The notes below the pieces were generated by a model. It was given only the letters and a program-made list of their open reading frames with translations. It made no database searches and had not been told where the DNA came from. A DNA stretch of 56,039 bases from Chloroflexota bacterium (GTDB lineage: Bacteria; Chloroflexota; Limnocylindria; Limnocylindrales; CSP1-4): NCBI GenBank assembly GCA_015478725.1, contig JADMIG010000018.1:1-56039 (forward strand), in the 5' to 3' direction. Made by a program: the position numbers and the translations under genes. Positions 1 through 56,039 of this stretch are shown in pieces. Position 1 is the first letter of the stretch; the number at the start of each line of letters is the position of its first letter.

Positions 1-36
1 GGCGATCCTGGCCAAGGTCGGGCGTTGTCGAGCCAT
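1..36 (-). CDS. LacI-family regulator, N-terminal fragment (cut by window edge)
   Basis: Only the first 12 codons are inside the window: ATG at 34-36 read leftward gives MARQRPTLARIA. This matches the usual opening of LacI/GalR regulators, where a T-L-x-x-I-A stretch starts the DNA-binding helix-turn-helix. It lies 55 bases downstream of the isomerase gene and in the same direction. A TTGACA box (74-79) and an AATCGATT core (84-91) lie in front of it, as expected of an autoregulated sugar regulator. The family call rests on very few residues and is inference. Confidence 0.55.
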   Translation of the reverse strand, partial: MARQRPTLARIA

Positions 37-50
37 TCTTGAGACGGCGC

Positions 51-91
51 ACTAGGGCTCGCTCCAGTTCGCTGTCAATGCGTAATCGATT
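51..91 (-). promoter_or_regulatory. Probable promoter and LacI-type operator for the edge regulator
   Basis: On the minus strand a consensus -35 box TTGACA lies at 79-74, followed after 17 bases by CCTAGT (56-51), a weak -10. Directly upstream is the palindrome AATCGATT (84-91), with the central CG and flanking A/T typical of LacI-family sites. The same 8-base core is found in the operator proposed at 55016-55029. Confidence 0.4.
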
Positions 92-1078
92 TCATGTGAT
101 CGGTTCCGTGTTCAGCGGTTCCGACCCGACGACGGTGAGCATCGATGCGAGGACGCGGCGCCCGATCGCGGCCGCCTCCGATGGTGGCGACCAGCTGCTG
201 TCCTGCTCGACCATGAGCCAGCCGGCATAGCGGCGCTCCGCGAGGACGCGCAGGCATCCGGGCAGATCGAGGGCTCCCGATCCGAGCTCGGTGAAGATGC
301 GAGCCTCGACCGCCCGGCGGAGTCCGCTCAGCGCGCCGCTGCGCAGATCCGCGAGCACGTCCGGATCGACGTCCTTCAGGTGGACGTGGGTGACCCGGGC
401 GCCGAGCCGACGGAGCGCGTCCACCGGATCGCCGCCGCCGACGAGATGGTGGCCGACGTCGAGGCAGATGCCCACCCGTGCTCCGTCCGTCTCCGCCACG
501 AGGCGGTCGACCTCCTCGGGCGTCTCCACGAGCGTCGCGGCGTGGGGATGGAAGGCCAGCCGATGACCTCGCTCGATCGTCTCGTCGGCGAGGGTGTGCA
601 ACGCCGTCGCGAGTCCCCGCCAGGCTGTATCCGACAGGCGGGGTGTGCCCGGCTGATTCGCACGGCCGGCTCGCTCGTCGCGGTCGGCAGAACCGTCGAG
701 CGCCACGCAGAGCACGTCGCCCCCGCCCTCGTGGAGCAGGCGCAGCCGCTCGCGCCCGAGGGCCAGGGCATCCTTCGCCAGCCCGTCGGAGGTCGCCGGC
801 AGGGCGGCGTACACCTCGGCCAGCCGGAGGCCGCGCGCCGCCAGGGCTGTCCGCAGCTCCTTGCCCTCGGGAAAGCCCGTACCCAACTGGGTCCCCTCGT
901 AGCCGAGCCGCGCGATCTCGTCGAGGATCGTCGCCGCGCTCGTGCCCGGCAGGGGCTCCCCGACGTCGACGCTGTTCCAGAGGATCGGCACGGTCCCGAT
1001 CGACGTCTCGCGCAGGGCGTCTCCCGAGCGCCTGAGCCGTGACCGCAGATCCGGGGTGGGGGGGCCGGGCGTGTCCAA
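92..1078 (-). CDS. Sugar phosphate isomerase/epimerase-like TIM-barrel protein
   Basis: A 328-residue protein of the xylose-isomerase-like TIM-barrel superfamily (IolE/inosose dehydratase and hydroxypyruvate isomerase relatives). Visible signatures are the opening strand VPILWNSVD, the metal-site strand GICLDVGHHL and the strand HVHLKDV, followed by FTELGSGALD and a final MVEQDSS strand; the D/H/E ligands of the family are in place. I chose the TTG at 1076-1078: it has GAGGA 8 bases upstream, lies 11 bases after the mannosidase stop, and leaves a normal-length N-terminus; the longer open frame runs back into the mannosidase gene. Third gene of a minus-strand sugar cluster. The exact substrate cannot be read from sequence. 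Confidence 0.8.
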   Translation of the reverse strand: MDTPGPPTPDLRSRLRRSGDALRETSIGTVPILWNSVDVGEPLPGTSAATILDEIARLGYEGTQLGTGFPEGKELRTALAARGLRLAEVYAALPATSDGLAKDALALGRERLRLLHEGGGDVLCVALDGSADRDERAGRANQPGTPRLSDTAWRGLATALHTLADETIERGHRLAFHPHAATLVETPEEVDRLVAETDGARVGICLDVGHHLVGGGDPVDALRRLGARVTHVHLKDVDPDVLADLRSGALSGLRRAVEARIFTELGSGALDLPGCLRVLAERRYAGWLMVEQDSSWSPPSEAAAIGRRVLASMLTVVGSEPLNTEPIT

Positions 1079-1089
1079 TCGAGCGGTCC

Positions 1090-3828
1090 TCAGCGCAGGC
1101 GGACGGTGGCGATTTCCCAGGCGCCCATCGGCAGTCGCAGCAGCGATTCGGCGCAGCGCAGGGGAGCGCCCACCCGACCGAGCAGATCGACGGCCCACGC
1201 CTCGCGGAAGTCCCCCCGGACGATCGCCTCGGTCGGTGACGCGTGCTCGGCGACGAGCCGAAGCTCCAGCCCGTCGCCGCGACGCCTGAGGGCGCTGAGA
1301 ACGACACCGGACCCTTCGATGCTGAGCCCGGCCGCACCGCTCGTCCCGGGTGCCGCGGCGCGCGCCGTGCCGCGCACGGCCACCAGCGGGTGCTGGTAGC
1401 GCTCTGCTGCGAGCAGGACGCCAGCCTCCGACCAGCCGAGGGCATGGGGGAGGATGGCGAACCCGAAGCCCCAGGGGCCGAGCCGCTGCGCATCGGGCAC
1501 GGGGATCTCGGGGCCAGCCGGGTCCTCCCGGAACGGGTTCGCATTGCGGCTGATCGATCCGAACGAACGCAGCACCGTGAGCGCCAGCTCACGACCGCCA
1601 TCGACCAGCTCATACTCGGTCAGATGGTCGAGCAGGACCGTCACCCCGGCAGCATGGACGAAGCCCCGCGCCGGGTAGGTCGGCAGCGGCACCTCGCCGT
1701 GCCCGCCCTCCATCGTGAGAGCGCGTTCCACGACGGCGAACTGCCCCTCGGCGGCCGAGGTCGTGGCCGGTGATGGGAGCGGGATGTGCCAGCGCAGCCG
1801 GTGATCCCGTGAGCGATTCTCGAACTCGATGCGGACCCGCACGAACGACTCGCCGGCTCGGAGCTCGAGCCTGGTCGTCACCTCCGTCTCGACCGTGGCG
1901 CCGGTTCGGGCCGAGCCCGCCGGCTCCACGGCGAGCGGCCAGTCGTAGCGGCGCCGGACGACGACTTCGCCGAGGAGCGGCCCGTCGATGGTCCGCTCGA
2001 TCGAGACGGCCAGCGGTGCCTGGACCAGCCGGTCGGTGACCGGCGGCCCGTAGTTGTAGCTGTCGCCGAACTCCCCGCCGTCGACGATGCGCCCGACGCC
2101 GACCAGCTCGGATCCGCCACCACGGAGACGGATCGTTCCGTCCGCCTCGACGCTCAGCTCGAGCAGGCCATTGGAGAGCGCCTGGGCAGAGGCCACGACG
2201 GGTGCCTCGTCCGATGTCGGCTCGGTCGTCGCACCGCCCACGTCGACGGTGGACCACCCGAGCGGTGGTGCGGGAACGCGCACGAGGATCCGGCGGCGGT
2301 CCGGGGCCATGACCACCAGCTCCCACAGCTCGTCCGGCGCGCGGGCCGCGGCCGTCACGACGCCGCCCACGAGCTCGTCCACGTCGAGTTCGGGTGGCTC
2401 GCCGACATCGTCGACGAGGAGGATGATCGTGGGGACATCACCGCCGGTCTCGAACCGCGAGCCGTTCAGCTGGCGCCCGAAGATCTCGCGGCCGTGCCGC
2501 CGCCGCCGCAGGAGCTCCGGGATCTCGTCGCCGCGGAGCCGGATCCGCGCGATGACCGGATCCTTCCGCGAGAGCTCCTGGAAGGCCAGCCGCTGCCCCT
2601 CGCTGGCGAACGCCAACTCGTCTCCGTCCGGAACGGCGACGTCCAGGGCGACGAGATCGGTACGAGGCATCGGCGACGGGTTGACGACCCCCCAGCTGGC
2701 GACGGGGATACCGGCGGCGATCCTTCGGCAGGTCGCGTTGACGATCCCGCGACCCAGCTGCTCGGCTTCCGCGAACCGGACGAGAACCTGGGCCACGACG
2801 GTATCGTGGGAGCAGCCGCAGATCGAGTCGTGGGCCGAGTTGTCGACGACCCGCCGCCAGGCCAGCTCAAGGAGCCGCTCCGGCCATTCGCCGCCATGCA
2901 GCGCGGTCAGCGGCTCCGCATACCGTTCGAGCAGGCGCTCCACCCTGGCGCAGGCGGCCTTGAGATCGATCCGAGCCGAACTGACCCCCATCAGCATGTT
3001 CGCCCGGGCGCCGGAGCGGAGCTCGCCGGTCCACTGCCGGGTCGGTCGGTCGTCCGTCTCCGGGCGTCGGGCCGCATAGTCGGCCAGCGTCTCGAGGCGC
3101 ACCTCGACCTCCGCATCGTCGCGGTTGACCGCATCAACGAGGTCGGCGAGACGCGGTGAGGGGACGGCATGGTCGGTGCCGTACATGGCGAGGAACGAGC
3201 GTTCGCCATAGAAGCCCGCATTGGCGGCGCGGTAGCCGACCAGCTTCGAGCCGAGGAGATCGGGCACGTCGAACAGGTAGGCGCCGTTGCCGTAGCCGCC
3301 GACAAGGTATTCGGCCGCCACCTCGGAGCCGTCCGGCGCGGCCCAGCGGAACGTGTTTCGGTCGATGGCCGCGGGCACGCCGCGCCAGACGACTGCCCGG
3401 TCGATCCCCGCGCGCCGCAGGATCTGTGGCATCTGGGCGATGTGCCCGAACATGTCGGGCAGGTAGCCGACGGGCATGGCGCCACCGAGCCCTTCGGCCC
3501 GGGCCCAGCCGAACTCCAGGTTGCGAACGATCGTCTCGCCCGAGACCAGGAACTCGTCCATGAGGATCTGCCACGGCCCGATCGCCAGACGCCCCTCGGC
3601 GATCAATCGCCGGATGAGCGGCTCCGCGTTCGGACGCACCTCGAGGTAGTCGTCGATCGTGGCCGTCTGACCGTCCAGGGTGAAGCGCATCCGCGGGTCC
3701 TGCGCCATCCGCTCGAGGAGTTGGTCCACGAGTTCGACGAGTCGCATCCGGAAGGTCTGGAATGGCTCGTACCACTCGCGGTCCCAATGGGTGTGCGGGA
3801 CGAGATGGACGACGGCGCGCTCAGTCAA
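1090..3828 (-). CDS. Alpha-mannosidase, glycoside hydrolase family 38
   Basis: A 912-residue retaining alpha-mannosidase, cleaving terminal alpha-mannose residues. The GH38 zinc site is visible at the N-terminus (HTHWDREW, residues 12-19), the nucleophile Asp is in YLPDMFGH (D125), and the later zinc histidine lies in NSAHDSICG. The C-terminal half has the beta-sandwich segments of the family. No signal peptide is seen, so it should be cytoplasmic. The start chosen is TTG at 3826-3828, which overlaps the upstream oxidoreductase stop by 8 bases and begins just before the first beta strand; an ATG 15 codons further up lies well inside that gene and has no ribosome site. Its neighbours suggest a role in oligosaccharide breakdown after uptake. 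Confidence 0.88.
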   Translation of the reverse strand: MTERAVVHLVPHTHWDREWYEPFQTFRMRLVELVDQLLERMAQDPRMRFTLDGQTATIDDYLEVRPNAEPLIRRLIAEGRLAIGPWQILMDEFLVSGETIVRNLEFGWARAEGLGGAMPVGYLPDMFGHIAQMPQILRRAGIDRAVVWRGVPAAIDRNTFRWAAPDGSEVAAEYLVGGYGNGAYLFDVPDLLGSKLVGYRAANAGFYGERSFLAMYGTDHAVPSPRLADLVDAVNRDDAEVEVRLETLADYAARRPETDDRPTRQWTGELRSGARANMLMGVSSARIDLKAACARVERLLERYAEPLTALHGGEWPERLLELAWRRVVDNSAHDSICGCSHDTVVAQVLVRFAEAEQLGRGIVNATCRRIAAGIPVASWGVVNPSPMPRTDLVALDVAVPDGDELAFASEGQRLAFQELSRKDPVIARIRLRGDEIPELLRRRRHGREIFGRQLNGSRFETGGDVPTIILLVDDVGEPPELDVDELVGGVVTAAARAPDELWELVVMAPDRRRILVRVPAPPLGWSTVDVGGATTEPTSDEAPVVASAQALSNGLLELSVEADGTIRLRGGGSELVGVGRIVDGGEFGDSYNYGPPVTDRLVQAPLAVSIERTIDGPLLGEVVVRRRYDWPLAVEPAGSARTGATVETEVTTRLELRAGESFVRVRIEFENRSRDHRLRWHIPLPSPATTSAAEGQFAVVERALTMEGGHGEVPLPTYPARGFVHAAGVTVLLDHLTEYELVDGGRELALTVLRSFGSISRNANPFREDPAGPEIPVPDAQRLGPWGFGFAILPHALGWSEAGVLLAAERYQHPLVAVRGTARAAAPGTSGAAGLSIEGSGVVLSALRRRGDGLELRLVAEHASPTEAIVRGDFREAWAVDLLGRVGAPLRCAESLLRLPMGAWEIATVRLR

Positions 3829-4966
3829 GGGGTGACGCCTCGGTTTGGATCGGAAGGCCGGTCTGGGCTGCATGGCGAGCCACGATCCGCTGGGAGGTCA
3901 CGATATCTGCGCGACCCTCCACGGCGCTGGCCTTTGGCGCGCGTCCGTCAACGATCAGGGCGTGGAACGCCAGCAGCTCTTCCTCGAATGCCTCGGCGAC
4001 AGACCGTTCGCGCGTATCGCGCCTGCTGCCCCCGGCAAGCTCGGCGATCCGCAGGTCGGTCGGGGCGTGCAGCAGATAGGGCGCCGGGAACTCGAGCTCG
4101 ATCGTCGCCCGCTCGCTGACGACGCGGACCTCCTCGCGATAGACCGGATAGTCGGGCAGGAAGTGCCAGCGGATCGCGAATCGCGCGTCGCCGCGGAGGC
4201 GTCCCGTGATCGAGACTGATGGCGGCCAGCGGTTCGCCGGCCACACGTCGACGGCATCGATCCCGATCGGATCGCCGGCGAAGGCACGGATCAGCGCCAA
4301 CTCGTGAACGATGCTCCCGAGCAGGACGTCCGAGTAGAGCCGGCCGAGTTCCGCGGCCGCAGGTCCGAGGGCGACCGACCGCAGCCGATCCTGCTCATCG
4401 CGCAGCTTCGCGATGGCATCCGCGGGGATGTCGCCCGCGTGTGGCAGGAGATGGGCATGGGCGAGCTGCCGCTCCCCGGTCGGGTGGAGGACGCAGACCT
4501 CGATCGAGCGGACCGACCCGACGCGGCCGGTGTCGCTCGCGACCGCGAGACCCTCCACGACCGCCGGGTCATAGAGCTTCATGTAGCCGACCTGGAGCCT
4601 GCGACTCGAGTCCGCGGCCAGTCGGGTGGCGATCGTGTCCGCCTCGGCAAGCGTCCACGCCATGGGCTTCTCGGCGAAGACGGCCACGCCCCGATCGAGT
4701 CCGGCGAGGATGGCATCGCCGTGGGAGCCCGAGGTGAGAATGAGGAGGGCATCGAATCCACCGGCGTCGAGCAGCTCCGCCAGCGAGCCGAATCTGTTGG
4801 CCGCGGGCACCCGGTACCGCTCGCCGATCGCCTCGACCAACCTGGGCGACAGGTCCGCCACGGCCGTGATCCCGAACCGGTCACCGAGGCCGTCGAGCAG
4901 CGGCAGGTGAACGGCCTGGGCGACCGCGCCGAGGCCCAGGACGCCGACTCGAACGCGATCAGGCAC
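3821..4966 (-). CDS. Gfo/Idh/MocA-family NAD(P)-dependent sugar oxidoreductase
   Basis: A 381-residue protein with an N-terminal Rossmann fold (VGVLGLGAVAQ, residues 7-17), the family EKP motif (AVFAEKPMAW, residues 95-104) and the C-terminal alpha/beta domain typical of glucose-fructose oxidoreductase and inositol dehydrogenase relatives. GTG at 4964-4966 is chosen because it directly precedes the first Rossmann strand; the longer open frame is low-complexity and crosses the divergent intergenic region. It is the first gene of the minus-strand sugar cluster, overlapping the mannosidase by 8 bases. It probably oxidises a sugar or sugar acid released by the neighbouring hydrolases; substrate unknown. 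Confidence 0.82.
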   Translation of the reverse strand: MPDRVRVGVLGLGAVAQAVHLPLLDGLGDRFGITAVADLSPRLVEAIGERYRVPAANRFGSLAELLDAGGFDALLILTSGSHGDAILAGLDRGVAVFAEKPMAWTLAEADTIATRLAADSSRRLQVGYMKLYDPAVVEGLAVASDTGRVGSVRSIEVCVLHPTGERQLAHAHLLPHAGDIPADAIAKLRDEQDRLRSVALGPAAAELGRLYSDVLLGSIVHELALIRAFAGDPIGIDAVDVWPANRWPPSVSITGRLRGDARFAIRWHFLPDYPVYREEVRVVSERATIELEFPAPYLLHAPTDLRIAELAGGSRRDTRERSVAEAFEEELLAFHALIVDGRAPKASAVEGRADIVTSQRIVARHAAQTGLPIQTEASPLD

Positions 4967-4999
4967 GGGAAGCGGCAGCGGGCGTGCCCATCGGCGTGG

Positions 5000-5005
5000 A
5001 GTATA
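5000..5005 (-). promoter_or_regulatory. Candidate -10 box of the sugar cluster
   Basis: TATACT on the minus strand (4 of 6 bases plus ideal TAnnnT form) lies 34 bases upstream of the oxidoreductase GTG. No convincing -35 box is seen. The intergenic region 4967-5111 is shared with the divergent GH13 gene, for which TAGGCTGGG at 5050-5058 is a possible -10. Confidence 0.3.
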
Positions 5006-5111
5006 CGGGGCCGACGGCGGCCGACCCTCGTCGCCTGAACCCGATGTCGTAGGCTGGGTCCGCACCGAGCAGGGCGCCAATCCGCAGGTTCGACGAAGGG
5101 ACGGTCGTGTC

Positions 5112-6866
5112 ATGCCCAGGGCGCCGCGCCGCGCACCGACTGCCAGGACAGCCGCGGCGACCACCCTCCCTCCGCCCGTCGAGGGCGCCGCCTTCGGCGA
5201 CGACTGGTGGAGGCGGGGAGTGGTCTACCAGGTCTACCCGCGCTCGTTCGCCGACTCCAACGACGACGGCATCGGCGATCTGCCCGGGCTGATCGAGAAG
5301 CTCGACTACCTCAACGACGGCACCGATCGGTCGCTCGGCGTCGATGCGATCTGGCTCTCGCCGATCCATCCGTCGCCGGGATTCGACGTTGGGTACGACG
5401 TCGCCGATTACGATGCGATCGACCCGATCTTCGGCACGCTCGAGGACCTCGACCGCCTCGTCGCAGAGGCGCATCGGCGCGGCATCCGGATCGTCCTCGA
5501 CCTGGTGGTGAACCACACGAGCTCGATCCATCGCTGGTTCGAGGAATCGCGCCGGGATCCGTCCGGCCCGTTCGGCGACTGGTACCTCTGGCGCGATGGG
5601 CGCCGCGATCGATCCGGCCGGCTCCGCCCGCCCAACAACTGGGTCTCGTTCTTCGGAGGCTCGGCCTGGACCTGGGACGAGATGCGCGGCCAGTTCTATC
5701 TGCACACGTTCCTGCCGCAGCAACCGGACGTGAACTGGCGCAACCGGGAACTCCGAGCAGCGATGCTGACGATGGTTCGGGGTTGGCTCGATCGAGGCGT
5801 CGATGGATTCCGTCTCGACGTCTTCAACGCCTTCTTCAAGCACGCAGATCTGCCATCGAACCCACGCCGGATCATGGGCCGGCGACCGTACGATCGGCAG
5901 ATCCATCTCTACGACAAGGACCGTCCTGAGCTGGTCGACCTCCTCGTCGAGTTCCGTGCCCTCGTGGATTCCTATCCGCAGCGGATGACCGTGGGCGAGC
6001 TCTTCTCTGCGGATCCCGCGCTGGCCTCCAGGCTGAGCGCCCCGCGACATCTCATCTTCGATTTCGACCTGCTCCGGCAACGCTGGAACGCCCAGGGATT
6101 CGCCGAGGCCAGCGAGAAGCACGAGCAGCGCTTCGGGCCGCAAGGCTGGCCGACGATCGTGCTCTCGAACCACGACCAGCCGCGGCAGGCCTCGCGCCTG
6201 GCCCCGGGAGCCGATCCGGCCACAAGTGACGCGATCGCGCGGGCGGCCGCGACGATCAGCCTGACCCTCCGTGGCACGCCATTCCTCTACTACGGTGAGG
6301 AGATCGGGGCGCGCGACGTGCCGATCCCCTGGCCGGAGATCATCGACCCGCCGGCCAAACGCGGCGGTCGGCTCGGCCGGATCCTCGCGCCCTGGTGGAA
6401 TCGCGACCAGGCACGATCGCCGATGCCCTGGGGCGAGGGCCCGAACGGCGGTTTCTCCTCCGCCCGGTCATGGTTGCGCATGGCCCCGGATGTCGAGTCC
6501 CGGAACGTCGCCGTCCAGGATCGCGACCCATGGTCCGTGCTGGCCACCTATCGCCGGCTGGTCTGGCTCCGTCGGCACCACCCGGCGCTCCAGTCCGGGA
6601 CCTACCGACGGTTGGCCTCGGGATCGCTTGACCTGTTCGCCTACGAGCGCGCGGCGGCCGACGAGACGATCATCGTCGCGGTCAACTTCGGTCCGGCGGC
6701 GAGGAGCTTCCGGGTGCGGACGGGGCGCCGTTGGACCGTGATCTTCGATACCCAGGCGCCGACGACCAGCGAGCTCGCGAATGGCGACCAGCTGCAGCTG
6801 CGCCCACGCGAGGCGATCATCCTCCTGGCCGGCTCCGTCGGCGACACGCAGCGTCCGGCGACTTGA
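5112..6866 (+). CDS. Alpha-glucosidase / oligo-1,6-glucosidase, GH13
   Basis: A 584-residue alpha-amylase-family (GH13) enzyme. The start of the barrel (VVYQVYPRSFADSNDDGIGD, from residue 38) is characteristic of oligo-1,6-glucosidase and trehalulose-type subfamilies. The conserved regions are all present: VVNHTS (132-137), nucleophile Asp236 in GFRLDVF, acid/base Glu296 in VGELFS and transition-state Asp355 in SNHDQPR. A C-terminal beta domain ends the protein and no signal peptide is seen, so it acts on imported oligosaccharides. ATG 5112 has GAAGGGA about 10 bases upstream. It is divergent from the mannosidase cluster and probably belongs to the same regulon. Confidence 0.9.
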   Translation: MPRAPRRAPTARTAAATTLPPPVEGAAFGDDWWRRGVVYQVYPRSFADSNDDGIGDLPGLIEKLDYLNDGTDRSLGVDAIWLSPIHPSPGFDVGYDVADYDAIDPIFGTLEDLDRLVAEAHRRGIRIVLDLVVNHTSSIHRWFEESRRDPSGPFGDWYLWRDGRRDRSGRLRPPNNWVSFFGGSAWTWDEMRGQFYLHTFLPQQPDVNWRNRELRAAMLTMVRGWLDRGVDGFRLDVFNAFFKHADLPSNPRRIMGRRPYDRQIHLYDKDRPELVDLLVEFRALVDSYPQRMTVGELFSADPALASRLSAPRHLIFDFDLLRQRWNAQGFAEASEKHEQRFGPQGWPTIVLSNHDQPRQASRLAPGADPATSDAIARAAATISLTLRGTPFLYYGEEIGARDVPIPWPEIIDPPAKRGGRLGRILAPWWNRDQARSPMPWGEGPNGGFSSARSWLRMAPDVESRNVAVQDRDPWSVLATYRRLVWLRRHHPALQSGTYRRLASGSLDLFAYERAAADETIIVAVNFGPAARSFRVRTGRRWTVIFDTQAPTTSELANGDQLQLRPREAIILLAGSVGDTQRPAT

Positions 6867-6930
6867 CCGGCCTGCCTATCATCGCGACGAAGCAGAAGCG
6901 CTTCCCGCCCGGCAGTTGGGGTGACCCTGG

Positions 6931-7473
6931 ATGAGGGGATTCCGCGAGTTCCTGCTGAAGACCAACGCGATGGCGTTGGCCATCGGCGTGATCATCGGCG
7001 TGGCGCTCGGCAACGTCGTCAACTCCCTGGTCAACGACCTGATCATGCCGCCGATCGGCCTGGCGCTCGGTGGGATCGACTTCGGACAGCTCAAGATCGT
7101 GTTGAAGGCCGCGACCGGCGGGAACCCGACGACGGAGGTTGCCCTGCGCTGGGGCAACTTCGTCAACGTCGTGATCACGTTCGTCGTGATCGCGTTCGTC
7201 GTGTACATGATCGCCAAGGCCTTCGTCCACGAGGAGGCGACGGCGCCGGTCAAGGGGTGCCCGGCCTGCAAGGAAGCGAATGCGCTCGACGCCACCCGCT
7301 GCAGGGCCTGCACCAGCGCGATCTGGCCGGTACTGATCGGCCCGCGACCTCTGAGCGGCTGGCCCGGTTGGGCCGCTCCGCCGAGGGCCCTTCGTCAGCT
7401 GAAGAACGCCGTGATCGCCGCCGTGTCGTCGGAGAACGCCCAGCGCTCGCTGATCTTGCCCTCCCTCATGTGA
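6931..7473 (+). CDS. mscL: Large-conductance mechanosensitive channel (MscL) with C-terminal zinc ribbon
   Basis: Residues 1-105 are a standard MscL: the N-terminal amphipathic helix (MRGFREFLLKTNAM), the first membrane helix with the glycine-rich pore stretch (GVIIGVALGNVVNSLVND), a short periplasmic loop and a second membrane helix (VVITFVVIAFVVYMI). MscL opens under membrane tension to release solutes on osmotic downshock. After this comes a four-cysteine zinc ribbon (C110, C113, C124, C127) and a 45-residue tail. The protein is 180 residues against about 130 for typical MscL. The last 79 bases overlap the convergent SnoaL-like gene. GGGGTGA sits 8 bases before ATG 6931. Confidence 0.85.
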   Translation: MRGFREFLLKTNAMALAIGVIIGVALGNVVNSLVNDLIMPPIGLALGGIDFGQLKIVLKAATGGNPTTEVALRWGNFVNVVITFVVIAFVVYMIAKAFVHEEATAPVKGCPACKEANALDATRCRACTSAIWPVLIGPRPLSGWPGWAAPPRALRQLKNAVIAAVSSENAQRSLILPSLM

Positions 7474-7772
7474 TAGATCTCGGCCGTTCGGTAGGTGAAA
7501 GTCCTGCCGCCGCGGGTGGCGGTCGCCTCGACGAGCGCGATCGTGTGGTCGTCGTTGGCGATCACGTCGTGGAGCTTGCCGGTGATCGTGTAGTCGGCTG
7601 CCCCGCCCGGTCCCTGGGCCCGCAGGGCGGCCTTGCCGCGGAGCGGCTCGGAGCGGCCGATCTCGTGCCACACGACATCGTCGGCGATCAACCCATCGAG
7701 CGCCCGCATGTCGCCGCGACCCAGCGCCTCGGTCATCGTGCGGGCCAGCTCGGCATTCGCGTGCTCTGTCAT
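7395..7772 (-). CDS. SnoaL-like / nuclear transport factor 2-fold protein
   Basis: A 125-residue single-domain protein with the NTF2/SnoaL pattern: an N-terminal helix pair (MTEALGRGDMRALDGLIADDVVWH begins this fold at residue 13), then alternating strands (TIALVEATATR, TFTYRTAEIYHM) ending in ERWAFSDD. Members include polyketide cyclases, ester cyclases and many uncharacterised small-molecule enzymes, so no reaction is assigned. GAGGAGGAG lies about 7 bases before the ATG. Its 3' end overlaps mscL tail-to-tail by 79 bases. Confidence 0.75.
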   Translation of the reverse strand: MTEHANAELARTMTEALGRGDMRALDGLIADDVVWHEIGRSEPLRGKAALRAQGPGGAADYTITGKLHDVIANDDHTIALVEATATRGGRTFTYRTAEIYHMREGKISERWAFSDDTAAITAFFS

Positions 7773-8007
7773 CGTCTGCTCCTCCTCGACAAGCTGGCCG
7801 GCGTTCGGGGTGCGCCGAACCCGGGTCCATGACCCGTATCAGCGTACGCTCGACGACCAGGAGGCTTCCCGTGCGTGTAGCGGCGGCCGCATCCGGGCCG
7901 GCCCCGTCTCTTGGTACTCTGAAAGGAGTTTGTAACGAGCGCGGGCACGCCACCCGGGGGATCCGGACCCATGCGCGTGTTCGCAAGGGAACCGAGGAGG
8001 ATCGCCT

Positions 8008-8076
8008 GTGGACCGGAAGTCGGGCCACGCTGACGGGGAATGGCCCGGCGCCGCGGGGCCGGCGGACGGCGCGTGA
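8008..8076 (+). CDS. Possible 22-codon leader ORF overlapping the lipid kinase start
   Basis: GTG at 8008 has a strong ribosome site, GAGGAGG, 7 bases upstream. The frame runs 22 codons and ends in GCGTGA, where the TGA (8074-8076) overlaps the in-frame GTG of the next gene (8073-8075). The DagK gene itself has no ribosome site of this quality. A translated leader that couples initiation is the simplest reading. The peptide has no recognisable domain. Confidence 0.35.
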   Translation: MDRKSGHADGEWPGAAGPADGA

Positions 8077-8972
8077 CGACCCACGCCCTCGTCGTCGGGC
8101 GGCTTCGCAAGGGACGGAAGATCGACGACGTCGTCGGCGAGGTCGAGCGCCTGCTCCGCGATGGCGGATGGAAGGTGACGAGCCGCGTGGTGAAGCGCAA
8201 GCGGGACCTTCGCCGCCTGGCCCGTGACGGGGTGAAGGAGCACCTTGATGTCGTCGTCGTGGTCGGCGGGGACGGCGCCGTGCTCCAGGTCGCATCGTCG
8301 CTCGCGGAGACGAGCACGGCCCTCGGGATCGTCCCGGCCGGGACCGGGAATCTCCTTGCCGGCAACCTCAGGATCCCGCGAGAGCCCGCCGCCGCGGCGC
8401 GCACGCTCCTGAGCGGACGGCTCCGGAAGATCGACCTCGGACGGGTGACGGTCGATGGCGTGGAGCACGATTTCACCGTGGCCTGCGGCATCGGCTTCGA
8501 TGCGAAGGTCATGGACGCCACCGGTACGAGCCAGAAGATCCGCTGGGGTAAGCTCGCCTATCTCGCCAACGCGATCGGCCAGACCGGGCACATCCATAAC
8601 GCCCCGCATGTGATCACGATCGACGGCGTCCGCACCACCACCGAGGCGGCCCAGGTGTTCATCGCGAACTTCGGTCGGATGCTGCCGGTGGTCGTGCCTC
8701 GTCGCCGCATCCGCGGCGACGACGGCCTGCTCGACGTCATCGTCGTCCGCGCCTCCGGGCCGATCCCGGGCCTGCTCGCAGGATGGGAGGCCCTCATGCA
8801 GAAGGATCTCGGCGAGAGCGCCGGCGGTCATGTGTTCCGCGCCCAGGCCCGGTCCGTGGAGATCGAATCCGAGCCGAGCCGGCTTGTCGAAACCGATGGC
8901 AGCGTCGTCGGCAAGACACCGGTCAGCGTGTCGATCCGGCCCGGGGCTCTCACTGTCATCGTGCCCCGATGA
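8040..8972 (+). CDS. Diacylglycerol kinase family lipid kinase (DagK/YegS type)
   Basis: A 310-residue cytoplasmic kinase of the DAGK/LCB5/YegS family, which phosphorylates lipid hydroxyls such as diacylglycerol. The nucleotide-binding motif is VVVGGDGAVLQ (residues 74-83; the usual Thr after GGDG is Ala), followed by GIVPAGTGNLLAGNL, and the second domain holds the characteristic FIANFGRM and DDGLLDVIVV strands. Two starts are possible: ATG 8040 in an arginine-rich stretch, or GTG 8073, which overlaps the stop of the short leader ORF and gives the more usual N-terminus (VTTHALVVG). I keep the longer form but regard GTG 8073 as at least equally likely. The stop overlaps the next gene by ATGA. 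Confidence 0.82.
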   Translation: MARRRGAGGRRVTTHALVVGRLRKGRKIDDVVGEVERLLRDGGWKVTSRVVKRKRDLRRLARDGVKEHLDVVVVVGGDGAVLQVASSLAETSTALGIVPAGTGNLLAGNLRIPREPAAAARTLLSGRLRKIDLGRVTVDGVEHDFTVACGIGFDAKVMDATGTSQKIRWGKLAYLANAIGQTGHIHNAPHVITIDGVRTTTEAAQVFIANFGRMLPVVVPRRRIRGDDGLLDVIVVRASGPIPGLLAGWEALMQKDLGESAGGHVFRAQARSVEIESEPSRLVETDGSVVGKTPVSVSIRPGALTVIVPR

Positions 8973-9610
8973 GCTCGAGATCCGTCTCCCGCGCCTGGGG
9001 CGCGATCGCGCTGATCGGCCTCGCCGGGTTCCTCCTGCTCCTGGGGCTCGTCGGTACCCGGACCGTCATCCCGTTCGATCAGCCGCTTCTCGACCTCGGC
9101 CGGAGCTTCGGCCGCTTCGCCGACGTCTGGAACCTGATCTCGAACTCCGCCAACCTGCCGATGATCGCGATCGGGGTGGGCCTCGTGCTGTCCCTGTTCC
9201 TCGCCCATCGTCGCCGTGACGGCATCCTCGTTATCGTCGTGCTGGCGGCGGTGACGGCCGGCAGCGAGGGCGTCAAGCTGCTCATCGCCCGGCCCCGGCC
9301 GCCGGGCAGCGATACGGTCGTCCCGGGGGTCGTGTACAGCTTCCCCTCGGGCCACGTCCTCGAGGCGGTCACGATCCTCGGGATCATCGCCCTCCTCGTC
9401 TGGCGGAGCGGGCTGCCGGGCTGGGCCCGGGCGGGCCTCGCGATCGCCGTCACGATCTTCGTCGCCCTCGTTGCCGTGGCCCGGGTGGCCCTCAACGCCC
9501 ACTATCCGAGCGACGTGCTCGCCGGGTTCCTCGCCGGCATCGCCGTGCTCGCGCTCTTCGCCCTGCTCACCGCCCCGCGGCGGCGGACGCCCCCAAGGCG
9601 GGACCCCTGA
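8969..9610 (+). CDS. PAP2-family membrane phosphatase
   Basis: A 213-residue phosphatidic acid phosphatase type 2 protein with six predicted membrane helices. The three phosphatase motifs are present: KLLIARPRP (motif 1, from K103), SFPSGH (motif 2, to His129) and ARVALNAHYPSD (motif 3, R172, H178, D182; the usual Ser before Arg is Ala). Such enzymes remove phosphate from phosphatidate, undecaprenyl diphosphate or similar lipids. The ATG overlaps the lipid kinase stop (ATGA), so the kinase and phosphatase are translated from one message, a natural pair for cycling a lipid between phosphorylated and free forms. Confidence 0.85.
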   Translation: MSSRSVSRAWGAIALIGLAGFLLLLGLVGTRTVIPFDQPLLDLGRSFGRFADVWNLISNSANLPMIAIGVGLVLSLFLAHRRRDGILVIVVLAAVTAGSEGVKLLIARPRPPGSDTVVPGVVYSFPSGHVLEAVTILGIIALLVWRSGLPGWARAGLAIAVTIFVALVAVARVALNAHYPSDVLAGFLAGIAVLALFALLTAPRRRTPPRRDP

Positions 9611-9672
9611 GCGAACAGCGCCTCCGATCCCCACAGGGCAGGCCGTCGGGACTGTCCGGTACCGATGGCCCA

Positions 9673-9702
9673 TGGACGGAGGCCGTCGCGGTGCGATAGC
9701 GT
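9673..9702 (+). promoter_or_regulatory. Candidate leaderless promoter
   Basis: TGGACG (9673-9678) and TAGCGT (9697-9702) are spaced by 18 bases. The predicted transcription start falls on or beside the A of ATG 9710, so the following small ORF would be read from a leaderless message; it has no ribosome site. Confidence 0.35.
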
Positions 9703-9709
9703 CGTGCGC

Positions 9710-9898
9710 ATGACCTCGGCGTCCCTCGGTTTGACGGTGCCCGCGGCGGACCTGCAGATCGGCAGGAGCCTTGCGTTGGCGGTCTCGAACCACAGACGCG
9801 ACGGCCGCAACCGGATCGTCGTCGCGGGGAGCCGGTCGCGCCCCGCTGGCACACCTCCGCCGGTCGTGGTGCTCTCCACGGACGCTGCACGGGAATGA
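9710..9898 (+). CDS. Possible small protein (62 aa) coupled to the EAL gene
   Basis: An open frame from ATG 9710 ends with a TGA that overlaps the ATG of the PAS-EAL gene (ATGA at 9895-9898). It contains no membrane segment or recognised domain; it opens MTSASLGLTVPAADLQIG and becomes arginine-rich. Support comes from the apparent leaderless promoter and from the coupling, since the EAL gene has no ribosome site of its own. It could instead simply be a translated leader. Confidence 0.35.
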   Translation: MTSASLGLTVPAADLQIGRSLALAVSNHRRDGRNRIVVAGSRSRPAGTPPPVVVLSTDAARE

Positions 9899-12000
9899 GA
9901 TCGGTGGGACTTCGGGTGCCAGATGCCTCGGCTGGGGCGGTTCGCGCGCGTCTCGCGACCGGGGTCTCGTTCGGCGGGGCTCGACCCGGTGTCAGGGATC
10001 TGGCCGGGCTCAGCGCTGCCGCGTCGATCCTCGTTGGGGGCATCGTGCTCCTCGGCTGGTGGCTGGGGATCGACGGCCTCAAGTCGTTGGTGCCGGGGGC
10101 GTTGACCATGAAGGTCAACACGGCCCTGGTCTTCGTGCTGCTCGGCGTCGGGATGTTCGCTCGAACGAGACCGATCGGCATGTGGCGGCGCCACCTGGCG
10201 GTCGCGCCGTTGATCGCCGCGATGCTTCTCAGCGCCGCGGTCGGCAGCCAGTATCTGGTCGGCCGGGACTCGGGCATCGATCAGTGGCTGTTCCGGGAGC
10301 TGCCGGGGCAGATCGGGACCCTCCACCCGAACCGGATGTCGCCGATGACGGTCGTCTGCTTCCTGTTGATCGGGACCGGGGTGCTCCTCGCCAGCAGGAA
10401 TCGCACCAGCGCGGCCGTGCCGGCGCTGCTGCTCGGTGCGCTCATCGTCGCGCTGTTGAACATCCTCGATTTCATCTTCGAGGGGGCGACCCCATCGCTG
10501 CTCGCCGGCTATACCCAGATGGCACTCAACACGGCGGTCATGATGGTCGTGCTGAGCATCGGCGCCATGGCTCTCCTGCCCGATGGCGGGCCACTCGAGG
10601 TCTTCGCGGGTCAGTCTTCCTCAGCCGGACTCGCCCGCCGCCTTGTCATCGCGTCGCTTGTCGCTCCGGTCGCCCTGTCTTGGCTTCGACTTCAGGGCGA
10701 AGAATGGGGCCTATACGGAGCCCGGTACGGGGCCTCCCTCACGGTGCTCGGGACGTTCGTCTTCCTCACTGCGGTCATCTGGCAGAGCGCGCGGTCGGCG
10801 CGACGGACCGAGATCGCCCGGTCGGCCGCCCTCGAGGAACGCGACCGGTTCTTCGACGTCTCCTCCGACATGCTCGCCACGGCGAGCGCCGACGGGTACT
10901 TCATCCGCCTCAATCCCGCATGGCAGGCTACGCTCGGATACGACCTTGCTGAGCTCCGTTCGCGGCCCTTTATCGAGTTCGTCCACCCCGACGATCGGGC
11001 GGCGACCAACATCGAGGCTGCTCGGCAGGTGGACGAGGGCAAGACGGTCCTCAACTTCGAGAACCGCTACCGCCACCGGGACGGCTCCTACCGGTGGTTG
11101 GAATGGACGTCGACGCCCTCGGCCGACGGATCCCGTCTCTATGCCGTGGCGCGGGATGTGACCGGCCGCAAGGAAGAGGAAGAGCGCCGCCTGGCGCCCA
11201 TCCTCGCCGTCCGCGAACAGCGAGCGGAGGCGCGACGGAAGATCGAGGCGACGATCGCGCAGCGGGCGTTCCGACCGGTCTTCCAGCCGGTCGTCGATCT
11301 GTCGAGCGGCTCGGTCGTCGGGTTCGAGGCACTCACCCGGTTCGATGATGGTTGCCGACCCGACGTGGTATTCGCAAGAGCGCTCGAATGCGGTCTGGGA
11401 ATCGAGCTCGAACGCGTGACCCTCGAGGCTGCAGTTCGCGAGGCTCGTCTGCTGCCGCGCAACGCGTGGCTCAGCCTCAACGTCTCGCCGACGCTGCTCT
11501 CCGATGTCGAGGCCCTTCGACCGCTGCTTGGCGAACCGTCCCGAGCGGTCGTGCTCGAGATCACCGAGCACGAGTCGATCGGCGCCTACGCGCCGTTGCG
11601 TGAGGCGTTGACGCGCCTCGGTTCCCACGTTCGCCTGGCGGTCGACGATGCCGGCGCGGGGATCGCGAACTTCAGTCATCTGGTCGAGCTTCGGCCCGAC
11701 TTCGTCAAGATCGATGCAGGGCTGGTTCGCGGCGTCGACACGGATGTCAGCCGCTCGGCCCTCGTCGTCGGGCTCGTGCATTTCGCCGAGGCTGCCGGCT
11801 GCCTCATCATCGCCGAGGGTATCGAGACAGAGGGGGAGCGGGCGACGGTCGCCGAGCTCGGGGTGAGGCTCGGTCAGGGATACCTGCTGGCCAGGCCCGC
11901 CGCAGCGGAGAGGTGGAGAGCCACGAGGGACCCTGGCGAGCGCAGGGCCTCCGCGTCGAACAGCCGTCGACGCCTTCGGATCGCCACGGTCCCGCGATAA
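9895..12000 (+). CDS. Membrane PAS-EAL protein, cyclic di-GMP phosphodiesterase
   Basis: A 701-residue sensor protein. Roughly residues 40-305 carry several hydrophobic helices (for example SILVGGIVLLGWWLGI and VVCFLLIGTGVLL), a membrane sensory region. A PAS domain follows (about 310-425, with FFDVSSDMLATAS and the closing VARDVTGRK) and then a complete EAL domain (about 440-685). The EAL signature is GFEALTRF, and the metal and catalytic stretches LNVSP, LEITEHE, DDAGAG, VKID and AEGIETE are all present, so it should hydrolyse cyclic di-GMP. There is no GGDEF domain. The start is ATG 9895, overlapping the small upstream ORF; the arginine-rich tail after residue 675 is not part of the domain. 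Confidence 0.85.
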   Translation: MRSVGLRVPDASAGAVRARLATGVSFGGARPGVRDLAGLSAAASILVGGIVLLGWWLGIDGLKSLVPGALTMKVNTALVFVLLGVGMFARTRPIGMWRRHLAVAPLIAAMLLSAAVGSQYLVGRDSGIDQWLFRELPGQIGTLHPNRMSPMTVVCFLLIGTGVLLASRNRTSAAVPALLLGALIVALLNILDFIFEGATPSLLAGYTQMALNTAVMMVVLSIGAMALLPDGGPLEVFAGQSSSAGLARRLVIASLVAPVALSWLRLQGEEWGLYGARYGASLTVLGTFVFLTAVIWQSARSARRTEIARSAALEERDRFFDVSSDMLATASADGYFIRLNPAWQATLGYDLAELRSRPFIEFVHPDDRAATNIEAARQVDEGKTVLNFENRYRHRDGSYRWLEWTSTPSADGSRLYAVARDVTGRKEEEERRLAPILAVREQRAEARRKIEATIAQRAFRPVFQPVVDLSSGSVVGFEALTRFDDGCRPDVVFARALECGLGIELERVTLEAAVREARLLPRNAWLSLNVSPTLLSDVEALRPLLGEPSRAVVLEITEHESIGAYAPLREALTRLGSHVRLAVDDAGAGIANFSHLVELRPDFVKIDAGLVRGVDTDVSRSALVVGLVHFAEAAGCLIIAEGIETEGERATVAELGVRLGQGYLLARPAAAERWRATRDPGERRASASNSRRRLRIATVPR

Positions 12001-12048
12001 ATCGCGCATCCAGTCGCTGGCCGGCGAGAGCCAGGCCTCGCAGGGACC

Positions 12049-12091
12049 GGTCAGGTCCCGGGACGTGACGTAACAGGGCGTCAGCCTCGCG
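12049..12091 (+). repeat. Dispersed 43-bp element, copy A (probable IS256-type terminal remnant)
   Basis: This stretch matches 28908-28951 at about 34 of 44 positions with a one-base length difference. Shared blocks in order are GGTCA, GTCCC, GGACG, GTAAC, GGGC, TCA and CCTCGCG. The other copy sits at the end of a transposase-tail remnant, so this one is read as an orphan insertion-sequence end. Its outer part also forms a 6-bp hairpin (GGGACC 12043-12048 with GGTCCC 12054-12059) that might end the EAL transcript, though no T-run follows. Confidence 0.5.
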
Positions 12092-12128
12092 CCGGCTCGA
12101 CCAGATCCGTCCCGCGAGCGGTGCGTGG

Positions 12129-12134
12129 TAGATT
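12129..12134 (+). promoter_or_regulatory. Candidate -10 box of the riboflavin operon
   Basis: TAGATT matches 4 of 6 consensus bases and is followed by GGGG, the same TAnnnT-x-GG form seen at other proposed starts in this window. It would start transcription near 12141, exactly at the 5' end of the FMN riboswitch. No clear -35 is seen. Confidence 0.4.
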
Positions 12135-12140
12135 GGGGTC

Positions 12141-12303
12141 GGCCTTCGGGGCAGGGTGAGATTCCCGACCGGTGGTAGTCCTGCGTTCAGGCGCAGGGAG
12201 CCCACGAGCGGCCCGTCGAGCGACGGGTGTCAGCAGATCCGAAGGTCGCCTCTCGGGGCGACCTCGACGGAGCCGACGGTACAGTCCGGATGGAAGAAGG
12301 CAG
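12141..12303 (+). ncRNA. FMN riboswitch (RFN element)
   Basis: The conserved RFN blocks appear in order: CTTCGGGGCAGGGTG, ATTCCCGACCGGTGGTAGTCC, AGCCCACGAGC, a variable stem (GTCGAGCGAC), CAGATCCG, a second variable stem (GGTCGCCTCTCGGGGCGACC), then GGAGCCGACGGTACAGTCC and GGATGGAAGAAGG. This RNA binds flavin mononucleotide and lowers expression of riboflavin genes when FMN is high. It lies directly upstream of ribD, with about 75 bases of expression platform between. Confidence 0.95.
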
Positions 12304-12349
12304 CGTCGCGTCGCGTCCGCATCGGGCGCGCTCGTTGCGTCTCGTCTGG

Positions 12350-12376
12350 GCCCCGAGCCGGATGAGGTGACGGGGC
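12350..12376 (+). promoter_or_regulatory. Ribosome-site-sequestering hairpin of the FMN switch
   Basis: GCCCCG (12350-12355) pairs perfectly with CGGGGC (12371-12376), enclosing GAGGTGA and ending 3 bases before the ribD ATG. The stem would hide the purine-rich ribosome site. No T-run follows, so translational rather than transcriptional control is inferred. Confidence 0.45.
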
Positions 12377-12379
12377 GCG

Positions 12380-13570
12380 ATGAAGAGACCGGCGCAAGAT
12401 CCGATGGGACGAGCCCTCGAGCTCGCTGCCCTCGGGCGCGGCCGGACGGCCCCGAATCCTCCCGTCGGCGCCGTCGTCGCCCGGGACGGCCAGATCGTCG
12501 GCGAGGGATATCACGTTGCCGCCGGCACAGCTCACGCGGAGACGATCGCCCTGGCGGAGGCCGGTCCACTCGCCCGGGACGCCACCCTCTACGTCACGCT
12601 CGAGCCCTGCTGCCACCACGGCCGGACGCCTCCCTGTACGGAGGCGATCATCGCCGCGGGCGTCGCCGAGGTCTGGTATGCGGTCGGGGACCCGGATCCG
12701 CGCGTCGCGGGCAGCGGACACCGCGCCCTCGTCGCGGCCGGGATCCGAGTCGAGGTCGGCGAGTCGGAAGCGGCGGCCGGGGAGCTCCTGCGGGGGTACC
12801 TGCTCCGCCATCGGCGCGGTCGCCCGTGGGTCACCGCGAAATTCGCGATGAGCCTGGACGGCAAGATCGCGACTCACTCCGGCGACGCCCGCTGGATCAG
12901 CGGCGAAGCCTCGCGGGCGCACGGTCATGTGCTTCGGGATCGCTCGGACGCGGTGATCGTGGGCATCGGGACCGTGCTCGTCGACGACCCCCGCCTCACC
13001 GTGCGCCCGATGCCGGCCGATGGCCGCCAGCCCCATCGGATCGTCGTCGACACGCGGCTGCGGATGCCCCTCGATGCGGCGCTCGCCGGGCCTGAACTCG
13101 CCGCCGGGACGACGGTGGCCTTCGCGGCAGCGGGCCGCGGCTCGACGTCAGACGATGCGATCGAGGCGGACCGGTTGAGCGGTCCGGCACCGGCCCTCGC
13201 CCAAGCCGCCGCGGCGCTCGAGGATCGCGGCCTCGGCCTTCTCGGCCTCCCACCCGACCGATCGGGGCGCGTGAACCTCCGCGACCTCCTCGCTGCCCTC
13301 GGCCGGCGAGGCTACAACGAGGTGCTCGTCGAGGGTGGCGGCGAACTGCTGGCGGGGTTCTTCGCGCTTGGGCTCATCGATGAGGTAGAGGCCTGCGTGG
13401 CGCCGCTCGTGATCGGCGGCCGTGGGGCGAACACGCCGGTCGGCGGGATCGGCGTCGAGCGGATCGATCGGGCCGGCCGGTTCGAGATCGTCGATCTCGT
13501 CCGGCGGGATCGGGATGTCTGGATCGTGGCGCGCCCGGCCGGGCCGCCGATGGAGGTCGCGAATGTTTAG
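12380..13570 (+). CDS. ribD: Bifunctional riboflavin deaminase/reductase RibD
   Basis: A 396-residue two-domain enzyme for the second and third steps from GTP: deamination of diaminohydroxyphosphoribosylaminopyrimidine and NADPH reduction of the ribose. The deaminase zinc site is seen as HAE (52-54) and EPCCHHGRTPPC (75-86; C77 and C86). The reductase domain starts near residue 147 with RPWVTAKFAMSLDGKIA, which matches the family. First gene after the FMN riboswitch. Its last 8 bases overlap the start of the fused ribEBA gene. Confidence 0.95.
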   Translation: MKRPAQDPMGRALELAALGRGRTAPNPPVGAVVARDGQIVGEGYHVAAGTAHAETIALAEAGPLARDATLYVTLEPCCHHGRTPPCTEAIIAAGVAEVWYAVGDPDPRVAGSGHRALVAAGIRVEVGESEAAAGELLRGYLLRHRRGRPWVTAKFAMSLDGKIATHSGDARWISGEASRAHGHVLRDRSDAVIVGIGTVLVDDPRLTVRPMPADGRQPHRIVVDTRLRMPLDAALAGPELAAGTTVAFAAAGRGSTSDDAIEADRLSGPAPALAQAAAALEDRGLGLLGLPPDRSGRVNLRDLLAALGRRGYNEVLVEGGGELLAGFFALGLIDEVEACVAPLVIGGRGANTPVGGIGVERIDRAGRFEIVDLVRRDRDVWIVARPAGPPMEVANV

Positions 13571-15431
13571 CGGGATCGTCGCGGGGGCCGGCAGGGTCGC
13601 CTCTCTCACCTCGGGCGAGCCGGGGATCCGGCTCATCGTTCACGCCCCTGAGCTTCTCGACGACGTGGTCGACGGCGAGAGCGTGGCCGTCAACGGCGCC
13701 TGCCTGACCGCGGCCGGCCGCCCGGCCCCCGACGAGCTTGCCTTCGACCTGATGCCCGAGACGCTCCGACGCTCGAACCTCGGCGGGCTCGTCGCCGGCG
13801 ACTCGGTCAATCTCGAACGGTCGCTGCGGTTCGGGGATCGGATCGGCGGCCACCTCGTCCAGGGGCACATCGACGGGATCGCGGAGGTCGTCTCGGTCGT
13901 TCCCGAGGGAGACGCTCGGCTGCTGCGGGTTCGCCTGCGGGAGGGTCGGCTCGCCCGCGCGATCGTCGAAAAAGGGTTCGTCACGGTCGACGGGGTGAGC
14001 CTGACCGTCGTCCGCTCGCTGCCCGACGGCTTCGTCGTCTCCCTGGTCCGGACGACGCTCGAGCTGACGACCCTCGGGGCGGCCAGGCCCGGTACGATCG
14101 TGAATGTCGAGGTCGACCTCTTCGCCCGCCACCTCCTCGATGGGGCGCCGGCACCCCGCCCGCTTGCCGCCGCGGATGGTTCGCCGCCGGGAGAGGGTGA
14201 TCCATCCGTCGCGATCACCGCAGCGCTCGACGCGCTCCGGGCTGGGCGGCCGGTCCTCGTTCTCGATGACGAGGACCGCGAGAACGAGGGCGACCTCGTC
14301 CTCGCCGCCGAGTTCGCGACCGCCGAGTGGCTCGCGTTTCTCATCCGGGAGGCGGGCGGCTTCGTCTGCGTGGCGATGGACGGCGGGCGGCTCGACGCGC
14401 TCGATGTCCCGCTCATGGTCGACGCGAACACGTCGCGACAGGGAACCGCCTTCACCGTCAGTGTCGATGCCGCCACGGTGTCGACCGGCGTCTCCGCCGC
14501 CGAGCGGGCGGCGACCGTGCGCACGCTCATCGACCCCGCGACCAGGCCCGCCGATCTGGTGCGACCGGGCCACGTCTTCCCGCTCCGCGCCGTGGACGGG
14601 GGGTTGAGAGAGCGGCGAGGACACACCGAGGCCGCCGTCGAGCTCTGCCGGCTGGCCGGACTCGAACCCGCCGCGGTCATCGTGGAGGTGATGAATCCCG
14701 ACGGCACGATGGCCCGGCGGCCAGAGCTGGCCGCGTTTGCGGCCGCCAACGATCTCTCGCTCATCACGGTCGGTGACATCGCCGGCTTCGACGACGCCGC
14801 GGGCGAGGTTCGGCCACAGGGCCGGTCGGTGGAGGCGCGAGGTTCGGTGGTCCGGGTCGCGGAGAGCTCGCTCCCGACCGAGCACGGGCGCTTCCGGATG
14901 ATCGTCTATGGCGCCGGCGACGGGCTCAACGACCTCGCGCTCGTCCTCGGCCAGCCGGACCCGGACAACGCTCTCGTCCGGGTGCACTCCGAATGCCTCA
15001 CCGGCGACGTCCTCGGCTCGCTTCGCTGTGACTGCGGCCCCCAGCGCGAGCAGGCGCTCGCGACGATCGCCGCAGCCGGGTCTGGGATCCTTGTCTACCT
15101 GCGCCAGGAGGGTCGCGGCATCGGGCTCGCGAACAAGGCCCGGGCCTACGCCCTCCAGGATGCCGGGCTCGATACGGTCGACGCGAACCTTGCGCTCGGA
15201 TTCCCGGCGGACCTTCGTGACTACGGACGAGCGGCGGCGATCCTCGCCGATCTCGGGGTCGATCGGGTCTGCCTCCTCACGAACAACCCGGCGAAGGTGC
15301 AGGGCCTCGAGGCCGCCGGGATCCGCGTGCTCGAACGCCGCCCGCTCGAGGTGGTACCTGGGCAGGAGAACGCCGCCTACCTCGCGACGAAACGAACCCG
15401 CCTGGGCCATCTGCTGGAGACGAACCGATGA
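13563..15431 (+). CDS. ribEBA: Trifunctional riboflavin synthase / DHBP synthase / GTP cyclohydrolase II fusion
   Basis: One uninterrupted 622-residue frame contains three complete enzymes. Residues 1-190 are riboflavin synthase, a tandem of two lumazine-binding barrels (opens MFSGIVAGAG; second barrel GGHLVQGHIDG and KGFVTVDGVSLTV). Residues 215-410 are 3,4-dihydroxy-2-butanone-4-phosphate synthase (acidic loop DDEDRENEGDL 235-245; RPGHVFPLRA; HTEAAVELCRLAG). Residues 425-622 are GTP cyclohydrolase II (HSECLTGDVLGSLRCDCG 475-492 with zinc Cys 478, 489, 491; RQEGRGIGL). The RibB-RibA order is the common RibBA; adding riboflavin synthase at the front is unusual. Linkers are short and proline/glycine-rich (residues 195-214). 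Start ATG 13563 overlaps ribD; stop overlaps ribH (ATGA). Confidence 0.95.
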   Translation: MFSGIVAGAGRVASLTSGEPGIRLIVHAPELLDDVVDGESVAVNGACLTAAGRPAPDELAFDLMPETLRRSNLGGLVAGDSVNLERSLRFGDRIGGHLVQGHIDGIAEVVSVVPEGDARLLRVRLREGRLARAIVEKGFVTVDGVSLTVVRSLPDGFVVSLVRTTLELTTLGAARPGTIVNVEVDLFARHLLDGAPAPRPLAAADGSPPGEGDPSVAITAALDALRAGRPVLVLDDEDRENEGDLVLAAEFATAEWLAFLIREAGGFVCVAMDGGRLDALDVPLMVDANTSRQGTAFTVSVDAATVSTGVSAAERAATVRTLIDPATRPADLVRPGHVFPLRAVDGGLRERRGHTEAAVELCRLAGLEPAAVIVEVMNPDGTMARRPELAAFAAANDLSLITVGDIAGFDDAAGEVRPQGRSVEARGSVVRVAESSLPTEHGRFRMIVYGAGDGLNDLALVLGQPDPDNALVRVHSECLTGDVLGSLRCDCGPQREQALATIAAAGSGILVYLRQEGRGIGLANKARAYALQDAGLDTVDANLALGFPADLRDYGRAAAILADLGVDRVCLLTNNPAKVQGLEAAGIRVLERRPLEVVPGQENAAYLATKRTRLGHLLETNR

Positions 15432-15970
15432 CCGCCAGCTCGGAAACCAGCGTCGGCCGTGGCGAGTCCGCGGGCGACGGCCGCGACGGACGCGGGTTGC
15501 GGATCGGGATCGTGGCCTCGCGGTTCAACGCGGAGATCGTCGAGCGGCTCGTCGAGACGGCCCGCGACGAGCTCGTCCGGCTCGGGGTCCGGCCGGAGGA
15601 CGTCCTCCTCCTCCGCGTTCCCGGGGCATTCGAGCTGCCGATCGTGGCCCACGCGCTGCTTCGCTCTGCCATCCCCCCGGACGCGGTCGTCTGCCTCGGC
15701 GCGGTCGTCAGGGGGGAGACGCCGCACTTCGATTTCGTCGCCGCTGCGGCCGCGGACGGGATCCTCCAGGTCGGTCTCGACACCAGTCGGCCGGTGATCT
15801 TCGGCGTCCTCACCACCAACACGATGGCCCAGGCCTGGGACCGCGCCGATGGCACCTACCATCGGGGCGCCGACGCGGCCCGCGACGCGGTCGAGATGGC
15901 GAGGCTCCTGGCCGGTCCGGAGCTGGCGGCTCGGGCCCACAGCGAGATGATTGATTCCCGTGCGATCTGA
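15428..15970 (+). CDS. ribH: 6,7-dimethyl-8-ribityllumazine synthase
   Basis: A 180-residue lumazine synthase, which joins 5-amino-6-ribitylaminouracil and dihydroxybutanone phosphate, the penultimate step of riboflavin synthesis. Family marks are IVASRFNAEIVERL (residues 28-41), RVPGAFELP (63-71) and GAVVRGETPHFDFV with the catalytic His100. A 22-residue polar N-terminal extension precedes the fold. The ATG overlaps the fusion gene stop by 4 bases. Confidence 0.95.
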   Translation: MTASSETSVGRGESAGDGRDGRGLRIGIVASRFNAEIVERLVETARDELVRLGVRPEDVLLLRVPGAFELPIVAHALLRSAIPPDAVVCLGAVVRGETPHFDFVAAAAADGILQVGLDTSRPVIFGVLTTNTMAQAWDRADGTYHRGADAARDAVEMARLLAGPELAARAHSEMIDSRAI

Positions 15971-15989
15971 GAAGGAAGGTTCGGGACCG

Positions 15990-18509
15990 ATGACGCCTGC
16001 GACACCCATCCGGCGTAAGTCAGACGCGACGCATGCCACCGATTTTCCCACGGGGGCGACCCCGCGCATCGACCGCGCGGAGGCCCACGCCCTGACCGGG
16101 ATCGCCGACGGGCCCGAGCTCGAGGCGCTGCTCGCCCGGGCCGTGGCTCTCCGAGATGGGCGCGGCCACGGCCGGATCACCTATTCCCCGAAGGTCTTCA
16201 TCCCGCTCACGAAGCTCTGCCGCGACGTCTGCCACTACTGCACGTTCGCCCGGCCTCCCCGGCGAGGTGAACGGGCTTACCTGAGCCTCGACGAGGTCGT
16301 CGAGATCGCGCGGGCGGGGGCTGCGGCCGGTTGTCGGGAGGCGCTCTTCACCCTCGGTGACAAGCCGGAGCTGCGCTACGCCGTGGCCCGCGATGAGCTG
16401 GCCGCGCTCGGCCATCCGACGACGATCTCGTACCTCGCCGAGGCGGCGGGCGCCGTCCTCCGCGAGACGGGGCTGCTCTCCCATGCGAACCCGGGCGTCG
16501 TCTCCGAGTACGAGCTCGCCCTGCTCCGGACGGTCGCTCCCTCGCAGGGGATCATGCTCGAGACGGCGACCCCGCGGCTCAGCGAACGGGGCGGACCACA
16601 CTTCGGCTCGCCGGACAAGCTGCCCGAGCGCCGGCTCGCCATGATCGAGGCGGCCGGTCGGCTGGCGATCCCGTTCACAACCGGGATCCTCATCGGCATC
16701 GGCGAGACCCGCGCAGAGCGGATCGACGCCCTGTATGCGATCGCGGACCGCCATGCCCGCCATGGCCACATCCAGGAGGTGATCGTCCAGAACTTCCGGG
16801 CCAAGCCCGGCACGAAGATGGCCGAGAGCGCCGAGCCGACGCTCGATGACCACCTCTGGACGATCGCGGTCGCCCGCCTGATCCTCGGGTCCAGAGCCCA
16901 TCTCCAGGCCCCGCCGAACCTCACCGGCGACTTCGGCCGCCTCCTCGACGCGGGAATCGACGACTGGGGCGGCGTCTCGCCGGTCACCGTCGACCATGTC
17001 AACCCGGAGGCCCCCTGGCCCGATCTCGATCGGCTCGGGACCATCACCGAGTCGCGCGGGCTTGCCCTCCAGCCCCGCCTCACCGTCTACCCCGAGTACG
17101 TCCTCGACGGGACGCACTGGATCGACGAGGGGGTTCGACCGGGCGTGCTCCGGCTGTCTGACGGCGCAGGATTCGCCCGGGACGAAGCGTGGTTCGCCGG
17201 GATCACCCCCGACAGTCCGCCGCTGACGTCGCTGATCGCCGGCCCGGTGCCGATCTCCGGTCGCAACTCCCTTCCATCGATCCTCGAGCGCGCCGGCGGC
17301 GGCGACGCCCTGACCGCGACCCAGATCGTCCGGCTCTTCGAGGCCCGTGGCGGCGAGGTGCGGCTGGTGACGGAGGCCGCTGATGAGCTGCGGCGGGCGA
17401 CGAACGGCGACGAGGTCACGTACGTCGTCAACCGGAACATCAACTACACGAACGTGTGCACGTACCGCTGCCAGTTCTGTGCCTTCAGCAAGGGCAAGCT
17501 CGCCGAGAACCTCCGCGGGAAGCCGTACCTGCTGCCCCTCGAGGAGATCGTCCGGCGCAGCCGGGAGGCCTGGGAGCGAGGCGCCACCGAGGTCTGCCTC
17601 CAGGGCGGCATCCACCCGGATTTCACAGGGGACTTCTACCTCGACGTGCTCCGGGCGATCAAGGCGGAGCTGCCGACCATGCACGTCCATGCCTTCTCGC
17701 CGCTCGAGGTGAGCCAGGGGGCGCGGACGCTCGGGCTCGGGCCCGAGGCGTACCTCGGACGACTCCGCGAGGCCGGCCTGGGGAGTCTTCCGGGCACGGC
17801 CGCCGAGATCCTCGACGACGATATCCGGGCGATCATCTGCCCGGACAAGCTCCGGACCGCCGAGTGGGCCGAGGTCATCGAGGCGGCCCACCACGTGGGT
17901 CTGCGCACGACGAGCACGATCATGTTCGGCCACGTCGAGGGCTACGACGCCTGGGCCCGTCACCTGCTCGTGCTGCGGGGGATCCAGGCGCGGACCGGCG
18001 GGATCACCGAGTTCGTCCCGCTCCCGTTCGTCCACCTCGAGGCGCCGATGTACCTCAAGGGCCGCGCCCGGCGCGGGCCGACGTACCGCGAGTCGATCCT
18101 CATGCACGCGGTGAGCCGGCTCGCCCTCCATCCGCTCATCGGAAGGATCCAGGCCTCCTGGGTGAAGCTCGGCCCGACCGGCGCGGCAGCGGCGCTCCAG
18201 AGCGGCGCGAACGACATGGGCGGGACACTGATGAACGAGTCGATCTCGCGGGCAGCGGGCGCCACCCACGGACAGGAGCTGGCGCCCGAGGGGATGGAGG
18301 CGCTCATCCGCTCGATCGGTCGCCAACCTCGCCAGCGTACGACCCTGTACGGCCAACCGCCGGAGGAGCAGGTCCACCGCTCGTTCGGCGCGCCGCCGCT
18401 CTCGGAGCTGATCCAGCCGACGGATCTGCGATTCCTGCGGGCTGGAAAGGCGCCGGGCTCGGGACGAACCCGTGACGTCGACCTCATTGGTCGTGTCGAG
18501 GTGTCCTGA
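15990..18509 (+). CDS. fbiC: FO synthase FbiC (CofG-CofH fusion), coenzyme F420 biosynthesis
   Basis: An 839-residue protein with two radical SAM halves. The first (CofG type) has CRDVCHYC (Cys 77, 81, 84) and the second (CofH type) has CTYRCQFC (Cys 490, 494, 497). Together they condense 5-amino-6-ribitylaminouracil with tyrosine to FO, the deazaflavin core of coenzyme F420. I chose ATG 15990, which has GAAGGAAGG about 10 bases upstream, over the ATG at 15951 inside ribH. It is the fourth gene behind the FMN riboswitch and competes with RibH for the same substrate. Confidence 0.95.
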   Translation: MTPATPIRRKSDATHATDFPTGATPRIDRAEAHALTGIADGPELEALLARAVALRDGRGHGRITYSPKVFIPLTKLCRDVCHYCTFARPPRRGERAYLSLDEVVEIARAGAAAGCREALFTLGDKPELRYAVARDELAALGHPTTISYLAEAAGAVLRETGLLSHANPGVVSEYELALLRTVAPSQGIMLETATPRLSERGGPHFGSPDKLPERRLAMIEAAGRLAIPFTTGILIGIGETRAERIDALYAIADRHARHGHIQEVIVQNFRAKPGTKMAESAEPTLDDHLWTIAVARLILGSRAHLQAPPNLTGDFGRLLDAGIDDWGGVSPVTVDHVNPEAPWPDLDRLGTITESRGLALQPRLTVYPEYVLDGTHWIDEGVRPGVLRLSDGAGFARDEAWFAGITPDSPPLTSLIAGPVPISGRNSLPSILERAGGGDALTATQIVRLFEARGGEVRLVTEAADELRRATNGDEVTYVVNRNINYTNVCTYRCQFCAFSKGKLAENLRGKPYLLPLEEIVRRSREAWERGATEVCLQGGIHPDFTGDFYLDVLRAIKAELPTMHVHAFSPLEVSQGARTLGLGPEAYLGRLREAGLGSLPGTAAEILDDDIRAIICPDKLRTAEWAEVIEAAHHVGLRTTSTIMFGHVEGYDAWARHLLVLRGIQARTGGITEFVPLPFVHLEAPMYLKGRARRGPTYRESILMHAVSRLALHPLIGRIQASWVKLGPTGAAAALQSGANDMGGTLMNESISRAAGATHGQELAPEGMEALIRSIGRQPRQRTTLYGQPPEEQVHRSFGAPPLSELIQPTDLRFLRAGKAPGSGRTRDVDLIGRVEVS

Positions 18510-18590
18510 GTCAGCGATTCCGACTTCGCACAGAAGGGTTCGCGCAGCGGCGCGCCGGAGCCGGCCGAGCCCTGGGGCGGAACGTTCTGA

Positions 18591-18620
18591 TACGATTCCA
18601 CAAACCGACCAACAAGTCGG
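18591..18620 (+). promoter_or_regulatory. Promoter -10 and TetR operator of the menaquinone operon
   Basis: TACGAT (18591-18596), preceded by TGA, is a reasonable extended -10. Just downstream lies the inverted repeat CCGAC (18605-18609), 6 bases, GTCGG (18616-18620), ending 2 bases before the TetR ATG. Position and symmetry fit an autoregulatory TetR-family operator covering the transcription start. Confidence 0.5.
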
Positions 18621-18622
18621 AT

Positions 18623-19261
18623 ATGGGCGAGGTCTCCAGGGGAGTGACGCAGGAGCGGAGCAGACGCCGGCGCGAGCGGATCCTCGACGCCGCCTTCCAC
18701 GTCTTCAGCGGCCTCGGCTATCGGGGCGCAGCCGTCGACGAGATCGCCCGTCAGGCCGAGACGAGCAAGGGTGGGGTCTATTTCCACTTCCCGACGAAGG
18801 AGTCGCTCTTTCTCGAGCTGCTCCGAACGACCGCCGACCGCCTCGTGGCCAAGGTCGAGCGCGAAGCTGCCCGCGAGTCAGACCCCATCGCTCGCGCCGA
18901 CGTCGCGCTCTGGACGGTCCTCTCGACGTTCGCAGGGCACCGGACGATGGCCCGCCTCCTGCTTGTCGATGCGATCGGCGCGGGCCCGGTCTTCCAGGCC
19001 GAACTCGAACGCCTCCACGAGCGGTTCGCGGGCCTTATCGCGGCGCATCTGGAGCGGGCGGTCGAGGACGGGATCATCGCGCCGCTCGATACCGCTACGG
19101 TCGCAGAGGCCTGGTTCGGCGCACTCCACGAGATCGTCGTTCGCTGGCTGATGGCCTCCCGGCCCGATGTGCTGGAACGCACCTATCCGACGCTTCGGGC
19201 GGTCCTTCTGCGTGGGGTGGGGATCGACGAGTCGCGGATTGCCGCGTTGCCGGAGCGATGA
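18623..19261 (+). CDS. TetR-family transcriptional regulator
   Basis: A 212-residue regulator. The N-terminal DNA-binding domain (about residues 15-62) has the TetR pattern: RERILDAAFHVFSGLGYRG, then AVDEIARQAETSKGGVYFHF, then PTKESLFLELL. The C-terminal ligand domain is helical and not assignable to a ligand. It is the first gene of the menaquinone operon, overlapping menF by ATGA, and an inverted repeat lies directly before it, so self-repression and control of the men genes is inferred. Confidence 0.88.
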   Translation: MGEVSRGVTQERSRRRRERILDAAFHVFSGLGYRGAAVDEIARQAETSKGGVYFHFPTKESLFLELLRTTADRLVAKVEREAARESDPIARADVALWTVLSTFAGHRTMARLLLVDAIGAGPVFQAELERLHERFAGLIAAHLERAVEDGIIAPLDTATVAEAWFGALHEIVVRWLMASRPDVLERTYPTLRAVLLRGVGIDESRIAALPER

Positions 19262-20718
19262 CCGTCACCAATCGCACCGGCGCCGAGACCGATCGCCGGC
19301 CGGGTTCCGGCGCGGACGAACTCGTCGCCATTCTCTTGCCGCTCCTCGACCGGACCACGGTCCGCGGCGTGCGAACGCTCGTCAGTGCGACGGTGCCGGT
19401 CGCCTGGCGCGATCCGGTGGCACTCTTCGCCGCGGCTCGCGCGATCGACGACGAGGTGGCGATCTGGCTCCAGCCCGACGCCGGGTTCGGGCTCGTCGCG
19501 ATCGGGTCGGCCTGGACGGTGGAGGCGACCGGCTGTGACCGCTTCCGGCAGGTCGCGACCGCCTGGTCGGACCTCGTCGAGGGCGCGGTCGTCCAGGGTT
19601 CGGACGACGTTCCCGGCGCGGGTCCTCTCCTGTTCGGTGGTTTCGGGTTCGGGGCGGAGGCCGCACGATCGCCAACCTGGGCCGGTTTCGAGTCCGCCCG
19701 ACTCGGCCTGCCGAGCCTCCTCATGACGGTCACGCAGGCGTCGACGTGGCTGACAGCGAGCATCATGATCACGCCGGGGGCGAAGCCCGGCGCCCGTGAA
19801 GCGGTGGCGAGGGAGCTCGACCGACGGTGGGCGAGGCTCGCTGCCGAGGCGACCGAACCGGTGCCGCTCGTCCCAGCCTCAGCCGAGCTCCGGATCGCCC
19901 GGCAGGTCCCGGAGGCCCCGGAGTGGCGGGCGACCGTGGCCCGGTTCGCCGGCGCGGTCGGCCGTGGCCGGCTCGACAAGGCCGTCCTCGCCCGCCGGGT
20001 CGACCTCCACGCCGACGGGTCCATCGACGTTCCTGCCGTGATCCGTCGCCTCGAGGCGACGGGGCCCGAGTCGACGATCTTCGCCGTCGGCCGCGGCACG
20101 AGGACCTTCCTCGGGGCGACGCCCGAGCGGCTCGCGCGCAGCAAGGGCCGGGAGTTCCGGACGGTCGCTATGGCGGGCTCGATCCGTCGCGGTTCGGACG
20201 CCGAGGAGGACGAGCGACTGGGCGCCGATCTCCTGGCGAGCGAGAAGGATCGGGAGGAGCAAGCGGTCGTCGTGGAGATGCTTCGCGAGACCCTCAGCCC
20301 GGTCACCGATCGGCTCGAGATTCCGCACCGGCCGTCGGTCGTCCGGCTCCGCCACATCCAGCACCTGGCGACCGAGCTGCGCGGCCGGCTGCGCGAACCG
20401 GTCGGGATCGTCGGGCTCGTCGAGCGGCTCCACCCGACCCCGGCGGTCGGCGGGGCGCCCCGCGAGCTCGCGCTCGAGTTGATCGCCCACGAGGAGCGAC
20501 TCGAGCGCGGTTGGTACGCCGGCCCCGTGGGCTGGCTCGACCGGCGAGGAGATGGCGAGTTCGTCGTCGCGATCCGCTCGGGCGTTGTCGACGGTCGAGC
20601 GGCGAGCCTCTTCGCGGGCTGCGGGATCGTCGCCGATTCAGATCCGCAGCGCGAGTGGGAAGAGTCGCTGATGAAGCTCCGGACGCTCGCCACCGCGCTC
20701 GGGAGGGTCGCGTCGTGA
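19258..20718 (+). CDS. menF: Isochorismate synthase MenF
   Basis: A 486-residue chorismate-utilising enzyme converting chorismate to isochorismate, the entry to menaquinone synthesis. The C-terminal catalytic domain shows LDKAVLARRVDL, FLGATPERL, the substrate loop LHPTPAVGG, ERGWYAGPVGWLD and the closing FAGCGIVADSDPQREWEE. The N-terminal 200 residues are the less conserved family domain. Start ATG 19258 overlaps the TetR stop; the longer upstream frame is an artefact. The menD context excludes a salicylate or enterobactin role. Confidence 0.92.
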   Translation: MTVTNRTGAETDRRPGSGADELVAILLPLLDRTTVRGVRTLVSATVPVAWRDPVALFAAARAIDDEVAIWLQPDAGFGLVAIGSAWTVEATGCDRFRQVATAWSDLVEGAVVQGSDDVPGAGPLLFGGFGFGAEAARSPTWAGFESARLGLPSLLMTVTQASTWLTASIMITPGAKPGAREAVARELDRRWARLAAEATEPVPLVPASAELRIARQVPEAPEWRATVARFAGAVGRGRLDKAVLARRVDLHADGSIDVPAVIRRLEATGPESTIFAVGRGTRTFLGATPERLARSKGREFRTVAMAGSIRRGSDAEEDERLGADLLASEKDREEQAVVVEMLRETLSPVTDRLEIPHRPSVVRLRHIQHLATELRGRLREPVGIVGLVERLHPTPAVGGAPRELALELIAHEERLERGWYAGPVGWLDRRGDGEFVVAIRSGVVDGRAASLFAGCGIVADSDPQREWEESLMKLRTLATALGRVAS

Positions 20719-22550
20719 GCGGCGGCGCAGGCGCGGGAGCTGGCGCCGGCACGGCATCTGGCTCGGCGCCCTACCGCACACCGGCCGGCCCGCTCCGAGC
20801 ACTCGTCGAGGAGCTCGTCCGGGCCGGGGTCCGGGACGCGGTCGTCTGCCCCGGGTCGCGCTCGACGCCCATCGCGCTGGCCCTCCGGGCCAACCCGGCG
20901 ATCCGGACCTGGCTCCACCTCGATGAGCGAGCGGGAGCCTACTTTGCGCTCGGGGCGGCCCGCGCGAGTCGCCGCCCGACGGTGATTCTGGGCACGTCTG
21001 GGACGGCCGTCGTGAACTTCGCGCCGGCCGTCGTGGAGGCTCGCGAGGGTCGCGTCCCGCTCGTCGTCCTGACCGCCGATCGGCCGCCCGAGCTGCGCGA
21101 CCGGTCGGCCCCCCAGGCGATCGACCAGTCTCACCTCTACGGGCGCTTCGCGAAGTGGTACGTCGAGCTCCCCGTCCCGGAGGAGTCGGCGCTCCTCGAG
21201 GCCCATCTCCGGGGAGTCGTGGGACGGGCGGTGGCGATGGCCGTGGAGGTGCCCGCGGGGCCCGTCCACGTGAACCTCCCGTTCCGCGAGCCGCTCGTGC
21301 CCGAGGGCTCGCTCGAGCCCGAGGGAGCCGCGGACGAGCCGCCCCACGTCGAGGTCCTGCGCGGGCGCGCGGCGCTCCCGGAGGGCGATCTCGCCCGGCT
21401 CGCCGACCGGCTTTCCCGTCTCCGGCGCGGGCTGATCGTCTGCGGGCCGCTCGACCTGCCCGGATTCCCCGAGGCCGTGGCGTGTCTCGCCGCGGCGAGC
21501 GGTTTCCCGATCCTCGCCGATGGCCTGTCGAACGTCCGCCTCGGGCGCCACGATCGCTCCCGCGTCGTCGCGCGACACGACGCGATCGTCCGTTCGGAGC
21601 GGTTTCGGGCGGCCCACGTGCCGGACCTCATCATCCGCTTCGGCGGGACCCCGACCTCAACAGCGCTCGTCGAGATGCTCGCGGAGCAGCGGCCGCGGCA
21701 GATCGTCGTCGACGACGGCGGCTGGGCGGAGCCGACGCTCCGGGCGGTCACGATGGTCCACGCCGAGCCGGTCGGCCTCGCGGCGGCGCTCGCCGAGGCC
21801 GTCGCGGCCGTGCGCGCCGGGCCGGCGGAGGTCGACTGGCTCGGCGCCTGGCTGGCGGCCGACCGGACCGCGGACGCGGCGATCCGCGGCTGGTTGGCGA
21901 CGCTCGACGAACCGTTCGAGGGTGCGGCCTTCGCCGACCTCGAGGGGGTCCTGCCCGACGGCACCGTGCTCGTCGCCGGGAACAGCATGCCGGTCCGGGA
22001 CATGGACGCGTTCCTGCCGGCAGGGCCGGCGGCCGTGCGCTGCCTCGCCAACCGCGGGGCGAACGGGATCGACGGCGTGGTCTCGACGACCCTGGGGATA
22101 GCCGCGGTCCACGACGGCCCCGTCGCCCTCGTCGTCGGCGACCTGTCGTTCGTCCACGATCTGAACGCGCTCGTCGCGGCGCGCCTCCATCCGCTGTCAG
22201 CAACGATCGTCCTCGTCAACAACGACGGAGGCGGGATCTTCTCATTCCTGCCCCAGGCGTCGGCGGCCCGGCCGGAGGTCGGCCTGCCCGACCACTTCGA
22301 GGAGCTTTTCGGGACGCCCCACGGCCTCGATCTCGGTCGGCTCGTCGCCGCGCTGGGCGGCGAGCACCGGCAGGTCGGGCCGGGCGAGATCGGCCCCGCC
22401 GTCGCCGGGTCGCTCGACCGGCCCGGGGTCAGGGTCCTCGAGCTCCGGACCGATCGGACGCGGAACGTGGCCCTCCACCGGGCGAGCGCCGCGGCCGTCT
22501 CGGACGCCCTCGGGCGGCTCCTCGCCGGCGCCGCCGGGGTCCGCCCATGA
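20715..22550 (+). CDS. menD: SEPHCHC synthase MenD
   Basis: A 611-residue thiamine-diphosphate enzyme joining isochorismate and 2-oxoglutarate. The N-terminal PYR domain shows VVCPGSRSTPIALALR and the ThDP-activating Glu in HLDERAGAYFALG; the C-terminal PP domain shows GDLSFVHDLNAL and VNNDGGGIFSFLP. The GTG start (20715) overlaps the menF stop (GTGA). A glycine/alanine-rich 20-residue N-terminus precedes the domain. Confidence 0.95.
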   Translation: MSGGAGAGAGAGTASGSAPYRTPAGPLRALVEELVRAGVRDAVVCPGSRSTPIALALRANPAIRTWLHLDERAGAYFALGAARASRRPTVILGTSGTAVVNFAPAVVEAREGRVPLVVLTADRPPELRDRSAPQAIDQSHLYGRFAKWYVELPVPEESALLEAHLRGVVGRAVAMAVEVPAGPVHVNLPFREPLVPEGSLEPEGAADEPPHVEVLRGRAALPEGDLARLADRLSRLRRGLIVCGPLDLPGFPEAVACLAAASGFPILADGLSNVRLGRHDRSRVVARHDAIVRSERFRAAHVPDLIIRFGGTPTSTALVEMLAEQRPRQIVVDDGGWAEPTLRAVTMVHAEPVGLAAALAEAVAAVRAGPAEVDWLGAWLAADRTADAAIRGWLATLDEPFEGAAFADLEGVLPDGTVLVAGNSMPVRDMDAFLPAGPAAVRCLANRGANGIDGVVSTTLGIAAVHDGPVALVVGDLSFVHDLNALVAARLHPLSATIVLVNNDGGGIFSFLPQASAARPEVGLPDHFEELFGTPHGLDLGRLVAALGGEHRQVGPGEIGPAVAGSLDRPGVRVLELRTDRTRNVALHRASAAAVSDALGRLLAGAAGVRP

Positions 22551-23377
22551 CTCGGCTGGCGGTGAACGGCGTCCGGCTCGAGGTCCGCGCGGGTGGGCAG
22601 GGGATGCCGCTCCTCCTGCTCCACGGCTTCACGGGGCGGGGCTCGAGCTGGGCCCCCCACCTGCCCGCCTTCGGGCGCTCCCACGGGACGATCGTCGTCG
22701 ACCTGCTCGGTCACGGCCGCTCCGACGCGCCAGTCGATCCGGCCCGCTACGCGATCGAGCGTCAGGCCGATGACCTGGCAGCGCTGGCCCGTGCCATCGG
22801 GGCGCCGGTAGCCGACGTGCTCGGCTACTCGATGGGCGCCCGGATCGCCCTGCGCCTTGCCCTCGACCACCCGACCGCCATCCGGCGGCTCGTCCTCGAG
22901 AGCCCCTCGGCCGGGATCGCCGACGCCACCGAACGCGCCCGACGCCGGGCCGCCGACGAGGCGCTGGCCGAGACGATCGAGCGCGACGGGGTCGCCGCGT
23001 TCGTCGACCGTTGGGAGGGCCAGCCCATCTTCGCGAGCCATGTCGCGCTCCCGGCCGCGGCGCGGGAGCGTCTCCGTCGACAGCGCCTGGGACACACGCC
23101 AGCCGGTTTGGCGAACGCCCTCCGCGGCGGCGGGCAGGGAGCGATGACGCCGCTCGACGGTCGCCTCGGCAAGGTTTGCGCCACCACGCTCGTCGTGGTC
23201 GGGAGCCTCGACCCGGTCGGCCGCGAGCGGGCTGCCGTCATCGCCGGCGGGATCCCCGGAGCCCGCTTCGAGGTCGTCGAGGGCGCCGGGCACACCCCTC
23301 ATCTCGAGCGGCCGGCGGTCTTCCGCCGGCTCGTCATCGCCTTTCTCGCTGGCACGCCAGACCCGCCCACGCACTGA
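22547..23377 (+). CDS. menH: SHCHC synthase MenH (alpha/beta hydrolase fold)
   Basis: A 276-residue alpha/beta hydrolase. The catalytic triad is visible: Ser in LGYSMGARIAL, Asp in VVGSLDPVG and His in EGAGHTPHLE, and the oxyanion segment LLLHGFTGRGSSW fits MenH, which removes pyruvate from SEPHCHC. Placement between menD and menB supports the call. ATG 22547 overlaps the menD stop by 4 bases. Confidence 0.88.
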   Translation: MTRLAVNGVRLEVRAGGQGMPLLLLHGFTGRGSSWAPHLPAFGRSHGTIVVDLLGHGRSDAPVDPARYAIERQADDLAALARAIGAPVADVLGYSMGARIALRLALDHPTAIRRLVLESPSAGIADATERARRRAADEALAETIERDGVAAFVDRWEGQPIFASHVALPAAARERLRRQRLGHTPAGLANALRGGGQGAMTPLDGRLGKVCATTLVVVGSLDPVGRERAAVIAGGIPGARFEVVEGAGHTPHLERPAVFRRLVIAFLAGTPDPPTH

Positions 23378-23386
23378 GGAGCCACG

Positions 23387-24208
23387 ATGGCTGTCACCTG
23401 GACGAAGGTCCGCGACTACGTCGACATCATCCACGAACACTCCGGAACCGGGATCGCCAGGGTCACGATCAATCGACCGGAGGTTCTCAACGCCTTCCGG
23501 CCGGAGACCGTGACCGAGCTCATCGACGCCTTCCGCCAGATCCGCGACGACACGTCGATCGGGGCCGTTCTCTTCACCGGAGCCGGCGACCGGGCGTTCT
23601 GCTCCGGTGGCGACCAGCGGGTGAAGGGCCAGGGCGGTTACGTCGGCTCGGACGGGATCGCGAGGCTCAACGTCCTCGACTTCCAGCGCCTGATCCGCTC
23701 GCTGCCGATCCCGGTCATCGCCCTCGTCAACGGCTATGCGATCGGCGGCGGCCACGTCCTCCACGTCGTGTGCGACCTGACGATCGCGGCCGACCACGCG
23801 CGCTTCGGCCAGACCGGCCCGCGGCTCGGGAGCTTCGACGGGGGCTACGGGGCGACGCTGCTGGCCCGGATCGTGGGTCACAAGCGGGCCCGCGAGATCT
23901 GGTACCTCTGTCGCCAGTACACGGCGCAGGAGGCGCTCCTGATGGGTCTCGTCAACGCCGTCGTCCCCCTCGATGATCTCGAGGAGGAGGGGATCCGCTG
24001 GGCGGACGAGATCCTCGAGAAGAGCCCGACGGCGATCCGCTTCCTCAAGCGAGCCTTCAACGCCGACACGGACGGCCTGGCCGGCCTCCAGGAGCTTGCT
24101 GGCGACGCGACGATGCTCTACTACCAGACCGAGGAGGCTCACGAGGGGAGCCGGGCGTTCCTGGAGAAGCGCAAGCCCGACTTCACGAAGTTCCCGCGGC
24201 GGCCGTGA
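23387..24208 (+). CDS. menB: 1,4-dihydroxy-2-naphthoyl-CoA synthase MenB
   Basis: A 273-residue crotonase-fold enzyme that closes the naphthoquinone ring. The sequence shows [16 protein letters not shown], the oxyanion segment [32 protein letters not shown] and [14 protein letters not shown], which together separate MenB from general enoyl-CoA hydratases. GAGGAG lies 6 bases before the ATG. Nine bases follow the menH stop. Confidence 0.95.
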
Positions 24209-24236
24209 TGTCCGCCGCGCCTCTCGTCCCCGCCCG

Positions 24237-25154
24237 ATGATGAGCACTCCGGCGTCCGCGATCGGGTCGCGCCGCCGGGCCTGGCTCCTCGCGATCCGCC
24301 TACCGACCCTCCCCGCCGCGGTGGGACCCGTCCTCGTGGGCCTGGCGGTCGCCCTTGGCGAGGGGGCGTTCCGGCCGTTCACGGCCGGAGCCGCGCTCGG
24401 TGTCGCGCTCCTGCTCCAGGTCAGCGCGAACCTTGCCAACGACCTGTTCGACTTCCGTTCCGGCGCCGACACACCGGACCGCCTGGGGCCGCCGCGGGCC
24501 GCGGCGCTTGGCCTGCTGACCGAGCGTGAGCTCGGCGCGGGCATCGCGGTCGTCCTCGGTCTGGTCGGGTTGGTCGGGGTCTACCTCGTGAGCGTCGGCG
24601 GCCCGCCGATCCTGGTCCTCGGACTGCTCGCCATGGTCAGCGCCCTTGCCTACACCGGCGGCCCGTGGCCCTATGGCTACCACGGGCTCGGCGAGGTCTT
24701 TGTCTTCACGTTCTTCGGGCCCGTCGCGGTCGGCGGCACGACCTATCTCCAGACCGATCGGCTCGAGCCGCTCGCCGTTGCCGCGGCAATACCGATCGGG
24801 GCACTCGTGACGGCGATCCTCGTCATCAACAACCTGCGCGACATCGGGACCGACCGGCGTGCCGCCAAGCGCACGCTCGCCGTTCTCTTGGGTGAACGGG
24901 CGACCGTGCTCGAGTACCTGCTGCTGCTGGCGGTCGCGTACAGCGCGCCCTTCGCGCTCGTCGTCGTGGGCTGGGCGGGGCTCCCCGCGCTCCTCCCGCT
25001 CGCGAGCGCACCGCTGGCGATGCCGCTCGTCCGGGCGGTCCGCGGCGGGGAGGATCCGCGGCGGCTCAATCCAGCTCTCCGCGCGACGGCCCGGCTGTCG
25101 CTCGTCTTCGCCGTCCTCTTCGCTGTTGGCCTCGCCCTTGGCAGTCGCCCGTGA
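24237..25154 (+). CDS. menA: 1,4-dihydroxy-2-naphthoate polyprenyltransferase MenA
   Basis: A 305-residue UbiA-family membrane enzyme attaching the polyprenyl side chain. Eight to nine hydrophobic helices are visible. The two aspartate motifs are present: NLANDLFDFRSGADTPDR (from residue 65) and NNLRDIGTDRRAAKRTL (from about residue 196). Two adjacent ATG codons (24237, 24240) begin the frame 28 bases after the menB stop; there is no strong ribosome site. It ends in the GTGA overlap with menC. Confidence 0.92.
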   Translation: MMSTPASAIGSRRRAWLLAIRLPTLPAAVGPVLVGLAVALGEGAFRPFTAGAALGVALLLQVSANLANDLFDFRSGADTPDRLGPPRAAALGLLTERELGAGIAVVLGLVGLVGVYLVSVGGPPILVLGLLAMVSALAYTGGPWPYGYHGLGEVFVFTFFGPVAVGGTTYLQTDRLEPLAVAAAIPIGALVTAILVINNLRDIGTDRRAAKRTLAVLLGERATVLEYLLLLAVAYSAPFALVVVGWAGLPALLPLASAPLAMPLVRAVRGGEDPRRLNPALRATARLSLVFAVLFAVGLALGSRP

Positions 25155-26254
25155 CGCGCGTCCGCGAGGTTCGCGTCGACGTCCTCGAGATGCCGCTTCG
25201 CGTCCCTGTCGCGACTACCGACCATCGGTGGGCGACACGCCGCCTGGCGATCGTCCGGCTGATCGCCGAGGATGGGCTGGAGGGGATCGGCGAGGTGGCG
25301 GGCGGTGAGCCGGACGGGCTGCCCGCTCCGATCCCCAACGGGCTCGTGGGGCGGTTCGCCGGCCTCGACCTGGCCGACCCGGCCGAACTCGACGAGCGGC
25401 TGCGCGAGATCGAGCGAGTGCCGTCCATCGGTCGGGCCCTCCGGTCGGCGCTCGAGACCGCCGCGGTCGACCTCCTCGCCAGGGCGGCCGGCGTGTCCGT
25501 CGCCGCGTCCCTCGCGGCCGGCCCGTACTCCCGGGTCCCGCTGAACGGGCTGGTGGGGATCGACACACCGGAGGCCGCGGCACGAGCGGCCGTGACGCTC
25601 ACTGAGGCCGGATTCACGTGCCTGAAGCTGAAGGGCGGCCGCGAGCAGCCGATGCTCCTCGCCGAGCGGGTCCGGGCCGTCCGTGCGGCCGTCGGTCCGG
25701 CGGTCCGGCTTCGGCTCGATGTCAACGGCACCTGGTCCGGGCTGACCGAGGCGATCACGGCGATCGAGGCGGTGGCCGGGTTCGATCTCGAGTACATCGA
25801 GCAGCCGCTTCCGCCCGAGCTGGGGCCCGGCACGCTCGCCACGCTCCGCTGCGCCGTCTCGGTCCCGCTCGCGGCCGATGAGTCGGTCACCGATCCGGAG
25901 GCTGCCCGTGCGCTCCTCGAGGCGGGTGCGGCCGACGTCCTCGTCGTCAAGCCGGCCCGTGTGGGGGGGATCCGGCAGGCTCGACGGATCGCCGACCTGG
26001 CTGCTGCCGCCGGGGTCCCGATCGTCGTCTCAACGCTCTTCGAGACCGGGATCGGGGTCGCCGCGGCACTCCACCTCGCGGCGACGCTCGGCGATGGCGG
26101 CAGGGAGCACGGCCTGGCGACGGTCGGCCTCCTCGCGTCAGACCTGCTCGCAGAGCCCCTATCGATCGTCGATGGCTCGATGACCCTCCCGTCCGGTCCC
26201 GGGCTGGGCGTTCGGCTCGATCCGGTCGCGGTCGAGACGTACCAGGCCCGATGA
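25151..26254 (+). CDS. menC: o-Succinylbenzoate synthase MenC
   Basis: A 367-residue enolase-superfamily enzyme dehydrating SHCHC to o-succinylbenzoate. All catalytic positions are seen: KxK (K159, K161), metal ligands D190 (LDVNGTW), E217 (IEQPL) and D243 (AADES), and the general acid/base K267 (VVKPAR). The sequence type is shared with N-succinylamino-acid racemases and dipeptide epimerases, but the operon context points to MenC. GTG start at 25151 overlaps the menA stop. Confidence 0.88.
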   Translation: MTRVREVRVDVLEMPLRVPVATTDHRWATRRLAIVRLIAEDGLEGIGEVAGGEPDGLPAPIPNGLVGRFAGLDLADPAELDERLREIERVPSIGRALRSALETAAVDLLARAAGVSVAASLAAGPYSRVPLNGLVGIDTPEAAARAAVTLTEAGFTCLKLKGGREQPMLLAERVRAVRAAVGPAVRLRLDVNGTWSGLTEAITAIEAVAGFDLEYIEQPLPPELGPGTLATLRCAVSVPLAADESVTDPEAARALLEAGAADVLVVKPARVGGIRQARRIADLAAAAGVPIVVSTLFETGIGVAAALHLAATLGDGGREHGLATVGLLASDLLAEPLSIVDGSMTLPSGPGLGVRLDPVAVETYQAR

Positions 26255-27747
26255 GCGGCCTCATTCGCGACTGGCTCGTCGAGTGGGCGGCGGCGCGTCC
26301 CGATGCCGAGGCGGTCGTCGACAGGGGGACGCGCTGGACGTACGCGCAGCTCGAGGCGGTGACCCGGCGGATCGCCGCGGCGCTCCACGCGGAGGCTCTC
26401 GGCGAGGGGTCGCGCGTCGCGACGCTCCTCGGCGACGGCGCGGTCACCGTCGCCGTCGTCCACGCCGTCCGGCGGCTTGGCGCCGTGCTCGTTCCGCTCA
26501 ACCGCCGCGCCGCGCCTGCTGAGCTCGCCTTCCAGCTGGCCGCCGCCGAGGGAGCGGTCCTCGTTCACGATCCGGAGCGGGCCGGCCTGGCCCGGGCAGC
26601 CCTCGCCGACCGCCCGACCGTCCGGCTGCTCGGAATCGCGCAGCTGCTCGCCGGTACTGCCGACCAGTCGGCGGCCCTCGCGGCCTTCCGCGACGAGGTC
26701 GACCTGGAGGCGCCCGCGACGATCCTCTTCACCTCCGGGACGACCGGTCGCCCGAAGGGCGCCGTCCTGACGCACGGCTGCCACGTCGCGAGCGCGGATG
26801 CGTGGGCCGTCTTCCTCGAACCGCGGCGGAGCGATCGCTGGCTCGCCTGCCTGCCCCTCTTCCACGTCGCTGGCCTGGCGATGGTCGTGCGAGCGAGCCG
26901 GTGGGGCCTCCCGCTCGAGGTCCACGAACGGTTCGACCCGTCCGCGGTCGACCGCGCCGTCGAGGACGGAGTCAGCCACCTGTCGCTCGTCGGACCGACA
27001 CTCGAGCGGCTCCTGGAGGTCCGCCCCGACCGACCGGTCCCGCCCACGCTGCGGGCGATGCTCCTGGGCGGCGGACCGATCCAGGCGGCGCTCGTGACAC
27101 GCGCCTGCGATCGTGGTCTGCCGGTTGTCTCGACCTACGGCCTGACCGAGACGGCGTCGGGGGTCGCGGCGCTGGCGGCCGAGACGGCCGCGCAGCGCCC
27201 CGCGGCGGCGGGCCGGCCGCTGCCCGGCGTCGAGCTCCGGATCGCGGTCGACGGGCGGGCGGCCCGGCCGGACGAGGTCGGGGAGATCGTCGTCCGCGGG
27301 CCGATGGTCTTCGCCGGCTATGCTGGCCTGCCCGGCGAGACGGCCCGCGTCCTGCGCGACGGTTGGCTGCGCACCGGCGACCTCGGCGCGCGCGATGGCG
27401 ACGGATACCTCACCGTCGTCGATCGCCGCGACGACCTGTTCGTGTCCGGCGGCGAGAACGTCTATCCGGCTGAGGTCGAGGCCGTCCTCCTGACCCACCC
27501 GGCCGTCGTCGAGGCGGCCGTCGTGGGGCGCCCGGATCCGCGCTGGGGCGCCGTCCCGGTCGCGGCGATCGTCCTGGGGCCGGGCGCCGTGGCGAGCGAT
27601 CGTGTGCTGGCGGCTCACTGTCGGGCCCGGCTGGCGGGCTTCAAGGTCCCGGTGGCCTTCCACCGTCTGAGCGCCCTCCCGCCGACAGTGGGCGGCAAGC
27701 TCCTTCGGCGCGAGGTCCGCGCGCTGCTCACGGAGCGGTCGACGTGA
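26251..27747 (+). CDS. menE: o-Succinylbenzoate-CoA ligase MenE
   Basis: A 498-residue AMP-forming acyl-CoA synthetase. Visible motifs are the phosphate loop LFTSGTTGRPKGAVLTH, the STYGLTETASG adenine site, LRTGDLGARDGDGYLTVVDR and the C-terminal catalytic lysine in TVGGKLLRREVR. It activates o-succinylbenzoate for MenB. ATG 26251 overlaps the menC stop by 4 bases. Confidence 0.92.
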   Translation: MSGLIRDWLVEWAAARPDAEAVVDRGTRWTYAQLEAVTRRIAAALHAEALGEGSRVATLLGDGAVTVAVVHAVRRLGAVLVPLNRRAAPAELAFQLAAAEGAVLVHDPERAGLARAALADRPTVRLLGIAQLLAGTADQSAALAAFRDEVDLEAPATILFTSGTTGRPKGAVLTHGCHVASADAWAVFLEPRRSDRWLACLPLFHVAGLAMVVRASRWGLPLEVHERFDPSAVDRAVEDGVSHLSLVGPTLERLLEVRPDRPVPPTLRAMLLGGGPIQAALVTRACDRGLPVVSTYGLTETASGVAALAAETAAQRPAAAGRPLPGVELRIAVDGRAARPDEVGEIVVRGPMVFAGYAGLPGETARVLRDGWLRTGDLGARDGDGYLTVVDRRDDLFVSGGENVYPAEVEAVLLTHPAVVEAAVVGRPDPRWGAVPVAAIVLGPGAVASDRVLAAHCRARLAGFKVPVAFHRLSALPPTVGGKLLRREVRALLTERST

Positions 27748-28610
27748 GCGGGGCACCCGTCCGGTTCCTCGAGCGCGACGGGTGGGCCCTGGCCTACCGC
27801 CGGACGGGCGGCGGTCCCTCGCTCGTCCTCCTCCATGCGACGCTCTCCTCCTCTGCGCAGCTCCAGTCGCTGGCGGACCGCCTCGCCGCGTCGTTCACGG
27901 TCATCGCGGTCGATCGGCGGGGGAGCGGGGAGAGCCGCCCGCCCGGGGCGCCCCCGCCTGGACCGATCGACGTGGCCGTGCACGTCGACGACCTGGCCGC
28001 GATCCTTGCCGCCGAGCGGGTCGAGCCCATCCTCGCCGTGGGCCACAGCTACGGCGGCTGTCTCGCCCTCGAGTTCGCCGCCCGCCGGCCGGGGCTCATC
28101 ACGGGCAGCTGGGTGTACGAACCCCCGTACGCGCCGATCGGCGGGCCGGCGGTCCGAGCCACCCTCGCCGACGTCGCCCGGCGGACGGCCGCGGCGGGTC
28201 GACGGGGCGGGCAGGGCGCAGCCGCCGAGGCCTTCCTGTCGGCCGTGGGCGGCGCCGGAGCCATACAGGGCCTCTCGCCGGCCGCCCGGCAGCGGATCCG
28301 GCTGGCAGGCTCGGCCGCCCTCGCCGATGCTGCCCTCCTTGGTCTCGAGCCCGACGGGCTCGAACGGATCCGGTGCCCGGTCGTCGTCGCGACGGGGACG
28401 GCGAGCCAGCCCGTCTACGCCGCTATCGCCGAGGCGCTCGTCGAGCGGGTGCCGGAAGCGGCCCGCGAGTGGATCGATGGCGCCGCCCACGGCGCGCCGC
28501 TCACCCACTCGGGGATCGTCGCCGCGGCGATCGAGGCGTTCGCTGCCCGAAGCGGCTGGACCGGGTTCGAACCGGCTCGTCTCGATCCGGATTCGGGGTC
28601 CAGCCGATGA
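27744..28610 (+). CDS. Alpha/beta hydrolase of the menaquinone operon
   Basis: A 288-residue alpha/beta hydrolase. The nucleophile Ser102 sits in VGHSYGGCLAL, the oxyanion segment is LVLLHATLSSS, and a His lies in DGAAHGAPLTH near the C-terminus; AVDRRGSGES is the usual strand-4 motif. It is GTG-started and coupled to menE (GTGA) and to the menG fragment (ATGA). The operon has no recognised hotdog-type DHNA-CoA thioesterase, so this protein might release 1,4-dihydroxy-2-naphthoate from CoA. That role is inference; it may also be a second MenH-like protein or a general esterase. Confidence 0.8.
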   Translation: MSGAPVRFLERDGWALAYRRTGGGPSLVLLHATLSSSAQLQSLADRLAASFTVIAVDRRGSGESRPPGAPPPGPIDVAVHVDDLAAILAAERVEPILAVGHSYGGCLALEFAARRPGLITGSWVYEPPYAPIGGPAVRATLADVARRTAAAGRRGGQGAAAEAFLSAVGGAGAIQGLSPAARQRIRLAGSAALADAALLGLEPDGLERIRCPVVVATGTASQPVYAAIAEALVERVPEAAREWIDGAAHGAPLTHSGIVAAAIEAFAARSGWTGFEPARLDPDSGSSR

Positions 28611-28786
28611 CCGGGAGCAACGACGCGCCGCCCGAGCGGATCCGGGAGATGTTCGACCGGATCGCCGACGTCCATCGGGCCAGGGACGCGCTGGCCTCCG
28701 GATTTCAAGGAGCCTCGCTGGCGGCGGCAGGCTCGATGCTCGGGAAGTTCGTCCGGCCGGCCGCCGGCCGTGTGCCCGTTCCATGA
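28607..28786 (+). pseudogene. Truncated menaquinone methyltransferase (menG/ubiE) fragment
   Basis: The frame begins with ATG 28607 overlapping the hydrolase stop, as an intact last operon gene would. Residues 1-23 (PPERIREMFDRIADV) match the N-terminus of MenG/UbiE methyltransferases, which continue with a Y-D-x-x-N segment. Here the homology stops, and 35 unrelated residues lead to a TGA at 28784. None of the SAM-binding motifs (such as DVxxGTG) is present. The enzyme that methylates demethylmenaquinone is therefore not encoded here; an IS remnant lies about 120 bases downstream. Confidence 0.7.
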
Positions 28787-28907
28787 ACGGGCGGTACCGA
28801 TCCGACTGTCGGTCGACGCCCCCCGCCGCCCTCGCGATCTCACTCGCCCCCGGCCGTCGTGTCCAATCCACGGCCGTTAGCTCTGACACTCGCGGGCGCC
28901 CGACCCC

Positions 28908-28951
28908 GGTCAAGTCCCAGGACGCACGGTGTAACGGGCTTCAACCTCGCG
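28908..28951 (-). repeat. Dispersed 44-bp element, copy B (IS end)
   Basis: Matches 12049-12091 at about 34 of 44 positions (shared blocks GGTCA, GTCCC, GGACG, GTAAC, GGGC, TCA, CCTCGCG on the plus strand). It starts 11 bases beyond the transposase-tail stop codon. Confidence 0.5.
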
Positions 28952-29105
28952 TCGCGGATGATCAACTCGCGATGAAGAGCGCCGCGTGGACCGCTGCATG
29001 GTCGACGACGGCATCCATGGCGGCCACAGGCTCGGGCCCGAAGTAGCGGCGGCCGTCCTGCCACTCGTCGTCCAGCTCGGCCAGCTGGCCGGTCGCCTTC
29101 GGGCT
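28908..29105 (-). mobile_element. IS256-type transposase tail and terminal sequence (remnant)
   Basis: Read on the minus strand, codons from about 29105 down to a TGA at 28962-28964 give a tail containing LAELDDEWQDGRRYF and then EPVAAMDAVVDHAA. The D-E-W-Q-x-x-R-R-Y segment is typical of the C-terminus of IS256-family transposases. Immediately downstream (28951-28908) is a 44-bp sequence ending in GGGACTTGACC, in the place where the element terminus should be, and it recurs at 12049-12091. The catalytic DDE region and the other end are absent. Similarity is judged from memory of the family. Confidence 0.5.
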
Positions 29106-29135
29106 CCGATCAGGGGCCCGCCTTCCCCGGGTCGC

Positions 29136-29495
29136 CTACTCGACCTTGATCGTCCTGCGATTCCTGGCGGGCGCGTGTGGTCGCTTCTGGTCCGTCTCCA
29201 TCCGTCCGATCCAGAAGTCGACGATCGAACGGATCCCGAGGAGGTGCTCGCGGCCGGCATTCCGGAAGTGTCCGCTCGCCTCGGGCGGCGCGACGCGGCT
29301 CATCAGATCCCGGCCTCTCTCGCGCAGTCCGAACGTACGCTCGAGCCGGGCGAGGCGAGCCTCAAGTTCGGCCAGCCGTTCCTCGGCCGGGCCGGACTCG
29401 CCCATCGGCATACCGGCTGAAGGAACCGCCGTCCTCCGTCGGCGCGTCGTGGACCCCTGCGAGCCTCGGGCGGCTCGTCGCTCGTCAGTCATCAT
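29136..29495 (-). CDS. Small helical protein coupled to ArsA-HSP20 ATPase, unknown function
   Basis: A 119-residue protein not recognised. The first 35 residues are basic and probably disordered; residues 36-62 (EERLAELEARLARLERTFGL) form a short coiled coil; residues 62-100 look like a helical module with REHLLGIRSIVDFWIGRME; the tail is basic. Its ATG overlaps the stop of the ATPase (ATGA on the minus strand), so it is translated with it and is probably a partner. Its TAG stop lies in the same frame as the following transposase remnant. Confidence 0.6.
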   Translation of the reverse strand: MMTDERRAARGSQGSTTRRRRTAVPSAGMPMGESGPAEERLAELEARLARLERTFGLRERGRDLMSRVAPPEASGHFRNAGREHLLGIRSIVDFWIGRMETDQKRPHAPARNRRTIKVE

Positions 29496-30685
29496 CGACC
29501 TCCTTCTGCACCGTTCTTTGTCCGGGTCGAGAATTCGATACGCAGGATCCCGTCCTCCATCTTCGCTCCGGTCGTCGGCGCGTCGACGAGCGCCCGAGGC
29601 AGGACGAGCGTTCGACGCCAGTTTCCGACCTGGAGCACCAGGTCGTCGCCGTCGCGCGAGAGGCCGACCTCCTCGCGGCTCGTGAAGGGCAGGGCGATCT
29701 CGAGGATGTGCCTCCCGCCCTCGGTTCGGATCCGGTACGGGCGTCCCCGATAGAAGAAGCTGCCGGGATCCTCGTCGCCGAAGAGGGCGCGGCCGATCTC
29801 CCGTAATCCGGCGGCGCCGACGACCTCCTGGTCGAAGAAGGGCACGGTCCGGACCGGAACGGGGGCGAAATCTTCGCGGACCCGGGGCAGGTCCCGCTGC
29901 TGTGCGTCACGGAGGCCCGCGAAGTAGCCATCGACCGCCGCCGGGAGGACGCGGTTGCACACGACAAGGTCACTCGGGTAGCCGAAGAGGTGGAAGTAGG
30001 TGAACGAGCGGCGGGCTTCGGCGATCGCGAGTTGCTCGAGCGCGAGGACCAGGCGGACCGACGATCGCTCGGGGTCGGCGAGCAGCCGATGGACGAGATC
30101 GAGACGGGTGAGCAGGCGCTCGGCGGCGGCGAAGACTTCATCGTGCGGAACCGGCACGCCGATCATCCGTTCGATGACGGGCCGGCCGAGCCGGCTCACC
30201 CGGCGGCCGATCGGAGCGATGCGGTCGACCCACCAGCGGCTGGCCTCGGGCAGGGAGAGCAGGCGGAGGGTCTCGCCGGTCGGGGCCGCGTCGACGACGA
30301 TCAGGTCGTAGCGACCCGATTCCACGTGATCCGCGATCCAGAGCAGGTTGCCGAGTTCGTCCATCCCCGGCAGGACCGTCATCTCCTCGGCCATCACGGC
30401 ATCGAGACCGCGCCAGCTGAACAGCTCGGCCATATAGGTCTGGATCGTCCGCCAGTACCGCCCGATGTTGAAATAGACGTCGGGTTCCTGTGCCCACAGG
30501 TTCGGGGCGATCTCGGACGGTTCCGGTCCGAGCCGGGTGTCGAACGCGTCGCCCAGGCTGTGGGCGATGTCCGTGGAGAGGACGATCGTGCGAGTGCCAC
30601 GGTCCGCGCTCAGGAGCGCCGTCGCGGCCGCGACGCTCGTCTTGCCGACGCCGCCCTTGCCGGTGTACAGGAGGATCCGGGTCAT
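29492..30685 (-). CDS. ArsA-type ATPase with C-terminal HSP20-like domain
   Basis: A 397-residue cytoplasmic P-loop ATPase of the ArsA/Get3 family. The deviant Walker A is TGKGGVGKTS (residues 8-17), the switch I region is LSTDIAHSLGDAF, and switch II is VVDAAPTGETLRLL. The last 90 residues are an HSP20-like beta domain (ALPFTSREEVGLSRDGDDL, then VLPRAL) found in ArsA-HSP20 proteins. No arsenite Cys pair or other ars gene is near, so client targeting rather than arsenic export is more likely. I chose ATG 30685, directly before the P-loop domain; a longer frame runs into the promoter region. Confidence 0.88.
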   Translation of the reverse strand: MTRILLYTGKGGVGKTSVAAATALLSADRGTRTIVLSTDIAHSLGDAFDTRLGPEPSEIAPNLWAQEPDVYFNIGRYWRTIQTYMAELFSWRGLDAVMAEEMTVLPGMDELGNLLWIADHVESGRYDLIVVDAAPTGETLRLLSLPEASRWWVDRIAPIGRRVSRLGRPVIERMIGVPVPHDEVFAAAERLLTRLDLVHRLLADPERSSVRLVLALEQLAIAEARRSFTYFHLFGYPSDLVVCNRVLPAAVDGYFAGLRDAQQRDLPRVREDFAPVPVRTVPFFDQEVVGAAGLREIGRALFGDEDPGSFFYRGRPYRIRTEGGRHILEIALPFTSREEVGLSRDGDDLVLQVGNWRRTLVLPRALVDAPTTGAKMEDGILRIEFSTRTKNGAEGGR

Positions 30686-30720
30686 CGGCGACACCCAATG
30701 CGAGCGGGGAACAGGTCGCC

Positions 30721-30726
30721 ATGCTA
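30721..30726 (-). promoter_or_regulatory. Candidate -10 box of the ArsA operon
   Basis: TAGCAT on the minus strand, followed by GG, lies 35 bases upstream of the ATPase ATG. It is back-to-back with the YihY promoter at 30751-30779. The -35 is not clear. Confidence 0.3.
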
Positions 30727-30750
30727 CGCCCGATCGCGATGGAACCTCCC

Positions 30751-30779
30751 TGTGCGAGCCGTCCGGCATCCGCTACGCT
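30751..30779 (+). promoter_or_regulatory. Promoter, copy 1 of a duplicated promoter segment
   Basis: TGTGCG (30751-30756), a 17-base spacer and TACGCT (30774-30779). The segment is nearly identical to 36325-36353 in front of the cyclase gene, including the spacer block TCCGGCATCCGC. An ATG (30792) of the broken YihY gene follows. Confidence 0.5.
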
Positions 30780-30791
30780 AGGCGTCTGGAG

Positions 30792-31698
30792 ATGCTCGCC
30801 CGAAGTCCTCCTGTCCGACCTACAGGCCGACACGATCGCGGTCGCTGATCCCAGGCCGCCTGCTCCAGCGCCCAAAGGGCCGTTTGGGACGCGGCCGGCG
30901 GCGGTCTCCTCGCAGCGGGGCTCGCCTTCAACTCGCTCTTCGCGATCCTGCCCTCGATCCTCCTGGTCATCGGCGTGGTCGGTGTCTTCCTCGGTGACCC
31001 GGGCAGGCTGGCCGCACTGTCAGCCAACCTGTCGGCGACCTTTCCGCCCCTCACGAGCTTCTTCAAGGAGGCGCTGGCGGGCTTCGCGGACGGCGCGGTC
31101 ACCTATTCCGTCGTTGGCGTGGTCGTCCTCGTCTGGGGCGCCAGTCGGTTCTACCAGTCACTCGACGATGCGATGGCCCGGATCTTCGAGAGCACACGCC
31201 GGCGTGATCCACTCCAACGCGGCGTGTTCGGCATCCTCTCCGTGCTCCTGCTCGGGGCAGGCGTCGGCGGTGTCATCGCCGCTTCGCACCTCGTCGCCAA
31301 CCTCGCCGCCGATGGGATACCCGGCGTCGCCCTCGGCGCCTCGATCCTCAGCTCCACCATCGGCTCAGGGCTCGTCATCGTCACCGTGTTCAGTGGGGGA
31401 TCGCGATCTTGTACCGCCTCGTTCCGACCACCGGCCGGAATGGCAGATGATCGGCCGGCCGGCGATCGTCGTCGGTACGTTCACCGCGATGTTCACGGTG
31501 CTCTTTGCGGCGCTCACCCCCCAGCTCGGGGGCTCCCTGCAGGTCTACGGTGCGTTCGTGGCCGTATTCGGCGCGATGATCTGGCTGTCATTCGTCAGTC
31601 AGGCGCTCCTGATCGGCGCCGCCTGGGTTCACCGCAGGGTGGTCCTGGACGACGCGCTCAAGGCGCGGAGAGTGGGAGCGGCGGGCGGGTTCATGTAA
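30792..31698 (+). pseudogene. YihY/BrkB-family membrane protein, frameshifted
   Basis: The protein is readable only by joining frames. From about 30849 to 31393 one frame gives GLAFNSLFAILPSILLVIGV, then FFKEALAGFADGAV, ASRFYQSLDDAMARIFE and GASILSSTIGSG, the membrane core of YihY/BrkB proteins. Near 31393 one base is missing, and QWGIAILYRLVPTT follows in a second frame. Near 31438 one more base is missing, and PEWQMIGRPAIVVGTFTA plus two further helices are read in a third frame to TAA 31696-31698. A TGA (30846-30848) also interrupts the path back to ATG 30792. Either a decayed gene or assembly errors. Confidence 0.7.
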
Positions 31699-32015
31699 CG
31701 ACGGTTCATGTAACGACGGAGGACCCGCTCTGTCGCCCAGGTCGCAGCCCAGCCGAGCGGAAGATATCGACCCGGCAGGAACAACAGGCCCGCACCCGCG
31801 AGTTCTCTGGCCGCCGGATGGCGAACGGCGCTGCGGACCGCGGCTCGCACATCCCGTGGATGTCGCACGTCCCGCAGCAGGGCGGATCGGTCGTTTGCGA
31901 CGCGCCGAGCCATGTCGCGGAGGGTCGCCGATCGAGCGGCCGCGAAGATCACGCCGCGAGTCTCGGGCAAGGTGGCGAGGCGGATGACCCGGCCGAACTT
32001 GGTCATGGATGGCAT
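31629..32015 (-). CDS. Small basic hypothetical protein
   Basis: A 128-residue arginine-rich protein with alternating short helices (GVIFAAARSATLRDMARRVAND, then DVRAAVRSAVRHP) and one hydrophobic stretch (AGAGLLFLPGRYLPLGWAATWA), probably membrane-associated. No family recognised. It is convergent with the YihY pseudogene and overlaps its last 70 bases. The 15-base duplication at 31688-31717 falls in its frame and doubles the peptide RRYMN, so the natural C-terminus may lie there. Confidence 0.5.
   Translation of the reverse strand: MPSMTKFGRVIRLATLPETRGVIFAAARSATLRDMARRVANDRSALLRDVRHPRDVRAAVRSAVRHPAARELAGAGLLFLPGRYLPLGWAATWATERVLRRYMNRRYMNPPAAPTLRALSASSRTTLR
31688..31717. repeat. 15-bp perfect tandem duplication
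   Basis: GGTTCATGTAACGAC occurs twice back to back. It repeats the last codons and TAA of the YihY frame on the plus strand and adds five in-frame residues to the minus-strand small gene. Confidence 0.85.
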
Positions 32016-32075
32016 CCGATCATCCCACGGGGGCGGACCTGAATCTCGATTCTGGCGCGTTCGTGGCGTTGCGCG

Positions 32076-32300
32076 TCAGCGGTCGCTCGGGGTCGGCCGA
32101 TCGGGCGTTGTGGTTGGATCGCCCCAACCGCTCTGAGGCCGACGAGCCTTGCGGACGTCATCGCCGAGATTCCCAAGGTCCTTGCGGGCTTCGTCGCCGG
32201 CGTTGCCGACGCGATCCTTGAGGTCTGCGCCGTCCACGCCGCGAGCGGCCTTCCTGATCCCGGTCTTGACCTCGCGGTAGGTTCGCTTCGCTTCGTCCAT
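32076..32300 (-). CDS. Small hydrophilic stress-type protein
   Basis: A 74-residue charged protein without membrane segment. Its composition (repeated K/R with D/E and A, for example YREVKTGIRKAARG and DEARKDLGNLGDDVRKA) suggests an amphipathic or disordered stress protein resembling CsbD-like small proteins, but no family signature is certain. ATG 32298-32300 has AAGGAGACAG upstream; an earlier ATG lacks a ribosome site. Confidence 0.55.
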   Translation of the reverse strand: MDEAKRTYREVKTGIRKAARGVDGADLKDRVGNAGDEARKDLGNLGDDVRKARRPQSGWGDPTTTPDRPTPSDR

Positions 32301-32335
32301 CGATCTGTCTCCTTGCGATTGCTCGCGGGCGACCA

Positions 32336-32425
32336 TCACAGTTTGATGACGCCCACCAGGATGAGGATCACCACGACGATGACGATCACGCCGACGATCC
32401 CGACGCCACCGTTCCTGTAACCCAT
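32336..32425 (-). CDS. 29-residue single-pass membrane peptide
   Basis: ATG 32423-32425 follows an excellent ribosome site (GAGGGAGGCGAG). The product is MGYRNGGVG followed by a run of 17 almost purely aliphatic residues (Val, Ile, Leu, one Gly) and the end VIKL. It would span the membrane once with its short glycine-rich N-terminus outside or inside. It lies 35 bases upstream of the stress-type protein and in the same direction, so they may be co-transcribed. Too short for ordinary gene finding. Confidence 0.55.
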   Translation of the reverse strand: MGYRNGGVGIVGVIVIVVVILILVGVIKL

Positions 32426-32597
32426 CTCGCCTCCCTCGTTTACTGCAGGCGCCTCATGACCGCGATCCCAGCGCGATCGGCAGCCCCTGTCCGGCACGAT
32501 GGGGCGGGTGGTCCGCGGAAACAAGGATGGAAACACGGTGACGACCTCCTCGACGGATCGCTCCGCGCGACCGGTGCGACCGTCCCGATGTCGACGG

Positions 32598-33269
32598 TCA
32601 GCCGTTCCTCCGGACCCGCGCCAGGATCGCGCCGAGGATCGCCACGGCGATGAGGATCCCCGCCACGACCAACGGGGCCGGGTCCGAGACGGGCGTGACG
32701 CTGTTTCCGGCGGGCGAGGGCGACGCGGCTGGCTGCCCCGGGGGGCTGGCGATCGTCGCGGAAGAGACCGCGGCGAGCGGTGGCGTTCCACTCGAGGTCG
32801 GGTTCGCGGCCACTATCACCGTGTGGCTCGGCGCGGGTGTGGATGGCGGCGTCCGCGCAGGAGTCGCCAGCGGCGTCGCGCGCGGAGTCGGACCTGGGGT
32901 CGTCGCCACCACGACCGTGATCGTGCCCTTCATCTGCGAATCGGCGTGGATCTCGCAGAAGTAGTGGTACGTTCCTGCCACGGTGAACGTGAACGAATAC
33001 GATCCACCGGCGGCCGTGAATCCGGAGTCCAGGGGTCCACCGGAAGGGTGGCCGACGTTGCTCCCATCGATGGTTCCCGACGTCACGGTGTGACCGTCGC
33101 CCGACATCGTCCAGACGACCGTGTCGCCCACGTGGATCGTCCTGGAGGGCGGCTTGAACTCGAAATTCACGGCCGCCACGGAGATGGAGGCTGCTGCGGC
33201 GCTGCCCGTCTCGAAAAGCGCGACGATGCCCAGCGCGACGATGCCCGACGAACGGGCACGATGCGACAT
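32598..33269 (-). CDS. Exported, membrane-anchored cupredoxin (plastocyanin-like)
   Basis: A 223-residue protein with a signal peptide (residues 1-27), a type-1 copper domain (about 28-122), a long Pro/Thr/Ser/Ala-rich linker and a C-terminal membrane helix (VVAGILIAVAILGAIL) with a basic stop. The copper ligands are all present: His60 (DGHTV), Cys105, His108 and Met113 in YFCEIHADSQM. It should carry electrons outside the membrane. GGAGGAG lies just before ATG 33267-33269. It is divergent from the CHRD gene over 154 bases. Confidence 0.85.
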   Translation of the reverse strand: MSHRARSSGIVALGIVALFETGSAAAASISVAAVNFEFKPPSRTIHVGDTVVWTMSGDGHTVTSGTIDGSNVGHPSGGPLDSGFTAAGGSYSFTFTVAGTYHYFCEIHADSQMKGTITVVVATTPGPTPRATPLATPARTPPSTPAPSHTVIVAANPTSSGTPPLAAVSSATIASPPGQPAASPSPAGNSVTPVSDPAPLVVAGILIAVAILGAILARVRRNG

Positions 33270-33423
33270 GTCTCCTCCGGACCCTGCTCTCGCAGTGGAT
33301 ACGTCCATCCGCACAACGGTGGATCTCTGAAACCGGGCGCGGGTCGGCGTACGTATCACCGGGAGACATGATCCGGGTCCGGCATGCGGTGACAGGCTCG
33401 GGTCGCCACGGAGGAGGAATCTC

Positions 33424-34482
33424 ATGCGCGTGCCCCTGACCCTGATCGCGGGGATTCTCGCTCTCGCCGCGGCTCCGGCGATCGTCCTTGCTGCCAACCC
33501 ATTGACTCCGGCGTTCGGCGGTCCGCTCACCGGTGCCCAGGAGGTGCCCGCCGTCGCGACGGCGGGCACCGGGGATGGGACCGCGGTCATCAGCTCTGAC
33601 GGATCGACGATCACGTACTACGTCACGTACAGCGGCCTCTCCGGGCCGGCAGTCGCGGCCCACATCCACACCGGCGCGGCCGGCGTCGCCGGCGGCGTGA
33701 TCCTGCCGCTCGCCGTGAGCGCGAGCCCCATGGTCGGGACACTGACCGCAGCGAACTTCATGCCGTCCGGCGCGATCACGACATTCGCCCAGGCGGTCGC
33801 CGCGATCCAGGCCGGGAACACGTACTTCAACATCCACACCGCCGCCCATCCGGGTGGCGAGATCCGCGGCCAGATCGTCGCCAAGGGCAATGCGAGCTTT
33901 GCCGCGCTCGCCGGTTTCCAGGAGGTGCCCGCCGTCGCCACGTCGGCGACCGGCAGCGGCTGGGCCCTCATCAGCTCCGACGGATCGACGATCACGTACT
34001 ACGTCACGTACAGCGGCCTCTCCGGGCCGGCAGTCGCGGCCCACATCCACACCGGCGCGGCCGGCGTCGCCGGCGGCGTGATCCTGCCGCTCGCCGTGAG
34101 CGCGAGCCCCATGGTCGGGACACTGACCGCAGCGAACTTCATGCCGTCCGGCGCGATCACGACATTCGCCCAGGCGGTCGCCGCGATCCAGGCCGGGAAC
34201 ACGTACTTCAACATCCACACCGCCGCCCATCCGGGGGGCGAGATCCGCGGCCAGATCGGTGTCACCGTCGCGGCTCCGGCTCCGACCTCGACTCCGACCT
34301 CGACTCCGACCGCGACCTCGACCGCGTCACCCACTGCCGGCGCGACCGCGCCACCCACCTCGACCCGACCTGTCGGGCCCGCATCGGGCGGTTCGGCCCT
34401 GCCGCTGGTCATCGGGATCCTGGTCTTCCTCGCGTTCGTGCCAGTCGCCAGCCGCCGTTTCGCTCAGCGCGGCCGTCGGTAG
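33424..34482 (+). CDS. Exported CHRD-domain protein with two near-identical domains
   Basis: A 352-residue protein: signal peptide (1-23), two CHRD domains (about 32-150 and 159-277), a Thr/Pro/Ser-rich linker and a C-terminal membrane helix with basic tail (LPLVIGILVFLAFVPV). CHRD domains carry the patterns LTGAQEVP, YYVTYSGLSGPAVAAHIH and HPGGEIRGQI seen here twice; their function in bacteria is not established. Domains 1 and 2 are almost identical at DNA level (33588-33877 and 33969-34258). GGAGGAGG precedes ATG 33424. The matching architecture of the divergent cupredoxin suggests both are displayed on the cell surface. Confidence 0.88.
   Translation: MRVPLTLIAGILALAAAPAIVLAANPLTPAFGGPLTGAQEVPAVATAGTGDGTAVISSDGSTITYYVTYSGLSGPAVAAHIHTGAAGVAGGVILPLAVSASPMVGTLTAANFMPSGAITTFAQAVAAIQAGNTYFNIHTAAHPGGEIRGQIVAKGNASFAALAGFQEVPAVATSATGSGWALISSDGSTITYYVTYSGLSGPAVAAHIHTGAAGVAGGVILPLAVSASPMVGTLTAANFMPSGAITTFAQAVAAIQAGNTYFNIHTAAHPGGEIRGQIGVTVAAPAPTSTPTSTPTATSTASPTAGATAPPTSTRPVGPASGGSALPLVIGILVFLAFVPVASRRFAQRGRR
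33588..34258 (+). repeat. Intragenic duplication, two ~290-bp copies
   Basis: Copies at 33588-33877 and 33969-34258 are offset by 381 bases and differ at only about three positions that I could find (for example CTCTGAC against CTCCGAC, and CCGGGTGGCG against CCGGGGGGCG). Synonymous sites are unchanged, so the copies are recent or kept alike by gene conversion. Confidence 0.9.
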
Positions 34483-35059
34483 GGCGCTCGGCTCCGGTTC
34501 CATCGGCCCGCCGTGGTACGTCGCGGCTCGCCGTTCGTGACAGCTGACCCCCAGGCGGGCGCTCGTCACCGACTCCCCACGCGGCGCTGGCAGACCTGAG
34601 CGTGGATCGAGCCGGGCCGGCGCGTGGATCCTGCCAGATGCCCGGGTGAAGACCAGCGGTCACCAACATGCAGACCAACGCCCGCCTGATGGCCATCTGC
34701 CGGAACCTGGGACGGCGGGCTCGATCCGATGGGATTCTCGGCGACGACGTGTCCGGGGGTCACGGCCAGGGGCGATCCGGCGCGCGTTGCATCGGGCGGG
34801 CCATCGACCGGTCCGCCCGACCGTCCCCGTCCTCAGCTTGCGGTGGGGGCAAGGCGCCGGATCTGGACGGGGTGAACCGTACTGACGCGGGGACAGGTTC
34901 ATCCGAGGTACCCTCCTCGCGCCTGTCTCGTTCGGCGGCCCTGCCCAACCCCGTCGATCGAGGCGCACGATGGCGGACCGGACTGCCCGACGGTACGCAC
35001 TGGGCAGAGCCGGATCGGGGCAGAGCCGGATCGGGGTGGGCGCCAGAGCGGAGGTCGGG
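34483..35059. other. 577-bp region without a supported gene
   Basis: Open frames here have arginine/serine-rich shadow composition and no start with a ribosome site. An inverted repeat TGAACC (34873-34878) / GGTTCA (34896-34901) and a 16-bp tandem duplication (35002-35033) are the only structures noted. I see no tRNA or known RNA motif. A decayed gene cannot be excluded. Confidence 0.5.
35002..35033. repeat. 16-bp perfect tandem duplication
   Basis: GGGCAGAGCCGGATCG occurs twice in a row, 27 bases before the monooxygenase ATG. Because 16 is not a multiple of three, it argues against translation starting upstream at 34970. Confidence 0.85.
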
Positions 35060-36310
35060 ATGGTCGAGGACGTCCTGCCGGCGACGATCGATGCGGCCGT
35101 GATCGGAGCCGGGCACGCCGGGCTGATCGTGAGCGCACTGTTGCGGCAGGCCGGTCGCGATCACGTCGTCCTGGATCGGCGGCCCCGAGTAGGCGGCGGC
35201 TGGCAGGACCGCTGGGACGACTTCTGCTTCGTGACGCCGAACGCGTGCATGGCGATGCCCGGGTACGGCTACGACGGGCCCGATCCGGACGGGTTCATGC
35301 CACGCGACGAGATCGTGGCGCGTCTCGCCCGCTACGCTGAGGTCATCGCCGCGCCCGTATTCAGCGGGACGGACGTACGCTCCCTGTCCGCGGGCGACGC
35401 AGGCGCTGGATTCCGCCTCGAGACGTCGCGGGGGACCGTGGCGGCGAGCGGCGTCATCGTCGCGGCCGGCGGCTATCACGTCCCGAAGGTGCCGCCCATC
35501 GCGGCCGACCTGGCGCCTCGAGTAAGCCAGCTCCACAGCCATGACTACCGCAGCGAGGCGTCGCTGCCGCCCGGCGGTGTCCTCGTCGTCGGGTCCGGTC
35601 AGTCCGGCGTCCAGATCGCCGAGGAACTCCATTCGGTCGGCCGGCCGGTCACCCTGGCCGTCGGGCACTGCGGTCGACTACCGCGGCGCTACCGGGGCCG
35701 GGACATCTTCGGTTGGCTGGCGGACGTCGTGTCCCGCGGGCCAGAACTCGGCATGGCCCTGCCGACGGTCGCCGAGCTGCCCGACCCGCGCCTTCGGTTC
35801 GCCGGTAATCCGCATCTGTCCGGGCATGGCGGAGGGCACGACACGAACCTGCGCCAGTTCGCCGCCGACGGGATCCGCCTCGTCGGCCGCGTCGAGGGCG
35901 GGGCGGGGGAGGTCCTCCGCTTCGCGCCCGATCTCGCCGCCAACCTCCAGTTCGCCGACACGTTCTTCGACCAGCGTTTCCGACCGCTCCTCGACGCGTT
36001 CATCGAGCGCGCGGACCTCGATGCGCCGGCCGACGACCGAACGGTGGTCAAGTTCGAGCCGCCCGAGGTGACCGAGCTCGACCTGGCCGCCGAGGGCATC
36101 TCGACGATCATCTGGACGAGCGGCTATCGGCCCGACTTCGGCTGGATCCACCTGCCGATCCTCGACGAACAGGGTATGCCCAGGCAGGACCGTGGTGTGA
36201 GCGAGGTGCCCGGCCTCGCCTTCGTCGGTCTGCCCTGGCAGCGCGACCAGGCTTCGGCCACCTTCCTGGGGGTCGTGCGCGACGCGGAGTATGTCGCCAG
36301 CCGCTGGTGA
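35060..36310 (+). CDS. FAD/NAD(P)-dependent monooxygenase-like oxidoreductase (FMO/CzcO type)
   Basis: A 416-residue flavoprotein. The FAD-binding GxGxxG is DAAVIGAGHAGLIVSALL (residues 11-28), followed by VGGGWQDRWDDF, and the NAD(P)-binding GxGxxG is VLVVGSGQSGVQIAEEL in mid-protein; IIWTSGYRPDFGW near the C-terminus matches the family ATG-like motif. Such proteins include flavin monooxygenases and CzcO-type oxidoreductases; the substrate is unknown. ATG 35060 has GGAGG 5 bases upstream, preferable to an ATG 30 codons earlier. It stands alone between two regions of unrelated genes. Confidence 0.82.
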   Translation: MVEDVLPATIDAAVIGAGHAGLIVSALLRQAGRDHVVLDRRPRVGGGWQDRWDDFCFVTPNACMAMPGYGYDGPDPDGFMPRDEIVARLARYAEVIAAPVFSGTDVRSLSAGDAGAGFRLETSRGTVAASGVIVAAGGYHVPKVPPIAADLAPRVSQLHSHDYRSEASLPPGGVLVVGSGQSGVQIAEELHSVGRPVTLAVGHCGRLPRRYRGRDIFGWLADVVSRGPELGMALPTVAELPDPRLRFAGNPHLSGHGGGHDTNLRQFAADGIRLVGRVEGGAGEVLRFAPDLAANLQFADTFFDQRFRPLLDAFIERADLDAPADDRTVVKFEPPEVTELDLAAEGISTIIWTSGYRPDFGWIHLPILDEQGMPRQDRGVSEVPGLAFVGLPWQRDQASATFLGVVRDAEYVASRW

Positions 36311-36324
36311 GGCTGAGCCGGTCC

Positions 36325-36353
36325 TGTGCGGGCTATCCGGCATCCGCTACGCT
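36325..36353 (+). promoter_or_regulatory. Promoter, copy 2 of a duplicated promoter segment
   Basis: TGTGCG (36325-36330), a 17-base spacer and TACGCT (36348-36353), followed by GGGCG. About 30 of 36 positions match 30750-30785. It would start transcription about 20 bases before the cyclase GTG. Confidence 0.5.
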
Positions 36354-36379
36354 GGGCGCCCTGAAGACGGGAGGCCTCG

Positions 36380-39300
36380 GTGGTTTGCGCGAGCTGCGGG
36401 ACGGAGAACAAGCCGGGGCGTAGGTTCTGTGCGCAGTGTGCCTCTCCGCTCGCCGCGCCGTGCTCACGCTGCGGGGCCGCCAATGACCCGGGCGATCGGT
36501 TCTGCGGGCAGTGCGCCTCGCCGCTCGAGGCCGAACCGACGACGCGATCGGCGCCGGTCCAGGCGGCCACGACGTCTCCCCCGGTCGCCGAGCGTCGACT
36601 CGTGTCTGTGCTTTTCGCCGATCTCGTCGGCTTCACGGCGATCGCTGATGGCCGTGATGCGGAGGAGACGCGTGAGCTGCTGGGACGCTACTTCGAGCTC
36701 GCGCGCGACGTCGTCGAGCGCTACGGCGGGGTGATCGAAAAGTTCATCGGCGACGCCGTCATGGCCGTCTGGGGAGCGCCAGTCGCCCGTGAGGACGACG
36801 CCGAGCGCGCCGTGCGCGCGGGCCTCGAGCTCGTCGCGGCCATTCCGACGATCGAGACGCAGCTGCGGGCGAGGGCCGGGGTCCTCACCGGCGAGGCGGC
36901 GGTGACGCTCGGTGCCGCGGGGCAGGGGATGGTGGCGGGTGACCTGGTGAACACGGCGTCGCGACTCCAGTCCGCCGCGCCGCCCGGCGCCGTGTTCGTC
37001 GGTGAGGCGACGCAGCGCGCAGCCTCCAACGCCATCGCCTTCGAGCAGGCAGGCGACCAGCTCCTCAAGGGCAAGACCGCCCCCGTCCCGGCGTGGCGCG
37101 CGCTGCACGTCGTGGCCCGCGTCGGCGGGGCCGGCCGGAGCGAGGGGTTCGAGGCCCCGTTCGTCGGCCGCGAGCGGGAGCTGCGCCTCCTCAAGGACGC
37201 CGTCGGGACGACGGGCGAGGACGGTCGCGCGCGGCTGATCTCGATCGTCGGCGTGGGCGGGATCGGCAAGAGCCGGCTCATCTGGGAGCTCGAGAAGTAC
37301 CTCGACGGCGTCGTCGAATCTGTCTACTGGCACCAGGGCCGCTCGCCAGCGTACGGAGACGGGATCGCCTTCTGGGCGCTCGGCGAAATGGTGCGACGCC
37401 GGGCCCGGATCGCGGAGGCGGACGATGCGGCCACGACCGCGGCGAAGGTCGACGAGGCGGTCATCGAGTGGGTGACGAGCGAGGACGACCGCGGCTGGGT
37501 GCGGCAGCGGCTGCGGAGCCTGCTCGGCCTCGAGGAGCCTCCGGCAGCGGCACAGCGCGAGGAGATGTTCGCCGCCTGGCGCCGTTTCTTCGAGGGGATC
37601 GCAGAGCGGGGCACGACGATCCTCGTCTTCGAGGACCTGCAATGGGCGGATCCTGGCCTCCTCGACTTCGTCGAGTCGATGATCCAGTGGAGCAGAAACC
37701 ATCGTCTGCTTGTCATCACGCTCGCCCGGCCGGAGCTGCTCGAGCGGCGGCCCACATGGGGCGCCGGCCAGCGGGCATTCACCTCCCTCCGCCTCGACCC
37801 GCTCCCGGACGCCGATGTGCGCATCCTGATCCGCGGGATGGCCTCAGGACTATCCGATGAGATCGTCGACCGGATCGTGGCCCGGGCCGAGGGGATCCCG
37901 CTCTACGCCGTCGAGACGTTCCGGATGCTCGTCGATCGCGGCGCTCTCGCCCCGACGGCGGAGGGGCGGATGGTCGCGGCGGGGACTGGCGTCGCACTCG
38001 ACGTGCCTGAGTCGCTCCACGCGCTGATCGCCTCTCGCCTCGACGCCCTCGACCCGGCCGATCGCGCGCTCGTCCAGGATGCGTCTGTCCTGGGTCAGAC
38101 CTTCACGCTCGATTCGCTGGCCGCGGTCGTCGACCAGCGCCCCGGAGAGCTCGAAGTCCAGCTTCGCGGCCTCGTCCGGCGCGAGATCCTTATCCTGGAT
38201 CTCGACCCACGATCGCCCGAGCGCGGCCAGTACGGCTTCGTCCAGTCGCTCATCCGCGAGGTCGCCTATACGACGCTGGCGCGACGGGAACGACGGTCCA
38301 AGCACCTGGCGGTCGCGCGGTTCTTCGAGGCGCTCGGGGACGAGGAGCTGTCCGGTGTCCTCGCCACCCACTACGTCGAGGCGCACGCCGCCAGCACGCC
38401 GGGCCCGGAGGCCGACGCTCTGGCGGCTCAAGCCCGGATCGCGCTCCGCGGCGCGGCCGAGCGTGCGCTCGCGCTCCACTCGCCCGACCTCGCCCTCGGC
38501 TACCTTGAGCGAGCCCTCGCAGTGACCCAGGACACCGCCGAGTCCGCACGCCTCCACGACGAGGCTGCCCGGGCGGGTTATCAGGCGAACCGGATGTCGG
38601 CGTCTGAGGACCATGCGCGGGCGGCGATCGCCGCGTTTGAGGCGTCGGGCGACCCGGCTGGCGCCGCTCGCGCAGCGGCGATGCTCGGCGTCCTCCTGAT
38701 GTTCGCCTCGAGGATCGAGGAAGCCTCCGGGGTCCTCGCGCAGGCGCTCGGGGCGCTTCCCGAGGGAGACGCGAGCCCCGAGGCCGTGATCATGCTCGCC
38801 CAGCTCGGACGGGCGGCCATGTTCGCCAGCCGCCCCGACGAAGCGGTCGCCTGGCTCGAACGCGGCCTCGCGGCGGCGCCGCGGATCGACGACGTCGCCG
38901 GGATCGCCGACATGTTGATCACGCGGGCCTGGGCGGTCCAGACGATGGGTCGCTGGCGCGAGTCGGTGGCGATCCTGCAGGGTGCGCTCGAGATGTCCGT
39001 TGAGCACGGTCTGCTCGAGAGCCAGCAGCGAGCGCGGAACAATCTCGCCACGTTCTTCATCACCTACGGTCCGCGGCGCGCGCTCGAGATCGGTCGCCCG
39101 GGGCTCGAGATGGCTGAACGACTCGGCCATTCGGGGTGGGCCGCGAAGTTCGGCTTCCTCGCGATCCCTGCGTTTCTCGCGGGCGAGTGGGAATGGGCGG
39201 AGGCCCGGATCGATGAGCATTTCCGTGACGATCTCGGCAACCTGACGTGGACGCCGCTCGCCGCGGCGAAGATCTCCCTCGCGATCTGGCGAGGCGACGA

Positions 39301-39919
39301 TCGCGCGGCGGAGACCGTGCTTGCCGAACTAGGTCGTCGCGTCGAGCGTGGGACTGCGCAGGACCGATTCGCAGCCCGCGGCGCCGAGGCCGAATGGGCG
39401 CTCGCCCACGAGACGCCCGATCGAACGTGGGAGGCTGCCATGGCACTCGTCGCGGTCGGACAGGAGCTCGGTGACGCGATCGACGGATGGATCGCGGCCG
39501 GGCGCGCGGCCGCCCTTGCGACGAATGCCGAGCGCTTGCGCCAGACGATCGTCGGGCTCGAAGCCGGCCCGCCCGGGCTCGACTTCACGATCGCACATCG
39601 AACGCTCTACCGGGGCGCGCTTGAGGCGCTCGACGGCAACGTCCCAGCGGCGTCGACCGCCTTTCGAGAGGCGGCTGACGTTCTGCGACGGACAGGCAGC
39701 ATCTGGTCGCTCGCGCTCGCCCGTCTCGTCGAGCTCGCGGTGCTGCGGCCACCGAACGAGGAGCGTGACGCAGCCCTCGGCGAGGCCCGCGAGATCGGCG
39801 AGCGACTCGGCGCGCACGCGTTCCTGGAGATGCTCGATCGGTTCCCGGGTGCGGCGGTGCCGACTGCCGGCACGGGCACCGGTACCGCCTCGACGCGTCC
39901 GGTACTCGAGGCTGGCTAG
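36380..39919 (+). CDS. Zinc-ribbon class III adenylate cyclase with AAA ATPase and TPR-like domains
   Basis: An 1179-residue cytoplasmic signalling protein. Two zinc ribbons open it (Cys 2, 5, 16, 19 and 27, 30, 41, 44). A class III cyclase domain follows (about 70-240): metal Asp80 in FADLVGFT, K120 in EKFIGD, Asp124, and NTASRLQ with the catalytic Asn and Arg, so it looks active and ATP-specific. Then an AAA/STAND ATPase (Walker A GVGGIGKSR near residue 295, Walker B LVFEDLQWAD near 415) and a long helical-repeat C-terminus of TPR type (about 640-1150). Start GTG 36380 has GGGAGG 6 bases upstream. These proteins probably couple ligand sensing to cAMP production. Confidence 0.9.
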   Translation: MVCASCGTENKPGRRFCAQCASPLAAPCSRCGAANDPGDRFCGQCASPLEAEPTTRSAPVQAATTSPPVAERRLVSVLFADLVGFTAIADGRDAEETRELLGRYFELARDVVERYGGVIEKFIGDAVMAVWGAPVAREDDAERAVRAGLELVAAIPTIETQLRARAGVLTGEAAVTLGAAGQGMVAGDLVNTASRLQSAAPPGAVFVGEATQRAASNAIAFEQAGDQLLKGKTAPVPAWRALHVVARVGGAGRSEGFEAPFVGRERELRLLKDAVGTTGEDGRARLISIVGVGGIGKSRLIWELEKYLDGVVESVYWHQGRSPAYGDGIAFWALGEMVRRRARIAEADDAATTAAKVDEAVIEWVTSEDDRGWVRQRLRSLLGLEEPPAAAQREEMFAAWRRFFEGIAERGTTILVFEDLQWADPGLLDFVESMIQWSRNHRLLVITLARPELLERRPTWGAGQRAFTSLRLDPLPDADVRILIRGMASGLSDEIVDRIVARAEGIPLYAVETFRMLVDRGALAPTAEGRMVAAGTGVALDVPESLHALIASRLDALDPADRALVQDASVLGQTFTLDSLAAVVDQRPGELEVQLRGLVRREILILDLDPRSPERGQYGFVQSLIREVAYTTLARRERRSKHLAVARFFEALGDEELSGVLATHYVEAHAASTPGPEADALAAQARIALRGAAERALALHSPDLALGYLERALAVTQDTAESARLHDEAARAGYQANRMSASEDHARAAIAAFEASGDPAGAARAAAMLGVLLMFASRIEEASGVLAQALGALPEGDASPEAVIMLAQLGRAAMFASRPDEAVAWLERGLAAAPRIDDVAGIADMLITRAWAVQTMGRWRESVAILQGALEMSVEHGLLESQQRARNNLATFFITYGPRRALEIGRPGLEMAERLGHSGWAAKFGFLAIPAFLAGEWEWAEARIDEHFRDDLGNLTWTPLAAAKISLAIWRGDDRAAETVLAELGRRVERGTAQDRFAARGAEAEWALAHETPDRTWEAAMALVAVGQELGDAIDGWIAAGRAAALATNAERLRQTIVGLEAGPPGLDFTIAHRTLYRGALEALDGNVPAASTAFREAADVLRRTGSIWSLALARLVELAVLRPPNEERDAALGEAREIGERLGAHAFLEMLDRFPGAAVPTAGTGTGTASTRPVLEAG

Positions 39920-40004
39920 GCGTGCCCGCGGTCATGGTCGCACCGCTCGAGGAAGACGAATGGCCATCGCAGGCCACGGTGCCCACCTCGGGAGGCTCCG
40001 TCCC

Positions 40005-40634
40005 TCAGCGCCTGGCCCAGTAGTCGTCGCTCGACTTGCTGGCCGCCAGCGCGGCCGGGGTCTCGAAGCCGGGAGCCATGGAGGCCGCGTCGCCGGCGAG
40101 GACCTCGTGGTGTTCGATGTTGAGGAGCCGCAGCCAACTCTGCTGGCCCATCGTGAGCGCGATGAAGTAGCCCAATTCGACGAGCTCGGGCTCGCTGAAG
40201 TGTCGGCGCAGCCGGTCCCAGAACGCGTCGTCGGGATCCAGGCGCCAGGTGATCGCCTCGGCGTACGCCAGCGCGGCCTTCTGCCGCTCGTCGTAGACGC
40301 CCGAAGTCTCGAAATTGAGCAGCTCGTCGTACTTTCCCTCGCTCAGTCCCTGCGCCGAGGCCTGGACCGAGCGCTGGTTGCCGCAGTATTCGCACTTCAC
40401 CGTGCGCGACACGTAGACCCGGCAGAGCTCCTTGATCGTGTGGTCGCAGACGCCCTCGCGGAACACCGCCTGCCAGGAGTTCGCGAACGACCAGAACACG
40501 GCGGGGACGTGGGCCCGGACGGACTGGCTCTCCGGCCGCGGCGTGCCGAACCGGGCACACCGCTCCAGTTCGGCGCGCATGTCCCCGTCCACGGACTCCG
40601 GCCCGACATAGCTGATCCGCTGTCTCTCTGCCAA
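40005..40634 (-). CDS. Carboxymuconolactone decarboxylase-family (AhpD-like) protein
   Basis: A 209-residue all-helical protein of the CMD/AhpD superfamily with a CxxC pair (C81, C84 in VKCEYCGNQ) following the ELCRVYVSRT helix, and the second conserved helix ELVELGYFIALTMGQQ. Members are decarboxylases, peroxidase partners or unknown. The start chosen is TTG 40632-40634: GAGGAGG lies 5 bases upstream, whereas ATG 40682 lies inside the acyl-CoA dehydrogenase gene. It is the last gene of the long minus-strand operon and follows the dehydrogenase by 31 bases. Confidence 0.8.
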   Translation of the reverse strand: MAERQRISYVGPESVDGDMRAELERCARFGTPRPESQSVRAHVPAVFWSFANSWQAVFREGVCDHTIKELCRVYVSRTVKCEYCGNQRSVQASAQGLSEGKYDELLNFETSGVYDERQKAALAYAEAITWRLDPDDAFWDRLRRHFSEPELVELGYFIALTMGQQSWLRLLNIEHHEVLAGDAASMAPGFETPAALAASKSSDDYWARR

Positions 40635-40665
40635 CGCGGCCTCCTCTATCGGCGCTCGCGGCCGA

Positions 40666-41910
40666 TCATTCCGGGCCCGCATAGGCACCGGCCGTCTGCG
40701 GGAACATGGCCTTGATGATCTTGAAGGCAGAGACGTCCACCGTGGCATCCATGTGGAGGTACACGGACGCGTCACGGAGGTACTTCTCGATCCCCACATC
40801 GAGCATCGACCCGTGGCCGCCGTGCAGCTCCATGGCCTGACGGCATACCTCGAACACCTCTTCCGAGGCGAACACCTTCACCATGTTGCACAGCTTGTCG
40901 GCGTCCGCCGCGTTCCGGTCCACCGCCCGGGCCGCGTGGCGGACGAACGCGCTGACCGCGTCGAGCTTGATGGCCATCTTGGCCAATCTCAGCGCGACCG
41001 CCTGGTGCTTGATGAGGACGCGGCCGCCCTGGACATGCTGCTGCACGAAGGTGGCCGTGTCCTCGAAGGCGGCGATCCCGGTGCCGAGGTTCTTGGCGGC
41101 CTGGAGGATCTTGCCGGGGCGGAAGTAGACCCCCGCCTTGCCGAGGGCGTCATCGCGCACCAGGAGATGGTCTTCGGGTACCCGGCAGTCCTCGAAGACG
41201 ATCTCGCCGTTGTTCATGTAGCGGCCGCCGATCGTCTCGTTGCAGCGGGTGACGGTCAGCCCCGGCGAATCGCGTGGGACGAGGAAGCTGCTCGTGCCCT
41301 GGAGCATCCCGAGCGCGGGATTCGTATTCGCATAAACGACGTACAGCGAGGCGTCGTACCCGTTGCTGATGTACTGCTTCCGACCGTTGATCGTCCAGTG
41401 ACCGTGCGCGAACGTGGCCTGCGTGTCCATGTTCGCCTCGGGGACGTTGTACGGCAGCCAGCGGTCCGACGCGCCCTTCGGTTCGGTCAGGCAATGGGCC
41501 ATGAGGAACGACGGATCCGCCATGTAGCGGGCGAACCAGCGCGCCTGAAGGTGTTCGGGAGCAACGTTCCGCAGCAGCACGGACACCTTCCAGCCCTGGG
41601 CGAGCTTGTCGGCGAGGCCGGCATCCCCGCGGCCGAGCTCGGTGCCGATGAGTGCGAACGTCTGCGCCTCCGTACCCGGGTCCAGCTCCACCCCACCGTA
41701 CGCGCCGGGCACTCCGAGACCTCGCAGGCCGGCGGCGTCGGCCTCCTCGAGGATGTTCGGCGGCAGGCGTTCGTCCGGCTCGAAGAGCCATTCACGCTGG
41801 CGGTTGGCCCGGATGAACGGGATGACCACCCGGTCGACGTACTCGCGCGTCGTCTGCTGCATGAGCCGCTGCTCGGCGGAGAGCTCGAGTTGGTCCATCG
41901 TCATGGTCAT
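40666..41910 (-). CDS. Acyl-CoA dehydrogenase with Asp at the catalytic-base position
   Basis: A 414-residue FAD enzyme of the acyl-CoA dehydrogenase family: N-terminal helices, the beta-domain with CLTEPKGASD and FEDCRVPEDHLL, and the C-terminal helical domain with MELHGGHGSMLDVGIEKYLRDA. In medium-chain enzymes RDAxxYxIYEGT carries the catalytic Glu; here the stretch is RDASVYLHMDATVD, giving Asp387 there. Asp at this place is known in cyclic acyl-CoA dehydrogenases, so an alicyclic or otherwise unusual acyl-CoA is plausible but not shown. Two overlapping ATGs are possible at the start (MTMTM). Confidence 0.85.
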   Translation of the reverse strand: MTMTMDQLELSAEQRLMQQTTREYVDRVVIPFIRANRQREWLFEPDERLPPNILEEADAAGLRGLGVPGAYGGVELDPGTEAQTFALIGTELGRGDAGLADKLAQGWKVSVLLRNVAPEHLQARWFARYMADPSFLMAHCLTEPKGASDRWLPYNVPEANMDTQATFAHGHWTINGRKQYISNGYDASLYVVYANTNPALGMLQGTSSFLVPRDSPGLTVTRCNETIGGRYMNNGEIVFEDCRVPEDHLLVRDDALGKAGVYFRPGKILQAAKNLGTGIAAFEDTATFVQQHVQGGRVLIKHQAVALRLAKMAIKLDAVSAFVRHAARAVDRNAADADKLCNMVKVFASEEVFEVCRQAMELHGGHGSMLDVGIEKYLRDASVYLHMDATVDVSAFKIIKAMFPQTAGAYAGPE

Positions 41911-41941
41911 GTCCGATCCTCCGGAACTACCTGCCGATCGA

Positions 41942-43009
41942 TCATGAGCGCAGGCGCTCGCTCATCCAGTCGGCCATCGCCGGCCGGTACTTGTACGTGA
42001 TGTTGTTGCAGACGTGGTTGCCGTCCGGGTACATGAGCAGCGTCGCGTTGGGCGCCTCGCGAGCGATCCGCTCGGCCTGCTCCGGCGGGAAGAGCCGGTC
42101 CCTGGCGCCGTGGATCACGAGAAGTGGCTGATCGACGTTCGCGAGCACGCCATGGAGCGCGAGGGTTTTCGATCGCTCGAACGCCTCCGCCTCGTCCTTC
42201 GACTTCGTGTAGAAGACGTAGCCGCCCCGGGTGAGCGCATTGAGGGCGGCCCAGCACTCGGACAGGTCGTACGGGCCGGCGAGCGCGACGAGGGCCCGGA
42301 CCCGCTTCTCGCGAGCGGCCGCGAGCGGGCCGTAGATGCCGCCCATGCTGATCCCCATGAGCCCGACCCGCCCGGCGTCGACATCCGAGCGGGCGGCGAG
42401 CGTGTCGATGATCGGCCGGACGACACTCGACCAGTCGGCCCGGATCGGGAAGCGCGGCGCGCTCTCGCCCTGGCCCGGACCGTCCACCGTGAGGGTCGCC
42501 ATCCCGCGCTGGAGGAAGTCCTGTTCCATCGCGAAGAGTTCCTCCTTCACCGAGTCGAGGCCGGGGACGAGGAGCACGACCGGCGGACGGGTGACGTCCC
42601 GCGGTCGGCGCAGGTTGCCCGGGATCGTCGTGCCCTCGAACGGGATCTCGAGGCGTTCGCCGGGCGGATCGAGGTGGGGGAGTGCGCGGGCATACATCGC
42701 GCCGACGAGGGCGCCCATCGCGAGGTGCAGGTCGAGGTCCTCGAACCAGAGGAACTTCCCGAGGTGGTAGGACCAGGCGGCCCGCTGGAACGCCTCGGTC
42801 GCGCTCACCGTGTGACCGCGGGCGGCCGCCTCCTCGGCGAGCTCTCGGTGCATGTCGCCGACGGCCTTCCAGTTCGGCGCCCAGTCTGCCCACTCGATGG
42901 TGGCGGCCTGGACCCGTTCGAAGTCGTTGACGTCGATCCCATTCGCCACGAAGCGCGGCTTCCAGTGGGAGACGGCGAGCTGGACCCGGTTCGCTGGTTC
43001 AGTGGCCAC
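41942..43009 (-). CDS. Alpha/beta hydrolase of the 2,6-dihydroxypseudooxynicotine hydrolase type
   Basis: A 355-residue hydrolase with a helical N-terminal cap (about 1-115) and a catalytic domain. Nucleophile Ser221 (LMGISMGG), Asp304 (HGARDRLFPP) and His332 (DGNHVCNN) form the triad, and Glu251 (PYDLSECW) sits where the dihydroxypseudooxynicotine hydrolase family has its extra catalytic Glu. That enzyme cleaves a C-C bond next to a ketone. Together with two alcohol dehydrogenases and an acyl-CoA dehydrogenase, ketone C-C cleavage fits here, though the substrate is unknown. ATG with AAGGAG upstream. Confidence 0.82.
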   Translation of the reverse strand: MATEPANRVQLAVSHWKPRFVANGIDVNDFERVQAATIEWADWAPNWKAVGDMHRELAEEAAARGHTVSATEAFQRAAWSYHLGKFLWFEDLDLHLAMGALVGAMYARALPHLDPPGERLEIPFEGTTIPGNLRRPRDVTRPPVVLLVPGLDSVKEELFAMEQDFLQRGMATLTVDGPGQGESAPRFPIRADWSSVVRPIIDTLAARSDVDAGRVGLMGISMGGIYGPLAAAREKRVRALVALAGPYDLSECWAALNALTRGGYVFYTKSKDEAEAFERSKTLALHGVLANVDQPLLVIHGARDRLFPPEQAERIAREAPNATLLMYPDGNHVCNNITYKYRPAMADWMSERLRS

Positions 43010-43051
43010 GGACGGACTCCTTCGGGTTGGTCGGCACGGCGCGCGACCGGT

Positions 43052-44206
43052 TCACGGCAGGCCGCCCTCGAGCCGACCCGCGAGATCGGCGAGGAACGCG
43101 GCCGCCTGCGCTCCGTCGACAACCCGGTGATCGACCGACAGCGTGAGCGTCACGGTCGGAGCGATCACCACCGCGCCGTCGCGCGCCACGACGAGATCGC
43201 GGACGCGGCCCACCGCGAGGATCGCCGCCTCCGGCGGATTCACGATGGCGGTGAAGCGATCGACGCTCTGCGGGCCGAGATTGGAGATCGTGAAGACCGC
43301 GCCGACGAGCGCCTCCACCGGGAGCTTCCCGGCACGGGCACCATCCTGCAGGGCCACCCGTTCGCGCGAGATCGCCGCGAGCTCCTTCGCGCCGGCATCG
43401 CGGAGCACCGGCACGAGCAACCCGTCGTCCAGCGCGACTGCGATCCCGATGTGGATGCCGTCCGGCGGGATCAGCCCCTCCGGGTCGTAGCGCATCGCGA
43501 GCCGCGGGTGATCAGCCAGCGACCGGGCGACGGCCCAGATGAGCACGTCCGCAAAGGAGACGCCGGCCGTGGTCCGGGCGGCTGCCGCGGCCGTCATATC
43601 CACGTCGCGCGACACGGAGAACTGGGGCACGTCGCGGAACGACTGGGTCATCCGCTCGGCGATCGCCCGGCGCATCCGCGACAGCGGGGCGCGGACGGCG
43701 GCGCCGCCTGGTGCGACCGGCCCTTCTCCCGGGCCCCCCGCGGCATGGACGGTCTCGACATCCTCGACGGAGATTCGACCGCCCCTGGCCGGACGGACCC
43801 GCGCGAGATCCACGCCGAGCTCCGCGGCCCGCTTGCGGGCCGCCGGACTGGCGATGACTCGCTCGTCCTCGAGCCGGGGCGCAGTCGGAGCGGGTGGCGG
43901 TGCCTCGACCGCGGCTGGTCGCTCCAGCTCCACGGGCGTCGACGGGACGGTGAACGGCTCGTCGGCGGTGGTGGTGATGAGGGCGATGACCTCCGTGACC
44001 GGAACGGTGTCCCCGGCGGCCGCGAGCAGCCGGCGAACGTACCCGGCGACCGGAGATTCGACCTCCATCGTGGCCTTGTCCGTCTCGACCTCGAAGAGGA
44101 CCTCGCCGGCCTCCACGCGATCGCCTTCCTGCTTCAGCCACGCCACGAGCGTTCCCTCGTCCATGGTCAGGCCGAGTTTCGGCAGGATGACCGGGGTCAC
44201 GCTCAC
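43052..44206 (-). CDS. Dihydrolipoamide acyltransferase, E2 of a 2-oxoacid/acetoin dehydrogenase
   Basis: A 384-residue E2 with one lipoyl domain (lipoyl Lys44 in [10 protein letters not shown]), a peripheral-subunit-binding domain ([15 protein letters not shown], about 145-180) and a catalytic acyltransferase domain ending with the DHRVVDGA motif (catalytic His near 360). It transfers the acyl group from E1 to CoA. GTG start (44204-44206) overlaps the E1beta stop (GTGA). Only one lipoyl domain and operon order E1alpha-E1beta-E2 resemble acetoin dehydrogenases as well as branched-chain types. Confidence 0.9.
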
Positions 44207-45219
44207 CCGACGAGCTCCTTCGCGACGCGGACGATGTCCTCGACCTGGGGGATGACGCCGCGCTCGAGATGCGCCGCGTACGGGATCGGCGTCTCCACGC
44301 CGGCGAGGCGGCGCGGCGGGGCGTCGAGATCGTCGAAGGCCTCCTCGGCGACGAGCGCGGCGATCTCGCCGCCATAGCCGCCGCGCTTGATGGCCTCGTG
44401 GACGACGAGCAGTCGCCGTGTCTTGCGCACGCTCGCGAGGATCGTCTCCCGGTCGAGGGGCACGAGGGAGCGCAGGTCGACGATCTCCGCTTCCACGCCT
44501 TCGTCGGCGAGCTTCGCCGCGGCCTCGAGCGCGAACAGCACCTCGCGCGACCAGGTCACGATCGTGAGATCGCTCCCCACCCGCTTTACGTCGGCCTTGC
44601 CGAGCGGGACGACGTACTCGCCCTGCGGGACCGGTCCCTTCGTGCGGTAGAGGAGCTTGTGCTCGATGAACATGACCGGGTCGTCGTCCCGGATCGCGGC
44701 GGTGAGGAGGCCCTTCGCGTCGCCGGGCGTCGCCGGCATGACGACCTTCAGGCCCGCGACGTGGGTGAACCACGCTTCGAGCGACTTCGAGTGCTGGGCG
44801 GCATTGCCGCGGCCCGAGCCGCCCTGGGTCCGCACGACGAGCGGCACCCGCGCCTGTCCACCGAACATGAAGCGGTTCTGCGCCGCCTGGTTCACGATCT
44901 GATCGATCGCCAAGCCAGAGAAGTCGATATACATGAGCTCGACGATCGGCCGCAGGCCGGTGAGTGCCGCGCCCACGCCCGCGCCGACGATCCCGATCTC
45001 GCTGATCGGCGTCTGGCGGATCCGCTCCGGGCCGAACTCCGCGAGCAGGCCCGCCGTCACCTGGAACGCGCCGCCATGCTCGGCGATGTCCTCACCCATC
45101 ACGAGGACCCGCGGGTCGCGCTGCATCTCGAGCCGGAGCGCGTCGCGGAGCGCCTCGGCGTAGAACTGCTCGATCGTCCCGCCGGGAGCCCCGGCGGGGG
45201 CCGTCTCAGTAGCTGGCAT
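44203..45219 (-). CDS. 2-Oxoacid/acetoin dehydrogenase E1 beta subunit
   Basis: A 338-residue transketolase-type beta subunit. Visible family marks are [39 protein letters not shown] and [20 protein letters not shown], then [14 protein letters not shown] in the C-terminal domain. It pairs with the alpha subunit to decarboxylate a 2-oxoacid or cleave acetoin using thiamine diphosphate. GGAGGAG precedes the ATG; the gene overlaps E1alpha by 14 bases. Confidence 0.92.
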
Positions 45220-46171
45220 AAATCTCCTCCGGCGTGATCGGCGAGGCGAGCGGGCCGGTCTCGGCCCAGGCGATCGCGGCCTCGGTCGCTTCGTCCACCT
45301 CGCGGTCGACGGCGTCGATCTCCGCCTCGCTCGCCAGGCCGTCCGAGATGAGCCAGGCGCGGGCGTTGACGATCGGGTCGAACGTCGTCCGCCAGGTCTC
45401 GATCTCCTCCTTCGTCCGGTACTGCTGCGGATCGCCGTAGTAGTGGCCCTCGTGGCGGTAGGACTCGGCGACGATCAGGGTCGGTCCGCCTCCCGCCCGG
45501 GCCCGGGCGATCGCCTCGCCGGCGACCGCGTGGACGAGCCGGACGTCCCGACCGTCCACGTTGACTCCGGGCATCCCGTAGCCGATCGCCCGCGAGGCGA
45601 TGTCGTCGGTGGCGAAGGCCCTGCCTGCCGGGAGGCTCTCCGCGTACTGGTTGTTCTCGCAGACGTAGATGACCGGCAGCTTCCAGATCGCGGCGAGGTT
45701 GAGCGACTCGTGGAACGTGCCCTGGTTGGCGCCCCCGTCGCCGAAGAACGAGACGGCGACCTGGTCCGTGCCGAGCTGCCGGGCGGTGAGGGCCGCGCCG
45801 GTCGCGATCGGGATCCCGCCGCCGACGATCCCGTTCGCCCCGAGGTTGCCCTTCGAGGTGTCGGCGATGTGCATCGAGCCGCCCCGGCCGCGGCAGTAGC
45901 CGGTCTCACGCCCGAGGAGCTCCGCGAACATCTTCCCGAGATCGGCCCGCTTGGCGATGCAGTGGCCGTGGCCCCGATGGGTCGAGGTGATCCAGTCGTC
46001 ATCGCGAAGGTGGGCGCAGACACCCGCGGCGATGGCCTCCTCGCCGGCGTAGCTGTGGATCGTGCCCCAGATCTTGTTCTCACCGAAGAGGGTGGCCGAG
46101 CGCTGCTCGAAGCGGCGGATCGTCCGCATCACCCGGTAGAGGTCGAGCGCGGTCGCCCGGTCGATGGTCAT
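45206..46171 (-). CDS. 2-Oxoacid/acetoin dehydrogenase E1 alpha subunit
   Basis: A 321-residue alpha subunit. The thiamine-diphosphate motif is [20 protein letters not shown] with [10 protein letters not shown] following, and the phosphorylatable-loop region is [15 protein letters not shown]. The length and the [21 protein letters not shown] stretch are closest to acetoin dehydrogenase AcoA or pyruvate E1alpha. GAGGAGGA precedes the ATG. No E3 (dihydrolipoamide dehydrogenase) lies in the window, so a shared one must serve. Confidence 0.9.
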
Positions 46172-46181
46172 CGGGTCCTCC

Positions 46182-47219
46182 TCATGGGGCCACCATCACC
46201 CGGATCGCGCCGTCGCGGCGCTCGGTGAACGTCGCCCATGCGTCGTTGAACTGGTCGAGGGGAAAGTGGTGGGTGGTGAGACCGGCCACGTCGATCGCGC
46301 CCGACGCGAGGAGGGCAAGGGCTCGGCCGGAGACACCTTTCGGGTTGGCCACGGAGCCGAGGACGTCGAGGTGGCCGCGAACGATCGTCGAGAGGTCGAT
46401 GGACGGGAAGTCCACCCCCTGGCCGGTCGCCCCGCCGAGGACCACACGCCCGCCGCGACGGGCCGCCGCGATCGCCAGCCTGGCCGCCTCGGAGGTGCCG
46501 GCGAACTCCACGACGACGTCGGCGGTCCCGGCGAGGGCACCGGCATCGCGCTCGTCGACGACCGTGTCGGCGAACCGGGTGGCCCGGGCCAGGCGCTCGC
46601 CGCGACCGACCAGGGTCACCTGCCCGGCGCCAGTCGCCCGGGCGAGCTGCGCGGCGCACAGCCCGATCGCCCCGCATCCGACGACGACGACGGACTCTCC
46701 GGCGAGGAGGCGGGCCCGCTCGATCGCCCAGAGGGCGACCCCGAGGTTGTCCGTCCATGCCCCGTCGGCCGTGCTGACCGCGTCGGGCAACGGGTGGAGC
46801 GCGGCCACCGGCACACTGGCGTACTCGGCCAGGCCGCCGGCGATCGTGAACCCGACGTGGGCGTGCCCCATCTCCGTCCGGCCGTAGTTGCGGCAGAGGT
46901 TGTAGAGCCCCTCCCGGCAGCGATCGCAGACCCCGCAGCCGACGTGGACCTCCACTCCCACCCGGGTCCCGGCTGGCGGGCCGATCGTCGCCGGCCCGAG
47001 CGCGGCGATCGTGCCGGCGAACTCGTGGCCCGGCACATGGGGGAACGTCGTGCCGGCGAACGTCCCGGCGAGGATCTTGCGATCCGTCGCGCACACCATC
47101 GCAGCCTCGACCCGGACGAGGGCGTGGCCCGCGCCGGGCTCGGGCATGCGGATCTCGTCGAGGGCGAATCGCTCGGGCGCCTCGAAGACGACGGCGCGCA
47201 TCCGCGAGGGAAGGCTCAT
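46182..47219 (-). CDS. Zinc-dependent alcohol dehydrogenase (MDR family), first copy
   Basis: A 345-residue medium-chain dehydrogenase. The catalytic zinc site is AMVCATDR with GHEFAGT, the structural zinc has four Cys in VGCGVCDRCREGLYNLC, and the Rossmann fold is VVVVGCGAIGLCAAQLA. It would oxidise a secondary alcohol or diol with NAD(P). It sits 10 bases upstream of E1alpha. It is related to the next gene (both end HHFPL..F..A...F.ER.DGA.KV-like) but not close enough for a recent duplicate. Confidence 0.88.
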   Translation of the reverse strand: MSLPSRMRAVVFEAPERFALDEIRMPEPGAGHALVRVEAAMVCATDRKILAGTFAGTTFPHVPGHEFAGTIAALGPATIGPPAGTRVGVEVHVGCGVCDRCREGLYNLCRNYGRTEMGHAHVGFTIAGGLAEYASVPVAALHPLPDAVSTADGAWTDNLGVALWAIERARLLAGESVVVVGCGAIGLCAAQLARATGAGQVTLVGRGERLARATRFADTVVDERDAGALAGTADVVVEFAGTSEAARLAIAAARRGGRVVLGGATGQGVDFPSIDLSTIVRGHLDVLGSVANPKGVSGRALALLASGAIDVAGLTTHHFPLDQFNDAWATFTERRDGAIRVMVAP

Positions 47220-47262
47220 GCGCCCGCGCTCATGGCCGGATCGGCGGGTCGGCAGCGGGTGG

Positions 47263-48309
47263 TCACGGCTCGACGATCACCTTGAGTGCGCCGTCGACGC
47301 GCTCGTTGAAGACCCGCAGCGCCTCGCGGAACTCGGACAGCGGGAAGTGGTGGGTGATGAGCCGGCCGGCCGGGATCCGCCCGTCGGCCATGAGCGGGAT
47401 CACGGACTCCATCGTGTTGCGGTTGGCCCGGACTCCGTAGAGGTCGATCTCCTCGAGGACGATCTTCTGGAAGTCGACCTGGGTCGGCTCCTTCGGGATC
47501 CCCGTGAGGGCGACCCGGCCGCCCTTGCGGACCATCCCGATCGCCTGGCCGACCGAGTCCCTGGAGCCGGCCGAGTCCAGCGCGACGTCCACGCCCATCC
47601 CGCCGGACCAGTCGCGGACCTGTGCCACGGGGTCGCCGTCGTGGTAGTCGACCGTCTCGAAGCCGAGCGTGCGAGCGCGTTCGAGGCGCTTCCCACCGCC
47701 GATGACGATGACCCGCGCCGCCCCGAGGACCCGGGCGCACATCGCGACGAGCAGGCCCATCCCGCCCGAGCCCACGGAGGCGACGAGATCGCCGGGCTCG
47801 ATCCCGGGACGGCGGACCGAGTGGAGGGCGATCGAGGCGGTGTCGCACAGGGCGGCCGTGTCGAACGCCATCGCGTCCGGGATCCGGAAGACGCTCTTGA
47901 TCGTGTGGACGACGTACTCGGCGTACGCTCCCTGCGTGTAGTGGCCGTACTGGCGATGACCCAGGTCCTCGCGCCCGTAGTTGAAGCACAGGTTGTAGCG
48001 GCCGATGCGGCACATCCGGCAGTAACCGCAGCCGGAGTGGGAGGTCCCCGCGACGCGCGTACCCACGATGAAGCCGTTCTGCTCGGCGATCGGCCCGGCT
48101 GCCACGACCTCGCCGGACCATTCGTGGCCGGGAATGAACGGATAGGCCCGCGGCCAGCGGCCGGGGAAGCCACCCTCGATGATCTCGGCGTCCGTGCCGC
48201 AGATCGCGATGGCCCGAACCCGGCAGACGACCTCGTTGGCGGCCGGCTCCGGCCGGGGGACCTCGCGGATCTCGAAGGCATGGGGAGCGGTGAGGACGAG
48301 CGCTTCCAT
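47263..48309 (-). CDS. Zinc-dependent alcohol dehydrogenase (MDR family), second copy
   Basis: A 348-residue medium-chain dehydrogenase of the sorbitol/threonine/butanediol dehydrogenase type. Catalytic zinc site AICGTDAEI with GHEWSGE; structural zinc SGCGYCRMCRIGRYNLC; Rossmann fold VASVGSGGMGLLVAM. Acts on an unidentified secondary alcohol. I use ATG 48307-48309 with GAGGAG 5 bases upstream; the longer open frame invades the cyclase gene. A TAG of the preceding gene lies 2 bases away. Confidence 0.88.
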   Translation of the reverse strand: MEALVLTAPHAFEIREVPRPEPAANEVVCRVRAIAICGTDAEIIEGGFPGRWPRAYPFIPGHEWSGEVVAAGPIAEQNGFIVGTRVAGTSHSGCGYCRMCRIGRYNLCFNYGREDLGHRQYGHYTQGAYAEYVVHTIKSVFRIPDAMAFDTAALCDTASIALHSVRRPGIEPGDLVASVGSGGMGLLVAMCARVLGAARVIVIGGGKRLERARTLGFETVDYHDGDPVAQVRDWSGGMGVDVALDSAGSRDSVGQAIGMVRKGGRVALTGIPKEPTQVDFQKIVLEEIDLYGVRANRNTMESVIPLMADGRIPAGRLITHHFPLSEFREALRVFNERVDGALKVIVEP

Positions 48310-48311
48310 GT

Positions 48312-49079
48312 CTACTCCTCCACGAATGCGGCGACGCGGCAGATGCAGCCCTCGCCGCCCTGCCAGCGCCACGGGAAGGCGCCCATGGTCACGCGCCTGC
48401 CGGCGACCTCGGCAAGCTCGCCACCGAGGTTCTCGAGCATCGAGACGTCGTGCCGCGCTGTCGCGTAGTGGATGTACTCGAAATCCTTCTCGGGCAGCGT
48501 CGCCTCGATCGGCCGGCCGGTCATCGCCTCGTATTCGGCGACGAGGTCCGGGCGCATCAGGCGGACGCGCGTGTGCAGGGAGTGGTCGATCGACGCGAGA
48601 TCGGCGCCGATCCACTTGATGCCCTTGCCGATGAGGAAATCGATCACCTCGGGCTGAGGGCCCGGATGGCGGTCGAAATAGGTCACGTCGTCGCGGGTCG
48701 GCTGCGTCCAGTTGAAGCGGTCCCAGCCGGTGTACAGGACGACGATGTCGCCCTCGCGGATCGACTCGCCCGGCGGGAGGTGGGCCTCGATGTCGGCCAG
48801 GCTGTAGGAGCTCCAGGGCCGGGTGATCGGCCGGAGATCGATCACGAGGCCCGTTCCGTAGAGCTCGTCAAGCCCGATCCGGCCGAGGTCCCGGCCGGTT
48901 TCGCAGTAGTGGCTCGGCGCGTCGATGTGGGTGCCGGTATGCATGTTCGTCTTCACGAGCATCGTGCTCTTGCGGTCCCGGTGGTGCGTCGTGATGTCGG
49001 TGACTTCGATCGAGGCGAACTGGGGCCACGTGGGCATCCGATCGCCCCACGGCTGGGTCAGGTCGACGAGGCGGGTCAT
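48312..49079 (-). CDS. Cyclase-family metal-dependent hydrolase (kynurenine formamidase-like)
   Basis: A 255-residue protein with the HxGTHxDxPxH metal motif (MHTGTHIDAPSHY, about residues 46-58), DLTQPWGDRMPTW at the N-terminus and GADLASIDH in the middle. The family includes kynurenine formamidase, isatin hydrolase and cyclases; it usually opens an amide, lactam or lactone. Here it could act on a ring-opening step in the catabolic pathway; the substrate is unknown. Length is normal for the family. Confidence 0.85.
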   Translation of the reverse strand: MTRLVDLTQPWGDRMPTWPQFASIEVTDITTHHRDRKSTMLVKTNMHTGTHIDAPSHYCETGRDLGRIGLDELYGTGLVIDLRPITRPWSSYSLADIEAHLPPGESIREGDIVVLYTGWDRFNWTQPTRDDVTYFDRHPGPQPEVIDFLIGKGIKWIGADLASIDHSLHTRVRLMRPDLVAEYEAMTGRPIEATLPEKDFEYIHYATARHDVSMLENLGGELAEVAGRRVTMGAFPWRWQGGEGCICRVAAFVEE

Positions 49080-49109
49080 GGCTGGGCTCCGGTGGTCATG
49101 GGGACTGCC

Positions 49110-50144
49110 TCACAGTGCGGCCGGCGCGGCCGAGGATGCGCGGATGACGAGCTCGGTCGGAAGGGTCAGGCGCACGGCGCCGATCGGTCGACCCTCGACC
49201 CGGTCGATGAGCAGGCGCGCGCCGGCGACGCCCATCTCGAGCTGCGGCACGCGCACGGTCGTGAGCGCGGGCTCGAGCAGGCCGGCCAGCGGGATGTCGT
49301 TGAAGCCCACGATCGAGAGGTCGCCCGGGACGCGGGCGCCGGTCTCGCGAAGCCGCTGCAGCATGCCGATGGCGATGAGATCGTTGGCGGCGAAGACGGC
49401 CGTCGGCCGGGCGGGGCCGGCGAGCATGATCCCGAGCGCCCGGTGCCCCGCCTCCTCGGAGAACGCGTCGGCCTCGACCACGAGCTCGGGCTCGTCGGCC
49501 AGGCCGCAGGCGAGGACGCCGGCCCGGTACCCCTCGCGCCGCTCGATACCGGTCGTCGTGTTCTGGGGCCCGGCGATGTGGCCGACGCGGCGGTGGCCGA
49601 GGGCGGCGAGATGGGCGACCACCTCGACGGCCGCGGCGTAGTTGTCGACGACGACCGCGAGGTCCTCGGTGCTCTGGGTCGCGCGGTTGAGGAGGACGAA
49701 CGGGAAGGCCTCCTCGCGCAGCTCGGCGATCGTGTCGTCGGCCATCTGCGAGGACGCGATGAACAGGCCGTCCACCTGGCGCTCGCGGAGCACGCGGAGG
49801 TAGGTCGCCTCGCGCTCCGGTTCGTCCTCCGAGTTGCACAGGATGAGGTTGTAGCCTCGCTCGCGCGCCGCGTCCTCGGCCCCCTTGATGATCGACGAGA
49901 AGAACGGGTTGGTGATGTCCGGGACGAGCATCCCGAGCGTCAGCGTCCGCTGCAGCCGGAGGCTGCGGGCGAGGGCCGAGGGCCGGTAGCCGAGACGCTC
50001 GGCGGCCGCGAGGATGCGCTCGCGCGTGGCCGGCCGGATCGTTGACCCGGCGTGGCCGTTGAGGACGCGCGACACCGTGGACGGGTGGACGCCGGCGTCC
50101 GCCGCCACGTCGGTGATCGTCGCTCGAGCTCTCGTCGCGCCCAT
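49110..50144 (-). CDS. LacI-family transcriptional regulator of the catabolic operon
   Basis: A 344-residue repressor with the N-terminal helix-turn-helix (TITDVAADAGVHPSTVSRVL, residues 9-28), hinge helix (PSALARSLRL) and periplasmic-binding-like effector domain (TLGMLVPDITNPFF onward, AANDLIAIGMLQ, SIVGFNDIPLAG). It lies inside the operon between the transporter and enzyme genes. A palindrome with the LacI-type core AATCGATT at the livK promoter is the likely target. The effector is unknown. Confidence 0.9.
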   Translation of the reverse strand: MGATRARATITDVAADAGVHPSTVSRVLNGHAGSTIRPATRERILAAAERLGYRPSALARSLRLQRTLTLGMLVPDITNPFFSSIIKGAEDAARERGYNLILCNSEDEPEREATYLRVLRERQVDGLFIASSQMADDTIAELREEAFPFVLLNRATQSTEDLAVVVDNYAAAVEVVAHLAALGHRRVGHIAGPQNTTTGIERREGYRAGVLACGLADEPELVVEADAFSEEAGHRALGIMLAGPARPTAVFAANDLIAIGMLQRLRETGARVPGDLSIVGFNDIPLAGLLEPALTTVRVPQLEMGVAGARLLIDRVEGRPIGAVRLTLPTELVIRASSAAPAAL

Positions 50145-50165
50145 CGGGTTACCTCGCGGCGCCGG

Positions 50166-50888
50166 TCATACCGCGGCACTCTCGCCGAGGTAGAGCCGCT
50201 TGACCTGCGGATCGTCGAGCAGCGCCTGGCCCGCGCCGCGCAGCTTGATCGTGCCGAGCTCCATCACGCAGCCGGACCCCGCCGCGCCGAGCCCGATCCG
50301 GGCGTTCTGCTCGACGAGGAGGATCGTCACTCCCTGCTCGTTGAGCTCGCGCATCTTTGCCATCACCGTGCGAGCCGCGCGGGGCTCCAGGCCGAGCGTG
50401 GGCTCGTCGAGGAGGAGGAGGCGCGGTGCCGTCACGACCGCCCGGGCCATCTCGACCTGCTTCTGCTCCCCGCCGCTCAGGAGGCCGGCGCGGCGGCCTC
50501 CCTGCTCGACGACGATCGGAAAGAGCTCGGCGGCCGCGCGCAGCCGCTCCGGTACGAGCGAGCGGTCGCGGATGCTGTATGCGCCCATGAGGAGATTCTC
50601 GTGCACCGTCATCTGCGGGAACGTGCTCCGGCCCTGCGGGACGTGGGCGATGCCGCGTCGGAAGAGCAGGTCGGGACGCCATCCTCCCACGTTCACGCCG
50701 TCGAAGCGGATGCTGCCGCGGCGCGGCCGGAGGATCCCCGAGATGGCCCGCAGGAGCGTCGACTTCCCGGCCCCGTTCGGCCCGATGAGACAGACGAAGT
50801 CGCCCTCAGCGAGGCTGAGGTCGACACCCCGCAGGATGTCGCCGCCGCCACCGTAGCCTGCGTGGAGACCCTCGATCTCGAGCAGCAT
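50166..50888 (-). CDS. livF: Liv-type ABC transporter ATP-binding protein LivF
   Basis: A 240-residue ATPase: Walker A IGPNGAGKST, LivF-type GIAHVPQGRSTFPQMTV, signature LSGGEQKQVEMARA and Walker B LLLLDEPTLGL. Second ATPase of a branched-chain-amino-acid-type importer. ATG 50886-50888 begins 2 bases after the livG stop; the longer frame overlaps livG. Confidence 0.92.
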   Translation of the reverse strand: MLLEIEGLHAGYGGGGDILRGVDLSLAEGDFVCLIGPNGAGKSTLLRAISGILRPRRGSIRFDGVNVGGWRPDLLFRRGIAHVPQGRSTFPQMTVHENLLMGAYSIRDRSLVPERLRAAAELFPIVVEQGGRRAGLLSGGEQKQVEMARAVVTAPRLLLLDEPTLGLEPRAARTVMAKMRELNEQGVTILLVEQNARIGLGAAGSGCVMELGTIKLRGAGQALLDDPQVKRLYLGESAAV

Positions 50889-50890
50889 CG

Positions 50891-51706
50891 CTAGTCTCCG
50901 AGGTACGCGTCGAGGACGGTCGGGTCGTCGCGCACGACCGCGGGGGAGCCCTGCGCGATCACCGTGCCGCGGTGCATCACGATGACCGGGTCGCACAGAT
51001 TCATGACGAAGCCCATGTTGTGCTCGATGATGAGGAACGTCACCCCGCGCGCGTTCAGCTCGCGGACGTGACCGGCGACCTTCTCGATCATGACCGGGTT
51101 CAACCCGCCGGCCGGCTCATCGAGCATGAGGAGGTCCGGCTCGGCCATCAGCGCGGCGACGAGCTCGAGGAGCTTCTGCTGGCCGAATGAGAGACTGCCG
51201 GCGGGCTGGTGCCGCAGGGCCTGCAGACCGACGAACTCGAGGAGCGCCTCCGCGCGCTGCGCCTCATGACCCTTGATGGCCGCCGTGAAGAGCGACCGCA
51301 GCGTCAGCTGGCGGACCGGAACGATCATGTTCTCGAGGACGGTCATGCGCCGGAAGATCCGCGTGACCTGGAACGTGCGCATCACGCCGAGGTGGACGAT
51401 GTCGCTCGGCCGGCGTCCGGTGATCGGGACGCCTTGGACGTGGATCTGGCCGCGGTCCGGCTGGTAGAAGCCGGTGATGCAGTTGAACAGCGTGGTCTTG
51501 CCGGAGCCGTTCGGCCCGATGAGCGCGGTGATGCTCCCGCGCTGCACCGCCAACGAGCAGTCGACGAGCGCGGTGATGCCACCGAACGACTTGTCGATGC
51601 CGGTCACGGCCAGGCAGACGGGCCCGTCACGCCCCGACCGGTGCGCCGGCTCGTCTGCGGTCGTGGTGGTTGCCGCTGTCGCCGCGCTCGTCGATGCCGC
51701 GCTCAT
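50891..51706 (-). CDS. livG: Liv-type ABC transporter ATP-binding protein LivG
   Basis: A 271-residue ATPase: Walker A IGPNGSGKTT, LivG-type LGVMRTFQVTRIFRRMTVLEN, signature LSFGQQKLLEL and Walker B LLMLDEPAGGLNP. The first 28 residues are a Ser/Thr/Ala-rich extension not usual in LivG; the domain begins near CLAVTGIDKSFGG. ATG overlaps the livM stop by 4 bases. Confidence 0.92.
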   Translation of the reverse strand: MSAASTSAATAATTTTADEPAHRSGRDGPVCLAVTGIDKSFGGITALVDCSLAVQRGSITALIGPNGSGKTTLFNCITGFYQPDRGQIHVQGVPITGRRPSDIVHLGVMRTFQVTRIFRRMTVLENMIVPVRQLTLRSLFTAAIKGHEAQRAEALLEFVGLQALRHQPAGSLSFGQQKLLELVAALMAEPDLLMLDEPAGGLNPVMIEKVAGHVRELNARGVTFLIIEHNMGFVMNLCDPVIVMHRGTVIAQGSPAVVRDDPTVLDAYLGD

Positions 51707-52716
51707 GCCGTCGCGCCCGGGAGCCGCGCGTCCGTCGCATCAGTGGCGCCCGTGGCGCCCGCCGCCCGTGTTCCACCGCGGCCGCGCCGCCACGTCTGGT
51801 ACGTGGTGATGATGCCGTCGGGCATGAACATCACGACCAGGACCAGGACGACGCCGAGCGCGATGAGGTGGACCTGGCCCGCGATCTGCGAGGGCATGAA
51901 ATAGATGAGGTATTGCGAGAGCGGCTGGACGATGAAGGCACCGAGCACCGGGCCCCACACGGTCCCACGGCTCCCGACGAGGCTCATGATGATGAGGTTG
52001 AGGGTGATGATGAGCTCGAACGCGAGGTCCGGGTCGACGTAGTTCAGGTACTGGGCGTGCAGCGCGCCGGCCGCTCCGGCGAACGAGACGCTGATCGCGA
52101 AGGCAAGGATCTTGTAGAGGGACGTGTTCACCCCCGAGCCGTCCGCCTTGCCCTCCTCCTCGCGGATCGCGACGAGGCCGAGACCGAACTTGGAGCGCCG
52201 GATCGCGATCGAGACGAGGATCGCCACGACGAGGAGGATGAGCATCGAGTAATAGAACGGCAGGATGACGAGGTTCCCCGGAAGGTCGAGGAGCGGCAGG
52301 TAGAGACCGGCGCTGCCGCCCGTGACGCCCCGCCAGTTCAGCGCGAGGAGCTGGACCATGTACGTGAAGGTGAGCGTCACGATGACGAACGACGTCCCCC
52401 GCGCCCGCAGCGAGACCCATCCCAGACCGGCCCCGATGAACGCCGCGAAGAGCCCCACGAACGGGGCGCTCACGAAGACCGGGATCCCGAACTTGACGAC
52501 GAGCAGCCCGGCCGCGTACGACCCGATCCCGAAGAACCCGACGTGGCCGAGCGAGACGTAGCCGGCGTACCCGCCCATGATGTCCCAGCCGACCGACATG
52601 GCGGCGTACATGAAGGTGAACAGGAGCAGGTCCAGGTAGAAGCCCTCGCGGACGAAGACCGGGAGGGCGACGAGGAGCGCAAGCACGATCAGGGGGACGA
52701 TCCTGCGGGTCTGCAT
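51703..52716 (-). CDS. livM: Liv-type ABC transporter permease LivM
   Basis: A 337-residue membrane permease with about nine to ten helices. The LivM marks GGYAGYVSLGHVGFFGIGSY and LIGAxxG-like LIIMSLVGSRGTVWGPVLGA are present. The last 25 residues form a Gly/Ala/Thr tail. It pairs with LivH to form the channel. Confidence 0.9.
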   Translation of the reverse strand: MQTRRIVPLIVLALLVALPVFVREGFYLDLLLFTFMYAAMSVGWDIMGGYAGYVSLGHVGFFGIGSYAAGLLVVKFGIPVFVSAPFVGLFAAFIGAGLGWVSLRARGTSFVIVTLTFTYMVQLLALNWRGVTGGSAGLYLPLLDLPGNLVILPFYYSMLILLVVAILVSIAIRRSKFGLGLVAIREEEGKADGSGVNTSLYKILAFAISVSFAGAAGALHAQYLNYVDPDLAFELIITLNLIIMSLVGSRGTVWGPVLGAFIVQPLSQYLIYFMPSQIAGQVHLIALGVVLVLVVMFMPDGIITTYQTWRRGRGGTRAAGATGATDATDARLPGATA

Positions 52717-52720
52717 CGGA

Positions 52721-53602
52721 CTACAGGCTTTCCCGGGCGGTCGTGCCGAAGAGGCCCCGCGGCCGCACGATCAGGACACCGAACAGGAAGATGTAGAAGA
52801 CCATCGGCGCCCAGTCGAGCGAGACCGTCACCGTCGCGACCTGCTCGGCCAGGCCCAGGATCATCGCCGCGACGAACGTGCCGGCAAGGCTCCCCAGCCC
52901 GCCGAGGACGACGATCGCGAGCAGTTTCCCGATCCACAGCCAGTGCGTCGCCGGGTAGAAGGCGAAGATCATCCCCAGCAGCGGCCCGGCGGCCGCCGCC
53001 ATCGAGACGCCCAGCGCGAACGCCAGCATCGTCACCTGTTCCACGTTGACCCCGACGAGCGCCGCGGTGCGCGGGTCCTGGGTCGTCGCCCGGATCGCGC
53101 GGCCGAGGTTGCTCCGGGCGAGGAGGAGGTAGAGCGCGCCGAGGAGGACGAGCGCCACCCCCGCCGCAAGGAGCCGGACGAGCGGAACGTAGATCCCGCC
53201 GATCTCGAAGCTGCTCAGCGAATAGGGCGTGTTGATCGCCTGGAACGATGACGACCAGAGGCTGCCCTGGAGCCCCTCGAGGATGATCGCGAAGCCGAAG
53301 GTGACGAGGACGGTCAGCGTGAGATCGCGCCCGCCGAGGCGGCGCAGGATCGTCCATTGGACGAGTGCGCCCGCCACGAAGAAGATCGGCATGACGACCA
53401 CGATCGAGGCGATCGGATCAAGGTTGAACGTCTTGTAGAGGACCCACGAGACGTAGGCCGCCATCACGATCATGGCCCCGTGCGCCACGTTGACGACACG
53501 CATGATCCCGAAGATCAACGTGAGGCCCGAGGCCATGAGCGCGTAGACGCCGCCGGTGAGGATGCCCAGGACGACGCTCTGGATGAGGAGTTCCGGGTTC
53601 AA
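52721..53602 (-). CDS. livH: Liv-type ABC transporter permease LivH
   Basis: A 293-residue membrane permease with about eight helices. Marks of LivH are GILTGGVYALMASGLTLIFG, RVVNVAHGAMIVMAAY and VVLGGLGSLAGTFVAAMI. It lies 4 bases upstream of livM and 46 bases downstream of the livK gene. Confidence 0.92.
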   Translation of the reverse strand: MNPELLIQSVVLGILTGGVYALMASGLTLIFGIMRVVNVAHGAMIVMAAYVSWVLYKTFNLDPIASIVVVMPIFFVAGALVQWTILRRLGGRDLTLTVLVTFGFAIILEGLQGSLWSSSFQAINTPYSLSSFEIGGIYVPLVRLLAAGVALVLLGALYLLLARSNLGRAIRATTQDPRTAALVGVNVEQVTMLAFALGVSMAAAAGPLLGMIFAFYPATHWLWIGKLLAIVVLGGLGSLAGTFVAAMILGLAEQVATVTVSLDWAPMVFYIFLFGVLIVRPRGLFGTTARESL

Positions 53603-53648
53603 CTGACGTTCTCCGTGCGGAGGTTACCTGACTGCTCCGCCGGAGACC

Positions 53649-54980
53649 TCACCAGTTGGGCTTGGGGTACACCGGATCCGCGCCCTTGTTCGGATCGTTC
53701 GCCGGGGCGACGACGTACAGCTTGCCGGACTGGTACTGCTCGAGGAGGTAGCTGCCGTTCGGCCGACCGATGGAATCCCAGCCGATGGGGCCCTGGACCG
53801 TCTGGACCGGGTTGGCATGCAGCCAGTCGGCGATCTTGGTGTTGTCGAGCGACTGCGTCGCCGTCACCGCCGCCAGCAGCACCTGGCCCACCGAATAGCC
53901 CTCGGCGGCCTCGCCGGGGATGTCGACCTCCTTGGGGAACATCGCGTGGTAGTCCGCGACGAACTGGGCGTTGCCCGTCGCCTTGGACGACTGGATCCAG
54001 CCGTCGCCGGTGAAGATGCCGTTGACCTTGCTGCCGAGCGCCTGCTCGAACGGGCCGGTCGTGCTGGGGCCGCTGGTGAAGTAGATCGCCTTCGGCTGAT
54101 AGTTGATCGAGGCATATGCCTGCACCTGGGCCACGGCGTCACCGAAGATCGTGCCGCCGAGGACGATGTCGGCGCCCGACGCCTTGACCGCGGCCGCGAT
54201 CGACGCGAAGTCCGTCTGAGTCGGCGGATAGACGGCGTGATAGACGGTCTTGATGCCGGCCGCCTCGAGCGTGGCCTGAGCGCCGTCCTCGGTGGCCTTG
54301 ACGAACGGGTCGTCCTGCTGCGGGTACGCCGCGGTCTTCGGCCGCTGGGCTGCCGGGAGCGACAGGATGTAGGTGACGAACGGATCGGCCTGGTGCTCGG
54401 CCGTCGCGGGCTGGACGAAGAACGTGTAGTGGAACTGGCGCTGGAAGACGCCCGGCGCGCCGCCCGCGCCTTCGATGAACGCGTACTTGTACTTCTCCGC
54501 GATCGCCGAGGTCGGGATCGTCAGCGCCGACGAGAAGGGACCGAACAGGAGGTCCACCTTGTCGACCGTGACGAGCCGCTCGATCTGGCTCACGGCCGTA
54601 TCGGCGAGGCTCTGGTTGTCGTACTCCTTGAGGACGACCTGGCGCCCGAGGAGGCCGCCGGCGGCGTTGATCTCCTTGACCCAGACCTGGTAGCCATGCT
54701 CGATCGCGGTGCCCGGGTCGGATTTGTCGCCGGTGAGAGCCTGTGAGACGCCGATGACGATCGGCTGATCGCACGGCGGGATCGGGCAGGCCGCCGACGC
54801 CGAGGCCACTGGAGATGGCGAGCCCGCCGCGACCGACGGGGCCGCGGATGCGGCCGCCGAAGCGGCGGGGCTCGGCGACGCGGCGCCCGAACATCCCGCC
54901 AGGATGATCGCTCCGGCGGCGAGCCACGCAAGGAGGGGACTGACACGCGGAACGTCGATCGATCGATTCGAGCGGTGCAT
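53649..54980 (-). CDS. ABC transporter substrate-binding lipoprotein (LivK type)
   Basis: A 443-residue lipoprotein: basic N-terminus, hydrophobic helix and lipobox LAGC with Cys30, then a Ser/Ala/Pro linker and a type-1 periplasmic-binding domain (from about residue 70; IVIGVSQALTGDKSDPG, then INAAGGLLGRQVVLKEYDNQS). Class members bind amino acids, but many bind aromatic acids, amides or other carboxylates. It is the first gene of the operon; GAGGA lies 9 bases before the ATG. The ligand cannot be read from sequence. Confidence 0.88.
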   Translation of the reverse strand: MHRSNRSIDVPRVSPLLAWLAAGAIILAGCSGAASPSPAASAAASAAPSVAAGSPSPVASASAACPIPPCDQPIVIGVSQALTGDKSDPGTAIEHGYQVWVKEINAAGGLLGRQVVLKEYDNQSLADTAVSQIERLVTVDKVDLLFGPFSSALTIPTSAIAEKYKYAFIEGAGGAPGVFQRQFHYTFFVQPATAEHQADPFVTYILSLPAAQRPKTAAYPQQDDPFVKATEDGAQATLEAAGIKTVYHAVYPPTQTDFASIAAAVKASGADIVLGGTIFGDAVAQVQAYASINYQPKAIYFTSGPSTTGPFEQALGSKVNGIFTGDGWIQSSKATGNAQFVADYHAMFPKEVDIPGEAAEGYSVGQVLLAAVTATQSLDNTKIADWLHANPVQTVQGPIGWDSIGRPNGSYLLEQYQSGKLYVVAPANDPNKGADPVYPKPNW

Positions 54981-55015
54981 GGTTCGCTGTCCTCGCTTCC
55001 TGTCGGGGCCGGGCC

Positions 55016-55037
55016 GGAAATCGATTTCCTAGATTTC
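55016..55037. promoter_or_regulatory. LacI-type operator at the livK promoter
   Basis: GGAAATCGATTTCC (55016-55029) is a perfect 14-bp palindrome with central CG, placed at about +7 to +20 of the predicted transcript. A further GATTTC half-site lies at 55032-55037 over the predicted start. Its core AATCGATT is also found at 84-91 near the other LacI gene. Confidence 0.55.
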
Positions 55038-55041
55038 GCGC

Positions 55042-55070
55042 AGTATCGGGTCGCGAGGAAGCCATGTCAA
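55042..55070 (-). promoter_or_regulatory. Promoter of the liv/catabolic operon
   Basis: On the minus strand a perfect TTGACA (55070-55065), a 17-base spacer and GATACT (55047-55042). Transcription would start near 55035, about 55 bases before the livK ATG. This is the best sigma-70-like promoter in the window. Confidence 0.75.
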
Positions 55071-55072
55071 TA

Positions 55073-55120
55073 CCAGAACGCCATCTGTGTGGACGGCCAG
55101 CGCTGTCCCAGAACGCCATC
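55073..55120. repeat. Direct repeat upstream of the livK promoter
   Basis: CCAGAACGCCATC occurs at 55073-55085 and 55108-55120, 35 bases apart start to start, immediately upstream of the -35 box as seen from livK. Spacing and place would suit paired activator sites. Confidence 0.5.
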
Positions 55121-55172
55121 GCGCGGGGAGCGGCCGGTGTCGCCGGCCGGGCGATGCGGAGCCCGCCGTGTG

Positions 55173-55292
55173 CCGGTTACGCGCGGGGTGCGTACTGGTC
55201 GCGTGGTGGGCAGATCCGGGAGCGGCGCGCGTGCCTGGGCATGTCGGACTGCGACGGATACGCTCTGGGTGCGTACTGGACGTGGTGGACGA
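55173..55292. repeat. Two ~40-bp imperfect direct repeats, 81 bases apart
   Basis: 55173-55212 and 55253-55292 share GGGTGCGTACTGG and flanking blocks (about three quarters identity). In one plus-strand frame they encode similar peptides (GYARGAYW, GYALGAYW), but no start with a ribosome site supports translation. The surrounding 55121-55534 holds no other gene that I can support. Confidence 0.5.
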
Positions 55293-55534
55293 CGCGGGAA
55301 GGCGCCGTCGTCGCTGTCGCAGCCGTCTGCCGTGCGTGCGCCCAGGCGGCCGCGGCTCCCCCAGCGGTTCCGCCACGCTCGACCACGCACCGCGCGCGTA
55401 AGCGCCGCGGGAGGAGGCGGCGGGAGCTGGCGCACGGCTGCTGGACGCTCGGTCCGCACGACCGGTGGGTGAGCAAATACGCGGAGCCCTGGGCGGCTGC
55501 GCTCAACGGCATCAGGATCAGACTGGAGCGTCCC

Positions 55535-55981
55535 ATGGAGAAGGTGTTCGAGATCTACATCAAGACGACCCCGGGGCGTCTCTGGGAGGCCATCACGGAC
55601 CCCGACATCCGGAGCAAGTACCAGTTCGGCGGCCGGATCAGCTCGGACTGGACGCCCGGCTCCCGCTTCGAGATGGGTCACCCGAGCGCCGCGGCCCTGC
55701 TCGGCGAGGGCGTGAACCTCGAGGTCGATCCGCCCCACCGGCTCGTCCAGAGCATGGTCGCCCTGTGGGGTGAGGACGTGAAGAGCGAGGGGACGTCGCG
55801 GGTGACCTGGGAGATCGAGCAGGTCGGCGACTCCTGCCGCCTCATCCTCACCCACGACCAGCTCCGCGAGGGCGCGAACGAGCAGCTGTACGGCGGCTGG
55901 CCGATGATCCTCTCCGGTCTCAAGACCTGGCTCGAGACGGGCCAGCTGCTCACCACGCCGGGATCGCTCATGTACGGCTGA
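55535..55981 (+). CDS. SRPBCC-family protein (AHSA1-like)
   Basis: A 148-residue protein of the START/SRPBCC helix-grip fold: VFEIYIKTTPGRLWEAITDPD, GGRISSDWTPGSRFEM, a DPPHRLVQSMVALWGEDV strand pair, VTWEIEQVGDSCRLILTHD and the C-terminal helix WPMILSGLKTWLETG. AHSA1-like members bind hydrophobic ligands or act as chaperone partners; function unknown here. ATG 55535 with TGGAG 7 bases upstream opens the domain directly; the longer frame back to 55064 reads through repeats and promoter sequence. Divergent from the liv operon. Confidence 0.82.
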   Translation: MEKVFEIYIKTTPGRLWEAITDPDIRSKYQFGGRISSDWTPGSRFEMGHPSAAALLGEGVNLEVDPPHRLVQSMVALWGEDVKSEGTSRVTWEIEQVGDSCRLILTHDQLREGANEQLYGGWPMILSGLKTWLETGQLLTTPGSLMYG

Positions 55982-56039
55982 GGCGGGCATCCCGCGCAGA
56001 TGCAGCCCGAAGGATCGACACCATCGCCGATGGGTCGGC

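Follow-up and report, generated by a model that had tools for sequence, protein, structure and literature searches.

Mobile promoters and the propagation of promoters in prokaryotes are among the closest described systems to the locus considered here (Matus-Garcia 2012 and van Passel 2014, as cited in excerpts of PMC8049555 and PMC9208149). A second point of comparison is the TANNNT -10 element, which occurs with leaderless genes in high-GC bacteria according to excerpts of PMC3160421. A literature search returned nothing on leaderless promoters in Chloroflexota or on adenylate cyclase in Limnocylindria.

We examined a 56,039-nucleotide stretch of DNA from a Chloroflexota bacterium (the window), which is contig C18 of a 3.45-Mb, 151-contig assembly. 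The original prediction for this DNA held that two unrelated genes share a nearly identical 36-bp promoter segment, and it offered a regulator site within the spacer or a recent duplication as the likely reason. Our analysis indicates that the window contains a real segment of the cyclase-promoter type in two copies, best read as a local duplication, of which copy 1 is probably a relic. Promoter duplication is a known kind of event.

Results

The near-identity of the two segments was real, although each begins one base to the left of the position first assigned to it. Without gaps, copy 1 (30749-30784, plus strand) and copy 2 (36323-36358, plus strand) are identical at 32 of 36 positions. All three predicted blocks were located in both copies: TGTGCG (30751-30756 and 36325-36330), the spacer block TCCGGCATCCGC (30762-30773 and 36336-36347) and TACGCT (30774-30779 and 36348-36353). 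When one gap was allowed, the match extended to 47 columns (30749-30794 and 36323-36369), with one indel and substitutions at 7 of 46 aligned positions, all seven of them transitions. Outside the gapped match identity was near background, at 12/46 upstream and 22/64 downstream. The pair ranked fourth among the self-matches of the window (E 2.5e-5).

Copy 1 is flanked on one side by a divergent ArsA-type ATPase gene (29492-30685, minus strand) and on the other by the relic of a YihY/BrkB-type gene (30809-31698, plus strand). Copy 2 sits in 69 bp of intergenic DNA, just behind a flavin oxidoreductase gene (Pyr_redox_3; 34970-36310, plus strand) and ahead of a cyclase gene (36380-39919, plus strand) that encodes zinc ribbons, Guanylate_cyc, AAA_16 and TPR domains. 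These assignments were made with Pfam, and the differing Pfam content of the YihY and cyclase genes bears out that they are unrelated. A search of Rfam gave no match up to E 1 across 28000-40500.

The YihY gene was correctly described as broken. An in-frame stop follows the ATG at 30792, ~67 bp are absent relative to a 73% identical homologue in genome G015, and the frame changes near 31440; the frame at 30975-32042 scored 33.6 bits against BrkB in Pfam, where the cut-off is 33.7. Homology to the G015 gene begins at 30809, 15 bases past the end of the repeat. In G015 the homologue lies directly behind another open frame and lacks a promoter of this kind; its surroundings there are the counterpart of window positions 7-10 kb. 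The lesions indicate that the YihY gene has decayed and that copy 1 stands at the edge of a rearranged stretch.

Upstream regions of this genome were surveyed in 456 kb of sequence, made up of the window and 400 kb from contigs C1 and C2 (the 456-kb sample). TACGCT was enriched in 218 such regions, with 12 occurrences versus 2.0 expected and 9 on the opposite strand; TAGGAT, TAGCAT, TACCAT and TATACT were also enriched, with stronger strand bias. This enrichment and the fit to TANNNT suggest that TACGCT is an ordinary -10 element here. Among 92 candidate -10 sites, 32 were 12-15 nt before the called start, as in leaderless genes, and 10 had TTG at a spacing of 17 or 18. The simple gene caller placed the start of the cyclase gene at 36608 and left most of the YihY gene uncalled, so both copies are absent from the upstream sets of this sample, from those of the cyclase profile described below and from the genome's own sites used there for comparison.

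In both copies CTGTGC (30750-30755 and 36324-36329, plus strand) stands 18 nt upstream of the -10-like TACGCT and is a weak -35 at best. A strict sigma-70 consensus scan returned no promoter in 30600-36500. Either copy may be an active promoter, and either may drive a gene. The TACGCT of copy 2 lies 32 nt upstream of the cyclase GTG, and the cyclase transcript would therefore be leadered.

The similarity of the copies exceeded chance in several comparisons. At up to 3 mismatches the 18-base word TCCGGCATCCGCTACGCT had 2 matches in the window; shuffled sequences gave a mean of 0.10, and none of 100 reached 2. The next-best match of either copy in the 456-kb sample was 24/36. A non-self match of at least 32/36 was seen in the same sample for 3 of 300 noncoding 36-mers chosen at random and for 1 of 150 random 36-mers, which makes such pairs rare rather than unique. 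Seven transitions among seven substitutions would be expected with a probability of ~2e-4 in unrelated DNA of this composition. Two draws from a profile of 29 cyclase promoters would agree at 32 of 36 positions with a probability of 2e-9, and the best of 406 real cyclase-promoter pairs reached 25/36.

A scan of the whole genome for the spacer word had been proposed as a check. The full 18-base word occurred exactly twice, with no third copy and therefore no further full-word copies before genes; each of two additional sites, at 2 mismatches, fell within a long open frame. Allowing up to 3 mismatches gave 13 sites genome-wide, no more than the 18 of the reversed control. These counts led us to reject the full word as a genome-wide family. 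A longer pattern, with 24 fixed positions, was absent from 100 relatives even when 3 mismatches were allowed. The exact 18-mer gave three matches in genome_contigs, all in unrelated bacteria, in a collection from which the window's own record is possibly excluded. The short form TNSGCTACSCT had 16 sites versus 24 for its control; by simple gene calls eight were inside reading frames and eight outside, with the two window copies and a further cyclase gene among the latter.

The downstream part of the spacer and the -10 together form a 13-base box, CATCCGC-TACGCT, at 30767-30779 in copy 1 and 36341-36353 in copy 2 (plus strand), with a putative promoter role. The exact box CATCSGCTACGCT occurred at 16 sites in 7 of 61 genomes. 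This total is not above that of a reversed control pattern (18), so that the number in itself does not exceed chance; the signal is carried by placement before genes. Nine of the 16 exact sites precede cyclase-family (Zn-ribbon/cyclase/AAA) genes, six of them with a direct cyclase match downstream and three inferred at contig ends. At two of the latter, in contigs C39 and C86 of G015, the upstream DNA is nearly identical to a cyclase promoter; the third, in contig C97 of G024, stands before a zinc-ribbon start of the cyclase type. Of the remaining seven sites, one is copy 1, one stands at a flavin-enzyme gene in this genome and one at a gene in G015 whose product we take from its sequence to be a corrinoid-binding protein; one is ambiguous, and three are apparently inside reading frames.

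In G015 two genes whose first 273 and 295 residues share 68% identity with the window cyclase carry CATCCGCTACGCT, with the -10 38 nt before the start. Compared with the 32 nt of copy 2, the distance from -10 to start was 38-46 nt for the other five direct cyclase matches. The occurrence of CATCSGC-TACGCT before other cyclase genes suggests that the downstream spacer part is a recurrent promoter form of the cyclase family. The idea of an element in the spacer is thus supported for this conserved downstream part, which cyclase-family genes appear to have in common, and not for the full spacer block, which was found before no further genes in the whole genome or in 100 relatives.

The cyclase family is large, with matches in at least 38 of the 61 genomes among the matches listed. 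From 40 other cyclase upstream loci, one at a contig edge was unusable, which left 39; matches with an unaligned start and some other matches had been excluded from the set. TA[CGT]NCT was present within 100 nt in 29 of the 39 upstream regions, versus a mean of 3.65 in single-base shuffles and 4 on the opposite strand, and ten of the 39 had no TANNCT. The form [CG]GCTACGCT was seen in 11 of the 39. Among the 29 promoters there was T at -5 in 24, G at -2 in 22 and C at -1 in 20.

The T at -5 was noticed on these 29 promoters and tested on 15 further ones, which remained from 20 new cyclase loci after five without TANNCT were set aside. Eight of the 15 had T at -5. Among the relatives' other genes the figure was 1 of 15 (p 0.014), and among the genome's own TANNCT sites it was 5 of 34 (p 0.011). 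Leadered TANN[CA]T sites in the genome had it in 11 of 40, which is no clear difference (p 0.11). Cyclase promoters cannot be counted as independent samples, since several of those in G015 are almost the same. An enrichment of T at -5 before cyclase-family genes is likely, although the comparison with leadered sites does not bear it out clearly.

Beyond the box, the 36-base segment has 23 columns, 18 upstream and 5 downstream. The two copies agree at 19 of these 23, against 2-12 when ten further promoters with the box are compared with either of them; the probability of at least 19 of 23 is 1.5e-7 at 0.29 per position. The most plausible reason for such identity outside the box, limited to the two copies, is descent from a single sequence. 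It lies above what shared sigma recognition gives among cyclase promoters (32/36 versus at most 25/36). A duplication is therefore favoured by 19/23 versus 2-12/23 and by the seven transitions. The description of the duplication as recent is unsupported, since the copies differ at seven positions and by an indel.

The substitutions leave an unbroken core of 18 bases. This could reflect selection on both copies, which would be a point against a relic; we do not claim such selection because a run of that length is expected in 18% of random placements.

Discussion

The explanation that we hold to be reasonably probable is local copying of a cyclase promoter. On this view the cyclase gene would have its native, sigma-70-type promoter in copy 2, presumably recognised by the main sigma factor, and TACGCT with the preceding CATCCGC would form an extended -10 that recurs before several cyclase-family genes in related genera. 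A stretch of ~47 bp with this promoter would have been copied once into the gap between the ArsA and YihY genes to give copy 1, and the two would since have diverged by seven transitions and one indel. Standing now before a decayed YihY gene, copy 1 is most likely either a relic or a fortuitous promoter without an important product. The data show similarity beyond chance, a count of two copies, the box before other cyclase genes and the decay of YihY; common descent, the direction of copying, promoter activity, the role of the main sigma factor and the idleness of copy 1 are reconstructed from these.

Copy 2 is taken as native because it has the promoter form of the family and falls in the family's distance range, and because the YihY homologue in G015 has no such promoter. 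The direction of copying would follow from this argument, as no relative with the same arrangement was found. Neither an empty nor a one-copy state was seen among the relatives compared, which leaves the direction unproved. The weak -35, the consensus scan that returned no promoter in the region and the box count of 16, which is not above its control of 18, stand against local copying, as does the shortness of the copied segment, only ~47 bp.

Membership of both promoters in one regulon would explain the likeness differently: a regulator or dedicated sigma factor would read the spacer block, and selection would keep the copies alike, however they arose. The box CATCSGCTACGCT does recur before cyclase-family genes, T at -5 is frequent in both sets of cyclase promoters (24/29 and 8/15, compared with 1/15 of the relatives' other genes and 5/34 of the genome's own TANNCT sites), and the substitutions spare the core. 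However, the full word has no third copy in the genome, the gene downstream of copy 1 is broken, and seven of the 16 box sites are not before cyclases. Moreover, 8/15 is not clearly different from the 11/40 of the genome's own leadered sites (p 0.11), and the core run, at 18%, is not significant. We consider the regulon unlikely.

A broader proposal reaches past the two copies. The large Zn-ribbon/cyclase/AAA/TPR family might have a lineage-specific extended -10 box, strongest as CATCSGCTACGCT, which a dedicated sigma factor or activator would recognise, uniting many signalling paralogues in one regulon; copy 1 would then show that the box can be copied to new genes. We give this proposal a slim chance.

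Slimmer still is the prospect that a 5.5-kb block was inserted between the ArsA and cyclase genes and the promoter segment doubled at the insertion, for example as an att-like core. The copies are direct repeats around the rearranged YihY relic, a dispersed repeat and the flavin enzyme gene, which speaks for an insertion. Genome G002 carries an ArsA gene 5.1 kb from a cyclase gene of 46% identity, in the same divergent orientation, an arrangement that keeps such a history in consideration, yet the G002 genes between them do not match those of the window. No Pfam recombinase domain was found among the block proteins scanned, and no cyclase match stood directly beside ArsA in the ArsA loci of 20 relatives (1.5-kb flanks). 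No empty site was seen in these loci and flanks, which come from relatives other than close strains.

Chance resemblance of two ordinary promoters, for which TACGCT and G/C at -2 and -1 are common features here, was rejected as a negligible prospect on the shuffles (0/100), the next-best match (24/36), the transitions (7/7), the cyclase profile (2e-9) and the columns outside the box (19/23).

Local copying of a cyclase promoter would make this a small case of promoter duplication, and a worked example in which shared function (the cyclase box) can be separated from shared descent (the rest). Of greater use is a side result, a candidate extended -10 box common to members of a large paralogous cyclase family in a high-GC lineage. 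If true, it makes the joint reading of signalling cyclase genes testable.

Compared with the known systems, the locus shares with mobile promoters, as these are presented in the excerpts cited above, a short promoter-bearing sequence before unrelated genes. Many copies or spread were looked for and not found, and the pair is therefore not a mobile promoter family: in contrast to such families there are only two copies, close together in one genome, with none in 100 relatives and no sign of mobility. TACGCT fits the TANNNT -10 of high-GC bacteria, and the 32 of 92 candidate sites at 12-15 nt before the start agree with the account in the excerpts of PMC3160421. Unlike the leaderless genes of that account, copy 2 stands 32 nt before a GTG and copy 1 has no intact gene. 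The nearest parallel within the same genome is a paralogue pair, C1:183146-183239 and C1:186706-186799, in which two promoters 3.5 kb apart are identical at 34 of 36 positions through the spacer. The proteins downstream of that pair have similar N-termini, so gene duplication explains it, whereas the genes downstream of the two copies described here are unrelated.

Repeated promoter regions and gene starts

Another pair of near-identical promoter regions was seen elsewhere in the source genome, on contig C1 at positions 183146-183239 and 186706-186799 (locus L152, which starts at C1:180001). The two members are spaced 3.5 kb apart and are identical at 34 of 36 positions around a TAGGCT -10 element. 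The genes downstream have similar N-termini, and both look like flavin oxidoreductases. In the genome of one relative, G015, there are several cyclase promoters and gene starts that hardly differ from one another and sit at the ends of contigs or close to them (loci L246, L250, L254 and L255), as if the assembly had been broken by recent cyclase duplicates.

In the window and positions 1-200000 of contigs C1 and C2, 32 of 92 sites with a TANNNT hexamer lie 12-15 nt upstream of a called gene start; this clustering suggests that leaderless transcripts are frequent in this genome.

Repeats within the window

The noncoding stretch at 34485-34785 is a dispersed repeat of about 280 bp. With 40 of 114 candidates scored, the source genome holds at least 16 copies that are no shorter than 200 bp, that in the window included; the genomic copies are 79-90% identical to the window repeat, and short partial copies are also present. 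Matches were found in 3 of 30 relatives, all of them short (no longer than 42 bp). When folded, the consensus gives a long hairpin whose ends are REP-like, and a search of Rfam gave no match up to an E-value of 1. A short dispersed repeat at 55172-55281 is shared with C2:109595-109662, on another contig of the same genome, and is further repeated within the window stretch.

The CHRD-domain gene at 33424-34482 encodes two CHRD stretches. It contains two direct repeats of 291 bp each, at 33587-33877 and 33968-34258, with 289 of 291 positions identical: the CHRD domain has recently been duplicated, or converted, within the gene.
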